Origin: a virus
DNA: 50,092 nt
Virus record (IMG/VR): IMGVR_UViG_3300008267_013330
Location: 1-50,092 of that record
Strand: one strand, 5' to 3'
Below, one piece after another: positions 1 through 50,092 of this stretch. The notes beneath the pieces are model-generated. The model had not been told where the DNA came from and ran no database searches. It saw nothing but the letters and a program-made list of their open reading frames with translations. Numbering within the stretch: the first letter of the stretch is position 1; the number at the start of each line of letters is the position of its first letter. The position numbers were made by a program, and so were the translations under genes.

Positions 1-144
1 CAATATAGGCCTTCATTTGCTCCAATATGGACAAGAGAAGATTTGAAAGAATGGATTGAAGAGTTTGAAAATACCAAGTGGGATTTTGTTGAACCAAGAT
101 CTATGAAGAAAGACGACGAAAAAGACGGATTGTATGAAAAATAA
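1..144 (+). CDS. 3' end of a hypothetical protein (partial)
   Basis: An open frame enters from the left edge and stops at TAA, giving the last 47 residues. The tail is acidic then Lys/Asp-rich (KKDDEKDG). It overlaps the next gene by 11 nt, which suggests translational coupling. Too little is present to recognise a family. Confidence 0.7.
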   Translation, partial: QYRPSFAPIWTREDLKEWIEEFENTKWDFVEPRSMKKDDEKDGLYEK

Positions 145-547
145 TAAATTATTTTTGGATGACGTGCGTTCACCAAAGGACGCAATTGGGTTGGTTCCAA
201 ACCAGTTTAATAAATTTTATTTTGAAAACGATTGGGACATTGTAAGGAATTATGATCAATTTGTTGACTATATTGAGTCGAATGGTTTACCTGAATTTAT
301 ATCATTTGACCATGATTTGGGTGATACTGCAATGGAAGAGTATTTTAATGGTGTAGTAATTAATGGTAAAATAGATTATAGTAATATTACAGAAAAAACA
401 GGTCTTGATTGTGCTAAATTTCTTGCTGAATATTGTTTGGACGAAAACCAACCATTACCACAATACTTAGTTCACTCAGCAAATCCTGTTGGAAAGAAAA
501 ATATTGAAGGTTTTTTGTCTAATTTAAAAAAATATTTGGGTATTTAA
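134..547 (+). CDS. Cyclic-phosphate-processing receiver-domain (cREC-like) protein
   Basis: The 137-residue protein has the pattern of the receiver-like cREC family, proposed to act on cyclic phosphate ends in RNA-repair systems. LFLDDVR is at residues 6-12 with paired acidic residues D9 and D10. FDHDLGD is at 58-64, TGLD at 89-92, and HSANPVGKKNI at 114-124. Length fits a single domain. The gene opens a run that also contains a PNK-like kinase, two phosphoesterases and a HAD of the RNA-repair type, which supports a nucleic-acid-end role. Its stop overlaps that of the convergent nuclease gene. The family call is firm; the substrate is inferred. Confidence 0.75.
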   Translation: MKNNKLFLDDVRSPKDAIGLVPNQFNKFYFENDWDIVRNYDQFVDYIESNGLPEFISFDHDLGDTAMEEYFNGVVINGKIDYSNITEKTGLDCAKFLAEYCLDENQPLPQYLVHSANPVGKKNIEGFLSNLKKYLGI

Positions 548-1137
548 CCCTTAACAATAAATTTTTTAAAATCTGTTGTTAGGGGTTTTTCATTCTTAAA
601 ATAATAAACTTCTTTTTTGTTACCATATTTTATGCTTTTATAAAAAGCAACTGGTACGGTAGCTCCAGTAGATAGTTTAATTGATGATTTATTAAAAACA
701 CATCTAATAGATACTTCTACAGAAAAATTAGAAGAAAGGGAACGTTCATATTCCTCTAGTAATCGCCAAGTAGTTCTGTTTAAATCTTGTTGTTGTAAAA
801 CACAATTTAAATAGGTAAAAGTTTTTTTTATCATTTCTTTTGTACAATTAAAATCTGCAGCAGGAGCCATATGACCCTTATCCCACATATTATTTTCATA
901 ATCTTTTGAATCAGATGTTTTAATCGAATCGTTGGTATAAAAGTCTAAACCTTTTCTTGATGCTTTACCTGAAGAACATAAAACTTTATATTCTACGTAT
1001 AAAGGTTGTTCTAAAACTTCAGAATAAACAACATTAAATAAATCTGTTTTAATTAAAACACTATCTCTTAATTTTTTTTGTGAAAAAATTAAAGTTGTCG
1101 GTAAAATCAATAAAAAAAATAAAATAAAATTTCTCAT
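544..1137 (-). CDS. Secreted NUC1-family DNA/RNA non-specific endonuclease
   Basis: The 197-residue protein begins with a Sec signal peptide (about residues 1-19, ending FSQ). It carries the NUC1 active-site block WDKGHMAPAADF at 85-96 with catalytic His89. The Mg-binding Asn lies in QQDLNR (N120), followed by the family's W and E at 124 and 128. These enzymes cut single- and double-stranded DNA and RNA with Mg2+. The signal peptide places it in the periplasm or outside. It runs against its neighbours and has an AATATTTATT motif 3 nt from its start. A secreted nuclease in a phage could degrade competing DNA or host debris; that role is inference. Confidence 0.85.
   Translation of the reverse strand: MRNFILFFLLILPTTLIFSQKKLRDSVLIKTDLFNVVYSEVLEQPLYVEYKVLCSSGKASRKGLDFYTNDSIKTSDSKDYENNMWDKGHMAPAADFNCTKEMIKKTFTYLNCVLQQQDLNRTTWRLLEEYERSLSSNFSVEVSIRCVFNKSSIKLSTGATVPVAFYKSIKYGNKKEVYYFKNEKPLTTDFKKFIVKG
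546..592 (+). terminator. Terminator hairpin at a convergent gene pair
   Basis: AACCCTTAACAA pairs with TTGTTAGGGGTT (one G-T wobble, about 12 bp) and is followed by TTTTT. It lies just after the plus-strand stop and inside the 3' end of the minus-strand nuclease gene. Confidence 0.6.
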
Positions 1138-1140
1138 ATA

Positions 1141-1150
1141 AATAAATATT
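1141..1150 (-). promoter_or_regulatory. AATATTTATT motif upstream of the nuclease gene
   Basis: Read on the minus strand, AATATTTATT ends 3 nt before the ATG at 1137. It is one of a set of similarly placed motifs in this window. Confidence 0.4.
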
Positions 1151-1152
1151 AC

Positions 1153-1160
1153 TATATTTG
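1153..1160 (+). promoter_or_regulatory. Bacteroidota -7 element TATATTTG
   Basis: TATATTTG matches the TAnnTTTG consensus and lies exactly 4 nt upstream of the ATG at 1165. Transcription starting at the usual distance would give an almost leaderless mRNA. Confidence 0.6.
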
Positions 1161-1164
1161 TATT

Positions 1165-1554
1165 ATGGAAAAAATATTATATATCGTAAGAGGAATACCT
1201 GGTAGTGGTAAGAGTACATTTGCCAAAACATTATCCGATAATCATTATGAAGCGGACATGTATTTCTTAGATCAAGAAAGTAATTACGTTTTTGATGGAA
1301 CTAAAATTAAAAATGCTCACGCTTGGTGTTTTGATAAGGTTAAAACTGATATGGCAGTTGCTCGTGAAAAAATTGTTGTGTCAAACACCTTTACCCAAGA
1401 ATGGGAGATGGAACCATATTTTGAAATCGCAAAACAATATGGGTATAAAGTATTTTCAGTAGTAGCTGAAAATCGTCATGGGGGGATAAACCAACACGGA
1501 GTTCCAGAAGATAAAATAGAACAAATGAAAAATAGATTTGAAATAAAATTATGA
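1165..1554 (+). CDS. P-loop kinase, N4BP2/PNK-like (AAA_33)
   Basis: The 129-residue protein has a Walker A motif GIPGSGKST at residues 10-18. Further landmarks are ADMYF at 30-34, FDGTKIKNAHAWC at 43-55 and VVSNTFTQEWEM at 71-82. These are typical of the polynucleotide-kinase-like domain related to N4BP2 and the T4 Pnkp kinase half. Such enzymes transfer phosphate to 5'-OH nucleic-acid ends. No phosphatase domain is fused, but phosphoesterases are encoded next door. It overlaps the next gene by ATGA, so the two are probably coupled. Substrate identity is inferred from family and context. Confidence 0.8.
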   Translation: MEKILYIVRGIPGSGKSTFAKTLSDNHYEADMYFLDQESNYVFDGTKIKNAHAWCFDKVKTDMAVAREKIVVSNTFTQEWEMEPYFEIAKQYGYKVFSVVAENRHGGINQHGVPEDKIEQMKNRFEIKL

Positions 1555-2204
1555 GCTTTAAAAAAATATTAACAACAGGAAAAGTATATATAACTTCAGA
1601 TACACACTATGGACACAAAAATATTGTTCGTGGTGTGACAAACTGGAGAACCCAAGATGGTGAAATACCTGTTGATTCTGTTAGAGATTTTGAAACAATA
1701 GACCAAATGAATGAAAGACTTATTGATGGTATAAACCATTGTGTCGGTCAAGATGATACATTAATAATGTTGGGTGACGTTTCATTTGGTGGTTTTGATA
1801 ATATTGGGTTATTTTTAGATAGACTTGTTTGTAAAAACATTCATCTAATACTTGGAAATCACGACCATCATATTGAAAACGATAGAATGGCAATACAACG
1901 TAAATTTTTAAGTGTAAACCACTACTTGGAAGTTAAAATAAATGACAGAAACTTTGTTTTATGTCACTACCCATTACAGAGCTGGCACGGACTAAATAAA
2001 GGTGTTATCCATTTACACGGTCACGTACATCTTGGACGAGAAGCTAAATTTGGTAATGGTAAAAGAATGGATGTTGGTGTAGATGGGAACGGCTTGGACC
2101 CATATAATATTGATGAAATAATCAAAATTATGGATAAAAGACCGGTTGGTTCTGATATGTCTGGTGATCATCATCTGGATGGTTTAGTTGGTGTAGTAGG
2201 TTAA
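1551..2204 (+). CDS. Calcineurin-like metallophosphoesterase
   Basis: The 217-residue protein shows the full metallophosphoesterase ladder: SDTHYGH at 16-22, GDVSFG at 75-80, GNHDHH at 102-107, CHYPLQSW at 138-145 and HLHGHVH at 154-160. This fold binds two metals and hydrolyses phosphomonoesters or diesters. The SDTHYGH subtype is common in phages and usually uncharacterised. Its start overlaps the stop of the PNK-like kinase (ATGA), which suggests joint action on phosphate ends. A Gly/His-rich tail follows the last motif. Confidence 0.85.
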   Translation: MSFKKILTTGKVYITSDTHYGHKNIVRGVTNWRTQDGEIPVDSVRDFETIDQMNERLIDGINHCVGQDDTLIMLGDVSFGGFDNIGLFLDRLVCKNIHLILGNHDHHIENDRMAIQRKFLSVNHYLEVKINDRNFVLCHYPLQSWHGLNKGVIHLHGHVHLGREAKFGNGKRMDVGVDGNGLDPYNIDEIIKIMDKRPVGSDMSGDHHLDGLVGVVG

Positions 2205-2222
2205 TTAAAAAAATAAATTAAA

Positions 2223-2441
2223 ATGAAAAAATTATTAGTAGGTTTATTATTATTTTCTTGTACAAATAAGGAATATAAATACAGAATTGAGGGTACTGTT
2301 GAAACAAAAGAAGGTCCACATTCAGCAATATGGTATACAGATACCATTAGTTTTGATGGTGATACTGCTTATTATTTTAATAGTGATAGTAGTGAGGTTA
2401 GAATCTACCCACCTTTTATCGTAAAACATTTGTCTAGATGA
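2223..2441 (+). CDS. Small lipoprotein
   Basis: This 72-residue protein starts with a very short signal peptide and a lipobox-like LLFSC (Cys13), so the mature protein would be a lipid-anchored peptide of about 60 residues. It is first of three consecutive small lipoprotein genes joined by ATGA overlaps. No family is recognised. Confidence 0.6.
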   Translation: MKKLLVGLLLFSCTNKEYKYRIEGTVETKEGPHSAIWYTDTISFDGDTAYYFNSDSSEVRIYPPFIVKHLSR

Positions 2442-2689
2442 AAAATTTTTTAATAATATTATTAATCTTGTTATTAAGTACAAGTTGCTCAAATTGGCGG
2501 TATCGAGATATAGGGTATGAACGTTGTGAGTATCTTGAAAAAGTACACGTTCATTTATATCATCACGATAGTTGTGAGTGGTATTGTTTGAATATGGAAG
2601 AAGGTGAATATACAATTGAAGACAGTTTTAGAATCAAATATAAAACAGATAAAAAAGGAAAAATAATTAAAGTAAAATTAGTAAAATGA
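2438..2689 (+). CDS. Small lipoprotein
   Basis: The 83-residue protein has a hydrophobic N-terminus ending in lipobox LSTSC (Cys17). The mature part is Cys/His/Tyr-rich around residues 27-50, with CEYLEKVHVHLYHHDSCEWYC-like spacing that could bind metal or form disulfides. It overlaps both flanking genes by ATGA. Function unknown. Confidence 0.65.
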   Translation: MKNFLIILLILLLSTSCSNWRYRDIGYERCEYLEKVHVHLYHHDSCEWYCLNMEEGEYTIEDSFRIKYKTDKKGKIIKVKLVK

Positions 2690-2949
2690 AAAAAGTATTT
2701 TTAGTAATTTTGATGGGTGTTATGATAACATCTTGTACTGAGAATAGTCAAGTAAAAAATTGGGGAGGAGAAGGAACAATTAACCTTCCAAAAGGAAGAA
2801 AATTAGTTACAGTAACTTGGAAAGAAAACCAAATTTGGTATCTAACTAGACCCATGGATTCAAATGATGTTGCACAAACATACCAATTTCACGAAGAATC
2901 ATCTTGGGGTGTGATTGAAGGAACTTATAATATAGTAGAAAGTAAATAA
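2686..2949 (+). CDS. Small lipoprotein
   Basis: The 87-residue protein has a signal peptide with lipobox MITSC (Cys17), followed by a small Trp-rich domain. The segment KLVTVTWKENQIWYLTRPM resembles short beta-rich phage lipoproteins, but no named family is clear. It is the last gene of the three-gene lipoprotein run. Confidence 0.65.
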   Translation: MKKVFLVILMGVMITSCTENSQVKNWGGEGTINLPKGRKLVTVTWKENQIWYLTRPMDSNDVAQTYQFHEESSWGVIEGTYNIVESK

Positions 2950-2950
2950 T

Positions 2951-3199
2951 ATGACAGAAAAAGAGGTACAATTACTTGGCTTCCAAATAGAAGAAATTAA
3001 AGAACATGAAGAAGATGAGTCTTATTATTATGTTTTAGATATTGTTGATGGAATAACATTTATAACACCAACAAATGAAGAAATAAAAGACAATAATTGG
3101 TACGTTGAATTTTTCAATACGGACCCTTATGTAAGATTTCACGAATTTGGGGAAGTCCAAGCATTAATAAACACTTTAAATAAAGCGGTTATAAAATAA
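2951..3199 (+). CDS. Hypothetical acidic protein
   Basis: An 82-residue cytosolic protein with an acidic stretch (EEIKEHEEDESYYYV) and no recognisable motif. It follows the lipoprotein run by 1 nt and precedes the thioesterase by 10 nt, so it is likely in the same transcript. Confidence 0.55.
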   Translation: MTEKEVQLLGFQIEEIKEHEEDESYYYVLDIVDGITFITPTNEEIKDNNWYVEFFNTDPYVRFHEFGEVQALINTLNKAVIK

Positions 3200-3209
3200 A
3201 TTAATAATA

Positions 3210-3617
3210 ATGGAATTTTTAAACTCACACCCGATTAAAAAATCAGACTTAGGGTTTCACGGAAATCTATTCGGTGGTAAATTACTTGCATGGATTGACG
3301 CTTCGGCTGCTGGGTATGCGATGCAACTATGTGACACACCAAGGATGGTTACCGTTTCTATCGATAAATGTAACTTTGAAAAACCAGCAAGAGAAAGTCA
3401 GTTATTAAAAATATACGGATACCCTTCTGTTGTCGGTAATAGTTCAGTTACATTATATATGGAAGCAAGAGCCCATAATGTTTATACAGGAAAACAACAT
3501 ATAGTTTTAAGAACAAATATTAAATTTGTACATATTGATGAAGAAGGTAACCCTATACCAATAGGGGAAAAAGGAAGAAAAAGAATTCAAACATTAATTG
3601 ATGCAAATCCAAAATAA
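3210..3617 (+). CDS. Acyl-CoA thioesterase, hotdog fold (YciA/BACH-like)
   Basis: The 135-residue length fits a single hotdog domain. Key landmarks are HGNLFGGKLLAWID at 17-30, with the family's Asp at 30, then MVTVSIDKCNFEKPA at about 46-60 and a late beta-strand VLRTNIKFVHID. This family hydrolyses acyl-CoA thioesters to free acid and CoA and works as a hexamer. It sits among unrelated small phage genes, so it is a probable auxiliary metabolic gene that could alter host lipid or CoA pools. Confidence 0.85.
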   Translation: MEFLNSHPIKKSDLGFHGNLFGGKLLAWIDASAAGYAMQLCDTPRMVTVSIDKCNFEKPARESQLLKIYGYPSVVGNSSVTLYMEARAHNVYTGKQHIVLRTNIKFVHIDEEGNPIPIGEKGRKRIQTLIDANPK

Positions 3618-3622
3618 TTTAT

Positions 3623-3630
3623 TATCTTTG
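3623..3630 (+). promoter_or_regulatory. Bacteroidota -7 element TATCTTTG
   Basis: TATCTTTG fits TAnnTTTG and ends 4 nt before the ATG at 3635, the same spacing as at 1153-1165. Confidence 0.6.
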
Positions 3631-3634
3631 TATT

Positions 3635-4327
3635 ATGAAAATGAGAATCACATTTATATCGGATACACATAATAAACACAATCAAATAAATAGTTTTTTG
3701 ACTGGTGGTGATTTATTAATACATGCTGGAGATATATCTAGTAGAGGTTATGTACATGAAATAGAAAATTTCGCTAAGTGGTACGACAAAATAGATAACT
3801 ACGACAGTAAAGTCTTCATATGTGGTAATCACGACTTTGGTTTTCAAGATGACGCTGAAAAACTTAAAGGGTTATTAACTGGTTATAAAACCATAGATTA
3901 TCTACAAGATGATTGGATGGGTGTTGGTGAAGATATAGATAATATGGTTAAAATATGGGGTAGTCCATGGCAACCTGAATTTCATAATTGGGCATTCAAT
4001 TTACCTCGTGGTGAAAAACTAATGGAGAAGTGGAACTTGATACCAAAAGATGTTGATATACTTGTAACTCACGGACCTGCTTTTGGTAAATTAGATTTTG
4101 TTCCATATGACGGAGTAAATGTTGGTTGTGAAGACTTGTTGGTAAAAATACAAGAAATAAAGCCAAAAATACATGTTTGTGGACACATCCATGAAGGTTA
4201 TGGTTACGTCTTTGATGGAACGACTCACTTTATAAATGCTGCGGTCTTAAATGGTCGATATGAGTTCCGAAACAAACCATTAACTGTTGATTGGGACCCA
4301 AAAACAAATGAGATAGAGTTTTTATGA
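3635..4327 (+). CDS. MPPED-type metallophosphoesterase
   Basis: The 230-residue protein carries SDTHN at 9-13, AGDISSRG at 31-38 and GNHDFGF at 64-70. Later come GSPWQPEFHNWAFNLPRG, THGPA and GHIHE. The GSPWQPEFHNWAFN block identifies the MPPED1/2-like branch of calcineurin-type phosphoesterases, which includes bacterial homologues with phosphodiesterase activity. The C-terminus (VDWDP) is also family-typical. It overlaps the next gene by ATGA. The physiological substrate is unknown. Confidence 0.85.
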   Translation: MKMRITFISDTHNKHNQINSFLTGGDLLIHAGDISSRGYVHEIENFAKWYDKIDNYDSKVFICGNHDFGFQDDAEKLKGLLTGYKTIDYLQDDWMGVGEDIDNMVKIWGSPWQPEFHNWAFNLPRGEKLMEKWNLIPKDVDILVTHGPAFGKLDFVPYDGVNVGCEDLLVKIQEIKPKIHVCGHIHEGYGYVFDGTTHFINAAVLNGRYEFRNKPLTVDWDPKTNEIEFL

Positions 4328-4632
4328 AATCAATAAATCAGATTTTTAAAAATAACCCTTCATTGTTAAATGAAGATGAGGTAAATGAGTTGGTTGAGTA
4401 CTGCTTAGAGTTGGAGGATACTGTTGTTGAATATAAACAAAGGGAAGACAAAACGGTAGTACTTAAACAACTTGTAATGGAAATAAAAAAAAGTTGTTTT
4501 GATTTGTTAAAAGAAGAGGAAAAGGCTGAAAGATGGCCTGATGAATTTGAAAAAATAAATTTTAAAGAAACTATTGTAAATTTAGATAAATACATATCTT
4601 TGTATTGTCAACAAAATAAAATTTATTTATGA
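4324..4632 (+). CDS. Hypothetical protein
   Basis: A 102-residue, Glu/Lys-rich, probably all-helical protein with a coiled-coil-like middle (LVEYCLELEDTVVEYKQRED). It overlaps both neighbours by ATGA and so is in one translational chain with the phosphoesterase and the HAD protein. No family recognised. Confidence 0.6.
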   Translation: MKSINQIFKNNPSLLNEDEVNELVEYCLELEDTVVEYKQREDKTVVLKQLVMEIKKSCFDLLKEEEKAERWPDEFEKINFKETIVNLDKYISLYCQQNKIYL

Positions 4633-5213
4633 AAGTATTGTTTTTAGATCACGATGGAGTTATTTGTCTATCCAACAATTGGGGAGGACGAACAAAAAAA
4701 TGGGCAAAGTATCGTAGTGAAAACCCTGACAGTAGTAAAGAAAAAAAAGATGCTCCAGTAGAATATCGTTTTGATGATTTCGATGAAAAGGCGGTTAAAA
4801 TACTTAATGAAATAATAGAAGAAACAGGTTGTGAAATTGTTGTTAGTTCTGATTGGAAATTACATGCAACTTTAGAAGAACTTGGAGAATATTATGAATC
4901 ACAAGGTATAATAAAAAAACCAATCGCATTAACACCTGATTTGAAAAACTGTACGGTTCATGGTAATTTATTTATATGGTCACCACGATGGGAGTTGGAA
5001 CAAATACGAACTATTGAAATAAAACAATATCTTAACGATCATCCTGAAGTAACACATTGGGTTTCTGTTGATGATTTGAATATGGGTAAAATTGGTGAAC
5101 CGTGGAAAGATGAGTGGGCAATTGATAATTTTGTTTTAACACCAAAATCTAATGAAGGTATTAAACAATCAGGAGTAAAAGAAAAAATATTAAAATTTTT
5201 AAAAGATGAGTAA
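4629..5213 (+). CDS. HAD hydrolase of the RNA-repair (HAD_SAK-like) type
   Basis: The 194-residue protein has HAD motif I FLDHDGVI at 5-12 with an inserted WGGRTKKW segment. Motif II is VVSSDWK at about 75-81, and a late acidic motif WVSVDDLNMG follows near residue 140. The VSSDWK and VDD signatures fit HAD domains found in 'Swiss army knife' RNA-repair proteins, where they are proposed to remove terminal phosphates. Here it is stand-alone. Its context (cREC, kinase, phosphoesterases) agrees with that role, but catalysis on RNA is inferred. Confidence 0.7.
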   Translation: MKVLFLDHDGVICLSNNWGGRTKKWAKYRSENPDSSKEKKDAPVEYRFDDFDEKAVKILNEIIEETGCEIVVSSDWKLHATLEELGEYYESQGIIKKPIALTPDLKNCTVHGNLFIWSPRWELEQIRTIEIKQYLNDHPEVTHWVSVDDLNMGKIGEPWKDEWAIDNFVLTPKSNEGIKQSGVKEKILKFLKDE

Positions 5214-5466
5214 AGCGACTTTAGAATTTGATTTAACAGACTTTGACGATAGGATGGAGTTTGAAAGAGTAAATAAAGCCACAGATATGGCTTTAGTTAT
5301 TTGGGAAATATTACACAATACACGTAAAGGTATTGAGTGGGATCTTGAAATGGATTTAGAAAAAGGAAAAACACTAACTGTTTTTGATGGTGTTGATGCT
5401 GTTTTTAATAAACTAATTGAAAAATTAGACGAGAAAGGTATTATAATTGATAATTTAATTGTGTAA
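5206..5466 (+). CDS. Hypothetical protein
   Basis: An 86-residue acidic protein with no named domain. It begins with a beta-like strand (ATLEFDLTDFDD) and continues as helices, a pattern seen in small conserved phage proteins. It overlaps the HAD gene by 8 nt and touches the next gene at the stop. Confidence 0.55.
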   Translation: MSKATLEFDLTDFDDRMEFERVNKATDMALVIWEILHNTRKGIEWDLEMDLEKGKTLTVFDGVDAVFNKLIEKLDEKGIIIDNLIV

Positions 5467-5861
5467 TGACAAGAGAAGAAATGGACCAATTTTTAATTTC
5501 TATTGGTGGATTAGAAAGTGGTTATTTTACAAATAAAGAACCAATAACAAATTCAGCCATTTTTGGGGTGGGTACTGGTTGGTTCCCCATAATTAAAGAT
5601 TTGATTGAAGACTTGATCAAACTTGGTTGGAATAAACAACTTTGTCAAGTAAAAGAAAAGTTTGGTGGTTTAAGATTTTATATAAACGATGGTAATAATG
5701 AGATATTCAAAAGAATTACCGAAGCTGAAAAACAAAGTTATGAAACCTGTGAAAAATGTGGAGAAAAGGGTGAACTAAGAAAATATTTGGGGTGGTATTT
5801 AACCCTTTGTGACCATCATCACTTGGAAAGAAAAAATAAAATAAATGGAATACAAGATTAA
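5466..5861 (+). CDS. Conserved phage protein with a zinc-ribbon-like C-terminus
   Basis: The 131-residue protein carries a recognisable conserved layout. GWFPIIKDLIEDLIKLGW is followed by VKEKFGGLRFYI, and then a probable zinc-binding end with CEKCGEKG, LGWYLTLCDHHH (two Cys pairs or Cys/His). Homologues with this layout occur in many phages and bacterial accessory regions without a known function. It may be a small nucleic-acid or protein-binding adaptor. Confidence 0.6.
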   Translation: MTREEMDQFLISIGGLESGYFTNKEPITNSAIFGVGTGWFPIIKDLIEDLIKLGWNKQLCQVKEKFGGLRFYINDGNNEIFKRITEAEKQSYETCEKCGEKGELRKYLGWYLTLCDHHHLERKNKINGIQD

Positions 5862-6102
5862 AAATAGATACAATCAAGAAATCACCTTTAAAAAAGAAGG
5901 TGATTTTTTTGAGATGGTTGGTGGTGATTATTATCGTTATCTTTTTAACGAAGATAATAAAGGTTATTACGCAATTGACCCATCAGGTGGACCTTTTGTT
6001 AGTGTTGGGATGGACATGGGATATGTGCACCAAGATTTAGAAGGTTTAATTATTAGTAAAATCGAAAGAACAGAAGATAAAATTATACTAAGAACAAATT
6101 AA
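5845..6102 (+). CDS. Hypothetical beta-rich protein
   Basis: An 85-residue protein rich in Tyr, Gly and acidic residues, with alternating hydrophobic residues suggesting beta strands. It overlaps the upstream gene by 17 nt and its stop touches the next start. No family recognised. Confidence 0.55.
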   Translation: MEYKIKNRYNQEITFKKEGDFFEMVGGDYYRYLFNEDNKGYYAIDPSGGPFVSVGMDMGYVHQDLEGLIISKIERTEDKIILRTN

Positions 6103-6239
6103 TGGAAAAAAATGTTTTAGATTTGGAGTATGAAAAACTCTTACAAAAAGAAAAATCAGTCTCCAAAGTGGTTAATCGATATTTAAAAATGAAGATAAAA
6201 AAAAATATACGTAAATTAACAGGAATTAATTTAAAATGA
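6102..6239 (+). CDS. Small basic protein
   Basis: A 45-residue frame (MEKNVLDLEYEKLL...) begins in the stop of the upstream gene and ends in an ATGA overlap with the Pth2 gene. The N-terminal half is acidic and the C-terminal half is Lys/Arg-rich. The tight junctions on both sides are the main evidence that it is real. Confidence 0.55.
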   Translation: MEKNVLDLEYEKLLQKEKSVSKVVNRYLKMKIKKNIRKLTGINLK

Positions 6240-6589
6240 AACAAGTTATTATAATAAGAAAAGATTTAAAAATGAGAAGAGGTAAAGAGTGTGCCCAATC
6301 AGCACATGCGTCAATGTCTTTCTTATTAAAATCACAATTATCAATTAACGATAAGAAAGTTTTAGAATGGATAAACTCAGGCCAAACAAAAATATGTTTG
6401 CAAGCAAATTCTGAACAAGAAATTTTGGATTTACATAAAAAAGCGTTATCTTTGGGGTTAATATCAAATTATATTACAGATGCGGGAAGAACTGAGTTTA
6501 ACGGTATACCAACCATAACAACTTTAGCAATAGGTCCTAATAAATCTGAAGATATTGATAAAGTAACAAAACATTTAAAATTATACTAA
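6236..6589 (+). CDS. Peptidyl-tRNA hydrolase, Pth2 type
   Basis: The 117-residue protein matches archaeal/eukaryal-type Pth2. It has RKDLKMRRGK at 8-17, AQSAHAS at 20-26, DAGRTEF at 82-88 and LAIGP at 97-101, the hallmarks of this single-domain enzyme. Pth2 frees tRNA from peptidyl-tRNA dropped by stalled ribosomes. Bacteria normally use the unrelated Pth1, so a phage Pth2 is a separate acquisition. It lies just upstream of the tRNA/structured-RNA island and in the same window as a tmRNA, consistent with supporting translation during infection. Confidence 0.9.
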   Translation: MKQVIIIRKDLKMRRGKECAQSAHASMSFLLKSQLSINDKKVLEWINSGQTKICLQANSEQEILDLHKKALSLGLISNYITDAGRTEFNGIPTITTLAIGPNKSEDIDKVTKHLKLY

Positions 6590-6590
6590 A

Positions 6591-6707
6591 ATGAAAGAAG
6601 TTGAGTTAACATACCAAGAAATTAAAATGGCAACAAGACCAAATGTTTATCGTAACAGGAAAAAATACAACCGTAAAGAAAAACACAAAAACGCGTTGTT
6701 TAATTAA
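6591..6707 (+). CDS. Small basic protein
   Basis: A 38-residue frame ending in a strongly basic stretch (RPNVYRNRKKYNRKEKHKN). Such tiny 'NRKKYxRKxKHK' proteins recur in large phages. It starts 1 nt after the Pth2 stop. It probably binds nucleic acid, judging only from charge. Confidence 0.55.
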   Translation: MKEVELTYQEIKMATRPNVYRNRKKYNRKEKHKNALFN

Positions 6708-6739
6708 AAATAATTTATTATAATTGTAAAAAAATAATC

Positions 6740-6934
6740 ATGAAAAGTTTTAAATCTTTATTAGCCATTTTATTGTCATTTGTGATGACAATATTTGGTT
6801 TAATAACCTTATTTTATTATATTCAAAATGAAATCTCAATCCTATCTTTTATTGTAGGTTTACTAGGTTTTGTTATAATTTTTTTACCTGCTTATGAAAG
6901 TTGGAAAAATTTTTTTACTAATATTTTAAAATGA
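6740..6934 (+). CDS. Small two-TM membrane protein
   Basis: The 64-residue protein has two predicted membrane segments (about 7-28 and 34-52) and a short amphipathic end. It resembles the protein at 11204-11413: both have FIVGLxGFxI, then P-A-x-E-x-W and a C-terminal xxFF/LF. The pair are probably paralogues. Function unknown. Confidence 0.6.
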   Translation: MKSFKSLLAILLSFVMTIFGLITLFYYIQNEISILSFIVGLLGFVIIFLPAYESWKNFFTNILK

Positions 6935-7068
6935 AAAGAATATTGACGGGCACTTCGGAATCTTCAAGAATTAAATTTATTAAAACTGATAATAAATCAG
7001 ATTTTATAAAAAAAATAAAAAAAATCCTTAATTTAAGAAAAATAAAATATAGTAAATTAAAAAAATAA
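6931..7068 (+). CDS. Small basic protein
   Basis: A 45-residue frame coupled by ATGA to the membrane protein gene. The second half is almost only Lys, Ile and Leu. It ends 4 nt before the promoter of the RNA island, so it marks the end of the left gene block. Confidence 0.45.
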   Translation: MKRILTGTSESSRIKFIKTDNKSDFIKKIKKILNLRKIKYSKLKK

Positions 7069-7072
7069 TTAC

Positions 7073-7080
7073 TATATTTG
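7073..7080 (+). promoter_or_regulatory. Promoter of the RNA island (TATATTTG)
   Basis: TATATTTG fits the Bacteroidota -7 consensus and is followed within about 7 nt by the first base of a long RNA hairpin. No clear TTG is seen at the -33 distance. Confidence 0.55.
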
Positions 7081-7086
7081 TAAAAC

Positions 7087-7151
7087 AAAAGATAAGGGGT
7101 TACACAATGGTACTTGGAAGTATGTAACCTTAAAAAAAAACCTTATCTTTT
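7087..7151 (+). ncRNA. Nested-hairpin leader RNA
   Basis: AAAAGATAAGG (7087-7097) pairs perfectly with CCTTATCTTTT (7141-7151), 11 bp. Directly inside, GGTTAC (7098-7103) pairs with GTAACC (7124-7129), and the loop holds GTACT-TGGA-AGTAT. The element lies between a promoter and tRNA-Glu. It could be a processing signal, a small stable RNA, or an attenuator ending in the T-rich 3' arm. Confidence 0.55.
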
Positions 7152-7155
7152 ATTT

Positions 7156-7227
7156 GCTCCCATCGTCTATCGGTTAGGACATCAGGTTTTCATCCTGAAA
7201 AGCGGGGTTCGATTCCCCGTGGGAGTA
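7156..7227 (+). tRNA. tRNA-Glu (anticodon UUC)
   Basis: A complete cloverleaf of 72 nt. The acceptor GCTCCCA pairs with TGGGAGT (one G-T). The anticodon stem is TCAGG/CCTGA around loop TTTTCAT, and the T-arm is CGGGG-TTCGATT-CCCCG. The CCA end is not encoded. Confidence 0.93.
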
Positions 7228-7487
7228 CGGAAATTAGTTCTTTGAAATATTGAAAAACATTGTAGTTGTAAGAAACGGTAAACTCGTAAAGTGTATCAAC
7301 CTGTTAAATCAAGATAGTGAAACGAGAGTGTGATTTAACTACTAAACTACAGTAAAAATTGTGTTGTTCCCTTGAGAAAGGAATACCAGTTATGAATATA
7401 TTGAAGTATGAGGAATGATAAGGAGGACTTCTCTTAAACATTCATATACTGGTTATCACAGCACAGAGGACTTCTCATCCTCAAATT
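7228..7487 (+). ncRNA. Structured RNA, 5' part of the island
   Basis: This 260-nt stretch has no credible gene but clear RNA folds. TGTAGTT (7261-7267) pairs with AACTACA (7345-7351). GTTAAATCA (7303-7311) pairs with TGATTTAAC (7331-7339), and its loop holds ACGAG (7322-7326) that can pair with CTCGT (7283-7287), a pseudoknot. A second domain pairs ACCAGT/TATGAAT (7385-7397) with ATTCATA/ACTGGT (7440-7453). GAGGACTTCTC-like sequence occurs twice near 7423 and 7467. It begins right after a boxA-like site. Confidence 0.6.
7237..7249 (+). promoter_or_regulatory. boxA-like antitermination motif
   Basis: GTTCTTTGAAATA occurs here, again at 10864, and as GTTCTTTGATTTA at 17287, each time directly before a structured RNA. 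It resembles the NusB/S10 boxA of rRNA leaders. Confidence 0.5.
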
Positions 7488-7561
7488 GCACCCGTAGCTT
7501 AGCTGAATAGAGCAACTCACTTCTAATGAGTAGGTCCCAGGTTTGAATCCTGGCGGGTGTA
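7488..7561 (+). tRNA. tRNA-Arg (anticodon UCU)
   Basis: A complete 74-nt cloverleaf. The acceptor GCACCCG pairs with CGGGTGT, the anticodon stem ACTCA/TGAGT surrounds CTTCTAA, and the T-arm is CCAGG-TTTGAAT-CCTGG. It reads AGA, a codon heavily used in this AT-rich sequence. CCA is not encoded. Confidence 0.93.
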
Positions 7562-7778
7562 CTGGGAGTGCATACAGTAGAGTTCAGTTTGAGAGCCGAG
7601 TGTACCAAGCACTTAAAAGATGGGTACAAGGAATCAAATCGTTTATTCAGTTTAAGGCGAGAAAAACTGACGTTTGGGAGAGATGGTTGTCGGACAACCT
7701 ACACCCGTGATGTTAGTGGGCTTGATCACCCCTTTCACGTAAATCGTGACGAAACTTACCCAGGGAGTAGTCACACAT

Positions 7779-7870
7779 AGTCAGGTTGGATACAAGGTCG
7801 GTTCGAGTCCGATGGCAGACATGGATGTCAGGTAGCCCCTTGGAGAGAGGTTCGATTCCTCTCCTGACTA
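7779..7870 (+). other. tRNA-like element (possible tRNA-Ser CGA without a normal D-arm)
   Basis: AGTCAGG pairs with CCTGACT, followed by discriminator A. A perfect T-arm AGAGG-TTCGATT-CCTCT lies exactly where a tRNA would have it. An inner hairpin GTCGG-TTCGAGT-CCGAT would read CGA as an anticodon, and GACAT-GG-ATGTC could be a long variable arm. Only 11 nt separate the acceptor strand from that hairpin, too few for a D-arm. It may be a degenerate tRNA or a tRNA mimic inside the larger RNA. Confidence 0.4.
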
Positions 7871-8086
7871 CAAAAACACATAAACTTCAGTTCCCACACA
7901 GCGGTGAGGCGGGCTAAGCTAGATACAATTTCTCGGGGCTGGGAGTAGAAGGCTGAAGAATGTGTTTTAAATAGTCAGGTGGCGGATGGGTAGACGCAGA
8001 GGTGAGGGGTATAAAACAAAGGGCAGGGCACAAGTCCGTTTACGGAACTGAACATTGGGAGAGGTCGAGGAACTTCCATTACCCCG

Positions 8087-8098
8087 ATGACTTTTTTT
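8087..8098 (+). terminator. T-run ending the RNA island
   Basis: A run of seven T follows the closing strand TGACT of the last RNA helix, a plausible intrinsic stop for the island transcript. Confidence 0.45.
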
Positions 8099-8109
8099 GA
8101 AACTTTAAC

Positions 8110-8119
8110 ATATTTATAG
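8110..8119 (+). promoter_or_regulatory. ATATTTATAG motif upstream of ferritin
   Basis: ATATTTATAG lies 13 nt upstream of the ATG at 8133, a member of the recurrent ATATTTAT(T/A) start-proximal set. Confidence 0.4.
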
Positions 8120-8132
8120 ATAAAATAATGTT

Positions 8133-8750
8133 ATGGATAAAAATGTGAAAACAAGAACTAATTTTATTGTAGACGAACTACTTAAAAAAAGTAGGATTTT
8201 AGAGCAAGACGATGAACAACAAAACGAACCTGAAAAACAAGAAACAAAAACAAGTGGTGAACCTGAACTTTATAAATTAAGTCCTAAGGTAGTTGAAATA
8301 CTTACAAATAGAATTAAAGACGAGTATTACGCACACTATCTTTATAGAACAGCGGCAAATTGGTGTCAAGATATGAACTATAAAAAAGCGGCAGCTTTCT
8401 TTGAGGAAGATGCAAACAAAGAATTGGAACACGCACAATCAATTCAAAAGTATTTGGCAGATTTTAACATTGTTATTAAAATGCCACAATCCGAAACTTC
8501 TTTTGAATTTGATAGTCTATTAGATATTATTTATAAAGCTTATGATTTTGAGTTGGCTTTAATGAAAAGTTACAACAAAGACTCACAAGATGTTTTTCAA
8601 GAAGATTTAACCACGTTTGATTTCTTACAACAATTTAGAGAAATTCAAAAAGAGTCAGTGGTTGAGTTTAATGATTTCATCAATGGAGCTAATTTGGTTA
8701 ACAAGGGGGATAAATTCCAAATTCTTTATTTTGAACAAACTTATTTTTAA
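8133..8750 (+). CDS. Ferritin-like protein with an N-terminal extension
   Basis: The 205-residue protein has a ferritin four-helix domain from about residue 50. DEYYAHYLYRTAANWC is at 63-78 (Glu64), and FFEEDANKELEHAQ at 89-102 gives the Glu97/His100 pair. A Glu near 140 and FLQQFREIQKES at 164-175 with Gln172 follow. These are the ferroxidase-type positions of bacterial ferritins, so iron oxidation and storage is likely. Unlike typical ferritins it has about 50 extra N-terminal residues containing RILE-QDDE, which looks like the hydrophobic-x-Glu cargo peptide of other genes here. A hairpin terminator follows. Confidence 0.8.
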   Translation: MDKNVKTRTNFIVDELLKKSRILEQDDEQQNEPEKQETKTSGEPELYKLSPKVVEILTNRIKDEYYAHYLYRTAANWCQDMNYKKAAAFFEEDANKELEHAQSIQKYLADFNIVIKMPQSETSFEFDSLLDIIYKAYDFELALMKSYNKDSQDVFQEDLTTFDFLQQFREIQKESVVEFNDFINGANLVNKGDKFQILYFEQTYF

Positions 8751-8767
8751 AATAAAGAATTTTTAAT

Positions 8768-8801
8768 AAAAACCCCTTTCAGAGATGTTAGGGGTTTTTT
8801 T
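8768..8801 (+). terminator. Intrinsic terminator after ferritin
   Basis: AAAAACCCCT (8768-8777) pairs with AGGGGTTTTT (8790-8799), followed by further T. Confidence 0.8.
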
Positions 8802-8843
8802 ATTTAAAAAATAATTAATATTTTTGCCTAAATTATAATTTAT

Positions 8844-8990
8844 ATGTATCGAATTAAATCAAAAAAAGACGGTTACGGTAACAAATATTATAAAATCCAA
8901 AAGAAGTTCTTTATCTTTTGGTTTACTATACTAGAGTATGGTGATTATGAACACACTAAAAAAGTTTTAGTTGAGTTAAAAAAAGAATAA
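8844..8990 (+). CDS. Small hypothetical protein
   Basis: A 48-residue frame (MYRIKSKKDGYGN...) with a basic start and an aromatic core KKFFIFWFTILEYGDYE. A TATTTTTG promoter-like element lies about 18 nt upstream. It looks like a small single-domain phage protein; function unknown. Confidence 0.5.
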   Translation: MYRIKSKKDGYGNKYYKIQKKFFIFWFTILEYGDYEHTKKVLVELKKE

Positions 8991-9013
8991 AATATTTTTA
9001 AAATAAAGTTCTT

Positions 9014-9523
9014 ATGAGAGTGTTGGTATTAAATATGGATTATAGCCCAATCAATATAACTACTTTACAACAAGGGTTTAAATTAGTTTTTAAAGGTAAG
9101 GCTGAAATAATCAGTCACGAAAAAGATAACCCAATATTAACGGAAAAGAAAAAGTATATCAGGCCAACTGTTATTAGGTTACTTAGATATATAACTTTGC
9201 CTTTTAGAAAAGTTAATTTAAATAGGCAAAATGTATTTAGACGTGATGACCATAAATGTGTTTATTGTGGTGATAAAGAAAATTTAACTTTAGACCATGT
9301 TGTACCTAGGTCAAAAGGTGGTTCTAATACATGGGACAACTTGTTAACTTGTTGTGGTAGTTGTAATGTTAAAAAAGGTGATAAAGATGTGGATTCATTT
9401 TTAAATGAGTATGGGTTAACTATGCATCACAAACCCTTTAAACCAACATATCTATACTTTGTTGAGAAAATAAATAAGGTTAATTCAGATTGGAAACAAT
9501 TTGTTGGAATAGTAAATTATTAA
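9014..9523 (+). CDS. HNH endonuclease
   Basis: The 169-residue protein has the conserved N-terminal block VLVLNMDYSPINI and a C-terminal HNH domain. CVYCG (Cys82, Cys85), LTLDHVVPRSKGG (Asp94-His95), WDNLLTCC with Asn109, and CGSCN (Cys114/Cys117) form a zinc-stabilised beta-beta-alpha metal site. This subfamily is widespread in Bacteroidota and phages. Its role could be homing, packaging-associated nicking or general DNA cleavage; the free-standing position does not decide. Confidence 0.88.
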   Translation: MRVLVLNMDYSPINITTLQQGFKLVFKGKAEIISHEKDNPILTEKKKYIRPTVIRLLRYITLPFRKVNLNRQNVFRRDDHKCVYCGDKENLTLDHVVPRSKGGSNTWDNLLTCCGSCNVKKGDKDVDSFLNEYGLTMHHKPFKPTYLYFVEKINKVNSDWKQFVGIVNY

Positions 9524-9526
9524 AAA

Positions 9527-9703
9527 ATGGAATTTGAACAAGGAAAAGATTATTACCTTGAGGATGGGAGAATAATCTTAACAGAAAGGTATTTAAAAAA
9601 ACGCGGAAAATGTTGTGGGTCAGGTTGTAGGCATTGTCCTTATGACCCACAACACATTAAAGGTAACCAAAATATTAAACCTAATGTGACTAATAAAAAA
9701 TAG
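9527..9703 (+). CDS. DUF5522-like small Cys-rich protein
   Basis: A 58-residue frame with the signature RGKCCGSGCRHCPYDP at about 26-41, matching the DUF5522-type motif (CCGSGCRHCPY). The Cys cluster suggests metal or iron-sulfur binding. It starts 3 nt after the HNH stop. The family is of unknown function and common in Bacteroidota. Confidence 0.75.
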   Translation: MEFEQGKDYYLEDGRIILTERYLKKRGKCCGSGCRHCPYDPQHIKGNQNIKPNVTNKK

Positions 9704-9706
9704 TTA

Positions 9707-9720
9707 GATATTTATTAATA
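9707..9720 (+). promoter_or_regulatory. GATATTTATTAATA motif abutting a GTG start
   Basis: The motif ends at the base before the GTG at 9721. It is nearly identical to the one at 42828-42840, which also abuts a GTG start. Confidence 0.45.
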
Positions 9721-10500
9721 GTGAAATTATTTGAGATATACAAAGATATGATGGCATCAGAAGTTTGGTCAAAATTTGACCAATACTTAGCCAATGAAAC
9801 TTCTTTAAATGAAGTTGATGCTGTCAATATTAATGATTTATTAGATCAGGCTAATTTTTTAATATTTGAAGCTTTTGGTATTAACCCATCAGAAAGTGGT
9901 AAATACTTTATTGGTGGGTCAGCCAGATTATTTAAAAACCCTAAAAACCCGATGTTATTAAAATTACTTAATGAAATAGATAAATCATTCCCTTTAACTA
10001 TTGGTGATTTGGATGTTGTAGTTCCAGGAAAAGAAGAATGGGAAACCTTATATAATAATTACACTAACAAAGATTCAGAATTTTTAAAAAAACTAGCTCA
10101 AAAAATAGGTGAAGAAAACATACCCATTATAATGGAAAGGTTTAAAAAACAATGGAAACAATATGGTGGTAAAATATATAGACCTGGAGCAACTAAAGAT
10201 GGGTTAAAATTATCAAATAATGATATTGAAGCATTTGATGATTGGAGACCTGATTTAGCTAAAGACGCTAAAGATATTAGTGTTAGATCTACAAATGAGA
10301 TTTTAGGTGATTCTGTTAAAGTTGGTGGGTATTACTATATGAGTATATACGATGTTTTTGATTATAAATCAAAATTGGGTAGGGAAAAAGAGGCCGCAAT
10401 AGTTAAATTACTAGAAAAATTCTTAGACGGTTCACAAACACCACAAGAAGCTGAAATGTTATTTAAACAAATTAGAAATATTCTTGGCCAACAAAAATAA
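9721..10500 (+). CDS. Nucleotidyltransferase-fold phage protein
   Basis: The 259-residue protein starts at GTG. It has YFIGGSARLF at 62-71 followed by IGDLDVVVP at 94-102, the GG(S)..DxD layout of the polymerase-beta-like nucleotidyltransferase fold. The rest is helical. A distant counterpart is at 22060-23514 (LAGGAVAN..NDVDLF). The transferred nucleotide and the target are unknown; tRNA, protein and small-molecule substrates are all known for the fold. Start chosen because the GATATTTATTAATA motif sits immediately before it. Confidence 0.6.
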   Translation: MKLFEIYKDMMASEVWSKFDQYLANETSLNEVDAVNINDLLDQANFLIFEAFGINPSESGKYFIGGSARLFKNPKNPMLLKLLNEIDKSFPLTIGDLDVVVPGKEEWETLYNNYTNKDSEFLKKLAQKIGEENIPIIMERFKKQWKQYGGKIYRPGATKDGLKLSNNDIEAFDDWRPDLAKDAKDISVRSTNEILGDSVKVGGYYYMSIYDVFDYKSKLGREKEAAIVKLLEKFLDGSQTPQEAEMLFKQIRNILGQQK

Positions 10501-10506
10501 TCTTAT

Positions 10507-10514
10507 TATATTTG
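10507..10514 (+). promoter_or_regulatory. Bacteroidota -7 element TATATTTG
   Basis: TATATTTG lies 4 nt upstream of the GTG at 10519, again the near-leaderless spacing. Confidence 0.55.
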
Positions 10515-10518
10515 TTTT

Positions 10519-10821
10519 GTGAAAGGAAGAAATTACTTTAATTGGTTTACGGATGAAGAAAAGCACAATTGGTTAGGTGAGTTTTTCCATCAATATGATG
10601 GGGAAGACTATACATTAATTTATGAAAAGTTTAATTCTTTTATGGGTAGAAATTTTCCCAATTATTATATCTTCTTTTTTTTATCTTTTGATTTAAAAAC
10701 TTCATTAAAAGGTGAAAGTTATTGGGTGAAAATTTATAATAAGTACAAAAAATATGATAACTTAAATGTTAAACCGGGTTTTAGTCTTATTAGTAATATA
10801 ACAAAACCAAAAATTTTTTAA
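10519..10821 (+). CDS. Hypothetical protein
   Basis: A 100-residue protein starting at GTG, aromatic-rich (FNWFTDEEKHNWLGEFFHQYDGEDY). It has no known motif. It has its own promoter and is followed by the tRNA-Leu transcription unit. Confidence 0.6.
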   Translation: MKGRNYFNWFTDEEKHNWLGEFFHQYDGEDYTLIYEKFNSFMGRNFPNYYIFFFLSFDLKTSLKGESYWVKIYNKYKKYDNLNVKPGFSLISNITKPKIF

Positions 10822-10827
10822 AACTAC

Positions 10828-10858
10828 TTGTCAAATTAAAAAAAAGTTTTTAAATTTG
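10828..10858 (+). promoter_or_regulatory. Promoter of the second tRNA cluster
   Basis: TTG (10828-10830) and TAAATTTG (10851-10858) are 20 nt apart, a good -33/-7 Bacteroidota pair. The boxA-like GTTCTTTGAAATA follows at 10864. Confidence 0.7.
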
Positions 10859-10863
10859 TATCA

Positions 10864-10876
10864 GTTCTTTGAAATA
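10864..10876 (+). promoter_or_regulatory. boxA-like motif
   Basis: GTTCTTTGAAATA, identical to 7237-7249, ends 1 nt before the tRNA acceptor stem. Confidence 0.5.
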
Positions 10877-10877
10877 T

Positions 10878-11109
10878 ATCTAAGTGGCGAAATTGGTAGA
10901 CGCTTATGGTTTAGGTTTGTATTAGGTGAAAAATGGTTGGTCGCGAACATAGAGTTACCTATATGACTCTATAATATAATATAGGAAATTAATATATAGA
11001 TGAATAATATAACATAGAATTTCAAATCCTAATTATAACCTAAACGCATATAAACCGAAAAAACTTTGTTTTGATTAGGTTTGTGTTGGTTCGAATCCAT
11101 CCTTAGATA
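10878..11109 (+). tRNA. tRNA-Leu-like gene (UAG) with a long insertion
   Basis: The acceptor ATCTAAG/CTTAGAT, a Leu-type D-arm GCG-AAATTGGTAGA-CGC, a possible anticodon loop TTTAGGT (UAG) and a T-arm GTTGG-TTCGAAT-CCATC are all present. The locus is 232 nt instead of about 85. The extra sequence folds: TTTAGGTT..ATTAGG (10910-10926) pairs with CCTAAT..AACCTAAA (11028-11044), and ATAGAGT pairs with ACTCTAT. TTAGGTTTGT is repeated at 10911 and 11075. No group I core was seen by eye. Confidence 0.6.
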
Positions 11110-11114
11110 CTTAC

Positions 11115-11187
11115 CGCGGGATGTGGAAGTTGGTTATCCGCCTAGTCTCATAAGCTAGGATCGCAGGTTCGAGTCCTGCTCCCGCAA
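11115..11187 (+). tRNA. tRNA-Met (CAU), initiator-like
   Basis: A complete 73-nt cloverleaf. The anticodon loop is CTCATAA, the stem CTAGT/GCTAG, and the T-arm GCAGG-TTCGAGT-CCTGC. The first acceptor pair is C1 with A72, the mismatch that marks bacterial initiator tRNA. The anticodon stem lacks the usual three G-C pairs, so initiator identity is likely but not certain. Confidence 0.85.
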
Positions 11188-11203
11188 CTAAAAAATTTAT
11201 ATT

Positions 11204-11413
11204 ATGAAAAAATTTCTTTTATTGTTATTATCTTGGTCCTTGTCATTCTCTATTGTTTGGATAGGTTTAGGATTATTTCAATATTACTTACAATCAGAAT
11301 CTTCATTTGGTAATTTTATTGTCGGTTTAATAGGGTTTTTAATAGCAGTAAATCCAGCAATGGAAACGTGGGAGAAATTATTTGAACATTGGTTCAAAAT
11401 AAAAGATAAATAG
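11204..11413 (+). CDS. Small two-TM membrane protein, paralogue of 6740-6934
   Basis: A 69-residue protein with two membrane segments (about 4-26 and 37-53), the shared FIVGLIGFLI and NPAMETWEKLF pattern, and a basic C-terminus. It starts 16 nt after tRNA-Met, and its paralogue lies just upstream of the first RNA island. Function unknown. Confidence 0.6.
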   Translation: MKKFLLLLLSWSLSFSIVWIGLGLFQYYLQSESSFGNFIVGLIGFLIAVNPAMETWEKLFEHWFKIKDK

Positions 11414-11433
11414 TAATTTTAAAAATTAAATAA

Positions 11434-11622
11434 ATGAAAGTTAGAACTTTAAACGAATTGAGACAAGAAAAAGAATTTGGTTATAAACAACCAACTAAAA
11501 AAATTGTTATTAACTCTGAACCTAATTTAGATTCTAAAGAGGTGATCAAGTTAATTAAACAATACCCAAACGATTATGAATTAGGTGGTGCTTTAAGAAA
11601 GTATTACCTAAATAAAAAATAG
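11434..11622 (+). CDS. Hypothetical protein
   Basis: A 62-residue basic protein with a motif-like end SKEVIKLIKQYPNDYELGGALRK-type helix-turn. It may share the transcript with the membrane protein upstream. No family recognised. Confidence 0.55.
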   Translation: MKVRTLNELRQEKEFGYKQPTKKIVINSEPNLDSKEVIKLIKQYPNDYELGGALRKYYLNKK

Positions 11623-11655
11623 TTGACAAATTTGGTTTTAACATTATATTTATTA
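11623..11655 (+). promoter_or_regulatory. Promoter TTGACA-N-TATATTTATTA
   Basis: TTG (11623-11625) lies 19 nt before TATATTTA (11645-11652). The -7 part reads A instead of the final G and merges with an ATATTTATTA motif. Confidence 0.5.
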
Positions 11656-11669
11656 AAAAAAAATAAAAT

Positions 11670-12125
11670 ATGGATTATTTTGGGTTTAATAATATGGATG
11701 ATGAATTATTTAGAAGGGAGTTTTTAAATTTTTTAAATCAACACCAGCAAAAAATGAATAATTTCATGAAAAGAATGTATGGTTTTGATGAAAGAAAAGA
11801 TTATAAAAGTACTCCAGATGATTTTTTAAATAAAATTTTAAACAAATTAAATAATACTGATTTTGACATCCAAAAAATAGATGATGAAACTGGTCTTTGG
11901 GAGAAAAAAAGTTGGCAATCACCAGATGGTTCTACAAGTTACACTTCGTTTACTAGAGATTTTAATCCCTACCAACCGCCAAAAGAAAGTAAAAAATCTT
12001 TTGATGAAAACTCTGAGACAATAGAACTTTTAAAAGAAAAGTTAAATCAATCTATTGAAATCGAAGATTATGAAAGTGCAGCTAAAATAAGAGATTTAAT
12101 TAAAAGTTTAGAAAAGAAAAAATAA
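11670..12125 (+). CDS. UVR-motif protein
   Basis: The 151-residue protein ends in a UvrB/UvrC-type UVR motif, LKEKLNQSIEIEDYESAAKIRDLI at about 120-143. This is a helical hairpin that in UvrB and UvrC mediates their contact and in McsA-like proteins mediates kinase binding. The N-terminal 110 residues are helical then Trp/Ser/Thr-rich and match no family. It could be an adaptor rather than a repair enzyme. A terminator follows. Confidence 0.65.
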   Translation: MDYFGFNNMDDELFRREFLNFLNQHQQKMNNFMKRMYGFDERKDYKSTPDDFLNKILNKLNNTDFDIQKIDDETGLWEKKSWQSPDGSTSYTSFTRDFNPYQPPKESKKSFDENSETIELLKEKLNQSIEIEDYESAAKIRDLIKSLEKKK

Positions 12126-12135
12126 AAATAAAAAT

Positions 12136-12160
12136 AACCCATCCTTAAAATGGGTTTTTT
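12136..12160 (+). terminator. Intrinsic terminator
   Basis: AACCCA (12136-12141) pairs with TGGGTT (12151-12156), followed by TTTT. Confidence 0.7.
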
Positions 12161-12196
12161 ATTTACATTAATTTTTTTAAAATTAGATTAAATTCT

Positions 12197-12658
12197 ATGA
12201 TACCTAGTAAAAAAATTAAAAGAATTAAGTCTGATTTAGTATTAAGTGAAACACAATCATATGGTTATAAAAATTTATTACACATAGATTGTGGCGATAA
12301 AAAAATATTTTGGTGGGTAGAATTTGAAAAACCACAGAACTATAGGTTTATAAAAAATAATAAAACAAAAAATTATAAATCAATTATAGTTAGGTTTATT
12401 GAACCTTTTGAAAGAAAAGAAAACTATTTTGATGATTTGTACGAATTGTTAAGAGAGTTTTTAAACACAAAAAAAAGTTTTGGTACAACTATTGAAGTAT
12501 ATGATAAAGAAAATATAGTTACTAGTAATTATAATTTTTTTAACTGTTTAATATCATCTATACATTTACCAGGAGTTAATACTGAATCTAAGATAAATTT
12601 TTTAATTGAGATTAATATGTATTTTGATAATTACAGAAACGTAAATTTTGATTTTTAA
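12197..12658 (+). CDS. Hypothetical protein
   Basis: A 153-residue protein with a mixed alpha/beta profile, basic at the N-terminus (SKKIKRIKSDLV). It has no recognised motif. It is alone between two terminators, convergent with the tail-fibre gene. Confidence 0.6.
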   Translation: MIPSKKIKRIKSDLVLSETQSYGYKNLLHIDCGDKKIFWWVEFEKPQNYRFIKNNKTKNYKSIIVRFIEPFERKENYFDDLYELLREFLNTKKSFGTTIEVYDKENIVTSNYNFFNCLISSIHLPGVNTESKINFLIEINMYFDNYRNVNFDF

Positions 12659-12672
12659 TATATTTAATATTA

Positions 12673-12735
12673 GTTAACAATTATAATCTCACCCCTCATT
12701 TACGTAGATTTAGTTAATATGAGGTTTTTGTTAAC
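12673..12735. terminator. Nested hairpin between convergent genes
   Basis: GTTAACAA (12673-12680) pairs with TTGTTAAC (12728-12735), and inside it CCTCAT pairs with ATGAGG, followed by TTTTTG. Probably terminates the plus-strand gene. Confidence 0.5.
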
Positions 12736-12768
12736 AAAAAAGGGGACTTTTTAGTCCCCCTTTTTTTT
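12736..12768. terminator. Bidirectional terminator
   Basis: AAAAAAGGGGACT pairs with AGTCCCCCTTTTTT around a short T loop. A-run and T-run on opposite sides let it act for both convergent genes. Confidence 0.8.
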
Positions 12769-12770
12769 AT

Positions 12771-15134
12771 TTATGCTAAGGTTATACTAATTGTACCACC
12801 ATTAGATATTGTTAATTTATATCTTGTACCATCAGGACTTTTCATTATAACACCCTCACCAACCTCAGTTAATTCTACTTTAGGCATATATACGGTGTCA
12901 TCTGTTGAACCAGTTATTCCTTGACCACCTAATACCACACTCCTTATACCAGTTACTGTTGAACTATATGAATGTATAAACGAACTATCACCACTCGCTA
13001 TTGATTGGTAACCACCTGCGTGAGAAGCGTACCCTGATGCTGTTGTTTGAAAACCTTCAGAATGGGATTGATAACCGGCAGCTACTGTGGCATAACCTTC
13101 AGCGTGAGAATAAGGTCCTAAAGCAGTTGTTGCAACACCTTCAGAATGTGAATATGTTCCTTCTGCTGTTGTACCGTTACCTTCAGCGTGAGAAACATCA
13201 CCAAAAGCTATTGAACCCTCACCTTCCGCGTGTGATCTACCACCAATAGCACTTGTTGATAAACCTTCAGCATGAGAAGTATAACCACTAGCCAAAGTGT
13301 TAACACCCTCAGAATGGGAACCATCACCAACCGCACTTGTATTACCACCTTCAGCGTGTGATTCTAAACCACTAGCTGATGTTTGGAAACCTTCAGCGTG
13401 TGAGTAATTACCAATAGCTAAAGTACCTTCACCTTCAGCATGTGACTCTAGACCACTAGCTATCGTACTAGCACCTTCAGCGTGTGAATAGTTTCCTGAA
13501 GATGTTGTTAAATAACCTTCAGCGTGAGAACTAACACCCGACGCGATTGTTAACCAACCTTCAGCGTGAGAACCATTTCCAAACGCAGTTGTTGAATTAC
13601 CTTCAGCGTGAGAAAAATAACCTGATGCTGTTGTAAAATTACCTTCAGTGTGGGAATAACTACCTGAAGCTGTTGTTTCTCTACCTTCAGCGTGTGAAGA
13701 TATACCTAAAGCTTTACCACCGCCAAAAGAAAACCCAAAGCCATTATTATATCCACCTTCAGCATGTGAACCAACACCTGAAGCAGTTGATTGAAAACCT
13801 TCAGCGTGGGAATAAGTACCTGATGCGGTTGTTTGACCACCTTCAGCGTGAGAATTGGTATTTGATGCTGTCGTTCCACCACCTTCAGCGTGAGAGAATT
13901 GACCTGAAGCTACAGTTAGATTACCTTCAGCGTGAGAAGCGTCACCTGATGCGGTTGTTGCTTCACCTTCAGCATGGGAAGATATACCTAAAGCTTTACC
14001 ACCTTCAATAGTTGTCCCGACTCCATCACTATAACCGCCTTCAGCGTGAGAACCAATTCCTTGTGCCGTAGTTTCAAAACCTTCAGCGTGGGAATAATTA
14101 CCTGAAGCTGTTGTGTTAGCACCCTCAGAATGTGAACCAAGACCTGAAGATGTTGTGTTACCACCTTCAGCGTGAGAAAACTGACCACTAGCTATACTAA
14201 AATTACCCTCAGCATGGGAACCGAAATCACCTAATGCCGTTGTCCAAATACCTTCAGCATGGGAAGATATACCTAAAGCTTTACCGCCATCAAAAGTTGT
14301 CCCAACTCCATCATTATAACCACCTTCAGCGTGAGAACCCACACCTGAAGCAGTTGATTGAAAACCTTCAGCGTGAGAAGCGTATCCTGATGCGGTTGTT
14401 AATCTACCTTCAGCGTGAGAACCCGTACTCGATGCTGTTGTATTACCACCTTCAGCGTGTGACATTTGTCCCGAAGCCACAGTTTGAGAACCTTCGGCGT
14501 GAGAACCAAAATCACCTGACGCTATTGTTCTATCACCTTCAGCGTGAGAAGATATACCTAAAGCTTTACCGCCATCCGCAATTACAATACCATCATTATA
14601 ACCACCTTCAGCGTGAGAACCCACACCTGACGCAGTTGAATTAAAACCTTCAGCGTGAGAAAAATATCCTGATGCGGTTGTTTGAAAACCTTCTTGTAAA
14701 CTATATGTAATATTATTAAAAGTAAAACTAGGACTAGCACCAAAAGATCCACCATCATTGAATTGAATCTCTGTGTTATTTCCTGCTGGTGTTCCACCAC
14801 CTCCACCACCTGTGGCTTCAATTTGTAATGCTGTACCCGCTAAATTTTGTGTTATTATTATCCCAGAACCAGCATTTAAACCCTTTGTTGATAAAGTTGG
14901 CCCTGTTCCGTCACTAACTAAAGAATAACTACCTCCGGCAGATGTTAAAGTTGTTGTACCACCCCCACCAGCTTGCCAAGTAGTATTACCATTAGCATCA
15001 GAAGTTAAGACATAACCATTTGTCGCTCCGTTTGTAATTTGGAGGTTGTCCACAACAAATTTAGTTGAACCACTCACAGTTATTGGTCCGTTTGTTGTAT
15101 ATGGTGTAATGTAATTTACGTTAATTTGACTCAT
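12771..15134 (-). CDS. Repetitive tail fibre or adhesin with 37 SHAEG repeats (YadA-head-like)
   Basis: The 787-residue protein starts with a phage-type segment (YITPYTTNGPITVSGS, then NGYVLTSDANGN). The bulk is about 37 units of 14-24 residues with core SH(A/S)EG..TTASG, the left-handed roll repeat of trimeric YadA/Hep_Hag heads. A larger unit containing GGYNDG...GGKALGISSHAEG recurs four times. The end (VYMPKVELTEVGEGVIMKSPDGTRY) is typical of phage fibres; no S74 chaperone domain is seen. It likely forms a trimeric receptor-binding fibre. It lies on the minus strand with a heptamer-repeat leader. Confidence 0.8.
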   Translation of the reverse strand: MSQINVNYITPYTTNGPITVSGSTKFVVDNLQITNGATNGYVLTSDANGNTTWQAGGGGTTTLTSAGGSYSLVSDGTGPTLSTKGLNAGSGIIITQNLAGTALQIEATGGGGGGTPAGNNTEIQFNDGGSFGASPSFTFNNITYSLQEGFQTTASGYFSHAEGFNSTASGVGSHAEGGYNDGIVIADGGKALGISSHAEGDRTIASGDFGSHAEGSQTVASGQMSHAEGGNTTASSTGSHAEGRLTTASGYASHAEGFQSTASGVGSHAEGGYNDGVGTTFDGGKALGISSHAEGIWTTALGDFGSHAEGNFSIASGQFSHAEGGNTTSSGLGSHSEGANTTASGNYSHAEGFETTAQGIGSHAEGGYSDGVGTTIEGGKALGISSHAEGEATTASGDASHAEGNLTVASGQFSHAEGGGTTASNTNSHAEGGQTTASGTYSHAEGFQSTASGVGSHAEGGYNNGFGFSFGGGKALGISSHAEGRETTASGSYSHTEGNFTTASGYFSHAEGNSTTAFGNGSHAEGWLTIASGVSSHAEGYLTTSSGNYSHAEGASTIASGLESHAEGEGTLAIGNYSHAEGFQTSASGLESHAEGGNTSAVGDGSHSEGVNTLASGYTSHAEGLSTSAIGGRSHAEGEGSIAFGDVSHAEGNGTTAEGTYSHSEGVATTALGPYSHAEGYATVAAGYQSHSEGFQTTASGYASHAGGYQSIASGDSSFIHSYSSTVTGIRSVVLGGQGITGSTDDTVYMPKVELTEVGEGVIMKSPDGTRYKLTISNGGTISITLA
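13010..14690. repeat. Imperfect tandem repeats encoding SHAEG units
   Basis: On the plus strand ACCTTCAGCGTGAGAA and close variants recur about every 42-48 nt, with longer spacers every fourth to eighth unit. It encodes the fibre's repeat region. Such arrays can change copy number by recombination. Confidence 0.9.
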
Positions 15135-15160
15135 TTTTGTTTTTTGTTTTTTGTTTTTTG
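15135..15160 (-). repeat. Heptamer repeat in the fibre-gene leader
   Basis: Read on the minus strand, three full CAAAAAA units plus a partial one run directly into the ATG. An A-rich leader aids initiation in Bacteroidota. The repeat could also slip. Confidence 0.6.
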
Positions 15161-15164
15161 TTAT

Positions 15165-16595
15165 TTAAATTTTTGTTGATTTACCTTTTATCATTTCTAA
15201 AACTTCTTCAGGTATACTAGAAGTTGACTTACCAACAAATTCATCCAACATACCAGAAGTTGTTTTAATACCATACATATCGGTATTGGCTTGAACTTGC
15301 TTTCTTAATTTCATCATATTAATTGTTCTATATGATTCTGGGTCTAGTGGGTCAACTTTTACTAGGTTACTAACAAATTCATCTGGATCAGAAAGAAAAA
15401 CATAGAAAGAAGTTTGACCGTGTTTAGCTCTCTCTTCCGCTGACATTGACCATTTTCTAAATAAAACTTTACTATCTGTGTTATTAATTTGTTTTGCGTC
15501 AATAACTCTAGATAAATTATATTTTTGTTCTTCAGTAAATTCATCATTTAACTCTCTCATTACATCATAGTTATTTAAAATTGAAGGGTTGAATTGTAAT
15601 AAAGTTAAAGTTTGATTAGTATTCAAATGTTCTTTCATGTTTTTATAATCAGAAACATTAACATTACCCCTAACATAATTTGTGATGAAACTCATAATTT
15701 GTTCATCAGTTAAATCTCTTGACAACGTAGAGAAGGCTTGTGAAGTTAAATTACCTTTTTTAATGATTCTATCAATAACCAAAGTTTTTTGTTCTGGTGT
15801 TAACATATCAGCAAACTTACTATATTGATTATAGTCAGGGTTTTCTATAAAGGATTTTGCTTGTGTACCTAATTTAATTTTTTTGTGAACAGGGTTAAAA
15901 TCCTCAACTGCTTTCATCATTTCAGGAGTTACCCAAAAAGGTGGATTAGAATGTGAATTATCTTGTGCATCCCACCAAGTTAAATCTCTACCACTACCAC
16001 CATCAAATCTATATTGTAAAGCGTATTTGTAATCTCTAGGTGAATTACTAGGATTAAGAACTTTACTAATAAAGAAATAAAAGTTTGAGTGTCTACTATA
16101 GTCATCGAAATAAGTATTTAAACCTCTAGAATCTGATTTACCGGCAATACACCATTTAGAACCAGCACCATATTTACAAGAAGCTTGAACTGTAAAAGGT
16201 GCGTAAATAACGGCTTCATCATCTTCATATATTTTTTTAGCTTGTTTACTAACTTGTTTTTCTTCTTCAGCGGATTTAGCTTCATCAACTGCATTTTTTA
16301 ACATTATAAGGGTAGAGTAACTATTAATATCTTTATTTTTAATCCTAGACAATAATCGGTGAAAATCATTTACCGTTTTAGCTATCTCATCTGCCATAGG
16401 TATATCTTGGTCTTGGTTTTTACCTAAAGATGTTTTAACCATCCAATCCAAATATTTATTATTACCAGAAGGGTCAATATTAGATAACATTTCTATTAGC
16501 TCTTTATATTCTTCCCCATATTTTTTAATTGTATCTTCTTTTCTACCCTCTAAAAGTATGGTAGACTCTAAAATTTGATTTAAATTAAATTTCAT
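15165..16595 (-). CDS. YGxxxKWC-family phage protein with an N-terminal cargo-like peptide
   Basis: The 476-residue protein begins NQILESTILLEGRKED, a short helix with hydrophobic-x-Glu sites, followed by LSNIDPSGNNKYLDWM at about 38-52. The central motif is EDDEAVIYAP, then ASCKYGAGSKWC (138-149), then WWDAQD. The same blocks occur in the proteins at 23562-24926 and, partly, 38639-39595. The C-terminal third is helical. The family appears in large marine and freshwater phages without a known function. The N-terminus suggests packaging in the head. Confidence 0.65.
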   Translation of the reverse strand: MKFNLNQILESTILLEGRKEDTIKKYGEEYKELIEMLSNIDPSGNNKYLDWMVKTSLGKNQDQDIPMADEIAKTVNDFHRLLSRIKNKDINSYSTLIMLKNAVDEAKSAEEEKQVSKQAKKIYEDDEAVIYAPFTVQASCKYGAGSKWCIAGKSDSRGLNTYFDDYSRHSNFYFFISKVLNPSNSPRDYKYALQYRFDGGSGRDLTWWDAQDNSHSNPPFWVTPEMMKAVEDFNPVHKKIKLGTQAKSFIENPDYNQYSKFADMLTPEQKTLVIDRIIKKGNLTSQAFSTLSRDLTDEQIMSFITNYVRGNVNVSDYKNMKEHLNTNQTLTLLQFNPSILNNYDVMRELNDEFTEEQKYNLSRVIDAKQINNTDSKVLFRKWSMSAEERAKHGQTSFYVFLSDPDEFVSNLVKVDPLDPESYRTINMMKLRKQVQANTDMYGIKTTSGMLDEFVGKSTSSIPEEVLEMIKGKSTKI

Positions 16596-16610
16596 TTTAC
16601 TACTTTTTTA

Positions 16611-16621
16611 TAATAAATATC
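16611..16621 (-). promoter_or_regulatory. GATATTTATTA motif (minus strand)
   Basis: Read on the minus strand, GATATTTATTA lies 15 nt upstream of the ATG at 16595 and overlaps the stop of the upstream gene. Confidence 0.45.
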
Positions 16622-17018
16622 ACTTATTTCGCTTAAATTTTCTTAAAATCTTATGTGAATCTTCAGTTAATTTAAAACTTTTATTTCTGTTATCTTTTTT
16701 GGGTATAAATCTAAGATTTTCAATTGAACCAACTTTATGTGCCGGAATACCTTCCAAATAGGCGTGAGCAATTGATAATATATGATCTAATTCATAACAA
16801 CCCGCTTTATCCCAACATCTTTTACTATAATTTTTTAATTTATGTAATGGTTGCATTTCTGTCACCAACCAAACCCTAAGATAAAAAATTCTTTTTTCTT
16901 TATCTTTTATTTTATCTAAACCCCTTTTTTTTAGTTTAGGCATTATCTCATAAATCCCTTCTTCTGAAAGTTCATATAATTTAAAACTTTTATTAGTCTT
17001 CTTTTTTACTAAACCCAT
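16620..17018 (-). CDS. HNH-like nuclease
   Basis: The 132-residue protein has a single HNH-like core: CWDKAGCYELDHILSIAHAYLEGIP at about 69-93, then SIENLRFIPKKDNRNKSFK. The ELDH, the NLRFIP Asn and the final N..K match the His/Asn/Asn layout of small phage HNH proteins. No Cys pairs are present. Function could be homing or DNA cleavage. Confidence 0.6.
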   Translation of the reverse strand: MGLVKKKTNKSFKLYELSEEGIYEIMPKLKKRGLDKIKDKEKRIFYLRVWLVTEMQPLHKLKNYSKRCWDKAGCYELDHILSIAHAYLEGIPAHKVGSIENLRFIPKKDNRNKSFKLTEDSHKILRKFKRNK

Positions 17019-17055
17019 TTACAATAAATGATTATATAATATAATTATTAAAAAA

Positions 17056-17250
17056 ATGAATATTATGGACAATGAATTAAAAGCCAGACTTTATGATCAG
17101 TTATTAGCTGAATACGATAAAAAAGCTTCACAAGTATCTTCAATTCAAAGTAAATTTGATTTAACAAGAGAAGATGAGAAAAAAATTAAACAATTAAAAG
17201 AAGAAATGAACGAAATTCAAAGAAAAGCAATGTCTTTAGGTTCACTTTAA
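17056..17250 (+). CDS. Small coiled-coil protein
   Basis: A 64-residue, highly charged helical protein (LAEYDKKASQVSSIQSKF..). A second ATG at 17065 gives MDNELKAR and is an equally likely start. It lies upstream of the tmRNA promoter. No family recognised. Confidence 0.55.
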   Translation: MNIMDNELKARLYDQLLAEYDKKASQVSSIQSKFDLTREDEKKIKQLKEEMNEIQRKAMSLGSL

Positions 17251-17251
17251 T

Positions 17252-17281
17252 TTGACGTTGTTATATTTATTCTTATATTTG
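17252..17281 (+). promoter_or_regulatory. tmRNA promoter
   Basis: TTG (17252-17254) and TATATTTG (17274-17281) are 19 nt apart, a good Bacteroidota promoter 19 nt upstream of the mature tmRNA. Confidence 0.75.
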
Positions 17282-17286
17282 TAAAA

Positions 17287-17299
17287 GTTCTTTGATTTA
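17287..17299 (+). promoter_or_regulatory. boxA-like motif before tmRNA
   Basis: GTTCTTTGATTTA resembles the boxA-like sites at 7237 and 10864 and ends 1 nt before the tmRNA. Confidence 0.45.
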
Positions 17300-17300
17300 T

Positions 17301-17700
17301 GGGGGTGTTTTTGGATTTGACTTGTCGTGATTGTGACGAGTGTAAGCATGTCGTGAAATGATGCTATCACGTTAATACACGTATTAAAATTTTAAATGGC
17401 GACGTATTCGCAAACGCAACTGTAGGTCACTTTGTGACTGAAGGAGCGACAGTAGCTGCCTAATCAGATTAGGTGTTACTATGGGGTCGGTGGACATATA
17501 ACCTAGCAACAGAAGTCTTTACAAAGGTGTGGTTTCTACCCGAAAAGGAACAAGTGGAGGATTAGTTCTCAGTAAACCGAACCACTATAAAATAAGGGAA
17601 TTGTGAAATTTCGGATTGTTAGCTTAAACAATGACCTAAACATGTAGAAGACCGTTAAAATACGGTAAGGACAGCGGTTCGAGCCCGCTCACCTCCACCA
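17301..17700 (+). ncRNA. ssrA: tmRNA (ssrA)
   Basis: The 5' end GGGGGTGTTTTTGGATTTGAC and the 3' end GGTTCGAGCCCGCTCACCTCCACCA-type arm form the alanyl tRNA-like domain. GGGGGTG pairs with CACCTCC including the G-U identity pair, and CCA is encoded. The tag frame starts at GGC 17398 after TTTTAAAT and ends at TAA 17461 inside hairpin CCTAAT/ATTAGG. It encodes GDVFANATVGH-FVTEGATVAA, 21 residues ending in a degron-like VAA. tmRNA rescues stalled ribosomes and marks the product for proteolysis. Confidence 0.95.
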
Positions 17701-17870
17701 ATTAAAGTGGACCAATCTAGTGTAGGGACCACAGAGGACTGCAGCTTCACTACACTCTTATTCCCACTTGTCCCTGATAAATCAAACCTGTGGGTCAAAA
17801 TTAGGTTTCTTTGTTCCTTAAAAATAAAGTGGTGGAAGTCCGAAAAGATATTTATCCATTCGGCCCTATT
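17701..17870 (+). ncRNA. Structured RNA downstream of tmRNA
   Basis: This stretch holds no credible gene but a clear long-range fold. AAGTGG (about 17705) pairs with CCACTT (about 17765), and inside it AGTGTAG pairs with CTACACT. The sequence CACAGAGGACT is shared with the RNA island near 7462. It continues to a strong terminator. It could be a 3' extension of the tmRNA transcript or a separate small RNA. Confidence 0.5.
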
Positions 17871-17902
17871 AAGACTCACAGAGATGTGGGTCTTTTTTTT
17901 TT
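17871..17902 (+). terminator. Strong intrinsic terminator
   Basis: AAGACTCACA pairs with TGTGGGTCTT around a GAGA tetraloop (10 bp, one T-G), followed by a run of eight or more T. Confidence 0.9.
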
Positions 17903-17909
17903 ATTGATA

Positions 17910-17919
17910 ATATTTATTA
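17910..17919 (+). promoter_or_regulatory. ATATTTATTA motif
   Basis: Lies 6 nt before the ATG at 17926, just after the terminator, so it could serve as a fresh promoter. Confidence 0.45.
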
Positions 17920-17925
17920 TTAAGA

Positions 17926-18462
17926 ATGAAAAATCTAATTAAAAAAATATTAAAAGAATCTGAAATAGACTGGATTAAAGATGTTTCTGGGGATGTACCC
18001 CCTATGAATGATAGGGTTAAAATACCTTTAACAAGTTTGATTTATGATTATATGCTTTATGAAGTAGATTTATTAGATTATTTACATTCTGAAGATTTGT
18101 ATAATCCCACAGATGAATATCAATCAAGATTTACACCAGAAGAATGGGATCATCATGGTTTAGACCAATGGAGAGATGGTGGTTGGAAAGAAAATGGTGT
18201 TTGGGAAAACGAACCGATGCTCTATGATTCTGAAATATATAATCACTTAATTAGTGATAGTTCTAAATGGGATTTTATTGACCGACAAACTACTGATTGG
18301 GATTTAGATAACCAAACTTTTAACGATAGACTTATTTGGAAAAGAAAAAGTGATGGTAGATACTTTGGTTTAAGTTATTGGGGTAACTCTTATGACGGTA
18401 TTGAAGATAATGATAATGAATTAGTTGAATTATTTCAAAAACAAATTGTAGTTTTTGTTTAA
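17926..18462 (+). CDS. Hypothetical protein with KKILKESE cargo-like N-terminus
   Basis: The 178-residue protein begins MKNLIKKILKESEIDWIKDVSGDVPP. This is a basic amphipathic helix ending L-K-E followed by an acidic Trp-containing segment, shared with at least six other proteins here. The remainder is Asp/Trp/Tyr-rich with no recognised domain. A head-packaged protein cleaved after Glu is the leading idea. It is followed after 5 nt by another member. Confidence 0.6.
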   Translation: MKNLIKKILKESEIDWIKDVSGDVPPMNDRVKIPLTSLIYDYMLYEVDLLDYLHSEDLYNPTDEYQSRFTPEEWDHHGLDQWRDGGWKENGVWENEPMLYDSEIYNHLISDSSKWDFIDRQTTDWDLDNQTFNDRLIWKRKSDGRYFGLSYWGNSYDGIEDNDNELVELFQKQIVVFV

Positions 18463-18467
18463 AAATT

Positions 18468-19184
18468 ATGAAAAATATAATTAAAAAAATCATAAAAGAA
18501 TCTTTAAATAGTGATTGGGAGTGGGCTCAGTTTGAACCTATTGAACCTAGAAAAGAAGGTAATATTAAAGTAGGTGACATTTATACTATATACGGAAATA
18601 GTTATATAGTTCGTTATGTTTTAGAAATTGTTGCTATTGATGAAGAAAATGTGGATTATAAAATATTGGTAAGTGCTGATGAAGAATTAGAACCTGTTGG
18701 TAGTATACAAAGTGAGGAGATTGATTACGTTAAAAAATTAATTACTGTCGACAAATATTGGACTTTAACTGATTATAATGAAAAAAGTTGGTCGATGAAT
18801 GAATCTGAAGATGACTCATTGGATTGGATTAAACAACATTCGTTTCATTTGGATTTAATGTCTCAGAATCAAAAAAAAATAAATTCTTTATCTGAAGTCA
18901 AAAAAATATTATTTAACCCATCAGTAAAAACTTATAATCAAGAATTTAAAAATGTGGCTTATTATTTAGAAGATACTGAATATATGCCTGTAAATCTTAT
19001 TTTTGACGAATACCTTTCTTATATCGAAATAACTAAACATCCTTCAGGAAAATTTGGGGGAGGTAAGTATTTTGTTGGCTCTACTTTAACAGATGAAGAA
19101 CTTCTCGAAATGAGTAAAGAAAAGGGTTCATTTTGGTATGAAGAATTTATTGGTCGTTTTTTACCACATAAATTAAATAGATAA
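18468..19184 (+). CDS. Hypothetical protein with KKIIKES cargo-like N-terminus
   Basis: The 238-residue protein begins MKNIIKKIIKESLNSDWEW. Residues 30-110 form a beta-rich segment (VGDIYTIYGNSYIVRYVLEIV..) recalling small SH3-like domains, and the C-terminal half is mixed. It resembles the 32637-33383 product in overall plan. A terminator follows the gene. Confidence 0.6.
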   Translation: MKNIIKKIIKESLNSDWEWAQFEPIEPRKEGNIKVGDIYTIYGNSYIVRYVLEIVAIDEENVDYKILVSADEELEPVGSIQSEEIDYVKKLITVDKYWTLTDYNEKSWSMNESEDDSLDWIKQHSFHLDLMSQNQKKINSLSEVKKILFNPSVKTYNQEFKNVAYYLEDTEYMPVNLIFDEYLSYIEITKHPSGKFGGGKYFVGSTLTDEELLEMSKEKGSFWYEEFIGRFLPHKLNR

Positions 19185-19194
19185 TTTATGTCAC

Positions 19195-19222
19195 ACCACA
19201 CTCAAACAGTGTGGTTTTTTTT
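19195..19222 (+). terminator. Intrinsic terminator
   Basis: ACCACACT (19195-19202) pairs with AGTGTGGT (19208-19215), followed by eight T. Confidence 0.85.
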
Positions 19223-19254
19223 TAATAAGGCTTTTTTAATAAAAAAAAAGATAT

Positions 19255-19262
19255 TACTTTTG
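19255..19262 (+). promoter_or_regulatory. Bacteroidota -7 element TACTTTTG
   Basis: TACTTTTG lies 4 nt upstream of the ATG at 19267, the same near-leaderless spacing as at 1165, 3635 and 10519. Confidence 0.55.
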
Positions 19263-19266
19263 TGAG

Positions 19267-19644
19267 ATGAATAAGATACCAACACACGATCCACAAACGG
19301 GTGAATTAAACCCCTACTATGAAGAACTAACTGGAGAAAGAAATCCATTATCACCTGAAGATGAAATTGTAATACCAACATTTGATATGAAAAGGTTGGT
19401 TGGGAAAGAATTTAGATACAAAGGACAGTATGGACTTTCACTATGGACCGATAAAGTAAAAGCAATTAGACCACACCACAGTATTGAATTTGACGCACCA
19501 TTTGAGTTAAAAGTTCCAAAAGACGGTGAACCATTTAATGCAAGTAAATCTAAAATAATTGGTATGAAATATAAGTTTTTTGTTGTATCAGAAAGAAGTG
19601 AACAAAATTATGAATTTGAAGATTGTATTTTTTTATTAGATTAG
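19267..19644 (+). CDS. Hypothetical protein
   Basis: The 125-residue protein has a beta-rich core (VGKEFRYKGQYGLSLWTDKV..IEFDAPFELKVP) and a Pro-rich acidic start. No named family. It heads a block with the small membrane and SPFH proteins. Confidence 0.6.
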   Translation: MNKIPTHDPQTGELNPYYEELTGERNPLSPEDEIVIPTFDMKRLVGKEFRYKGQYGLSLWTDKVKAIRPHHSIEFDAPFELKVPKDGEPFNASKSKIIGMKYKFFVVSERSEQNYEFEDCIFLLD

Positions 19645-19647
19645 ATT

Positions 19648-19836
19648 ATGAAGTATTTTAGAGTAGTTTCGCTATGGTTGTTGTTTATTTGGTTAGGTAC
19701 ACTGTTCGGTGAGTATGTGGTAAGTAGAGAAGTAAACGGATTCCTCCAACTTTTAAGTTTCGTTGGGTTGTTAGGTGTCCTTATGTATGTAATAAACGAA
19801 ACAATTAAATTTTTAACAAAAAACAAAACAAAATGA
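19648..19836 (+). CDS. Small two-TM membrane protein
   Basis: A 62-residue protein with membrane segments at about 5-22 and 32-54. It overlaps the SPFH gene by ATGA, so the two products are probably made together and may act at the same membrane site. Confidence 0.6.
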   Translation: MKYFRVVSLWLLFIWLGTLFGEYVVSREVNGFLQLLSFVGLLGVLMYVINETIKFLTKNKTK

Positions 19837-20777
19837 TTAGTGCTTTAATTTTTTTAGTAGGATTAGTAATCGCCACATTTGTAGCATTTACGACAAGAGG
19901 TGGTATGTATACCATAACAGAAGACAGATATGGTGATAGAAAGAATTTCAACATTTCATGGTTATACAAACCAGTTGGGATTTTCTTTTTAGGGTTAATA
20001 ATCTCATCAATTCAACCGTTTGCACTTGAAAGAGTTGATGCAGGTCACGTAGGTATCAAAGTTAATTTAACCGGAGACAAACGAGGTGTATCAAGTTACG
20101 AATATAAAACAGGTTGGGTAATGTATAATACTTGGACCGAACAGATGTTAGAATTCCCAACATTCCAACAACATATTGAGTATAAAGACCAAACAGTAAT
20201 TACAAAGGGTGGATTTGCGGCAACAATTAAACCATCATTCAACTACTCACTTAAACCAACCGCGATTGGTAATATGTTTGAAAATTTAAGATTGGATATT
20301 AGACAAATAGAACAAGGGTGGTTAATGAATGCAATTGTTAGTTCGGTAAATGACGTAGCTAATAAGTGGGAGGTTGATGCAATCTTTAATAAAAGAGAAG
20401 AGTTTGAAGCGGCAATTGTAACAGAGTGTAATAAGAGATTATCTAAATGGTTTGAAGTATCACAGTTAAGGACAAATATTATTCCACCAGCGTCATTACA
20501 AAAAGCTATTGAATCTAAAACAAAGGCGGTTCAGGAAGCACAAGCAGCAACACAACGTAAATTAGTTGCAGAGGCCGAAGCCCAAGAAAAAATTGCAATT
20601 GCAAAAGGTGACTCCGCAAAAGTTATTATCGACGCACAGGCCTTGGCATTAGCGATGAAAATAAAACAAAAAGAGATTACACCTTTGTATGTTGAATATT
20701 TGAAAGCACAGGCATGGGATGGAAAATTACCAACAACAGTAGCGGGTGGTTCAGGTACTTTTTTGAATATTAAATAG
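19833..20777 (+). CDS. SPFH/band-7 (prohibitin-like) membrane protein
   Basis: The 314-residue protein has two N-terminal hydrophobic segments (about 1-20 and 46-62). An SPFH domain begins at ERVDAGHVGIKVN (about 68) and runs to residue 230. A coiled-coil follows, rich in Ala and Glu (KTKAVQEAQAATQRKLVAEAEAQEKIAIAKGDSA). This is the classic prohibitin/HflK/C layout, which forms large rings that organise membrane proteases. Some large phages encode such proteins, perhaps to protect the membrane or modulate FtsH. Role here is inference. Confidence 0.85.
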   Translation: MISALIFLVGLVIATFVAFTTRGGMYTITEDRYGDRKNFNISWLYKPVGIFFLGLIISSIQPFALERVDAGHVGIKVNLTGDKRGVSSYEYKTGWVMYNTWTEQMLEFPTFQQHIEYKDQTVITKGGFAATIKPSFNYSLKPTAIGNMFENLRLDIRQIEQGWLMNAIVSSVNDVANKWEVDAIFNKREEFEAAIVTECNKRLSKWFEVSQLRTNIIPPASLQKAIESKTKAVQEAQAATQRKLVAEAEAQEKIAIAKGDSAKVIIDAQALALAMKIKQKEITPLYVEYLKAQAWDGKLPTTVAGGSGTFLNIK

Positions 20778-20983
20778 TGATTCATTTTTTAAAATATTTA
20801 GTGGTATGGATAAGTCAAAACTTATCTGTACCATTTTGGATGATAGGACATTTTCATTTAATGACGACTGTTTACCAAGATATCCATGAAATTATTGCAT
20901 CATTTGGTATGAATATAATAGTGGCTATTGGTTTTTGGATTAGTTATAAAGAAGATAAAAAAAATGAACAAAAAAATAAATAA
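20777..20983 (+). CDS. Small membrane protein
   Basis: A 68-residue protein starting at GTG overlapping the SPFH stop. It has hydrophobic stretches at about 4-24 and 42-56 and a Lys-rich tail. Probably part of the SPFH unit. Unknown function. Confidence 0.55.
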   Translation: MIHFLKYLVVWISQNLSVPFWMIGHFHLMTTVYQDIHEIIASFGMNIIVAIGFWISYKEDKKNEQKNK

Positions 20984-20984
20984 A

Positions 20985-21221
20985 ATGGAACAAAAAAGTA
21001 CACACTACGGAGACGTAGCAAAATGGATAGAAAAAGTTATTGACTCTTGTGAGACATATCAACAAACTCACACCGCCAGACAATTGGTTAGAAATTTTGA
21101 AAAACAATTAATGAGAATTACTCCTGACAAATATTGGAACAACTATCAATATGAGGTTATTTGGCCTCTTGAAAGTAAATTAACATATAAAAGACAGTCA
21201 TTTATTAGAAAATTTGAATAA
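20985..21221 (+). CDS. Hypothetical protein
   Basis: A 78-residue protein; start chosen at MEQKSTHYGD, 1 nt after the upstream stop. A longer frame from TTG 20928 is less likely because it overlaps the upstream gene. Helical, with THTARQLVRNFEKQLMR. It resembles small phage proteins of unknown role. Confidence 0.55.
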   Translation: MEQKSTHYGDVAKWIEKVIDSCETYQQTHTARQLVRNFEKQLMRITPDKYWNNYQYEVIWPLESKLTYKRQSFIRKFE

Positions 21222-21225
21222 ATTT

Positions 21226-21255
21226 TTGGTAGTGTAATATTTTTTATTACCTTTG
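21226..21255 (+). promoter_or_regulatory. Promoter TTG-N19-TACCTTTG
   Basis: TTG (21226-21228) and TACCTTTG (21248-21255) are 19 nt apart, upstream of the gene at 21276. Confidence 0.7.
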
Positions 21256-21275
21256 TAGAAATTAATTATTAAAAA

Positions 21276-21743
21276 ATGGACTTTGTAAAAATACCAACCC
21301 AACCAAAAAAATTTAATTTCCAATTTACACCTGAATCAGAACTTAGGGGTAATACTTTTAGAAACTTTGTTTTTGCTGGAAACGCTTTATTCACAGTTTT
21401 AAATGAGGAAACAAATAATTATGTAACTTTTAAAGTTAAAAAACATAAGGAGGATGATGTTTGGTTTGTTAACACCCTTTCTGGCCATAATTATGTTCAT
21501 ATTGGGACTTGTTTTTCTGATAAAAAGTTCAAAGTAAAAAATGGTGGTGTTTTAGATGCTGGGGACCAAAAAGTAAAAGTGTTTTCTTGGTTACTTGATA
21601 CTTTTTTCAATAACCAAGAAAAATATCCTAAAGTTAAAGTTTATCATCATGGTCGTTGTGGGGCTTGTTATAAATCATTAACAACACCTGAATCTATAAA
21701 ATCGGGAATTGGTCCTATTTGTGAGGGTAGAAAGAAAAAGTAA
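21276..21743 (+). CDS. DUF6011-like protein with a C-terminal zinc motif
   Basis: The 155-residue protein ends in GRCGACYKSLTTPESIKSGIGPICEG. This resembles the DUF6011-type motif (CxxC, LT.P.SI..GIGP.C), which likely binds zinc with three or four Cys. The N-terminal 110 residues are beta-rich and resemble Bacteroidota/phage proteins that pair with this motif. Possibly nucleic-acid binding. Confidence 0.65.
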   Translation: MDFVKIPTQPKKFNFQFTPESELRGNTFRNFVFAGNALFTVLNEETNNYVTFKVKKHKEDDVWFVNTLSGHNYVHIGTCFSDKKFKVKNGGVLDAGDQKVKVFSWLLDTFFNNQEKYPKVKVYHHGRCGACYKSLTTPESIKSGIGPICEGRKKK

Positions 21744-21770
21744 GGTTTGATTTATTAGAAATTTATTATT

Positions 21771-21780
21771 ATATTTATAT
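21771..21780 (+). promoter_or_regulatory. ATATTTATAT motif
   Basis: Lies 22 nt upstream of the ATG at 21803, weaker member of the ATATTTAT set. Confidence 0.3.
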
Positions 21781-21802
21781 TAACAATTAAAAACAAAAAA
21801 AA

Positions 21803-22054
21803 ATGGCAACAAAATCAGGACAAAGAGGTAGGTACATTTGTAAAATTGGTTATTTAGACGTTTACGCTAAAGATAGTTTTAAACCAAAAAAAGAGAGTAA
21901 ATACAAATTCATCAAAGCCGATGTAAAATCAACTGTTTATAATGTTTTACACGCTAAAAAAATGGTTAAAGGTAATTTTAAAACTAAAGATGAGGCTGTA
22001 GCTTTTGCTATTGAGTCCATAGGTGAAAAAGCTTCTGTATACGGTTTAAAATAA
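21803..22054 (+). CDS. Hypothetical basic protein
   Basis: An 83-residue Lys-rich protein with a compact alpha/beta profile (GRYICKIGYLDVYAKD..DEAVAFAIESIG). It could be a small DNA-binding or structural protein. It is followed after 5 nt by the NTase-like gene. Confidence 0.55.
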   Translation: MATKSGQRGRYICKIGYLDVYAKDSFKPKKESKYKFIKADVKSTVYNVLHAKKMVKGNFKTKDEAVAFAIESIGEKASVYGLK

Positions 22055-22059
22055 TTTTT

Positions 22060-23514
22060 ATGAGTAGGAAAGAGATAATAAATTTTTTGAATAACAAAAA
22101 AACCTATAAACAAGTTTTGGGGTTAATTGAAGATGTATGCCAAAAAAATGATGTTCGTCTTGAAGATTTCCCACAAGAATATTTTTTAGCGGGTGGTGCT
22201 GTTGCTAATACAATTTATTATCTCTTAAACAAAGATAAAATTGCTGGTCCTATAATTAATGACGTTGATTTATTTTTCTTTAACCATGTAAATGAACGAA
22301 GTTGGAGTCATAATAATACCGAAAATTTTATTCAAGAACACATAAACCACATTACCACCATAGATTCTTACGGTAGGGTTTGGTTAGGTTCACATGGGGA
22401 CGAAATAAGAATGGTTAGCAGTGAACGTTTTGGTATTATTAATAAGATAACTATTAACGTAAATTTATGGCAAAGAGAATTTATTCTTTTTGATTATTAT
22501 GAACAACTATTAAAAAACTTTGATTTAAATTGTTGTTCAGTAGGGTTAGATATGGCGAATCAAAAAATTATCTTTAACGATAAGTTTGTAGAATTTTTGG
22601 TAACGAATCAAATAGAAGTGACTAGTTTGGCACAACCTTTACAAACATCAGTTAGGATGTTTAAAAAATCAAAAGAGTTAAAAACTGATATATCTAATTT
22701 TGAAAAAGAAATGTTACTTTTACAACACTCTTTTTTAATTACTCCTAGTCGTTTTATTGGTCCAGAATGGATGGTAAAAGCCGATAATTATTCTTTTTTC
22801 TTAGGTGATTATTTTATGCAAGACCCATTCACTAAAATGGTAGATAACTTAACTTTATATAATTATACTAGTAAAGATTTTACTTTGATGCCTTACATAG
22901 GTCAGTTTAAATTTAAAAATGAAAAATCATTACTTGTTTTTTGGGACATATTTGTTAGAATGAAATCACCTGAAAAATTTAATAAAATATTAAGTTTTTA
23001 TATTATAAAAAAAGGTTTAAGAAATGGTGATACGGTTGAGGTGTGGTCTAGGACTAGTTTAAAAATCAAAACTAGATTAGTTAATGAATCTAATTTTGAT
23101 TTTATTGATTGTTTACAGATTTCAGAAAAATATTTTGATTGTAATTTTAGTTTAGATGATTTAGTTACTATTGATAATTTTTTTAAATTATTAAATGACC
23201 ACCAAAATTACTTCTCAAATGCTCAACCATTTATTGTAGATAAAGTAAGTAATCAAATTAAAATGATTGATTATTTTAATAAAAATTTTATAAATAAAAA
23301 CGGTCAAATCAAAACTAAAGTCTTGTATAAAATATTTTCTAAATCTAGTTACAACAAAAAAGATATACTAGGTATAAGTTCTCTTGATGTTGATAAAAAA
23401 ATCAATTTTTTTGATAGATTGGTCAATAATATTTGGATAAAAGAAAAAAATTCTAAATTATTTAAACACAATTTTAAATATAGAATGAGAATACCTGATG
23501 CCATTGAGTTTTAA
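22060..23514 (+). CDS. Nucleotidyltransferase-fold phage protein
   Basis: The 484-residue protein has EYFLAGGAVANTIYY at 40-54 and IINDVDLFFF at 65-74, the GG(A)..DxD pattern of polymerase-beta-like nucleotidyltransferases. A long C-terminal region is rich in Asn, Lys and Phe and matches no domain. Phage proteins of this shape occur in large myoviruses. It might modify nucleic acid or be structural. A terminator follows. Confidence 0.6.
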   Translation: MSRKEIINFLNNKKTYKQVLGLIEDVCQKNDVRLEDFPQEYFLAGGAVANTIYYLLNKDKIAGPIINDVDLFFFNHVNERSWSHNNTENFIQEHINHITTIDSYGRVWLGSHGDEIRMVSSERFGIINKITINVNLWQREFILFDYYEQLLKNFDLNCCSVGLDMANQKIIFNDKFVEFLVTNQIEVTSLAQPLQTSVRMFKKSKELKTDISNFEKEMLLLQHSFLITPSRFIGPEWMVKADNYSFFLGDYFMQDPFTKMVDNLTLYNYTSKDFTLMPYIGQFKFKNEKSLLVFWDIFVRMKSPEKFNKILSFYIIKKGLRNGDTVEVWSRTSLKIKTRLVNESNFDFIDCLQISEKYFDCNFSLDDLVTIDNFFKLLNDHQNYFSNAQPFIVDKVSNQIKMIDYFNKNFINKNGQIKTKVLYKIFSKSSYNKKDILGISSLDVDKKINFFDRLVNNIWIKEKNSKLFKHNFKYRMRIPDAIEF

Positions 23515-23540
23515 AAAGAGGTTTTTAACCTCTTTTTTAT
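23513..23540 (+). terminator. Intrinsic terminator
   Basis: AAAAAGAGGTT (23513-23523) pairs with AACCTCTTTTT (23527-23537) around TTT, 11 bp. Confidence 0.85.
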
Positions 23541-23548
23541 TTTTTAAA

Positions 23549-23560
23549 GATATTTATTTG
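23549..23560 (+). promoter_or_regulatory. GATATTTATTTG motif next to a start
   Basis: Ends 1 nt before the ATG at 23562 and follows a terminator, so a new transcript is expected to start about here. Confidence 0.5.
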
Positions 23561-23561
23561 T

Positions 23562-24926
23562 ATGGAAACAAAAAAATTAACACAATTAATAATGGAAAAT
23601 CTTTTACTTGAAGGGAGGTTAGAAGATGTTAAAAACAAATATCCACAACCTATGTGGGATACTATAGATAAATTATCTAATATTGACCCTTCAGGTAATA
23701 ACAAATATTTGGATTGGATGGCTAAAAACTTCTTAAAAACCACAATTAAGTGGTTTAAAGATAATGCCGGCGGTTCAGGTTGGGGCGCCCACCAATTGTC
23801 AGATGTACCAGATACTTCTGTAGACTCAAGGTGGGAAAATATTTATACACTAAATAGAAAAATGGCTGGAATTGGTGATGCTGATTTACTAACACTAGAA
23901 GATAGTATCGAGCATTTTCATAAAAACCCTTCAAAATATCAAATTAAAGATATAAACCAATTTAATAGTAAAGAAGATTTTTATAACGCTATTGAAATAG
24001 CAAAACAACAATTATCTAGAAAAGAACAAAAAGACACGGGTGTTGATAAAGTATTTGAAGACGATACTTTTATTTTAATGATGCCAAAAACACACAAAGC
24101 TTCTTGTCGTTATGGTTCAAATACTAGATGGTGTGTTACTATGAGAGGTTATTCAGGTTATTTTGAAAATTATTTTACTCAAGGACCTATTTTCTTTTTA
24201 ATAGATAAAAGAAGAACACCTAAAAGTTATTCACCCTCTTATATGGAAAAAGCACCTGATTATTGGAAAGTTGCTATCCATTACAGACCATTTAACGGTA
24301 GGTTAGACAATTCTGGTAAAAACGCATTAAATTACGCTAGAAAAATGTCTAAAGAGGAGTTTTTAGATGGGGCTAATGTTGGTAACACAAAAATAGATTA
24401 TTGGAATGTTCAGGATGATAATAAAAAAGAATCTATTGTTGCTAAATATTTGGCTGGACCTGGTAGAGGTCAGACACAAAGATCTGAGGCTATTTTAAAC
24501 AGTCTTAAAAATGTTATGGAAACCTATACTAAAAAAGTAATGGGTGATTTTTATGATTCTGTTCATAATTCTGACGATTCTAGTCAATTAGAACAATTAA
24601 ATAAATTAAAAGAAGAATACAGTGAAACTAGAAACGAAAAAAGTAATGTTTATAGAAAAAAAGATAGATTAAGTTCTGTTATTAGTAATTTAGATTCTTT
24701 TGAAAGTAGACTAGAAACTGATGAGATGGATGATAATTACCGTAAATGGGTTACTGAACAATTAGAAAAGGCGAGAGAATTTTGGCAACAATTAGATAAT
24801 TTATATAATGAATTGGATACCAAAGAAGATAAAATATCTGAAAAAATATCTAGAATAGAAGTAAAATTAGCGGATAAAGGATTGGTTTTTTATGATAAAG
24901 AAAAAAATGTAAGACTACGTAATTAA
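23562..24926 (+). CDS. YGxxxKWC-family phage protein with cargo-like N-terminus
   Basis: The 454-residue protein begins LTQLIMENLLLEGRLEDV, then LSNIDPSGNNKYLDWM (38-53), both shared with the 15165-16595 product. The core has FEDDTFILMMP, ASCRYGSNTRWC (180-191) and YWNVQDD. Residues about 320-450 are a long coiled coil (ETRNEKSNVYRKKDRL...). LLLE-GR suits a prohead-protease-like cut. Function unknown; the duplicated family and long coiled coil suggest a virion or injected protein. Confidence 0.65.
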   Translation: METKKLTQLIMENLLLEGRLEDVKNKYPQPMWDTIDKLSNIDPSGNNKYLDWMAKNFLKTTIKWFKDNAGGSGWGAHQLSDVPDTSVDSRWENIYTLNRKMAGIGDADLLTLEDSIEHFHKNPSKYQIKDINQFNSKEDFYNAIEIAKQQLSRKEQKDTGVDKVFEDDTFILMMPKTHKASCRYGSNTRWCVTMRGYSGYFENYFTQGPIFFLIDKRRTPKSYSPSYMEKAPDYWKVAIHYRPFNGRLDNSGKNALNYARKMSKEEFLDGANVGNTKIDYWNVQDDNKKESIVAKYLAGPGRGQTQRSEAILNSLKNVMETYTKKVMGDFYDSVHNSDDSSQLEQLNKLKEEYSETRNEKSNVYRKKDRLSSVISNLDSFESRLETDEMDDNYRKWVTEQLEKAREFWQQLDNLYNELDTKEDKISEKISRIEVKLADKGLVFYDKEKNVRLRN

Positions 24927-24934
24927 TTTTTAAT

Positions 24935-25123
24935 ATGTTAAAAGTAGAAGTTAAAAAAGGAAACATAGAAAGGGCCTTAAAAGAATATAAATCTAAGGTT
25001 ATTAAAACTAGACAAATGTCAGAATTAAACGATAGGGTAGAATATGAAAAAAATTCTGTTAGAAAAAGAAAAGAAAAAAAATTAGGAATCTATAAACAAA
25101 AAAAAAGAAGGGAGAACGAATAG
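24935..25123 (+). CDS. Small Lys/Arg-rich protein
   Basis: A 62-residue, extremely basic helical protein (RKRKEKKLG..KQKKRREN). Its last codons form one arm of a terminator hairpin. Probably nucleic-acid binding by charge only. Confidence 0.5.
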   Translation: MLKVEVKKGNIERALKEYKSKVIKTRQMSELNDRVEYEKNSVRKRKEKKLGIYKQKKRRENE

Positions 25124-25136
25124 TTCCCCCTTTTTT
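25108..25136. terminator. Terminator between convergent genes
   Basis: AAGGGAGAAC pairs with GTTCCCCCTT (one mismatch) around GAATA, followed by seven T. It overlaps the end of the plus-strand gene. Confidence 0.7.
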
Positions 25137-26053
25137 TATTGTATTCTAGTCATCCAAACTAACTTATTGTTGTTAGTATTAAAAATATCTGTAAATGAAA
25201 TAGAATTTATTTGACCATCAATTACAAAAGTGTTTGGTACCATACCACTGTAATCACCACCGATAGTATAAAAACCATATAAAGTTAATTCAGACATATT
25301 GTTACCCACAACACCATTTAACGTATAATTTTTTTGTGTACCACCATTTATTGTGTATTTATTTGTTGTAACAAATAATATTGTGTCATTTGGGTAGTTA
25401 TTTGAAAATCCATCATAAAATTTTGTTACAACCCATTTAGTATTTACTAAGTCACTAGTTTCTACAACATCACTAAATAAACCACCATATGTGTAACCGA
25501 ATAAAGCGTTTGGTTGGCAGTTTGTACAACTTGTACCTTGTTTAACAAAAGTTAGGGTAGAATAGTAATGATAATTTGTACCATTGTTTGAAGCGTAACC
25601 CTCACAAACTTTAACCGTTAATTTATCATTTAACAACTCCATTACAATAATACTTCTTGATGTACCATCCTCTAAACCAAAAACTGATACCACACTAGTA
25701 GTCCCATTCACTTCATAAGAATTAGAATTATCTAAAGTAAATGTGGTAACACTAAAATTCCAAGTAGTTATATCCTTTGTGATATTATCAAAAGGTATAT
25801 TACTGCCACCGAAAGGTTTTAATGTACTAACATTTTTATTAGGGCCAAAATGGTCATAATAGTTTTTACTACCATTATCCACATTCTCCAAATAAAGTCT
25901 ACCATCAGTTAAAACCCAATTAAAACCAATTAAAGTATCTTGGCCGTTAGGTGTGACTATATTGTTATCAGGTTTTTCAATAACCTCTTTTTTACAAGAA
26001 AAAGAAATTGTTAACACTAGTAGTAAAGATAATAATTTTAATAAATTTTTCAT
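25136..26053 (-). CDS. Secreted lipoprotein with repeated beta domains
   Basis: The 305-residue protein has a signal peptide and lipobox TISFSC (Cys20) followed by KKE. Two segments look alike in style: FNWVLTDGRLYLENV.. and LVNTKWVVTKFYDGF.., each followed by TINGGT or VNGTTSV strands. This suggests two lipocalin-like or calycin-like beta domains as in Bacteroidota 'lipocalin-like' lipoproteins. A CTNC pair lies near residue 176. It may be displayed on the host surface. A TATATTTG promoter lies upstream. Confidence 0.6.
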   Translation of the reverse strand: MKNLLKLLSLLLVLTISFSCKKEVIEKPDNNIVTPNGQDTLIGFNWVLTDGRLYLENVDNGSKNYYDHFGPNKNVSTLKPFGGSNIPFDNITKDITTWNFSVTTFTLDNSNSYEVNGTTSVVSVFGLEDGTSRSIIVMELLNDKLTVKVCEGYASNNGTNYHYYSTLTFVKQGTSCTNCQPNALFGYTYGGLFSDVVETSDLVNTKWVVTKFYDGFSNNYPNDTILFVTTNKYTINGGTQKNYTLNGVVGNNMSELTLYGFYTIGGDYSGMVPNTFVIDGQINSISFTDIFNTNNNKLVWMTRIQ

Positions 26054-26076
26054 TTTGTTTATTTTTAAATATGTTT

Positions 26077-26089
26077 ACAAATATAGTAT
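26077..26089 (-). promoter_or_regulatory. Bacteroidota -7 element (minus strand)
   Basis: Read on the minus strand the sequence is CATACTATATTTG, containing TATATTTG about 25 nt upstream of the lipoprotein start at 26053. Confidence 0.5.
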
Positions 26090-26117
26090 GATTTTTTAAA
26101 ACGAACAAAAAAAAGGA

Positions 26118-26130
26118 GATATTTATTATT
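26118..26130 (+). promoter_or_regulatory. GATATTTATTATT motif
   Basis: Lies 13 nt before a small ATG frame at 26144 and about 100 nt before the gene at 26230. Confidence 0.35.
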
Positions 26131-26143
26131 AAAAAAGGTAATA

Positions 26144-26239
26144 ATGTTAACTAAAAACAAAACATACTACAAAACCTTTATTTGTCTTTTTAAACAAAAT
26201 AATCAATTTTTTATTAAAAAAAACGTATCATGGACATAG
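26144..26239 (+). CDS. Possible 31-residue leader peptide
   Basis: An ATG frame of 31 codons ends in TAG 7 nt inside the next gene. It is Lys/Phe-rich (YYKTFICLFKQNNQ). The motif before it and the overlap after it are the only support. Confidence 0.25.
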   Translation: MLTKNKTYYKTFICLFKQNNQFFIKKNVSWT

Positions 26240-26775
26240 TAAAAATAACCATGGAAGGGTATGGTTGTGAAATTTCAAGAGGGTCTATAAACAAAGAAAA
26301 TGAAAATAAAATAGAAAAATATACTGAGGATGTTTGGAAAAAAAATTTATATCAAGAAATAAAAGAAGAAGTAAAAATAAATACTTTTTTTGAAAACTAT
26401 GGTATAGTAAAAGGCCAGATAAAAATAGATATTGATTTTGAAAATTTTATTGATGTCCCACTATCTGTTTTAGAAGTTATAGACAAAAGTTTAGTTACTA
26501 AAGAAAAAGTGGATTACCCTAAAACTGATGAAATTATTTTAACCACAGTACAACACCAAGAGGGTTTAATTTTCGATGTTATTTTTATTATTGATGAAGT
26601 TTTTGATTTGGGTAAATTACAAATAGTTAAAAAAGAAATAACCTATAATATTGACAATCCTAAAAAAGTGATTTTATTTTGTGAGTTATATTATGATGGT
26701 AAAAAAATACCTTTAAATAAACAAATAAACGATTTAAGAACGTCTATGATATACGTAGAAAATAAGAAAAAATGA
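26230..26775 (+). CDS. Hypothetical protein
   Basis: A 181-residue acidic protein with predicted beta strands in its second half (DEIILTTVQHQEGLIFDVIFII..VILFCELYYDG). It overlaps the next gene by ATGA. No family recognised. Confidence 0.6.
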   Translation: MDIVKITMEGYGCEISRGSINKENENKIEKYTEDVWKKNLYQEIKEEVKINTFFENYGIVKGQIKIDIDFENFIDVPLSVLEVIDKSLVTKEKVDYPKTDEIILTTVQHQEGLIFDVIFIIDEVFDLGKLQIVKKEITYNIDNPKKVILFCELYYDGKKIPLNKQINDLRTSMIYVENKKK

Positions 26776-26990
26776 ATAATTTTAAAAAAGGTGATAAAGT
26801 TTTAATTAATACTTATAGTCCACCAGTTGAAGCTATTGTAGCTGATTTTTATAGTTTACCTTTCGAACAAATACCAATTACAGAAGAGTTTTTGATTAAA
26901 AAATACTACGGTAAAAAGGTACCTGTTATTGAAGTATTTATTAATGGTAAACTACTATCATTTATATCTGATGTAGTAAAAAAAGCTTAA
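26772..26990 (+). CDS. Hypothetical SH3-like small protein
   Basis: A 72-residue protein with FKKGDKVLINTY at the start, typical of small beta-barrel (SH3/KOW-like) proteins, and a basic YYGKKVPVIEVFI segment. Convergent and overlapping by 4 nt with the minus-strand gene. Confidence 0.5.
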   Translation: MNNFKKGDKVLINTYSPPVEAIVADFYSLPFEQIPITEEFLIKKYYGKKVPVIEVFINGKLLSFISDVVKKA

Positions 26991-27652
26991 TCTTTAAATT
27001 TATTTTTTATTTTCTTTAAAACAGATTTAACACCATAGGTTGCTGAGGCTAATACTATACCAGATAACAAATTTTTTAAGTTATTAATATTTAAACCATA
27101 TTCATTTATTAAATCGGAAATGACTTGACTAGTAGGTACTAATAAAAAAGTAAAACCTAATATGTCTGATAATGAATAAGTGACGCCAATAGATTTTTCA
27201 GCTACAGTATTAATAATTTTTTCAGTATTACCTATCAGTTCAACTACCCCATCTAGGGCTCTATTCATATTCTTTTTTGTTATTACTGACATTAATTTTT
27301 TAGTGTCAATTTCATTTAAAAGAATTGATACCGCTGTGATAATTAATAAAATTATTTCATTTTTACTAAATTTAAAACCAGAAGAATTCAATAGATTGTT
27401 TACTGGTTCATAAAAAGCCGCAATACCAGTACTAAATGTAAATAAAAATTTTCTAGATAAATTTAAATCTTCTATTATATCACCGATTATAAAATTTATT
27501 TCATCTTTTTTTTTATCTGATTCAATTAAATATTTAACATCTTTTAATGATTCACCATAAGTTGATATATTTTCATATAAACCATTGATAACACTTTGTT
27601 GATATAATTTTTCTATAACTAAGTTTTTATTTATTTTCAAATAATTTTTCAT
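26987..27652 (-). CDS. Membrane-associated phage protein
   Basis: The 221-residue protein has hydrophobic segments at about 100-112 (EIILLIITAVSILL), 165-185 (GFTFLLVPTSQVI) and 200-212, so it is probably membrane-inserted. The N-terminus (LYQQSVINGLYENIS) is helical. It lies alone on the minus strand with an AATATTTATT motif close to its start. Function unknown; a virion membrane-interaction role is possible. Confidence 0.55.
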   Translation of the reverse strand: MKNYLKINKNLVIEKLYQQSVINGLYENISTYGESLKDVKYLIESDKKKDEINFIIGDIIEDLNLSRKFLFTFSTGIAAFYEPVNNLLNSSGFKFSKNEIILLIITAVSILLNEIDTKKLMSVITKKNMNRALDGVVELIGNTEKIINTVAEKSIGVTYSLSDILGFTFLLVPTSQVISDLINEYGLNINNLKNLLSGIVLASATYGVKSVLKKIKNKFKD

Positions 27653-27657
27653 ACATT

Positions 27658-27667
27658 AATAAATATT
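27658..27667 (-). promoter_or_regulatory. AATATTTATT motif (minus strand)
   Basis: Read on the minus strand it ends 5 nt before the ATG at 27652; a second ATG at 27656 is out of the long frame. Confidence 0.45.
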
Positions 27668-27681
27668 AATAAAAATAAGAA

Positions 27682-28053
27682 ATGAATAAAGTATTTTTAA
27701 TAGATATTGATGGCACAATTTGTGATGACATAAAAAATGAAGATTCACATTTATACCCCAAAGCTAAACACTTTCCAGACGCATTAAAAATTATTAACAA
27801 ATGGTTTGATGAGGGAAATGTGATAACTTTTTTTACTGCTAGAGAATCTAAAGATCGAGAAGTAACTGAAAAATGGTTAAAAGACATTGGTTTTAAGTAC
27901 CATGGTTTGGTTATGGATAAACCTAGAATTAAAGAAGGTCAAACTTATCATTGGATAGATAATAAACCGACTAAAGCGACAACTTACTTAGGTACTTGGT
28001 CCGATTTAAAAATGGTTAAGAAAAAAATACAAATTTTTGATAATGATAACTAA
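27682..28053 (+). CDS. HAD-superfamily phosphatase
   Basis: The 123-residue protein has HAD motif I FLIDIDGTICDD at 5-16, motif II FFTARESKDREV at about 51-62, and KPRIKEGQTYHWIDNKP at 73-90 supplying motif III/IV. It resembles short polynucleotide-phosphatase or Cof-like phage HADs. It overlaps the following membrane-protein gene by 17 nt. Substrate unknown. Confidence 0.75.
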   Translation: MNKVFLIDIDGTICDDIKNEDSHLYPKAKHFPDALKIINKWFDEGNVITFFTARESKDREVTEKWLKDIGFKYHGLVMDKPRIKEGQTYHWIDNKPTKATTYLGTWSDLKMVKKKIQIFDNDN

Positions 28054-28255
28054 CATACTTCTAACCATAATTTCAATAATCCTAACATTTCCTTTAGCCC
28101 ATGTTTTAATAAAAAAGGCTATAATTTTAGACTATAAACTAACAAAAAATACACATAAAAAATTACGTACAATTTTTTATATACCTTACTTAAATTTTAG
28201 TTTAGCTTTTTTATATTTAATTTGGGTTATAGTTAAATTTAAAAGGCCTGAGTAA
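28037..28255 (+). CDS. Small two-TM membrane protein
   Basis: A 72-residue protein with membrane segments at about 1-20 and 48-65 separated by a basic loop (KLTKNTHKKLR). No family recognised. Confidence 0.55.
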   Translation: MIMITNILLTIISIILTFPLAHVLIKKAIILDYKLTKNTHKKLRTIFYIPYLNFSLAFLYLIWVIVKFKRPE

Positions 28256-28263
28256 TATTTATA
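28254..28263 (+). promoter_or_regulatory. AATATTTATA motif
   Basis: Lies 15 nt upstream of the ATG at 28279 and overlaps the previous stop. Confidence 0.4.
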
Positions 28264-28278
28264 TATAAAAATATTATT

Positions 28279-29724
28279 ATGAAAAAAATAGTAAGATTAA
28301 AAGAATCTGATATTGAAAGTCTTATAAAAAAAATAATTAAAGAAGACAAAAAATCTATCAACGAAGTTAGTGTTGATAAAATCGTTAGTAAAATAAAATC
28401 AAAAGGTGGTAAGGTAGAATCAACAGATGAAGAAAAACTAATGACCTATGTAAAAAATAAAATCAAAAAAGGTAAAGAATATGAAATAAACATTACAAAC
28501 AAAGGTTTTAATGTTGTTAAAGGTTCTGAAAGAAAAAGAATTTTTGATTTTGATCAAATAGGCAACATGGTTAAATACATTAATGAATCAGAAAAAATTG
28601 GTTCTAGATATATGTTCTTTTCAAATTTAGAACAAATGCACAGACAAACGGCTATGTTATTAGAAATGGACCGTGATACGTTAGAACAAATTTTAGAAGG
28701 TGGACATGATTGGGCACAAGATCATATAGCAGAAGCAAAAAACAATATGGACCAAGTTTTTGACTTTTTAATGAATGAAGTTAAAGGTTCTGAACATGAA
28801 AGTCATATGGATGAATATGGTTTACCTTATGATGAAGAAAGTGATTTAACTGATATTCATCCTACAGGTACTTCTGATTGGAAATCAAAAAAAATGTCTG
28901 AAAACAGAAAATTATTAAATCAATTATTACTATTAAAAGAAGAACCCCAACAATTAGATGAAGGTCTAAAAGATATTACTGCTGGTGTTCTTATTGCACT
29001 TAGTAGTTTATTAGGCGGAAAATCAATAGCTCAAGAAATTGCTCCTATCAATGATTTTAGACCACCAACAAAATATGAATTTACTCTGGCCCAATCTTTG
29101 AAAAAGGGTTTAGAAAATGAAAGTACTTTTAAACGAACTGATACACTATTAAATACAGCTGTTGAAAAAATAGGTGGTGATGACTTAGCAGATGATTTTG
29201 AACAACTTATTGTTACTAGCTACTACGATGAGGAAGGTAATCGGATAGGAAAAGATATGCGCCAAAAAAGTAGAAAAGATGGTGTTGATACAGAAAATCA
29301 ATATACTGGTGTCAAAAAAGGGTCTGCCGAATATACTACACTAGATTATAAAAAAATTGGGGATCAGGTTGATACTTCTAACAAAGAAGTTGGAGAATTA
29401 CAAAATGAAATTGATCAATTTTTAGAAAATATGAAATTAGAAATTCAAGCTGGAAAAACAGTTCCTGAGATGGAAAAAAACTATCTGGTTAAAATAGATC
29501 AATTAGCAACAAAAATAGATAAACTCCAAAAAAAATACCCACGATTAATGTTTAATGATTTGATGAATAAACAGTTGAATCAAGACTACACTAACGCGGA
29601 TTTATTAATCGATGTTCTTAATAAATTTTTGGATGCTTCTAGAGAAAAAGAAGATTTAAACAAGGTGAAAACGCCAAAATTAAGTTTTGGGGTAAATACT
29701 CCCGAACTTGGGTATCGAGGGTAA
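28279..29724 (+). CDS. Large phage protein with cargo-like N-terminus
   Basis: The 481-residue protein begins KESDIESLIKKIIKEDKKSINEVS, with I-K-E matching the shared peptide. Residues about 125-165 (MLLEMDRDTLEQILEGGHDWAQDHIAEAKNNMDQV) match a helical module seen in large-phage internal proteins. A second L-K-E/L-D-E region near 215-225 precedes GLKDITAGVLIALSSLLGG, a hydrophobic stretch. It may be a polyprotein-like head cargo with several cleavage sites. No enzymatic domain seen. Confidence 0.6.
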   Translation: MKKIVRLKESDIESLIKKIIKEDKKSINEVSVDKIVSKIKSKGGKVESTDEEKLMTYVKNKIKKGKEYEINITNKGFNVVKGSERKRIFDFDQIGNMVKYINESEKIGSRYMFFSNLEQMHRQTAMLLEMDRDTLEQILEGGHDWAQDHIAEAKNNMDQVFDFLMNEVKGSEHESHMDEYGLPYDEESDLTDIHPTGTSDWKSKKMSENRKLLNQLLLLKEEPQQLDEGLKDITAGVLIALSSLLGGKSIAQEIAPINDFRPPTKYEFTLAQSLKKGLENESTFKRTDTLLNTAVEKIGGDDLADDFEQLIVTSYYDEEGNRIGKDMRQKSRKDGVDTENQYTGVKKGSAEYTTLDYKKIGDQVDTSNKEVGELQNEIDQFLENMKLEIQAGKTVPEMEKNYLVKIDQLATKIDKLQKKYPRLMFNDLMNKQLNQDYTNADLLIDVLNKFLDASREKEDLNKVKTPKLSFGVNTPELGYRG

Positions 29725-29754
29725 ACAAAAACGTAATAGAGCAAATCTAACTAA

Positions 29755-30972
29755 ATGTATATGAATACACTAAAGGATGTAATAAAAGAAGAACTTATTC
29801 TTGAAAAAAGAAGAAAGAAAAAGAAGAAAAAAGCTAAAAGAGATGCTTGTTACTATAAAGTAAGAAGTAGGTATGATGTTTGGCCTTCTGCTTATGCTTC
29901 AGGTGCTTTGTCAAAATGTAGAAAAGTGGGTGCCGATAATTGGGGTAATTCTACTAAAGAAAACGAAGATCATATTGACGAAAAATGGTCTGAAAAATAT
30001 AAAAAAAGTATTGATTGTACTAACCCTAAAGGTTTTTCACAAAGGGCACATTGCCAAGGACGTAAAAAAAATGAAGAAAATTTTAATATAAATGATTTAA
30101 TTACTGAAAAAAGAAAACTTACATCAAAACCTAGTTCTGAAGGTAATTTAAGAGATTGGTTTAAAAGAAAAGGTGCTAAAGGTTCAACAGGTGGTTGGGT
30201 TGATTGTAATACTTGTAGAAAAGACGAGGAAACAGGAAGAACAAAATGTAAACCATGTGGTAGACAAGAAGGTGAAAAAAGAAGTAAATACCCAGCTTGT
30301 AGGCCAACACCAGGTTCATGTAAAAAATATAAATCCAGTAAAGGTAAATCATGGGGTAAAAAAAATAAAACTATGAAAGAAGATTATATTATTAATGGAA
30401 AATTAATAACAGAAGGAAAAGAACTTATTTCAGAAAATGTTCTATATCATTTTAATAACAGACCCACACTTACGGAAAATATCTACAGGTATGGTTCAGA
30501 AGGTTATTTCAAGTTAATAAATGAGGTTAGAAGTTTATACAATAAAGGTATAATTGATTTATCATCCGTAGATGAAGAAACAATCTTAACTGATATCGGT
30601 AAACGAGGTATATACGAAAATAAAGTAGTTTGGTTAGATGTTATTTATGAATCAGATGAAGTGGTGGAATCTTTAACTGAAGCCGAATACCAAGGTAAAA
30701 AGGTACAACTAGGTAAACCTAAAAGAGGTGGTTCTAAAAAATTCTACGTTTATGTAAAATGTGGTGATAGGGTTAAAAAAGTTTCATTTGGGGCTAAATC
30801 AGGTGGTAGTAAATTGTCTGTTAAACTAAGAGACCCTAAAGCTAGAAAAGCTTTTTCTGATAGACATAATTGTCCACAAAAAAATGATAAATGTTCTGCT
30901 GGTTATTGGGCTTGTAGATTACCAAGATACGCAAAATCTTTAGGTTTATCAGGTGGGGGTACTTGGTGGTAA
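29755..30972 (+). CDS. Cys-rich three-module phage protein
   Basis: The 405-residue protein starts NTLKDVIKEELILEKRR, a cargo-like peptide with I-K-E and I-L-E, then a Lys/Arg run. Module 1 (31-64) has CYYKVRSRYDVWPSAYASGALSKCRKVG. Module 2 (about 128-200) is GGWVDCNTCRKD..CKPCGRQ..YPACRP, similar to DUF5872-type sequence. Module 3 (about 340-405) has RHNCPQKNDKCSAGYWACRLPRYAK and ends GGGTWW. The modules occur in various orders in large aquatic phages. They are small, Cys-rich and basic, consistent with DNA-binding head proteins. ATG 29761 is an alternative start. Confidence 0.65.
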   Translation: MYMNTLKDVIKEELILEKRRKKKKKKAKRDACYYKVRSRYDVWPSAYASGALSKCRKVGADNWGNSTKENEDHIDEKWSEKYKKSIDCTNPKGFSQRAHCQGRKKNEENFNINDLITEKRKLTSKPSSEGNLRDWFKRKGAKGSTGGWVDCNTCRKDEETGRTKCKPCGRQEGEKRSKYPACRPTPGSCKKYKSSKGKSWGKKNKTMKEDYIINGKLITEGKELISENVLYHFNNRPTLTENIYRYGSEGYFKLINEVRSLYNKGIIDLSSVDEETILTDIGKRGIYENKVVWLDVIYESDEVVESLTEAEYQGKKVQLGKPKRGGSKKFYVYVKCGDRVKKVSFGAKSGGSKLSVKLRDPKARKAFSDRHNCPQKNDKCSAGYWACRLPRYAKSLGLSGGGTWW

Positions 30973-30984
30973 TAATTTTATATT

Positions 30985-31614
30985 ATGGACAATAATGTAA
31001 TTGGTAGTAATACAACAATAGTTTTTGATTTTAAACCTGAAGGTGTTAAGTCAAAGATAGATACTGGTGCGGAAACAAATTCAATTCATTGTTCTGAAGC
31101 TTTTATAAAAAATGGTAATTTATATTGTAAATTACTAGACCAACCAGAAATAATGACATTTAAAGATTATAAAATTAAAAACGTTAGAAGTTCTAATGGT
31201 TTAAAAAATAAAAGGTATTGTATTAGTTTAAATTTTAAATTAGGTAATAAGTCTTTTAAGTCTGATTTTACTTTGAATAACAGGGGTAAAATGAAATACC
31301 CCATTTTGTTGGGTAAAAATTTTTTAGACGAAAATAATTTTTTAGTCGATGTTAGTAAACCCTATTCTGAAACTATAAAAGAGGGTTATTATTTTAGAAC
31401 TTTTACAGAAAATTTAGATAATACAGAACTTGTATGGCATCGTGATAGAGAGGATAGATTTGTAAAATCAATAGGCAATACTGATTGGATGGTCCAATTA
31501 GATAATGAGTTACCTAAATCATTGACTGAAACAATTTTTATACCTAAAAACACATATCACAGAGTTATTAAGGGGAGTGGTGATTTAACAGTTAAAATAA
31601 AAAAAATATTATGA
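30985..31614 (+). CDS. Retropepsin-like aspartic protease fused to a cupin-like tail
   Basis: The 209-residue protein has KSKIDTGAETNSIH at 22-35, the DTGA active-site motif of the retropepsin-like 'ATP-dependent zinc protease' family. MKYPILLGKNFLDENNFLVDV near residue 112 completes that domain. Residues about 150-209 (WHRDREDRFVKSIG..WMVQLDNELP..IFIPKNTYHRVIKG) look like a small cupin module. The protease might process virion proteins or peptides. It overlaps the next gene by ATGA. Confidence 0.65.
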   Translation: MDNNVIGSNTTIVFDFKPEGVKSKIDTGAETNSIHCSEAFIKNGNLYCKLLDQPEIMTFKDYKIKNVRSSNGLKNKRYCISLNFKLGNKSFKSDFTLNNRGKMKYPILLGKNFLDENNFLVDVSKPYSETIKEGYYFRTFTENLDNTELVWHRDREDRFVKSIGNTDWMVQLDNELPKSLTETIFIPKNTYHRVIKGSGDLTVKIKKIL

Positions 31615-31985
31615 GTAGGGTAAAAATACAAAAAAGATTAATTATTGAGAGAGTTAATAAAAAAATGTTGGGTGAAGCAGAAATGGATTGTCCTAAAGCA
31701 ACTCAAGACAGTGAACTAAATGAAAAAAATAAGAAAAAAATTGCTGTAGAGCACCAATACGGTTTACCTACTGAAGAAGCTAAAGAAAAAATTCAAAACT
31801 GTGGTAATTGTGTGGCTTTTGATATTTCAAAAAGAATGAAAGATTGCATGGGGAACGATAGTGGTGATGTAGGTTATTGTTGGATGCATCATTTTATGTG
31901 TTCAGGAAAAAAATGGTGTGACACTTGGGTTGAAGGTGGCCCGATAAAAGATGATTCTGTTTCATATAAAAAACAAGAAGGTTAA
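31611..31985 (+). CDS. Cys-rich phage protein with cargo-like N-terminus
   Basis: The 124-residue protein begins KIQKRLIIERVNKKMLGEAEMDCP, then has NCGNCVAFDISKRMKDC and GYCWMHHFMCSGKKWCDTWVEGGPI. Seven or more Cys plus His suggest iron-sulfur or zinc binding. This layout is known from large aquatic phages without a function. L-I-I-E fits the hydrophobic-x-Glu rule. Confidence 0.6.
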   Translation: MSRVKIQKRLIIERVNKKMLGEAEMDCPKATQDSELNEKNKKKIAVEHQYGLPTEEAKEKIQNCGNCVAFDISKRMKDCMGNDSGDVGYCWMHHFMCSGKKWCDTWVEGGPIKDDSVSYKKQEG

Positions 31986-31987
31986 TT

Positions 31988-32182
31988 GTGAAAAATCTAA
32001 TTAGACAAATACTATTAGAAGAATCTAAAAAAACCGAATTAGAATATCAAGTAAGGGACATTGGTGGTACTGATGTTTATTACAAAAAAAAGAAAAAAGA
32101 AAAAAAATGGTCTTTTACAGATAAAGAAGATTTTGAGAAAAACTCAAAAAAAAGTAATATTGTAAAGTGGAAAGAAAAATGA
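31988..32182 (+). CDS. Small cargo-like protein
   Basis: A 64-residue protein starting at GTG: KNLIRQILLEESKKTELEYQVRD, followed by a Lys-rich tail. The whole mature part after ILLE would be about 53 residues. It overlaps the next gene by ATGA. Confidence 0.55.
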   Translation: MKNLIRQILLEESKKTELEYQVRDIGGTDVYYKKKKKEKKWSFTDKEDFEKNSKKSNIVKWKEK

Positions 32183-32595
32183 AAGATTTAATCAAAAAAA
32201 TATTAAAGGAAAGTGATTTAGAATGGATAGGCCAAGTTACTTCTGATATTGATTTGACTTTATATGATTTTTTGGAAAAACGTTCTGAAGTTGGAGATGT
32301 TAATATCCCTGATTCTAATATTAATCTTAAAAAAATAGTTTTTTTTATTGAAGGTGATTATTATTCTATATCAGGGTGGAATAGTAAAAATGATTCTTTT
32401 TGGCAAATAGTTCGTATGTTAGATGAAAATGTAGAATTTTTTATTGAGGATAGTAAAACAAGTGAACAACTTAAAAATTCGTTATTAGCTTTTGCTCAAG
32501 TTAATTGGTACGGTTCAAAACCAAGAGGTTTAGATGTTAACAGACAAAGAATTACCAAAACCATAAAAAAGTTTCTAAGTGATAAGTTTAAATAA
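32179..32595 (+). CDS. Hypothetical protein with KKILKES N-terminus
   Basis: The 138-residue protein starts MKDLIKKILKESDLEWIGQVTSD. Start chosen at ATG 32179 because it restores the shared peptide and an ATGA overlap; a GTG 12 nt upstream is less likely. The middle (KKIVFFIEGDYYSISGW) is beta-like, and the end is basic. Same candidate head-cargo group. Confidence 0.6.
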   Translation: MKDLIKKILKESDLEWIGQVTSDIDLTLYDFLEKRSEVGDVNIPDSNINLKKIVFFIEGDYYSISGWNSKNDSFWQIVRMLDENVEFFIEDSKTSEQLKNSLLAFAQVNWYGSKPRGLDVNRQRITKTIKKFLSDKFK

Positions 32596-32622
32596 TTATC
32601 CCGACCTAATAAGGTAAAATAG

Positions 32623-32636
32623 GATATTTATATAAT
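32623..32636 (+). promoter_or_regulatory. GATATTTATATAAT motif abutting a GTG start
   Basis: Ends directly at the GTG at 32637, the same arrangement as at 9707 and 42828. Confidence 0.5.
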
Positions 32637-33383
32637 GTGAAAGATTTAATTAAAAAAATATTAAAAGAGGCTGAAGAGTATTGGGTTGTGGGGTCCAATA
32701 AAGTAGATCCAATAAAAGAAGGTGATTTTGATTGGGTTGGGAGTAAACCTTACCATGGTGTTAGATTTAAAATAATAAACAATATGACAGCTATGGATCC
32801 AACCCCACTAATATGGACCATTGAAGAGTATGATAATGAATATGACGTTGTTAAAGTGGTTAGTCAATATGGGGGTGTTAATTATGTTAATAAATCTGAT
32901 GTTGAGGAAAATTTTAAAAGTGGAAAATGGTACCCATTACCAATCGGTAAATCTATCAATGAATCTAATAACTTTGGTGGTAGTGAAGATGAGGTTACAT
33001 CATTAAAAGGTCATAAAAATTATAATGGTTGGGTTTTTGTTCACAGAAATCTAAATAGACCACCATATTGGTCAATTAAAGCCGGAAAAAGTGGTGGGCC
33101 AGTTATTGGTTATGATAAAGACATACATTTAAAAGATGTAATTTTTAAAGTACAAAAAGGGGGTCAATCTCGTGTAAGAAAAGAAAAAACAAAAAATGTT
33201 CATGCTGGTGTTGTTGGTAAAATAATTGACTCTGGTAGTGATTACAACACAGAGGGTTGGACTTTGGTGACTTATAACCCTTATAGGGATAATACCTTTA
33301 TTGAGTATGAGAGTAAGGAACCTATTTATAGTGCTAAAGAAGTTATATTAAAAAATGAAAAAGAGGTTTGGGTTAAAAAATGA
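32637..33383 (+). CDS. Hypothetical protein with KKILKEAE N-terminus
   Basis: The 248-residue protein, GTG start, begins KDLIKKILKEAEEYWVVGSNKV. It then shows two beta-rich segments: residues 15-105 with SKPYHGVRFKI, and residues 120-248 with NGWVFVHRNLNRPPYWSIKAG and GWTLVTYNPYRDNTFIEYESKEPIYSA. The second resembles small ligand- or nucleotide-binding beta domains in phage proteins, but no family is certain. Overlaps the next gene by ATGA. Confidence 0.6.
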   Translation: MKDLIKKILKEAEEYWVVGSNKVDPIKEGDFDWVGSKPYHGVRFKIINNMTAMDPTPLIWTIEEYDNEYDVVKVVSQYGGVNYVNKSDVEENFKSGKWYPLPIGKSINESNNFGGSEDEVTSLKGHKNYNGWVFVHRNLNRPPYWSIKAGKSGGPVIGYDKDIHLKDVIFKVQKGGQSRVRKEKTKNVHAGVVGKIIDSGSDYNTEGWTLVTYNPYRDNTFIEYESKEPIYSAKEVILKNEKEVWVKK

Positions 33384-33712
33384 AAAATATAATTAAAAAA
33401 ATATTAAAAGAATCTGAATGGGATTGGACTAATGAGGCTGATAAAGATGTACCTGTAAACGAAATATCTAATTGGGTTGAGGAAACAAGGTATAAAATAT
33501 CTCCATTAATACAAAAGATAGATGAGTTTTACAAACAAGCTCCACAAGTAAAATGGGATAAAGATGAGGAGGTTGGTAACGACCAATTGGTTGCTTTGTC
33601 AGTTAAAAGTATTGGTGATGAGTTAAAAAATATTTATTATAGTCTTGAAACAATTAGTGATGAAATAAACCATTTAAGTAATCCAGAATTATTTGATGAC
33701 TATGATGATTAA
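33380..33712 (+). CDS. Hypothetical protein with KKILKESE N-terminus
   Basis: The 110-residue protein begins MKNIIKKILKESEWDWTNEADKDVPV, the clearest copy of the shared peptide and its W-D-W plus D-V-P continuation. The rest is helical and acidic, ending DDYDD. Confidence 0.6.
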   Translation: MKNIIKKILKESEWDWTNEADKDVPVNEISNWVEETRYKISPLIQKIDEFYKQAPQVKWDKDEEVGNDQLVALSVKSIGDELKNIYYSLETISDEINHLSNPELFDDYDD

Positions 33713-34388
33713 AAACAAATCAAAAATATTATTAGAAGGTAGGTATGATGTATTAACTAAACAAATTGTTAATGATGTTATGTATTATATTAAAGAAACT
33801 GAAGGGGAATTAAATGATGTTACACAAATAGATTTACCTGAGGAAGAAGGTCCGTATTATCACAAATACTCAGGAATAAAAATAAATGTAGATTTAAGAA
33901 TACAAAGAACCGAAGACTCAATAGAATTTAATGGTAAAGAAATACCTTATTATGTAAATTCTTTTATCGCTACCGACGATTATTTTGTTATAGAGGTAAC
34001 TATTAACGAAAATTACGGTAAAAAATATTATAAAGAAATTTATTATAAGTTAAACGAAGATGTTAGACACGAAATAGAACATTATGTCCAAGAAAAAGGT
34101 CTTACCGATAAAAGATTTAAAACTAGAAACCAACCTTTAGTACCGTCAACCGCTGATTATGAAACCACCTATTTACACCATATGGACCCCTCTGAGGTTG
34201 AGGCTTTAGTACACGGTTTTTATCGTAGAGCAAAAAAAGAAAGACTTCCTTTAGATACAATTATGATTCGTGATTTGGAAAAAGACATTGAAATTGGTAA
34301 TATCACACAAGAAGAGGCAAAAGAACTATTTAATACTTGGTTAATATATGCCAGAAGAAATTTACCTCAAGCCATTTATTCAAAATAG
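33702..34388 (+). CDS. Zincin-like metallopeptidase with LLEGR N-terminus
   Basis: From ATG 33702 the protein is 228 residues and starts MMIKNKSKILLEGRYD; the frame is open to TTG 33693, and ATG 33705 is also possible. It has DVRHEIEHYVQ near residue 120-130, an HExxH zinc motif, and a later Glu-rich helix DPSEVEALVHGFYRRAKK that could give the third ligand. This points to a gluzincin-type protease. With the cargo-like N-terminus, it could be packaged and delivered. Activity is inferred. Confidence 0.6.
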   Translation: MMIKNKSKILLEGRYDVLTKQIVNDVMYYIKETEGELNDVTQIDLPEEEGPYYHKYSGIKINVDLRIQRTEDSIEFNGKEIPYYVNSFIATDDYFVIEVTINENYGKKYYKEIYYKLNEDVRHEIEHYVQEKGLTDKRFKTRNQPLVPSTADYETTYLHHMDPSEVEALVHGFYRRAKKERLPLDTIMIRDLEKDIEIGNITQEEAKELFNTWLIYARRNLPQAIYSK

Positions 34389-34454
34389 GCTTTAATTTAT
34401 CAGATTAAATTATTAAAATTGTTTTAAATAAAATATTAATAAAAAGTTTTAATT

Positions 34455-34625
34455 ATGCCAAAAAGTAAACACAGAAAAGACCATAAAAAAAAGGTTGAAG
34501 CTAGACGTAAAAGATTAGAGTCAAAAAAAAGAAGTATGCAAAATAAATTTATGGAAATGTTTAAACAGGAAATTGACGGTTTAAAAGATAATAACAAAGA
34601 AGAAAATTTAGAAGAAAATGTCTAA
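34455..34625 (+). CDS. Small basic phage protein
   Basis: A 56-residue frame (MPKSKHRKDHKKKVEARRKR..) with a Lys/Arg/His-rich first half and an acidic end (NKEENLEEN). Near-identical small proteins are known in aquatic phages. It overlaps the Nudix-like gene by 8 nt. Confidence 0.6.
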   Translation: MPKSKHRKDHKKKVEARRKRLESKKRSMQNKFMEMFKQEIDGLKDNNKEENLEENV

Positions 34626-35253
34626 AGATAATGTAATTGAGAGTGAATTAATTTATGATGGGCTTCATAAAATAAAAAAAGTTTCTAAAAAGTTAGGTGA
34701 TAAAGAATTAGAAACCGAAGTTTTAATAAAAGATAATGTTGTTTCTGGTTTAGTTTATAATACCCTAACCAAAAAATATATTTTTGTAGAAAAGTATCGC
34801 ATTGCCGCTGAAGGTGTTACCGTTGAGGTTATTAATGGTAAAATCGAAGAAGGAGAAAAAGAATCACAAGCAATAAAAAGGGTTGTAACAGAAGTTACTG
34901 GTTATAAAGTTGATGAAATCAAAACAATAACAAGTTATTTTATTGATACCGACAACTCAAGTGAAGTTTGTTCACTTTTTTATGTTGAGGTTAGTGATAA
35001 AGTTATTGAAGACTTAGGTGACGTTGATTACAACTTAATAGAAATTGAAAGGTTGGGTTTAGGTGGTAAATTATTTGTTGAGGACCCTCTTAATATGATG
35101 GTTATGGATAACACTAATAAGGAGAAAAAGATGATACCACCATACCAAAGTATTGATGCGAAATCTTTAATAGCTATTATGTGGGTTGAAAACAATAACA
35201 CCCTAAAAGAGATGGCTGAATTAATAACAAACTATAAAATAAGAAGTTTATAA
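34618..35253 (+). CDS. Nudix-fold protein with an altered Nudix box
   Basis: The 211-residue protein resembles ADP-sugar pyrophosphatases, with YNTLTKKYIFVEKYRI before the box. The Nudix box at 74-96 reads G-x5-E-x7-R-V-V-T-E-V-T-G. Against Gx5Ex7REUXEEXGU, the Glu after Arg88 is Val89 and the second Glu of EE is Val93. The fold is likely intact but metal-dependent hydrolysis is doubtful. It may bind nucleotides or another ligand. Confidence 0.7.
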   Translation: MSKDNVIESELIYDGLHKIKKVSKKLGDKELETEVLIKDNVVSGLVYNTLTKKYIFVEKYRIAAEGVTVEVINGKIEEGEKESQAIKRVVTEVTGYKVDEIKTITSYFIDTDNSSEVCSLFYVEVSDKVIEDLGDVDYNLIEIERLGLGGKLFVEDPLNMMVMDNTNKEKKMIPPYQSIDAKSLIAIMWVENNNTLKEMAELITNYKIRSL

Positions 35254-35456
35254 TGGAAGAAAAATTAATTGATGCAATAAGAACAAAATATCAGTATGAA
35301 ATGAAAAGTTCTGTTGCTAGAATAGGTTCAGAATTAAATAACCCATCATTAAATTCTATTAATGTTATTGACGCCTTGGTAGAGGAATTTTATAAAGCTA
35401 AAGAAAAGGCCTCTTATTTTGAGGCAATAATTAAAAATTTAAACGGAGAAGATTAA
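35253..35456 (+). CDS. Hypothetical protein
   Basis: A 67-residue helical protein that starts at the Nudix-like gene's stop and ends 1 nt before the next gene. It contains a possible coiled coil (EEFYKAKEKASYFEAIIKN). No family recognised. Confidence 0.55.
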   Translation: MEEKLIDAIRTKYQYEMKSSVARIGSELNNPSLNSINVIDALVEEFYKAKEKASYFEAIIKNLNGED

Positions 35457-35457
35457 A

Positions 35458-36117
35458 ATGTTTGGTAAAGTTTTTTTTAATGTTGACACACAACAAGATT
35501 TTTTTAATAGGGATAGTGTAGATATTCCAAACGGTGAATCCATATTAGATAATTTGGCTTTAATAAGCCAATACGTATCAAAAAATAATTTAAAAACTGT
35601 CCATAGTATTAGATGGTTTAAAGAGGATTCAGAATTTTTTTCTGAAATGCCTGATTACAGAGAAAAATTACCAAAACATTGTGTTAAAGATACAAAGGGT
35701 GCTAGATTCATAAAAGAAACAGCTCCAGTTAATTATTTTTTAATAAATTGGGAGGGTGGGAATTTAGTTTTTCCAGAGATACACAGAAATTCAAACATTG
35801 TTGTAACTAAAAAAACAAAAGATTTTTTTATGGGTAACAGTTTTTCTGAAGCTTTAATAAATAATTTAGGTATACCAATAATGCAAAGACCTGTTTTTTA
35901 TTTATACGGTGTTGATGTTGGTGACACAGCTCTTTCTCTTCTTAGAAGAGGTTATGTTGTTTATGTAGTTTCTGACGCTAACATTAATATTAATGGACAA
36001 GTATTCAAAAAAGAAGATATTATATCAGCAGCATTTAACCCAGAATTAAACACACAAGTAAAAGAGGTTTTAGATTTAAATTTTATAACTACTAAAGAAT
36101 TGATAAATGGAATTTGA
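35458..36117 (+). CDS. Isochorismatase/nicotinamidase-like protein lacking the catalytic Cys
   Basis: The 219-residue protein has the cysteine-hydrolase fold landmarks. FFNVDTQQDFF at 6-16 includes the Asp of the triad, HCVKDTKGARF lies at 74-84, KKTKDFF at 118-124 contains the Lys, and YGVDVGDTALSLLRRGY lies at 150-166. In active nicotinamidases the loop before T-A-L carries Cys; here the matching position appears to be Gly155. The enzyme may be inactive or use another residue. It overlaps the next gene by 11 nt. Confidence 0.7.
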   Translation: MFGKVFFNVDTQQDFFNRDSVDIPNGESILDNLALISQYVSKNNLKTVHSIRWFKEDSEFFSEMPDYREKLPKHCVKDTKGARFIKETAPVNYFLINWEGGNLVFPEIHRNSNIVVTKKTKDFFMGNSFSEALINNLGIPIMQRPVFYLYGVDVGDTALSLLRRGYVVYVVSDANININGQVFKKEDIISAAFNPELNTQVKEVLDLNFITTKELINGI

Positions 36118-36691
36118 ATCTGAAATAATTGAACGTTGGGAGTCACTAGGTTTATTAGATGGTTTACAACTTTGGGAAAAAGAAGAATTGGCTTTAATAT
36201 ATGATAATGCAACAAAAATAATATTGTCAGTTATTTCTATAAATAATAAAATAGATACTGATTTTTTAGACCAAGTTTACATACCAATATGTAGAAGATT
36301 GTATCGTCGAGTAGGACCAAATTTTAATTTAGAAAATATGGTATCTAAATTAATAGAAACAATTAGTAGTGGTGATTTTAATAATAACCTAGAAAAAAAT
36401 AGTGTCATTGAGTTTTGTGTTTCTTTTTCTGATTTATACGAAGATGAAGAAACCAATAAAAAATATTTGAATGAAGATGAGTATGAATTAAGAGTTTCTC
36501 AAATGATATCAACTATTAAAGAAGTTTTATTAAATAAAAAAATGGTTTCTTATGTTAATAAAGAAGATAATGGTTTTAAAATAAATTTATCAAAAACTGA
36601 AAAAACAAAACAACAAACAAGATTTTGGAACCAATCTGTTGCAAAAAAATTATTCGATTCTGCTTTATCTGAAATCAATAAAGGTCTTTAG
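36107..36691 (+). CDS. Hypothetical helical protein
   Basis: The 194-residue protein is mainly helical and acidic, with FNLENMVSKLIETI and a Lys-rich end. Context is the Nudix/isochorismatase/CysC block. No family recognised. Confidence 0.55.
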   Translation: MEFESEIIERWESLGLLDGLQLWEKEELALIYDNATKIILSVISINNKIDTDFLDQVYIPICRRLYRRVGPNFNLENMVSKLIETISSGDFNNNLEKNSVIEFCVSFSDLYEDEETNKKYLNEDEYELRVSQMISTIKEVLLNKKMVSYVNKEDNGFKINLSKTEKTKQQTRFWNQSVAKKLFDSALSEINKGL

Positions 36692-36707
36692 TTAAAAAAA
36701 AAATAAA

Positions 36708-37301
36708 ATGGAATTAAATTTATTTGAAAGTAAACATAAAATAACAAAAGAAGATAGAGAAAAAATATTAAAACAAAAATCGTTAGTTATTTGGTTAACT
36801 GGTTTATCTGGTTCTGGTAAATCAACAATTGCCAATGAATTGGCAATTAAATTACAAAAAGAAAATAAATTAGCATATATTCTTGATGGGGATAATATTA
36901 GAATGGGCCTTAATAAAGATTTAGGTTTTTCTGATGATGATAGAAAAGAAAACATTAGAAGAATTGCTGAAGTTGCTAAATTATTATCAGATATCGGTGT
37001 TATTGTAATAACCGCTTTTATTTCACCTTTTAGGGAAGAAAGAAATAATGCCAAAAACATAATTGGTGAAGATGATTTTATTGAGGTTTATATTGATGCC
37101 TCTTTATCAGTTTGTGAGTCAAGAGACCCAAAAGGTTTATATAAAAAAGCGAGATTAGGTCAAATACCTATGTTCACTGGAATAGATTCACCATATGAAG
37201 AACCGTTAAACCCAACTCTTGAAGTTAAAAGTGATGAAATGACCATAGAAGAATCTACTAATTTTATTTATGATTATTTAATAACAAAAAAAGTTTTTTA
37301 A
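36708..37301 (+). CDS. cysC: Adenylylsulfate (APS) kinase
   Basis: The 197-residue protein contains the full CysC signature. P-loop TGLSGSGKST is at 31-40, LDGDNIRMGLNKDLGFS at 59-75, ENIRRIAEVAKLL at 81-93, AFISPFR at 103-109, RDPKGLYKKAR at 139-149 and FTGIDSPYEEP at 156-166. The enzyme phosphorylates APS with ATP to make PAPS in sulfate activation. No ATP sulfurylase is seen in the window, so host APS is likely used. PAPS could feed cysteine synthesis or sulfation. Confidence 0.95.
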   Translation: MELNLFESKHKITKEDREKILKQKSLVIWLTGLSGSGKSTIANELAIKLQKENKLAYILDGDNIRMGLNKDLGFSDDDRKENIRRIAEVAKLLSDIGVIVITAFISPFREERNNAKNIIGEDDFIEVYIDASLSVCESRDPKGLYKKARLGQIPMFTGIDSPYEEPLNPTLEVKSDEMTIEESTNFIYDYLITKKVF

Positions 37302-37305
37302 TATA

Positions 37306-37773
37306 ATGATTTGGGAAAAGAAAAACCACGGTGGACAACCTACCACAAATAAAGATAAAAAATACGCAATTTTTATTGGCCGATATCAACCATATCATTA
37401 TGGTCACATAAATTTAATACAACAAAAATTAAACCAAGATATCCCAACTTTAATTATGGTAAGGGACATTAAACCCGATGAAAAAAATCCATTTACAACT
37501 GAACAAACAGTTAGTATGATTGAGAAGTATCATCAAGCAAAAGGTGATGATGTTAAAGTAATGATTATTCCTGATATTGAATCTGTAAACTATGGTAGAG
37601 GTGTTGGTTATGAGATAAATGAATTCACACCAACAGAAGAATTAGCGTTTATTTCAGCCACTAAAATTAGGGAATCAATTAAAAACAATAATGAAGAATG
37701 GAAAGAGATGGTTGATATTTCAATTCAGGGAGACGTAGAAAAATATTTATATGAAACCGAATATAAGTCATAA
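37306..37773 (+). CDS. HxGH nucleotidyltransferase (NMNAT/cytidylyltransferase-like)
   Basis: The 155-residue protein has IFIGRYQPYHYGHINLI at 22-38 with the HxGH motif His31-His34, and the second motif ISATKIRES near residue 128-136. These define the nucleotidylyltransferase superfamily that joins a nucleotide to a phosphorylated partner (NMN, phosphopantetheine, glycerol-3-P and others). It is 5 nt downstream of cysC and overlaps the DUF2061 gene. The lack of a full NadR or NadM pattern leaves the substrate open. Confidence 0.75.
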   Translation: MIWEKKNHGGQPTTNKDKKYAIFIGRYQPYHYGHINLIQQKLNQDIPTLIMVRDIKPDEKNPFTTEQTVSMIEKYHQAKGDDVKVMIIPDIESVNYGRGVGYEINEFTPTEELAFISATKIRESIKNNNEEWKEMVDISIQGDVEKYLYETEYKS

Positions 37774-37972
37774 AAGACATTTACTTAAATCTATTACTTA
37801 TAGAGTATATTCTTCTTGTATAACATCCATTATAACAACTTTTTTAACTGGTGACTTTAAAATGGGTCTTTCTGTTGGTAGTGTAGACTTTTTTATTAAA
37901 ATAATAACGTATTATATCCATGAAAGAGTTTGGTATAAAATTAATTTTGGTGTAGAAAGAAAAAAAAGATAA
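37751..37972 (+). CDS. DUF2061 membrane protein
   Basis: The 73-residue protein has the DUF2061 pattern: KRHLLKSITYRVYSSCITSIITTFLTG, then GLSVGSVDFFIKIITYYIHERVWYKI. This gives two membrane segments and the YY.HERVW end. In Bacteroidota DUF2061 genes often neighbour sulfate-activation genes, matching cysC here. Its role is unknown; transport or membrane anchoring of sulfur metabolism is possible. Confidence 0.85.
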   Translation: MKPNISHKRHLLKSITYRVYSSCITSIITTFLTGDFKMGLSVGSVDFFIKIITYYIHERVWYKINFGVERKKR

Positions 37973-38159
37973 AAAGTTATTGACTGATTAAAAAAAAGTT
38001 TGTAATATTGTATTGTAATCAAACAGAAGTCTAGAAAAAAACAGAAGTATAGATAGATGGACGGATTCAATTGAATCACGGAAAGTATCGAGGACTTAAT
38101 TATAGAGAAAGAGACTTAAAGTTTGTAAAATATTGTGGGGGTGAAATTCCCCCAAATAT
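37973..38159 (+). other. Non-coding leader region of a tRNA-like gene
   Basis: No gene is seen. A promoter-like pair TTG (37980-37982) and TAATATTG (38003-38010) is spaced 20 nt. After it come a direct repeat CAGAAGTCTAGA/CAGAAGTATAGA, a 14-nt palindrome GATTCAATTGAATC, and a strong hairpin GGGGG-TGAAATT-CCCCC just before the tRNA-like element. The layout resembles a structured RNA leader. Confidence 0.45.
37980..38010 (+). promoter_or_regulatory. Promoter-like TTG-N20-TAATATTG
   Basis: One mismatch to TAnnTTTG, spacing as in the other RNA promoters of the window. Confidence 0.5.
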
Positions 38160-38233
38160 GCGTAAGTAGTTTAGTGGTCAAAACACTTACCAATCCTGGT
38201 AGGAGACAAAAGTTCGAATCTTATTCTTACGCT
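38160..38233 (+). tRNA. Degenerate tRNA-like element, possibly tRNA-Gly (UCC)
   Basis: The acceptor GCGTAAG pairs perfectly with CTTACGC, and a D-arm GTTT-AGTGGTCA-AAAC and a T-loop TTCGAAT are present. The anticodon arm is abnormal: TTACC/GGTAG encloses only AATCCT, and TACCA/TGGTA can close a tetraloop. U33 is missing. The T-stem has a mismatch. It may be a decayed tRNA-Gly or a non-translational tRNA mimic. Confidence 0.5.
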
Positions 38234-38250
38234 CTCTGGGACGTTTGTCC

Positions 38251-38283
38251 AAATCCTTTATATATAAATATAAAGGATTTTTT
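38251..38283 (+). terminator. Terminator after the tRNA-like element
   Basis: AAATCCTTTATA (38251-38262) pairs perfectly with TATAAAGGATTT (38269-38280), then TTT and the ATG of the next frame. Confidence 0.75.
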
Positions 38284-38574
38284 ATGCAAACAACATTTAT
38301 TTATGGACTAATATGTCCTAAAACAAACCAATTGAAGTATATTGGTAAAGCTAATAAAGGTAGAATTAATTATTATTGGTTGGGTAGAAATCATACAGAA
38401 GAAACTAAAATAAAAATAGGTGAAAAAAATTCTTTTAATAGTATGGGTGAAAAAAATTCACAATTTGGTACTTGTTGGATAACAAACGGTGAAAAAAATT
38501 TAAAAATTAAAAAAGAAGATTACTCAAAATACGAATCATTAGGTTGGGTGAAAGGTAGGGTTTATAATAAATAA
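38284..38574 (+). pseudogene. Truncated GIY-YIG homing endonuclease
   Basis: From ATG 38284 (97 codons including the stop) the product has FIYGLICPKTNQLKYIGKA, the first GIY-YIG strands. It jumps at once to the NUMOD3 DNA-binding motif GRNHTEETKIKIGEKNS and then a C-terminal DNA-binding end FGTCWITNGEKNLKIKKED..LGWVKG. The catalytic Arg/Glu region between them is missing. It is probably an internally deleted, inactive homing enzyme, although it could survive as a DNA-binding protein. It sits directly after a tRNA-like element, a common target site. Confidence 0.7.
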
Positions 38575-38638
38575 TTTTTCACATTTTATTGATTTCAAAT
38601 TTAATAATTTGTATTATTAATCAATAAAAAATTAAAAC

Positions 38639-39595
38639 ATGGGAATTAAAAATTTAAAAGAACAAAACAAAAATTTAAACATCAACTTAATTGATATTAT
38701 ATCTGAATTTGATGAAACAAAAACTAAAAAATTAACACCTTTTTTAGTGAAGATGTTTAAAAAAGATAATAAAACTTTTAATAGAATTAAAGACATTTAT
38801 AAAGAAGTTTTGATGGATTTTCTAGGTAATGAAAACATTAGAGTATTAAAAAGTTTTGCTGAACATTTAGAAAATAATAGAATTGATGATACAGATATTA
38901 ATTCTTATTCCGATTGGTCTAATATCATTGCTGAAACTAATAAAGCGGAAATAAAATTATTAGATAAAGAAATAAGTAAAAAAATAGAGGTTATCCACGA
39001 AGACGACAAGTGGTTGATTTTAAAACCATTATCATTTAAAGCCTCATTGGCTTACGGTTCAAATACAAAGTGGTGTACAGCGATGAAAAGTGAACCTTCC
39101 TATTTTTATCGATACTCAAAAAATGGTATTTTAATTTATGTTATTGATAAAATTAATGGTATAAAGTATGGATTTAATTCATCACCAGAAGAATTTTCAG
39201 TTTGGAATCAAAAAGATGTTAGAATAGATTCTTTAGAGACAACAATACCTACTGAACTTTTACTTAAAATTAGAGAGTTTTCTGATTTATCAGTTCATGT
39301 TTGTAACTTTAATAAATTTAGTGAAGAGGAAGTTGAAGATTTTTTACGATTAGACCGTGGCAAACCTATTAGTGTTTTACATGAAGAACTAATGGTTAAT
39401 GAAGAGCAAATGATGGTAGAAGAAATTGATTACCCTGAAGCACAAGAAGAGGTAATGGTTGCGAGAACTGCTTATTATAATGAACCAGTTGCTAATGATT
39501 ATATAGCAGTCTTGAACTATCTTTCTGTAGAAGAAAGGGGTGAGGGTATTGATGTTAATCATAATATTGAATACTCAGATGAAAGAGGTCGGTAA
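38639..39595 (+). CDS. YGxxxKWC-family phage protein
   Basis: The 318-residue protein shares HEDDKWLILKP, KASLAYGSNTKWC (134-146) and VWNQKD with the proteins at 15165-16595 and 23562-24926. It lacks the LLEGR/DPSGNNKYLDW N-terminus; instead it starts GIKNLKEQNKNLNIN. The last 80 residues are acidic with MMVEEIDYPEAQEEVMV. The conserved Cys and EDD suggest a real active or binding site. Function unknown. Start codon of the next gene is at its stop. Confidence 0.65.
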   Translation: MGIKNLKEQNKNLNINLIDIISEFDETKTKKLTPFLVKMFKKDNKTFNRIKDIYKEVLMDFLGNENIRVLKSFAEHLENNRIDDTDINSYSDWSNIIAETNKAEIKLLDKEISKKIEVIHEDDKWLILKPLSFKASLAYGSNTKWCTAMKSEPSYFYRYSKNGILIYVIDKINGIKYGFNSSPEEFSVWNQKDVRIDSLETTIPTELLLKIREFSDLSVHVCNFNKFSEEEVEDFLRLDRGKPISVLHEELMVNEEQMMVEEIDYPEAQEEVMVARTAYYNEPVANDYIAVLNYLSVEERGEGIDVNHNIEYSDERGR

Positions 39596-40038
39596 TGTTA
39601 ATATATAAAAAAGATGACATCTTAAAATTAAAAGATGGTAGGGAGGTTAAGGTTGTTAATCTCCCAAATTCTTTTATGGCTAATGGTAGTTATGAAGTGT
39701 TAGATAAAGGCCAAAAAATATGGGTCAAACCTGAGGAGGTATTATATCAAATAGATCTAAATAATGTAGATGATATAAATTTATATTTTGAAATAATTTG
39801 GGATGAGAATGGTTTAAATTTAATACCCAAAGATTCTCTATCAGTAGATATTGAATCTGATAGAGAAGATTTTAATAGGATTAAATTTAATTTTAATGAA
39901 GGTAGAAAACATAATACGGTTAATATCCATATTGGTGACTCTAGAATTAATGATAAAGAAAAAATTACAATTAGACCAAAGAAGAAACAAAAAAGTAAAT
40001 TAGAAAAAATAATAGATGTTTTTAAAGAAAAAAAATAA
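39595..40038 (+). CDS. Hypothetical protein
   Basis: The 147-residue protein begins with a small SH3-like stretch (KKDDILKLKDGREVKVVNLP) and ends with a basic helix (RPKKKQKSKLEKIIDVFKEKK). It abuts both neighbours at start and stop. Confidence 0.55.
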   Translation: MLIYKKDDILKLKDGREVKVVNLPNSFMANGSYEVLDKGQKIWVKPEEVLYQIDLNNVDDINLYFEIIWDENGLNLIPKDSLSVDIESDREDFNRIKFNFNEGRKHNTVNIHIGDSRINDKEKITIRPKKKQKSKLEKIIDVFKEKK

Positions 40039-40277
40039 TGGAGAAATTATCAGAAAAAATTCACAGCGTTAATTATATTTACATAGATGACCTAAATAAT
40101 GTTATTTGTGAGTCTGTTTTTACTATTGTACTAGGTAAAATAGACAATGAATACAGGTTTGTACCTAAATCAAATTTAGTTATTGAACAAGGTTTAACAC
40201 CACAAATGTTAATGGTAATAGCTGAATTAATTAAAAGAAAGTTAGGTATTGGGGAAAAAAGAGATATTCCTGAGTAA
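40038..40277 (+). CDS. Hypothetical protein
   Basis: A 79-residue protein with mixed alpha/beta profile (YRFVPKSNLVIEQGLTPQMLMVIAELIKRKL). It touches the upstream stop and has no recognised family. Confidence 0.55.
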   Translation: MEKLSEKIHSVNYIYIDDLNNVICESVFTIVLGKIDNEYRFVPKSNLVIEQGLTPQMLMVIAELIKRKLGIGEKRDIPE

Positions 40278-40300
40278 AAAGAAATAATGTTGTTCATGGT

Positions 40301-40314
40301 AATATTTATATTAT
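40301..40314 (+). promoter_or_regulatory. AATATTTATATTAT motif abutting a start
   Basis: Ends at the base before the ATG at 40315. Confidence 0.5.
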
Positions 40315-41904
40315 ATGAATAATAAAAAAATAATAAAAAAAATTTTATTAGAAGTAGCAGGTATTTCTTTTGAAGTTAGGAAATGGGCACAAATAATTGA
40401 AAGATATGTCGACGACTATGTTTCTGTTGAAAGAAAAAAATTAAAAGATCAAAAACAAACAGAAAAACCAAAAAGTAAATATAAGGATGATGATGACTTA
40501 TATTACGGTTTAAACCAAGCCGGAATTGATTTTTTAAAGGGTAATAAAGAAAAAGAGGAAGAGGAAAAAGAATTTTCTACTGAATATACTCACTTTGAAT
40601 CACATGGTGGTGAAAAGTATGATAGTGCTTTAATATACGGACAGGAGTTATACATTAATCCAGATATTTTTGAGGATTTTCTTGGAATTGAAAATGTTGT
40701 AAGAAGTAAGTTATTTGAAGTTGAATTAGACGGGGAGGGTGAATTTTCAATAGATACTGTTGGTTCTTCTTTCCCAGACCAATATTTAGATGGTATCTTA
40801 GAAATGATATTGGACCATATGGTTATGGGTAAAGCCTTTTATAATGAAAAATATGAAGAGGTTTTTGCGGTAACCGACGATGAAATGGAGTTTAGTCAGT
40901 ATCAATACTACATGAATGAAAATAATTCTTGGTCTTACTCAGGCCAATATTCATACACACCAGAACCCAAAATTGATAAAATAGAAATAAACGGTAAAGA
41001 TTTTCCTGATGCTTATGAAGATTTTAAAGTCGATAAGTGGGTTATTACTTCTTCTAATAGAATAGAATATGACCATTGGAAATCTGGATATGATGAAAAC
41101 GGTCAATATATTGTTTATTTAAACATGCCAATGTCTACCATTGGTGGTTCAGCTTTAATACACGAAATAAAACATGCTTACGATGATTGGAATCGTATGA
41201 GTAAGGGGGCACCACCAATTAGGGACACATGGGAAATTAAAAATATTTATACACCAGATTTTGAAAAATTAGTTTTAGGTGGAGCTTATAAATTAAGTCC
41301 TATGTTAGTTCCTGTAATTAAGTTTTACTATTTAGGTTCTAAATTAGAAACTCCGGCTTATTTAGAAAATGAATACGATGTTAGTTTTGATAGTTACCGT
41401 GATTCTGCTAAAAAAATGATGAATTTTAAAGCTTCAAATTTTTTAAATAAAGAAGGTCAACCAGCAAAAGGTTTACAAGAATCTTGGTCAACTCTTATTA
41501 CAGACTATGATATACCTTTGTTTAGAAAATTTAAAAATGTAATAGATTTTTTAAATTATACTGAAAGGTATTTTAATAAACGTGGTAGGGATATTGTTAA
41601 ACGTATAGATAAAATGAGGTATGTTCATAATAGACCAGTTAAAAAATATGAACCAAAAGTTTATTCAGCTACAACACAATCAAATGTTACAAGACCGGTA
41701 TATTCTTTTGATGATAAGAATGTTAATTATCAAACTTTAAATTCTGAGATAGATAAATTGGAAGATGAATGGGATAAACTTTATGAAGAATACCTTATAG
41801 ATAAAGACCCAGAAAAAAGAAAAAAATTAGATGAACTAGATAAAATAATTAATCAAAAATTAGGTAAATTAAATAACACCAATTATGGTGATTTACCTTT
41901 TTAA
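40315..41904 (+). CDS. Zincin-like metallopeptidase with KKILLE N-terminus
   Basis: The 529-residue protein begins NNKKIIKKILLEVAG, the cargo-like peptide. At 278-290 is GGSALIHEIKHAYD, an HExxH zinc motif (283-287) preceded by the typical hydrophobic helix. A later SKLETPAYLENEYDV could give the third ligand. Flanking regions are Tyr/Asp-rich. It pairs functionally with the 33702-34388 zincin: both have HExxH plus hydrophobic-x-Glu N-termini. A virion-borne protease that acts on host envelope or cytosolic proteins is plausible but not shown. Confidence 0.6.
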   Translation: MNNKKIIKKILLEVAGISFEVRKWAQIIERYVDDYVSVERKKLKDQKQTEKPKSKYKDDDDLYYGLNQAGIDFLKGNKEKEEEEKEFSTEYTHFESHGGEKYDSALIYGQELYINPDIFEDFLGIENVVRSKLFEVELDGEGEFSIDTVGSSFPDQYLDGILEMILDHMVMGKAFYNEKYEEVFAVTDDEMEFSQYQYYMNENNSWSYSGQYSYTPEPKIDKIEINGKDFPDAYEDFKVDKWVITSSNRIEYDHWKSGYDENGQYIVYLNMPMSTIGGSALIHEIKHAYDDWNRMSKGAPPIRDTWEIKNIYTPDFEKLVLGGAYKLSPMLVPVIKFYYLGSKLETPAYLENEYDVSFDSYRDSAKKMMNFKASNFLNKEGQPAKGLQESWSTLITDYDIPLFRKFKNVIDFLNYTERYFNKRGRDIVKRIDKMRYVHNRPVKKYEPKVYSATTQSNVTRPVYSFDDKNVNYQTLNSEIDKLEDEWDKLYEEYLIDKDPEKRKKLDELDKIINQKLGKLNNTNYGDLPF

Positions 41905-41942
41905 AACTTTTCTTATTTAGTTATTTTAATTATTATTGTTTT

Positions 41943-42143
41943 ATGAATACAACTTATGTAATAAAAAAAATAATGGCTGACGCCAAAGGTAAAAAAACCT
42001 ATGTTTTATTAACAGATTCACATAGTGAGTTATTAGAACTTACCTCAGTAGATGATGCTCAAAAATTAGTAAATATTTTAAATCATAATTCAGATAGTGG
42101 GTGGCTTTACGAGGTAATTGAAATTAAAAAGAATAATGTGTAA
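41943..42143 (+). CDS. Hypothetical protein
   Basis: A 66-residue alpha/beta protein with ILLTD-like strands (KTYVLLTDSHSELLELTSVDDAQKLVNIL). It may be a small phage regulator. Overlaps the next gene. Confidence 0.55.
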   Translation: MNTTYVIKKIMADAKGKKTYVLLTDSHSELLELTSVDDAQKLVNILNHNSDSGWLYEVIEIKKNNV

Positions 42144-42495
42144 TAAAGAGCCTTTGTGGGCAAAAAAAGATAAAGAAAAATGGTTACAACTACAATTTAA
42201 TTTAAATTTTTTAAAAGAACAAAAAGTAAAACACGGTGAAATTCATTGTGAGTATTGTGGAAAAAAAGATTTAAAAATATATGATTGGTGTGAGCCGTTA
42301 AATAGTAAAGATGTTGCGACTGTTGATCATTTTTACCCTAAATCAAAATACGGTGAATTAAAAAAAGATGAAAAAAATTTTGTAATATCTTGTTATAATT
42401 GTAACAATAAAAAAAGTGATAACCTATGGGATTTTAAAGAAATAAAATATCCAATAGATGAAAATAAAATAAAAGAACTTAAAACAATAGTTTAA
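42136..42495 (+). CDS. HNH endonuclease
   Basis: From ATG 42136 (119 residues; ATG 42118 also in frame) the protein has CEYCGKKD (Cys38, Cys41), ATVDHFYPKSKYG (Asp64-His65), NFVISCYNCNNKKSD (Asn81, Cys86, Cys89). This is a compact zinc-bound HNH. It shares no obvious identity with the one at 9014. The C-terminus overlaps the thioredoxin start by 1 nt. Confidence 0.85.
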   Translation: MCNKEPLWAKKDKEKWLQLQFNLNFLKEQKVKHGEIHCEYCGKKDLKIYDWCEPLNSKDVATVDHFYPKSKYGELKKDEKNFVISCYNCNNKKSDNLWDFKEIKYPIDENKIKELKTIV

Positions 42496-42794
42496 TGGGA
42501 GATAATTTTAACGATATAATAAACTCAGAAAAACCTACTTTAGTGGATTTTTATGCAACATGGTGTGGTCCGTGTAAAATGATGAACCCTATCATAGAAC
42601 AAACAAAAAATGAGTTAGGTAATTCTACAACTATTTTAAAAATTGATGTTGATAATAATAAAGATGTTGCCATTAAATATGGTATAAGGGGTGTACCTAC
42701 TTTAATTCTTTTTAAAAATGGTGAACCTATTTGGAGACAATCTGGTGTTATGCCATCAAATACTTTAGTTGAAAAAATAAAAGAGCTCTTATAA
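42495..42794 (+). CDS. Thioredoxin
   Basis: The 99-residue protein has WCGPCK (Cys24, Cys27) after VDFYAT, a cis-Pro GVPTLILF near residue 73, and the GEPIWRQSG turn. It is a normal-length thioredoxin that reduces disulfides in the cytosol. In T7 the host thioredoxin is a polymerase processivity factor, and large phages often encode their own for ribonucleotide reductase; neither partner is in the window. Confidence 0.95.
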   Translation: MGDNFNDIINSEKPTLVDFYATWCGPCKMMNPIIEQTKNELGNSTTILKIDVDNNKDVAIKYGIRGVPTLILFKNGEPIWRQSGVMPSNTLVEKIKELL

Positions 42795-42827
42795 ATAATA
42801 CTTAATCAATATTAATAATATTTTTTA

Positions 42828-42840
42828 GATATTTATTAAT
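42828..42840 (+). promoter_or_regulatory. GATATTTATTAAT motif abutting a GTG start
   Basis: Ends directly at the GTG at 42841; 13 nt identical to the motif at 9707. Confidence 0.5.
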
Positions 42841-43917
42841 GTGAGTATTAAAAAAATCATAAGAGAAGAAATTGAATCATCCGATTGGGATTGGGTTAAA
42901 GAAGTTCCTGATAAGTTTCAATTAGGCAATCGTTTTAATGATGATGAGGTTTGTTTTGATTCCGATAATGATTGTGTAATTAATATTAATAAAGATAATA
43001 TCACTTTTGTTTTAGATTGGGATTGGTGGGTTGATGTATGTGATGTTTATAGTGATAATGCCGGTTTTTTAGAAACACTTTTTTATCATGGTAGAAATTT
43101 TGATGGTAACCAAGATTTTGAAGAGGTTGATACGAGTGAATTTAATTATTCTCATTATAATCTAACAGACGAACAAAAAGAAAGACTTCAAAATATTTTA
43201 AATGTTGTTGGTAGTGATGTTAAAATCGATGATTACGCAAGTAGGGATGATATGTTGAGTCTTTCTTCGGCTTTAAAATATAAACCATTAAGAGAATATT
43301 ATAATGACTTAATCGATAACTACTTAACTAGTGTTGGTTACGCTGTTCAAAGAAATAGATGGTTAAGTATTGCTGATGAATTTGGTAAACAAGTTGATAA
43401 AACTAAATCAAAGTGGAGTTTATATAGAAATGAGTTAACAATCACTATTCCAATGGATGTTGTTTGGGAAATTTTTTCCGATAAATCTATAAATAACCTA
43501 TCAAATTTATTATTTAAAGTTTCTAGTCCGATTACTGATCAATCATGGTACGATTGGTTTTACGAAGAGTGGGACTATTCTGGGTCTGAAGATGAAATGA
43601 CACATTATTTTAATAAATTTTTAGACAATGCAGAAGAATTTTTAAATGATGATGAAGAGGTAGTGGTTTATAGAAAATTTCATAATATCATAGACAATTT
43701 AGGTTTTAAACCATATCATAATATGAACACTAGGTCATATTATTTACTAATAAAAAGACCCCAAGATAATTTATGGACAGTAACACCTAATTATAACACT
43801 GAAACTGCTTTATTAGAATTAAAAAAAGGTGATCGTTACAGTCCAACAGAAAAAAGTTTTGAGGTACCCTTTGATGAGATACCAACCTACCTCAATAATT
43901 ATCTTTTAGATTTATAA
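42841..43917 (+). CDS. Large hypothetical protein with IREE cargo-like N-terminus
   Basis: The 358-residue protein, GTG start, begins SIKKIIREEIESSDWDWVKEVPDKF, with I-R-E and the same D-W-D-W..V-P continuation as the 33380 product. The body is very Asp/Trp/Tyr-rich and acidic with no domain recognised. Member of the candidate head-cargo group. Confidence 0.6.
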   Translation: MSIKKIIREEIESSDWDWVKEVPDKFQLGNRFNDDEVCFDSDNDCVININKDNITFVLDWDWWVDVCDVYSDNAGFLETLFYHGRNFDGNQDFEEVDTSEFNYSHYNLTDEQKERLQNILNVVGSDVKIDDYASRDDMLSLSSALKYKPLREYYNDLIDNYLTSVGYAVQRNRWLSIADEFGKQVDKTKSKWSLYRNELTITIPMDVVWEIFSDKSINNLSNLLFKVSSPITDQSWYDWFYEEWDYSGSEDEMTHYFNKFLDNAEEFLNDDEEVVVYRKFHNIIDNLGFKPYHNMNTRSYYLLIKRPQDNLWTVTPNYNTETALLELKKGDRYSPTEKSFEVPFDEIPTYLNNYLLDL

Positions 43918-43967
43918 AACTACCCTCAAATAGTTGACAAATTAATTTTTATAAAATAAAATTATTT

Positions 43968-44123
43968 ATGGAACAAAAATTAATTGGTAAAATGGGTATT
44001 AGTGAAATTTACCCACATTTAGATGTTATCGCTAAAGCTTATGGTTTAAAACTTAATCGAGTAAAAGATTTTAAATTCGCCAGATTACTACTGGTTAATC
44101 TTTATAATAGAGAACTATGTTAA
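43968..44123 (+). CDS. Small hypothetical protein
   Basis: A 51-residue frame (MEQKLIGKMGISEIYPHLDVIAKAYG..) with helical pattern and a Cys C-terminus. A TTGACA lies about 35 nt upstream. Real-gene status is likely from its spacing and composition. Confidence 0.45.
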   Translation: MEQKLIGKMGISEIYPHLDVIAKAYGLKLNRVKDFKFARLLLVNLYNRELC

Positions 44124-44130
44124 AATAACA

Positions 44131-44367
44131 ATGATTGAGTTAATAGGATTTTTTTCTTTGTTTTTATTTATAGGGTTTTTATTGTCTCTACAATATAGTA
44201 TGATGACTTTAGGGGTAGTTAAAAAAGATTTAAAATTTTATAATTATTTAATTGGTTGGACACCACTTTTACCGTTTATTTTAATGTTTCTTTTTGGTTC
44301 TTATTTGTTATTAAAGTTACTGATTTTAAAATTAATTAAACAACATAGGGTTTTTAATAAACAATAA
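44131..44367 (+). CDS. Small two-TM membrane protein
   Basis: A 78-residue protein with membrane segments at about 1-26 and 42-66 and a basic C-terminus. It is separate in sequence from the pair at 6740 and 11204. Confidence 0.55.
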   Translation: MIELIGFFSLFLFIGFLLSLQYSMMTLGVVKKDLKFYNYLIGWTPLLPFILMFLFGSYLLLKLLILKLIKQHRVFNKQ

Positions 44368-44420
44368 CCAAGAATTGTTAATCTTTAAACACAAAAAACC
44401 ACTTTTACTAAAACAATTCG

Positions 44421-44430
44421 TATTTATTAT
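44421..44430 (+). promoter_or_regulatory. TATTTATTAT motif
   Basis: A partial member of the motif set, 12 nt upstream of the ATG at 44443. Confidence 0.3.
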
Positions 44431-44442
44431 ATATAAAAGTTT

Positions 44443-45720
44443 ATGAAATATTTTTTAACTTTACTATTGGTTATTACATCATTTATTGGTTTTAGTCAAC
44501 CAATAAATGACAATTGTTCTAATGCTACTGTAATTACACTACCTAATCCTGTGGCATGTCCAAACGGAATTGGGTCAACGGTTAATGTTAGTGGTACCAA
44601 TATAGGTGCAACCGCACCAACCCCTTACACATATCTTTTGGGATGTTCAACGGGTGGAAATCAACCAGCACCAGCACTTGATGTGTGGTATAGATTTGTA
44701 GCCACAGGAACAAGAGTTACTATCAACATAACAGGGGGTTCACCTGCATTACCAAGTCCCGCAATTTCTCTGTGGAATGGTACTAACTGTAATAACTTAT
44801 CAGGGACAGGGTGTGATAATAACGGAACAACGGCGGGAGCAAATTCAGCAACTTTTGAACCATTAGCTATAGGTCAAACATACTATATACAAATTAGTGG
44901 TATGAACTCCACAACCACAGGTAATTTTAACATGTCTATAAACGCTTCAAATGATTGTGCTGATTGTAATACCTCATCTAATTTAACAGTCACACCACCA
45001 CCAACAAACGGAGCATATTTACCAGGAACTCAAGTAACATTTTGTTATACAATTACAAATTATAATCAAGTAAACGCCAATTGGATACACGGTATTATAC
45101 CCACATTTGGTAATGGTTGGAATTTAACGACATTACAATCTAACGGAACGCCACCAATACCTTCAGGAGGTTATGGTTGGTATTGGGCTAATGGCCCTTT
45201 AGGTCAAGGATGGTGGGTAGATGTTGATCCAGTTGGGCCAACGGGTCCTGATGGTATTTTTAATAATAATTATGGTTATTCACCTGTTAATGGTACAGGT
45301 ACTTGGACTTGGTGCTGGAGAATAACAACAAAGTCAAATTGTTCTTTAGGTACTAATCTTAGTTTATCAATTAACACAACCTCTGATGGTGAGACAGGTA
45401 GTTGGACATCTCCAGCTTGTTTAGATGATCCTGTTTACCAATTTTCAGCTTTACTTAATTGTTGCACAACAAATGCAACATCTGTTAACCCAACTTGTTT
45501 TGGTTATTCTAATGGTACTACGACTGCCAACCCTAGTGGCGTTTCACCTTATCAATATACTTGGAGTACCTCCCCCGTTCAAACAACGCAAACCGCAACT
45601 AATTTACCTGCAGGCACTTATACAGTTACAGTGACGGATGCCTCAGGTTGTGTTTCTAACGCCACAGTAACATTAACAAATCCCCCTCAAATAGTAGTGG
45701 GGCCAATAAACCATAATTAA
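44443..45720 (+). CDS. Secreted adhesin-like protein with SprB repeat
   Basis: The 425-residue protein has a signal peptide (about 1-19, FSQ) followed by PINDNCSNATVITLP, a domain opening typical of Bacteroidota surface proteins, then a beta-rich PPC-like domain with DVWYRFVATG. The C-terminal 75 residues are an SprB repeat (NPTCFGYSNGTTTANPSG..PYQYTWST..NLPAGTYTVTVTDASGC). It ends GPINHN, close to the SPIQHN end of the next product. SprB-type proteins are exported by T9SS and act in gliding adhesion. Rich in Thr, Asn, Gly and Cys. Confidence 0.8.
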   Translation: MKYFLTLLLVITSFIGFSQPINDNCSNATVITLPNPVACPNGIGSTVNVSGTNIGATAPTPYTYLLGCSTGGNQPAPALDVWYRFVATGTRVTINITGGSPALPSPAISLWNGTNCNNLSGTGCDNNGTTAGANSATFEPLAIGQTYYIQISGMNSTTTGNFNMSINASNDCADCNTSSNLTVTPPPTNGAYLPGTQVTFCYTITNYNQVNANWIHGIIPTFGNGWNLTTLQSNGTPPIPSGGYGWYWANGPLGQGWWVDVDPVGPTGPDGIFNNNYGYSPVNGTGTWTWCWRITTKSNCSLGTNLSLSINTTSDGETGSWTSPACLDDPVYQFSALLNCCTTNATSVNPTCFGYSNGTTTANPSGVSPYQYTWSTSPVQTTQTATNLPAGTYTVTVTDASGCVSNATVTLTNPPQIVVGPINHN

Positions 45721-45726
45721 ACTATT

Positions 45727-46308
45727 ATGAAAAAATTATTATTTATTTTAATGATGATGATTTCGGGGATTTCATTATCACAGTTATCAACAACAAATCC
45801 AGATACGGTTTGTTATCAATCAACAGCACTGTCTACGTATACTGTACCATCTGTTGGTTCGGGAACTTATACTTGGACTGTTACATCACCCGGTGTTATT
45901 ACCGCAGGTCAAGGAACAAACTCAATTTCTGTAAACTGGTCAGCAGCATCACCTGGATTAATCACAAATGGTGTATCTGTAACCTATTCTTCACCAGCAC
46001 CAGCAAACTGTCCGGCAGCACCTGTAAATTTAAATGTATTAATTTATCAAGTTATCCCAACAATACAAGCATTAGGGCCATTTTGTGAATCTGACCCATG
46101 TGTTACATTAGTTGGTTCACCCGCAGGTGGAACATGGTCAGGTACTGGTGTTTCAGGAAACCAATTTTGCCCTGATAACGTAGCGAATGGTACAAACGCA
46201 ACATCAACCGTAACATATACTGTTGGGTCTGCTGGATGTACGTTTTCAACTTCTGTTGTTGTCCCTGTTTATGGTACACCAACATTATCACCTATCCAAC
46301 ATAACTAA
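45727..46308 (+). CDS. Secreted PKD/Ig-like protein
   Basis: The 193-residue protein has a signal peptide (about 1-18, SLS). Two beta-sandwich segments follow: TYTWTVTSPGVITAGQGTNSISVNW (PKD-like) and a C-rich FCESDPCVTLVGSPAGGTWSGTGVSG (typical of Bacteroidota adhesin domains). It ends SPIQHN. It starts 6 nt after the SprB-repeat gene and stops at the next start. It seems to be a central segment of a multi-domain adhesin that here is a separate protein. Confidence 0.7.
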   Translation: MKKLLFILMMMISGISLSQLSTTNPDTVCYQSTALSTYTVPSVGSGTYTWTVTSPGVITAGQGTNSISVNWSAASPGLITNGVSVTYSSPAPANCPAAPVNLNVLIYQVIPTIQALGPFCESDPCVTLVGSPAGGTWSGTGVSGNQFCPDNVANGTNATSTVTYTVGSAGCTFSTSVVVPVYGTPTLSPIQHN

Positions 46309-46875
46309 ATGAGATTAATTATTTTCATATTATTTTTGTTTTTGTCCTTAGAAACTTCGGCACAACAGTCAATAGAACTTTGTGCCGGAGAGTCTAAAAC
46401 TGTTACTTATTTCTCCACATCTACAAGTGAAGGTACAAATACTTGGTATGTTAATAATTCACCATATATTACAAACGAATTAACATATACGTTTAGTAAT
46501 GCTGGAACATATAGTATAGTGGTTAGAAAAGAAAATGGTCCTTGTTATGTTGAAGAAAGTTTACAAGTAATTGTAACTGACTGCCCTGGTGTTATTTATT
46601 GGGTTCCTAATTGTTTTACACCCGACGATAACGAGGCAAATCAAATATATGGACCTGTAATGACAGAAGGGTATGATATAAATGGTTTTGAGTTTTTAGT
46701 TTTTAATAGATGGGGTAATGTTGTATGGGAGTCTCAAGATCCTAACGGAAGGTGGGACGGAACATACAACGGAAAAAAATGTCCTGACGGGGTTTATATT
46801 TGGAAATTACGATTTAATGTTTTTGATGACGACAGTAAAATTTCAGATCACGGACATTTAACTATTATTAGATAA
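46309..46875 (+). CDS. Secreted protein with T9SS type B sorting domain
   Basis: The 188-residue protein has a signal peptide (about 1-18, ETSAQ), one PKD-like domain (TNTWYVNNSP..NAGTYSIVVRKENG) and a complete CHU_C/T9SS type B domain. That domain has WVPNCFTPDDNEANQIYGPV, FLVFNRWGNVVWES, WDGTYNGKKCPDGVYIW and GHLTIIR. This C-terminus directs export across the outer membrane by the host's type IX machinery. It is last of the trio and the only one with a visible sorting signal. Confidence 0.85.
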   Translation: MRLIIFILFLFLSLETSAQQSIELCAGESKTVTYFSTSTSEGTNTWYVNNSPYITNELTYTFSNAGTYSIVVRKENGPCYVEESLQVIVTDCPGVIYWVPNCFTPDDNEANQIYGPVMTEGYDINGFEFLVFNRWGNVVWESQDPNGRWDGTYNGKKCPDGVYIWKLRFNVFDDDSKISDHGHLTIIR

Positions 46876-47018
46876 TGAAAAAGGAAATAAAAAAATTTGC
46901 TTTAAAAATAATTTTAGGTGAAGATGTTTCTAAACCCAATGACTTACAATTTTATTTAAATAATAAGGAAGACATTGAAAAATATTTAAAATATTTTAAA
47001 AAAGTATTAAAAGTTTAA
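46875..47018 (+). CDS. Small basic protein
   Basis: A 47-residue frame overlapping the T9SS gene stop by one base (TAATG). It is Lys-rich and helical (FALKIILGEDVSKPNDLQF). No family recognised. Confidence 0.5.
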   Translation: MKKEIKKFALKIILGEDVSKPNDLQFYLNNKEDIEKYLKYFKKVLKV

Positions 47019-47029
47019 TATAATTTTAT

Positions 47030-47037
47030 TATATTTG
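47030..47037 (+). promoter_or_regulatory. Bacteroidota -7 element TATATTTG
   Basis: Lies 3 nt before ATG 47041, again near-leaderless spacing. A TTG in frame at 47035 is inside this element and is not the start. Confidence 0.6.
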
Positions 47038-47040
47038 TGT

Positions 47041-47337
47041 ATGAATTATATGGGTCTCACTTTATTTGTATCTCTTTTATTAAATGTTTTAATGTTTGTT
47101 TGTTTTTTCTACATATTTTTAGAAAATAAAAAAGAAAAACAAAAACCAAAAAGACAAACTAGAAGTAGAAAAAAATCTGAAATAAAAAATGAAGTTGTGG
47201 TGGAATTAAATGAATCTCCTTCTAAAAGAACTGAGATATTAAAAGAATTACAAATTTTAAAATCAAAAAAAGTTAAATCACAAAAAGATAAAGAAGCGAT
47301 TTATACTTTAGAAAAAATATTACCTAATTTAATATAA
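47041..47337 (+). CDS. Membrane-anchored basic/coiled-coil protein
   Basis: From ATG 47041 (98 residues) the protein has one membrane segment (about 4-26), a Lys/Arg-rich patch (KQKPKRQTRSRKKSE) and a helical end. The topology suggests an inner-membrane anchor with a cytosolic basic tail. Confidence 0.6.
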   Translation: MNYMGLTLFVSLLLNVLMFVCFFYIFLENKKEKQKPKRQTRSRKKSEIKNEVVVELNESPSKRTEILKELQILKSKKVKSQKDKEAIYTLEKILPNLI

Positions 47338-47340
47338 AAT

Positions 47341-47445
47341 ATGAAAAGATTAATTAATACAATTTTTTGTTTATTTTTTTTAGGACCTCTTGCAATGTTT
47401 TTAACTTGTATGTTAGAATTTATTTTTCTTTTTAAGAAAAATTAG
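47341..47445 (+). CDS. Single-TM micropeptide
   Basis: A 34-residue frame with a hydrophobic core (NTIFCLFFLGPLAMFLTCMLEFIF) and charged ends. It starts 3 nt after the upstream stop. Small size makes it uncertain. Confidence 0.4.
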   Translation: MKRLINTIFCLFFLGPLAMFLTCMLEFIFLFKKN

Positions 47446-47453
47446 TATATTTG
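47446..47453 (+). promoter_or_regulatory. Bacteroidota -7 element TATATTTG
   Basis: TATATTTG lies 23 nt upstream of the ATG at 47477; here a short leader is expected. Confidence 0.55.
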
Positions 47454-47476
47454 TATTATTGTTTTAAAATAAAAAA

Positions 47477-47848
47477 ATGAGTAGAATAGAGTTAAAAGTT
47501 AGGTTTCCTAACGAAAGTGATTTTGACACAACAATTTTTGTTAGTCCAGATAGGCTAAAAGATGTTAAAATTTTTAAAAATGAGGTTTTTTGTACATTAG
47601 ACGATTCTAGGATATCGATTAAAAAATCTGATTGGGATGAGATTAGTAAGGGTAAAACTTTTTTAGGTGATGAAAGTACACAAAATAAGTTTAAAGAAAT
47701 TAATCAAGAACAAAAAGCTTTAAGAAAATTGTATGAATGTCAAGAAGAAATAGAAAAACTTAATATAAATTCTGATTTCTTACATAGGTTACAGTTTTTA
47801 ATAGAAGAAATAGAAAAAAAAATACAAAAAAATCAAAATATAATTTAA
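47477..47848 (+). CDS. Hypothetical protein with a C-terminal coiled coil
   Basis: A 123-residue protein with a beta-rich first half (LKVRFPNESDFDTTIFVSPDRLKDV) and a long helix (QEQKALRKLYECQEEIEKL). No family recognised. Confidence 0.55.
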   Translation: MSRIELKVRFPNESDFDTTIFVSPDRLKDVKIFKNEVFCTLDDSRISIKKSDWDEISKGKTFLGDESTQNKFKEINQEQKALRKLYECQEEIEKLNINSDFLHRLQFLIEEIEKKIQKNQNII

Positions 47849-47849
47849 T

Positions 47850-48281
47850 ATGAGTAATTTAAAAAAGTGGATTAGAAGACAATACAAAAGGATGTTTGTT
47901 AAATTTTATCTTTGGGAAAGGGGTTCTAAATGGTTTAAAGCACCTGAAGATAATACAGGTTATGAAAATATAACTACAGCAATAGTTAGAAAAATGATTA
48001 GTAACCCTGACTCTAAATTTACTATTGCACCACTATCAGGTAAAAGATACATAATCAATAAATCATTAGACATATTTGTTATTATTGAAGATAGTAAAGT
48101 TGAAATCACTAACCATGTTTATCATTATGTTTCACATTTAGGTCAAAGGGACATTGAAAAATTAACTAAACTGTACGATACTAAAGTTGAGGATCAAAGG
48201 ATAAACTATGAAGAAGAGATTAAATCACAAATATCTAATACATTACATTCAATTTACGAAAAAATAACAAAAGATGAATAA
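47850..48281 (+). CDS. Hypothetical protein
   Basis: The 143-residue protein starts with a strongly basic helix (LKKWIRRQYKRMFVKFYLWERGSKWF) and continues as a beta-rich domain (KFTIAPLSGKRYIINKSLDIFVIIEDSKVEI). It overlaps the HAD gene by 8 nt. Confidence 0.55.
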   Translation: MSNLKKWIRRQYKRMFVKFYLWERGSKWFKAPEDNTGYENITTAIVRKMISNPDSKFTIAPLSGKRYIINKSLDIFVIIEDSKVEITNHVYHYVSHLGQRDIEKLTKLYDTKVEDQRINYEEEIKSQISNTLHSIYEKITKDE

Positions 48282-48867
48282 AAGATATCACGCAAATTTT
48301 TATACAAACAGATTGGTTAAGGAATGGTTGAAAAATGGTAAGATTATAATTGCTTGTGACCTTGATGATACAATCATTCCTTACAACGAGGAAATTAAAG
48401 ATAACTGTAAAAAAATGGTTGATTTGATTTTAGAGTGTCAAAAAGAAGGGATTTATTTTTTAATAAATACCGCAAGAAGTAAAGAACAGTTGAAAAAAGC
48501 TAAAAAACAAGTTGAAGAGCTTGGAATTATGGTACACGGAATAAATGAAATGTACCCTGAATGGGATAAACCTTATGGTGTTAATGGAAAGTTGTATGCA
48601 AATATTTTTCTTGACGATAGAAGTGGTTTTTGGGACGCTTATTGGACATTATCAAATGCATTAACTATTGTTACAAAAGAAAGAAAAATGAATATGAAAA
48701 CTTTTGAAGTTAATTTAGGTGTTGGTTTAAACCAATTTTTTCCAGAAAAAATAAAAATAGTAATTGATGGTCTTGGGGAATACCCTGAAAAAAAGTCCAA
48801 AACAACAAAAAAAATAGGGCGTAAACCTAAAAAAGAAAAAAATAATGAATCCGATAGAATACTTTAA
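48274..48867 (+). CDS. HAD-superfamily hydrolase
   Basis: The 197-residue protein has HAD motif I ACDLDDTIIPYN at 27-38, motif II LINTARSKEQLKK at about 68-80 and motif IV YANIFLDDRSG at about 108-118. The last 30 residues are Lys-rich (KKSKTTKKIGRKPKKEKN), a possible nucleic-acid-binding tail. Third HAD of the window and distinct from the others. Substrate unknown; a nucleotide or polynucleotide phosphate is plausible. Confidence 0.7.
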   Translation: MNKRYHANFYTNRLVKEWLKNGKIIIACDLDDTIIPYNEEIKDNCKKMVDLILECQKEGIYFLINTARSKEQLKKAKKQVEELGIMVHGINEMYPEWDKPYGVNGKLYANIFLDDRSGFWDAYWTLSNALTIVTKERKMNMKTFEVNLGVGLNQFFPEKIKIVIDGLGEYPEKKSKTTKKIGRKPKKEKNNESDRIL

Positions 48868-49336
48868 TCAAAACAATAGGGAAAAATATTGGTTTAAAAA
48901 CGAAAAAAAATACAAAAGATGGTTTAAAAAACAATTAAAACATCTTTTAGTGGAAATAGAGGAAGATAGTTCTGAAAAAGAATTAGCCTCATTTATGTGG
49001 CGTCTTGGTTTAGGTTATTGGGGTGTGGGGACACAAAAAGGAATTCCTTCTGGTATTTATACTGAAGGGTGTAAAAATACAAAAAATTGTACAAATGACC
49101 ATGTTTTTGGGGTGGTAGAAATTGGTAAATTTGTACATCAAAGTTTTAAAGAATCTAATTATAACATTGATTATATGGTTAATGATTGGCTTTATGAGAA
49201 TCTTTATTTATGGATGACAATAAAGGTGTCAAAAGAAGAACATAAAAAAGATAATATAATTAGAAATAGTCATACAATGGAGGAAAAAAAAGTGCTTAAA
49301 CACTATAAGAACGTAAGTTCATTTATAATTAATTAA
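48845..49336 (+). CDS. Hypothetical protein
   Basis: The 163-residue protein starts with a basic Trp-rich helix (REKYWFKNEKKYKRWFKKQLKHLL) and has a Cys pair (EGCKNTKNCTNDHVFG). No family recognised. It overlaps the HAD gene by 23 nt. Confidence 0.55.
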   Translation: MNPIEYFNQNNREKYWFKNEKKYKRWFKKQLKHLLVEIEEDSSEKELASFMWRLGLGYWGVGTQKGIPSGIYTEGCKNTKNCTNDHVFGVVEIGKFVHQSFKESNYNIDYMVNDWLYENLYLWMTIKVSKEEHKKDNIIRNSHTMEEKKVLKHYKNVSSFIIN

Positions 49337-49342
49337 AAAAAA

Positions 49343-49477
49343 ATGAAAAAATTATTTTTATTATTACTGGCAGTATCTATTTTATTGTCTTGTAAAACGT
49401 CAAAAGAAAAATGTGATGCTTATTCAAGTAACCAACAATTAGAAAAAAGTTGTTGTTTAAAAGATAGTTTAAATTAA
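49343..49477 (+). CDS. Small lipoprotein
   Basis: A 44-residue frame with signal peptide and lipobox SILLSC (Cys17), then KTSKEKCDAYSS and a second Cys pair. Mature size would be about 28 residues. Similar in style to the three lipoproteins at 2223-2949. Confidence 0.6.
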   Translation: MKKLFLLLLAVSILLSCKTSKEKCDAYSSNQQLEKSCCLKDSLN

Positions 49478-49482
49478 AAAAA

Positions 49483-49878
49483 ATGGGCCAACTCTCTATT
49501 ATTGATTGGGATTTACATTTAAAGTTAATGGAAAAAAAATACGGTAAAACAAAAATAGATAAAAACTATTCAGAAGAAAAAACATTAGAAGAAAAATTTT
49601 TATCTAAAAATAAATACCTTTTTGAAGTGAGTGAAATATCTATTAACGGTGATGTTATTACTTTTAGTTGTTATTTAAATGATAGAAAAAATTATTTTTA
49701 TGACACTAAAAATAAAACTTTACACAATGATTATCCATTAAATAATAATAATCTAATAAAAGATGATGTTGTTTTTTTATGGGTAATTAAATCAATCTAC
49801 AATTATATAGAAAAAAAAGAAAAAGAAATTAACGACTACAAAATAATATTAAAGAGCATTGTTAATATCAATGAGTGA
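49483..49878 (+). CDS. Hypothetical protein
   Basis: A 131-residue charged protein with beta strands in the middle (YLFEVSEISINGDVITFSCYLNDRKN) and a helical end. It overlaps the Smr gene by 8 nt. No family recognised. Confidence 0.55.
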   Translation: MGQLSIIDWDLHLKLMEKKYGKTKIDKNYSEEKTLEEKFLSKNKYLFEVSEISINGDVITFSCYLNDRKNYFYDTKNKTLHNDYPLNNNNLIKDDVVFLWVIKSIYNYIEKKEKEINDYKIILKSIVNINE

Positions 49879-50092
49879 GTTAGATTTACACGGAGTCAAA
49901 CATAATGAAGTGAAACAATTGTTAGATTCTTTTTTGTGGGATAATATGAAAAAGAATAAAAAAGAAGTTAGAGTAATAACAGGTTTTTCGGAACAGATGA
50001 AAAGTATTGTTAAAGATTTAACTAATGAATACTCGATGACTTGTTTTGAGGATTATAAAAACAACGGTGTACTAGTAATAAAATTAACTTGA
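49871..50092 (+). CDS. Smr-domain protein
   Basis: From ATG 49871 (73 residues; an in-frame TTG lies 12 nt upstream) the protein is a bare Smr domain: LDLHGVKHNEV at 4-14 and VRVITGFSEQMKSIV at 33-47, ending NNGVLVIKL. Smr domains bind and often nick DNA or RNA. Recent family work links stand-alone Smr proteins to ribosome-collision mRNA cleavage, which would fit the tmRNA/Pth2 theme, but that is inference. The stop is the last codon of the window. Confidence 0.8.
   Translation: MSELDLHGVKHNEVKQLLDSFLWDNMKKNKKEVRVITGFSEQMKSIVKDLTNEYSMTCFEDYKNNGVLVIKLT

What the first reader, a model, noticed from the sequence alone, without database searches (positions are those of the whole stretch)
7237..8099. 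Large ornate non-coding RNA within a phage tRNA island
Apart from tRNA-Arg, 7250-8099 lacks a credible gene. It differs in composition from the coding DNA and is full of long perfect helices: TGTAGTT/AACTACA; GTTAAATCA/TGATTTAAC with a loop pseudoknot; ACCAGT..ACTGGT; TCAGTTT/AAACTGA; AAAACACAT..ATGTGTTTT; GGGGTA/TACCCC. It begins after a boxA-like site and ends in a T run. GOLLD and ROOL RNAs are known large phage RNAs next to or around tRNAs. This may be a member or a new class of such RNAs.
Basis: partly seen in the sequence, partly recalled or inferred. Interest (0 to 1): 0.85.

Follow-up and report, generated by a model that had tools for sequence, protein, structure and literature searches.

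The report
Phage tRNA-punctuated array of small RNAs
The stretch does not encode one giant RNA but a string of several separate, previously uncatalogued structured RNAs, set between tRNA genes and a tRNA look-alike in a large uncultivated virus of bacteria; the same parts recur, reshuffled, in more than a hundred related virus fragments.

Summary
In detail: 7237-8099 is non-coding, GC-rich (35-51% against about 27%) and structured. The region has no match to GOLLD, ROOL or any Rfam family except tRNA, and it is not one molecule. Homologues show separate modules (B, C, tRNA-Arg, D, a tRNA-like element, E, F) that occur independently and at different spacings in tRNA islands of large viruses, always on one strand. 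B, D and E covary significantly against a phylogeny-aware null; B has a covarying pseudoknot. D starts within 3 nt of an upstream tRNA or tRNA-like end in 28/32 sequences and ends within 3 nt of the next in 29/32. B sits at the 5' end, after a Bacteroidota-type promoter (42/47) and a boxA-like site (36/47). A family of 189 tRNA-like elements keeps one acceptor stem and T-arm around variable inserts. Best explanation: an untranslated operon whose leader (boxA plus B) keeps polymerase going and whose tRNAs and tRNA mimics let RNase P/Z cut out the modules. Anatomy is well supported; mechanism is inferred. GOLLD lies 5-14 kb downstream in all five large records with a clear B match, but is absent from the window.

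The parts
7073..7080 (+). putative Bacteroidota-type -7 promoter element TANNTTTG (TATATTTG)
   Evidence: sequence; same motif within 200 nt upstream of B in 42 of 47 unique homologues against 0.156 expected per window
7089..7152 (+). transcript leader hairpin (GATAAGG..CCTTATC)
   Evidence: z -3.34 against shuffles; analogous leader hairpins in relatives (module N01)
7156..7228 (+). tRNA-Glu(TTC)
   Evidence: ARAGORN; Rfam 58.9 bits
7238..7245 (+). boxA-like site TTCTTTGA, 15 nt before B
   Evidence: sequence; 36 of 47 B homologues have TTC[ATG]TTGA within 200 nt upstream, 23 of them 11-17 nt upstream, background 0.03
7260..7351 (+). module B: P1 7261-7267/7345-7351, P2 7303-7311/7331-7339, pseudoknots 7283-7287/7322-7326 and 7294-7296/7314-7316
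   Evidence: 103 loci; covariation
7354..7487 (+). module C: stem 7360-7366/7459-7465 with conserved TTCCCTTGAGAAAGGAA, variable insert, and hairpin 7466-7482
   Evidence: motif in at least 120 viral contig stretches, in two contexts; followed directly by a tRNA or tRNA-like element in most aligned type-1 cases
7488..7562 (+). tRNA-Arg(TCT)
7563..7777 (+). module D, fills the gap between two tRNA or tRNA-like genes
   Evidence: 52 loci; 28/32 unique abut the upstream and 29/32 the downstream tRNA/tRNA-like gene within 3 nt; two covarying pairs
7778..7872 (+). tRNA-like element T1: acceptor 7779-7785/7863-7869, T-arm 7846-7862, no normal anticodon arm
   Evidence: ARAGORN gives tRNA-???; homologues 85-92% identical in L077, L100 and L096/L116; family of 189
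7873..7971 (+). module E: P1 7873-7881/7960-7968, P2, pseudoknotted core
   Evidence: 128 loci; 8 of 19 pairs significantly covarying
7973..7998 (+). 5' half of a second tRNA-like element (AGTCAGGTGGCGGATGGGTAGACGCA), no T-arm follows
   Evidence: matches the tRNA-like scaffold
8005..8092 (+). module F with closing stem GGGGTA/TACCCC, followed by T run 8092-8098 (terminator-like)
   Evidence: 92% over 75 nt with L024; two more contigs share a 17-mer

Best explanation
The region is a polycistronic, untranslated operon of a large virus that probably infects Bacteroidota. A promoter at about 7080 makes a transcript carrying tRNA-Glu, then B, C, tRNA-Arg, D, a tRNA-like element, E and F, ending at the T run at 8098. 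Shown: the parts exist, B, D and E are structured RNAs, they recur as separate units on one strand, and D and many E copies abut tRNA or tRNA-like genes. Inferred: (1) boxA plus B act as a 5' antitermination element (like a nut site or put RNA) that lets polymerase cross long, hairpin-rich, untranslated DNA; (2) the tRNAs and tRNA-like elements are punctuation: RNase P cuts at their 5' ends and RNase Z or an equivalent at their 3' ends, releasing D, E and the B-C leader as separate small RNAs; (3) the released RNAs act in trans during infection.
For: Same strand in 24/24, 31/31 and 16/16 module pairs, and B upstream of D in 24/24. D boundaries within 3 nt of tRNA/tRNA-like genes in 28/32 and 29/32; B after a promoter motif in 42/47 and a boxA-like site in 36/47, and followed 6-14 nt later by a tRNA/tRNA-like gene in 26/47. 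Covariation in B, D, E. Independent distribution. tRNA-like elements with constant acceptor and T-arm and a variable anticodon region.
Against: No transcript, processing or antitermination data. That such boxA-like sites work in Bacteroidota rests on general knowledge of rRNA leaders and was not tested here. E ends in a U-rich arm and could itself be a terminator. In the window tRNA-Glu lies between promoter and B, unlike most relatives. Short spacers between phage tRNAs are common, so abutment may partly reflect compactness. The tRNA-like elements were found with a pattern that requires the T-arm and acceptor, so that conservation is partly built in.
Confidence: 0.6

Rival explanations
1. One large ornate RNA (a GOLLD/ROOL-like cage) that carries a tRNA in a linker and spans 7250-8099.
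For: GOLLD can hold tRNAs in its linker (PMC12286853); GOLLD occurs in the same virus group; single strand and B always before D.
Against: No Rfam hit to GOLLD or ROOL; modules occur without each other in records above 100 kb; order and spacing vary; D fits between two complete tRNAs.
Confidence: 0.06
2. The tRNA-like elements and modules are decoys: tRNA mimics that occupy host tRNA-cutting defence nucleases or other tRNA-binding enzymes, with variable inserts driven by an arms race.
For: 189 unique tRNA-like elements with one conserved acceptor/T-arm scaffold, discriminator A in 167, and highly variable inserts; several per genome.
Against: The non-tRNA modules B, C, D, E are strongly conserved rather than variable; no defence system was tested.
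Confidence: 0.15
3. B and C are cis-acting leader elements for maturation or stability of the tRNA directly behind them, with no antitermination role, and D and E are structural spacers.
For: B is followed by tRNA/tRNA-like genes at 6-14 nt in 26/47; C by tRNA or tRNA-like genes in the aligned type-1 cases.
Against: Tight link of B to promoter and boxA-like site; plain spacers would not need covarying pseudoknots.
Confidence: 0.15
4. Degenerate tRNA genes and recombination debris without function.
For: The half tRNA-like element at 7973-7998 lacks its 3' half.
Against: Covariation and near-invariant cores across about 100 loci.
Confidence: 0.04

Closest known systems
GOLLD RNA (RF02032)
   Same: large-phage RNA of tRNA islands, can enclose tRNAs; occurs in the same virus group on the same strand 5-14 kb downstream of B
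   Different: no sequence or model match to the region; the region is modular, not one RNA; GOLLD not found in the window
freshwater-1 RNA (RF02979)
   Same: a small candidate structured RNA that turns out to be another unit of the same islands (L055 71.8 bits, L142 70.3 bits, just below the 72-bit cut-off)
   Different: different sequence and structure; not found in the window
ROOL RNA
   Same: phage RNA near tRNA islands (PMC12286853)
   Different: no match at E<=10
nut sites / HK022 put RNA (antitermination; own knowledge)
   Same: boxA-like site and structured RNA near the start of a transcript
   Different: B is a ~90-nt double pseudoknot with no known sequence relation to them; function untested
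tRNA and tmRNA
   Same: acceptor stem, T-arm and often a Leu-like D-arm in the tRNA-like elements
   Different: anticodon and variable arms replaced by inserts; no tmRNA call in the region
T4 stable RNAs in its tRNA cluster (own knowledge, not checked)
   Same: untranslated RNAs of unknown function inside a phage tRNA operon
   Different: not compared by sequence here

Membership tests
GOLLD (RF02032) | match of the conserved 416-position region at or above 150 bits | tested here: not met
   no match in the window at gathering nor in 7000-8200 at E<=10
GOLLD (RF02032) | a single RNA of ~800 nt conserved as a unit | tested here: not met
   modules occur independently
ROOL | match to the Rfam model | tested here: not met
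tRNA (for T1) | acceptor stem and T-arm | tested here: met
   7779-7785/7863-7869 and 7846-7862
tRNA (for T1) | 5-bp anticodon stem with 7-nt loop giving a clear anticodon | tested here: not met
   ARAGORN tRNA-??? with a 4-base anticodon; no RF00005 hit at gathering
tmRNA (for T1) | match to RF00023 at 47 bits | tested here: not met
   11 bits
Group I intron | match to RF00028 | tested here: not met
   L024 does carry one elsewhere
freshwater-1 (RF02979) | match to the model | tested here: not met
   no match in the window or region
nut/put-type antitermination element (for B) | boxA-like site before a structured RNA at the transcript start | tested here: met
   (motif level only)
nut/put-type antitermination element (for B) | suppresses downstream terminators | not testable with these tools
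   needs a reporter assay

The most novel reading that the evidence does not exclude
Large Bacteroidota viruses carry a natural tRNA-scaffold system: a constant tRNA acceptor/T-arm/D-arm frame into which many different RNAs are set in place of the anticodon arm, strung with conserved structured RNAs behind a pseudoknotted RNA antiterminator (B) and cut apart by tRNA-processing enzymes; GOLLD further along the same strand may act with them.
Probability: 0.25. Interest if true: 0.88.

Novelty: new variant of a known kind. Interest (0 to 1): 0.7.

Why it matters
At least four RNA families (B, C, D, E) and one family of tRNA-like elements, each present in about fifty to more than a hundred virus fragments, are absent from Rfam 15. 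They show that the non-coding part of phage tRNA islands is built from reusable modules, give GOLLD and freshwater-1 a common genomic setting, and make two questions testable: how phages transcribe long untranslated operons, and whether tRNA mimics serve as processing marks or decoys.

Tried and rejected
GOLLD/ROOL membership. Thermodynamic stability as evidence: z-scores weak. Protein-coding reading: short ORFs only, and indels that break frame in the E and D alignments. Cultured phages by DNA similarity: no match for B/C, D or E/F; the tRNA-like scaffold matches only pieces of tRNAs, though Tenacibaculum phage pT24 has a similar-looking array without B, D or E. Cellular genomes: the strict B pattern gave only two hits, in an archaeon and a Bacillota, not followed up and taken as chance. 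Literature searches for tRNA-like phage RNAs, freshwater-1 and T4 stable RNAs found nothing usable in the held library; the paper I believe described freshwater-1 is not held. A possible C pseudoknot TGAGAA/TTCTCA could not be tested because the search pattern fixed one side.

Full report
What was claimed. The window is an IMG/VR virus record of 50,092 bases with linear ends. One of its genes encodes a CHU_C type IX secretion signal and TANNTTTG promoter-like motifs are present, so the host is probably in Bacteroidota (inference).

Check of the observation. tRNA-Glu (7156-7228) and tRNA-Arg (7488-7562) are sound; a third call at 7779-7871 has no clear anticodon. Between and after them there is no ORF above 70 aa, and GC rises to 0.35-0.51 in DNA otherwise near 0.27. 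Folding of the single sequence is not better than shuffles, so the claim needed homologues.

Homologues. The flanking ferritin-like protein and exact-pattern scans brought in viral loci. Local alignment broke the region into units that match separately and in other surroundings. In 358 sequences (357 loci and the window), B is found in 103, D in 52 and E in 128. Some loci come from the same or near-identical contigs.

Not one molecule. In 32 records above 100 kb, a clear B match occurs in five, E in 17 and D in four, in different combinations. Pairs of modules lie on the same strand in all cases (24 B-D, 31 B-E, 16 D-E), but gaps run from 93 to 4452 nt and E may be before or after B and D. B is always before D. 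These records were chosen because they held at least one module, so the rates are not population frequencies.

Structure. With an R-scape-like test written here (G-test with average-product correction; null made by re-placing each column's parsimony changes at random on a FastTree tree), B (62 sequences) has three significant pairs in P2 and one pseudoknot pair, E (84) has eight of 19 predicted pairs, and D (32) two pairs in two helices; a few non-pairing column pairs also pass, mostly neighbours of true pairs or alignment shifts. For B with two pseudoknots 93.7% of cells pair against 86.1% in shuffles and at most 49.8% when slid; the covariation score is 0.275 against 0.141. For E the figures are 92.2%, 81.8% and 47.0%, and 0.327 against 0.138. 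Exact-pattern retrieval fixed parts of B and E, so invariance there says nothing; the B pseudoknot pair 37-59 is informative because the pattern left base 59 as A or G and its partner at 37 free, and all 30 sequences pair.

Position. D starts within 3 nt of an upstream tRNA or tRNA-like end in 28 of 32 unique sequences and ends within 3 nt of the next in 29. E lies within 15 nt of one upstream in 32 of 82 and downstream in 39 of 82. B never abuts an upstream tRNA, has TANNTTTG within 200 nt upstream in 42 of 47 (background 0.156 per window) and TTC[ATG]TTGA in 36 of 47 (background 0.030), and is followed by a tRNA or tRNA-like gene at 6-14 nt in 26 of 47. In some relatives B begins about 10 nt after the promoter element, so it can be the transcript's 5' end.

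tRNA-like elements. A search for a T-arm followed by CCTGA[CT][TC], with a matching 5' strand, gave 189 unique elements in 103 loci, 54-199 nt long. Half of them carry the Leu-type D-arm start TGGCGG; the anticodon and variable arms are replaced by diverse inserts. ARAGORN of 189, 17 of them without an amino acid. The discriminator base is A in 167. The acceptor and T-arm were required by the search, so only the inserts and D-arms are independent observations. T1 in the window is a member with an unusual interior, and 7973-7998 is a 5' half without a 3' half.

Module C. Its hairpin with TTCCCTTGAGAAAGGAA recurs in at least 120 stretches in two contexts: before tRNAs and tRNA-like elements (68 sequences by a loose rule), and inside another larger conserved RNA, in some loci next to tmRNA genes (51 sequences).

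Relation to GOLLD. Real GOLLD RNAs (262-323 bits) occur in ten of the 32 records, including all five with a clear B match, on B's strand 5-14 kb downstream. Of two further records with a diverged B (76-77% identity), one has GOLLD (G007, locus L049) and one lacks it (G004, locus L097). The viruses are related, so this is association, not proof of joint function. The window has no GOLLD within its 50 kb.

Mechanism. The arrangement fits an untranslated operon with a boxA-B leader and tRNA-type punctuation. That boxA-like sites act in antitermination in this phylum is from general knowledge; cutting by RNase P and RNase Z at acceptor/T-arm structures is established for tRNAs, but was not tested for these elements. 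I hold the anatomy at about 0.9 and the two mechanistic steps at about 0.4-0.5 each.

Novelty. The modules are not in Rfam 15 and not in the held cultured phages. Structured RNAs in phage tRNA islands are a known kind, and freshwater-1 proves to be one unit of the same islands, so I file this as a new variant of a known kind.

Noticed in passing
L055:2193-2606 (-) and ten large records: True GOLLD RNAs lie 5-14 kb downstream of module B on the same strand in all five large records with a clear B match.
   Followed up: partly
L055:10852-10913 (-), L142:6124-6185: freshwater-1 RNA (RF02979) is one of the units of these islands, scoring just under its cut-off.
   Followed up: no
L188, L180, L155, L171, L202 around the C motif: A larger uncharacterised RNA starting after a TACCTTTG promoter-like site and ending near GAGGGTGCTAAA contains the C hairpin; it lies just upstream of tmRNA in L171 and L202.
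   Followed up: partly
L005:10863-11060, L006:14427-14633: Another conserved ~200-nt non-coding module (A), next to a tRNA-like element; not seen in the window.
   Followed up: no
L024:7609-8193 (-): A group I intron match abuts a low-scoring tmRNA match.
   Followed up: no
window 38160-38232: Weak tRNA match (35.2 bits) with an odd anticodon loop, not called by ARAGORN; perhaps another tRNA-like element.
   Followed up: no
window 17301-17700: Virus-borne tmRNA with tag ANATVGHFVTEGATVAA.
   Followed up: no
window 44443-46875: Three secreted-looking proteins, one with a PKD-like domain and one with a CHU_C type IX secretion signal, in a virus record.
   Followed up: no
window 12771-15134 (-): 787-aa protein made of SHAEG-type repeats, matching a family of unknown function, phrog_25468.
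   Followed up: no
L361:5278-6235 (Tenacibaculum phage pT24): Cultured phage with a tRNA-Sup, two undetermined tRNAs and long non-coding spacers; a possible laboratory model, although B, D, E (region) and GOLLD (whole record) were not found.
   Followed up: partly

Follow-up and report, generated by a model that had tools for sequence, protein, structure and literature searches.

Introduction

The closest described systems to the locus reported here are the type B adhesins of the T9SS, namely SprB, other type B substrates of F. johnsoniae and GhpA of Aureispira, all of which have a Sec signal, Ig-, SprB- or PKD-like domains and a CHU_C/TIGR04131 sorting domain. A glutamine directly after the Sec signal is what the Q-rule of Bacteroidota predicts (PMC5837995, PMC10653852). 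Type B cargo needs a cognate PorP/SprF shuttle, and orphan type B substrates with a distant shuttle are known (PMC12618676). Among phages, T9SS cargo has been termed a unique occurrence for Cryophage, where it is of type A (PMC7468147).

The locus was found in a stretch of viral DNA of 50,092 nucleotides (IMG/VR record IMGVR_UViG_3300008267_013330), here called the window, and consists of three adjacent genes, p1, p2 and p3. It shares the signal and the domain repertoire of the type B adhesins, and differs from them in being divided over three polypeptides, in the C-terminal tails of the form PIxHN, in being encoded by a phage and in having no linked PorP/SprF gene. In chaperone-usher pili and in the type V pili of Bacteroidales, the Ig-like fold of each subunit is completed by a terminus of its neighbour. 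The likeness of the trio to these pili is a strand completing the next Ig-like fold, predicted here; the donor would be short and C-terminal, the three subunits are unlike one another and have a fixed order, and no kinship in sequence is claimed. Decoration proteins of the Hoc type also have Ig-like domains, but they are capsid-bound and cytosolic, whereas the trio carries signals and a sorting domain. Cryophage cargo is, like the trio, phage-encoded, directed to the host T9SS and variable; it differs in that a type A domain is carried by enzymes or by a PA14 protein, and neither split chains nor tail docking has been reported for it (PMC7468147). Phage T9SS cargo itself therefore has a precedent in Cryophage, and the new element is the multi-chain, tail-linked form.

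Results

Three adjacent genes for proteins with Sec signals

A sequence-only reading of the window had placed three neighbouring genes for signal-peptide proteins at positions 44443-46875, and ORFs of 425, 193 and 188 aa, all on the plus strand, are present exactly there. The first gene, p1 (44443..45720), would encode the head subunit, a protein made up of a Sec signal peptide, an N-terminal region resembling PPC/galactose-binding domains, a second domain, one SprB repeat (PF13573, 45475..45573) and a PINHN tail (45703..45717). The product of p2 (45727..46308; PF19408), the proposed stalk subunit, has a Sec signal peptide and two Ig/PKD-like domains, and ends in a PIQHN tail (46291..46305). 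The product of p3 (46309..46875; PF13585 and TIGR04131), the proposed anchor subunit, has a Sec signal peptide, an Ig/PKD-like domain and a CHU_C/TIGR04131 type B T9SS sorting domain (46603..46863, E 3.9e-15), which stops at most three residues before the C-terminus. The local GC content at the trio is 0.31–0.39, against a background of about 0.28.

The third protein scored 49.4 bits against CHU_C in Pfam (cut-off 27) and 40.7 bits against TIGR04131 (cut-off 35), and the second 34.5 bits against PKD_6 in Pfam (cut-off 25), which bears out the type B domain and the PKD-like character that had been assigned to them. The SprB repeat claimed for p1 is recognisable, but at 25.8 bits it stays under the curated cut-off of 28; the repeat of homologous p1 heads from other loci scored 36–37 bits. 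With its one sub-threshold repeat, p1 does not match the giant chain of many tandem repeats seen in the SprB gliding adhesins, and its close relatives are proteins of 428 aa (locus L084) and 632 aa (locus L157, with a weak GBD_T9SS_assoc match). As judged from the sequence, a hydrophobic Sec-type N-terminus is followed in all three proteins by Gln as the first mature residue, in agreement with the signal peptides read earlier, and this residue (Q19) is invariant in the alignments of p2 and of p3. Two weak matches, one in Pfam to Anti-DarT factor A (E 0.077), the other in PHROG to a Hoc-like decoration protein (E 0.0013), were taken as Ig-fold noise.

Distribution and genomic neighbourhood

IMG/VR was searched with p3 and with p2, which gave 113 relatives per query, and the best 80 of these 113 were fetched. 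Within this set the trio was present in more than 60 distinct loci, on contigs of up to 436 kb, and after de-duplication there were 69 stand-alone p2 genes, 62 of them preceded by p1 and 62 followed by p3; most p2 loci lacking p1 or p3 were at contig ends or had genes cut by the ORF caller. The gene order p1-p2-p3 is conserved, and the stop codon of p2 overlaps the start of p3 as TAATG in 45 of 62 loci, which is consistent with coupled synthesis. Annotated phage records contributed relatives chiefly from two huge phages, LR745206 (635 kb) and LR756502 (642 kb). Single genes of this kind have been annotated before, as a PKD-like protein and gliding-motility C-terminal proteins of uncultured Caudovirales phages are among the entries in a library of predicted viral structures; no description of the three-gene set was found.

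The heads encoded by p1 are of several types, including a short domain 2, a PPC-like region with domain 2 and SprB, an ALK/LTK glycine-rich domain with SprB, and other SprB or PKD heads.

The claim that the trio is phage-borne is supported by its recurrence. Host DNA mis-joined in assembly, to which the locally raised GC might point and which had been named as a possible refutation, is itself refuted and retains practically no probability: the trio recurs in more than 60 viral loci from many samples, it adjoins tail genes in at least 19 of them, and among 395 Bacteroidota genomes only one p2 homolog with E below 1e-15 was found, a fused protein.

In at least 19 loci the trio has the tail tube gene on one side and a module for baseplate hub and tape measure on the other. 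Such a position would suit a virion fibre on tail or capsid, in which the T9SS-like domain serves for attachment and not for export. We hold this to be quite unlikely, since Sec signals with Gln at +1 would take the proteins out of the cytosol, the site of virion assembly, and since in many loci, that of the window included, the trio is not beside tail genes, and its sorting domain exceeds the curated cut-offs.

The conserved C-terminal tail

The near-identical PI(N/Q)HN ends of the first two proteins, already remarked on in the sequence-only reading, are real and go beyond chance. Among the best 80 of 113 relatives per search, 67 of the 69 stand-alone p2 proteins end in IxHN and two in IQHD, all 62 p1 proteins end in HN or HD, and the tails covary inside a locus, HN being paired with HN in 60 cases and HD with HD in two. 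A survey of 2694 ORFs of at least 90 aa in the loci fetched by then disclosed 306 that end in HN, every one of them p1 or p2, although overlapping loci were included and the counts are not independent. In homology-independent scans of the viral collection, PIQHN followed by a stop and TAATG gave 68 matches, 65 of which were p2, and the p1 tail pattern gave 50, of which 45 were p1. The tail persists when the whole p1 head is replaced, and all head types carry the HN or HD end. In 395 sampled Bacteroidota genomes, the tail with TAATG matched four times, against four to five times for a reversed control, a chance level that gives no sign of a host-wide signal laid out in this way.

Since the His and Asn codons vary synonymously, selection acts on the protein, and the idea that the tail serves as a signal in the DNA or in translation was rejected for this reason and because Asn-to-Asp replacement occurs. 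A Lys-Asn isopeptide within p2 was discarded as well, as mature p2 has zero lysines, and so was an intein-like HN end, as the chain just ends at the stop and Pfam gave no intein domain.

The three proteins might also be exported and act independently, PIxHN being a separate signal for recognition, processing or covalent enzymatic ligation. This would account for the single residue pattern of both tails, though the proposed acceptor domains differ, and for the covariation of HN and HD per locus, which is to be expected if one recogniser served both tails. It is nevertheless an unlikely explanation: the tails are located exactly where single-chain homologs run into the next domain, the tail with TAATG does not exceed the reversed control in Bacteroidota genomes, and mature p2 offers no lysine for a Lys-Asn isopeptide.

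The stop codon was TAA in 131 of 131 p1 and p2 genes counted, compared with TAG or TGA in 16% of all ORFs and in 16 of 62 p3 genes; for p2 the exclusive use of TAA is in part due to the TAATG overlap. A readthrough polyprotein, with suppressed stops and one chain made, could explain this uniformity, as well as the single frame of p1, p2 and p3 in the window. It is largely refuted and has hardly any probability, because the whole trio is in frame in only 4 of 62 loci and p1, p2 and p3 each begin with a start codon and signal peptide of their own.

Split and single-chain forms

Single-chain CHU_C proteins of phages differ from the trio in being one ORF without internal signal peptides or HN tails, and those of LR745206 and IMG/VR show its order of head, SprB, PKD and CHU_C. 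The 732-aa protein of LR745206 matches the p1 SprB repeat, p2 and p3 in that order, and about 12 distinct ORFs from IMG/VR, each of about 740 aa, have the same arrangement in one chain. In LR756502, a 1670-aa protein combines the N-terminal part of p1 with about a dozen SprB repeats and CHU_C, and the order p2-p3 is also that of a 400-aa protein from Bacteroidota, the end of which is, by eye, apparently of type A. On alignment (A5), the two forms differ by 'xHN - stop - start - signal peptide', which the split form has in addition at two Ig-domain linkers, each time immediately behind a conserved Ile, and one viral contig (3300008113_011148) holds both forms. At the level of the aligned sequences, the split and fused forms thus correspond, and the architecture of the trio and the conservation of its tails are equally plain.

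Structure models

AlphaFold models were obtained for two read-through trios, those of locus L002 and of the window, each folded as one chain. The model alignment was shallow, 12 of its 17–19 rows being fused homologs, so that the modelled docking partly restates their cis arrangement. The pLDDT of p2-p3 was mostly 75–93 by block, and that of much of p1 was under 60. In both models the x and the H of both tails are in a beta bridge (numbering from DSSP strings); for the p1 tail, proposed as the donor strand to the first Ig-like domain of p2, the bridge is at N423-H424 in the model of the window's trio, and the p1-p2 contact is weak. The PKD domain 1l0q aligned across the p2 tail and the p3 domain in both models (2.3 Å, 82–83 residues, the range being known from the first and last aligned residues only). 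As a single PKD domain spans both, the p2 tail is placed in the position of strand A. The models thus give support, not proof, for the p2 tail being strand A of the Ig/PKD-like domain of p3, and the p1 tail probably docks likewise on p2. Profile comparison of the first domains of p2 and p3 gave a weak hhalign probability of 12%; the two are not clearly homologous, which counts against one common binding rule.

The nearest solved structures to the p2-p3 models were fragments of the grappling hook protein GhpA of Aureispira, and the p3 profile matched the GhpA C-terminus with E 5.6e-6, so that the kinship with T9SS surface adhesins proposed for the locus is supported in structure and in sequence. 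The Hoc-type Ig-like decoration protein 3shs was also among the structural matches, and this counts in favour of the virion fibre.

Domain 2 in the p2 profile (window 46042-46275) had a weak match of 31 bits to the repeats of All3314 (PDB 7b5h), part of a cyanobacterial contractile injection system; the match is possibly just to a common Ig-like family.

Proposed export through the host T9SS

The C-terminal type B domain of p3 and its sequence-judged Sec signal with Gln at +1 are the features of type B cargo. Pfam and NCBIfam gave no type A or B sorting domain for p1 or for p2, both of which end in PIxHN. A search for PorP/SprF (PF11751) was negative in 15 phage records, including those of 642, 635 and 436 kb, many of the 15 being fragments so that the absence is firm for the large ones only; the positive control disclosed 5–6 copies in each of three Bacteroidota genomes. 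As orphan type B substrates are known, a shuttle gene linked downstream is usual and not strict, and a shuttle of the host is possible. A narrow search of the literature found no precedent for the export of several chains by way of a single T9SS sorting domain.

Upstream motif and timing

The motif TATTTAT, a putative late promoter element, lies 5' of p1 in the window (44421..44427, plus strand). Taken as a string match, and hence as a motif correlation rather than a mapped promoter, it was found at most 45 nt upstream of the tail tube gene (18/18), the tape measure gene (7/7), the post-trio gene (16/17), the sheath gene (29/44) and distinct p1 genes (26/42), compared with 276 of 1116 other ORFs (25%); 13 of 62 loci had no such match near p1. 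The host-type motif TAnnTTTG did not occur upstream of the tail genes, and 39 of 42 p1 genes lacked it as well. Judged by these upstream motifs, the trio is probably expressed late. A promoter-like motif common to the trio and the tail genes also speaks for the virion fibre.

Classical superinfection exclusion genes are early, and the late-type motif therefore makes a function in the virion or at about the time of lysis more likely than early exclusion of superinfection. The earlier suggestion that the proteins act as decoys against superinfection is weakened accordingly, the motif before p1 being that of tail genes and not the host-type TAnnTTTG. A superinfection-excluding decoy concerns the benefit and is compatible with the assembly of a split adhesin; variable heads would fit variable receptors, and Cryophage T9SS cargo has been proposed to serve in inter-strain competition or superinfection control (PMC7468147). 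With a promoter-like motif that points to late expression, we consider this role improbable.

Other features of the window and its relatives

In larger phages, the gene directly 5' of p1 encodes a long secreted protein that can bear CUB, GEVED or Ig_7 domains and has a weak type A T9SS tail at its end (L158 4277-6493, L170 4473-6932, L177 4484-6934, L183 1743-6932 and L157 3749-5908), which suggests a larger T9SS cargo cluster. Minimal proteins of 116–126 aa, with a signal peptide and CHU_C, are encoded at L037 7509-7859 (LR756502) and L038 8838-9218 (LR745206). One minimal CHU_C gene of LR745206 adjoins rhomboid-like and HAD-like genes, at the position occupied in LR756502 by the gene for the 1670-aa SprB-repeat protein.

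Elsewhere in the window, a minus-strand gene (12771-15134) encodes a protein of 787 aa with YadA head repeats, at 43–44% GC against a background of 28%; it may be a tail fibre or adhesin that was acquired recently. A second minus-strand gene (544-1137) encodes a DNA/RNA non-specific endonuclease in which the signal peptide is followed by Q, with TATTTAT 11 nt upstream. The window also holds a phage-borne tmRNA gene, with the tag ANATVGHFVTEGATVAA, and tRNA genes (17301-17700, 7156-7871 and 11115-11188), together with host-like metabolic genes (3210-3617, 35458-36117, 36708-37301 and 42495-42794) for a 4HBT thioesterase, an isochorismatase-like protein, an APS kinase and a thioredoxin; a 4HBT thioesterase gene is near the trio in several relatives too. 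Many unrelated proteins have a common N-terminal motif, of the MKNLIKKILKES type in the window (sites 17926, 28279, 32167, 32637, 33380, 40315 and 42841) and of the MKHLKKFNES type in LR756502; L036 and L037 have such proteins too. Several of the genes concerned have TATTTAT upstream, and the N-terminal motif resembles the capsid-targeting sequences of T4-like internal proteins.

Discussion

The shared tail is best read as a docking strand that joins three parts of one split adhesin. On balance we lean, with modest confidence, towards a split T9SS adhesin in which the three genes encode head, stalk and anchor, linked by the tails and exported on the sorting domain of p3. Each chain would enter the periplasm by its own Sec signal, where PIxHN of p1 and of p2 would become the first beta strand in the first Ig/PKD-like domain of the next subunit, and this strand donation would fix the order p1-p2-p3. 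As a type B sorting domain is present in p3 only, p1 and p2 would leave in complex with it, and we infer that the three are exported jointly. The exit route would be the host T9SS translocon with a PorP/SprF shuttle of the host. Any p1 with its tail intact would be able to dock, which would make the heads exchangeable. As expression is probably late, the infected cell would be coated with the fibre at about the time of lysis, and the benefit to the phage would most plausibly be sticking to neighbours or surfaces, or hiding receptors from the phage's own progeny.

That this amounts to multi-subunit T9SS cargo, in which chains without a sorting domain are exported by means of a near-universal five-residue plug-in tail, with interchangeable heads on a stalk and anchor that are conserved, and with late display, is put forward tentatively, as a possibility to be taken seriously.

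Type B cargo is recurrent in many phages of Bacteroidota, huge ones included, and the trio appears to solve the sharing of one sorting domain among several chains. If strand donation by PIxHN is true, the T9SS can carry assembled complexes, PIxHN is a minimal docking tag for surface display in Bacteroidota, and the swapping of surface-binding heads by phages is explained. The trio is also a testable handle on the late remodelling of the host surface by phages.
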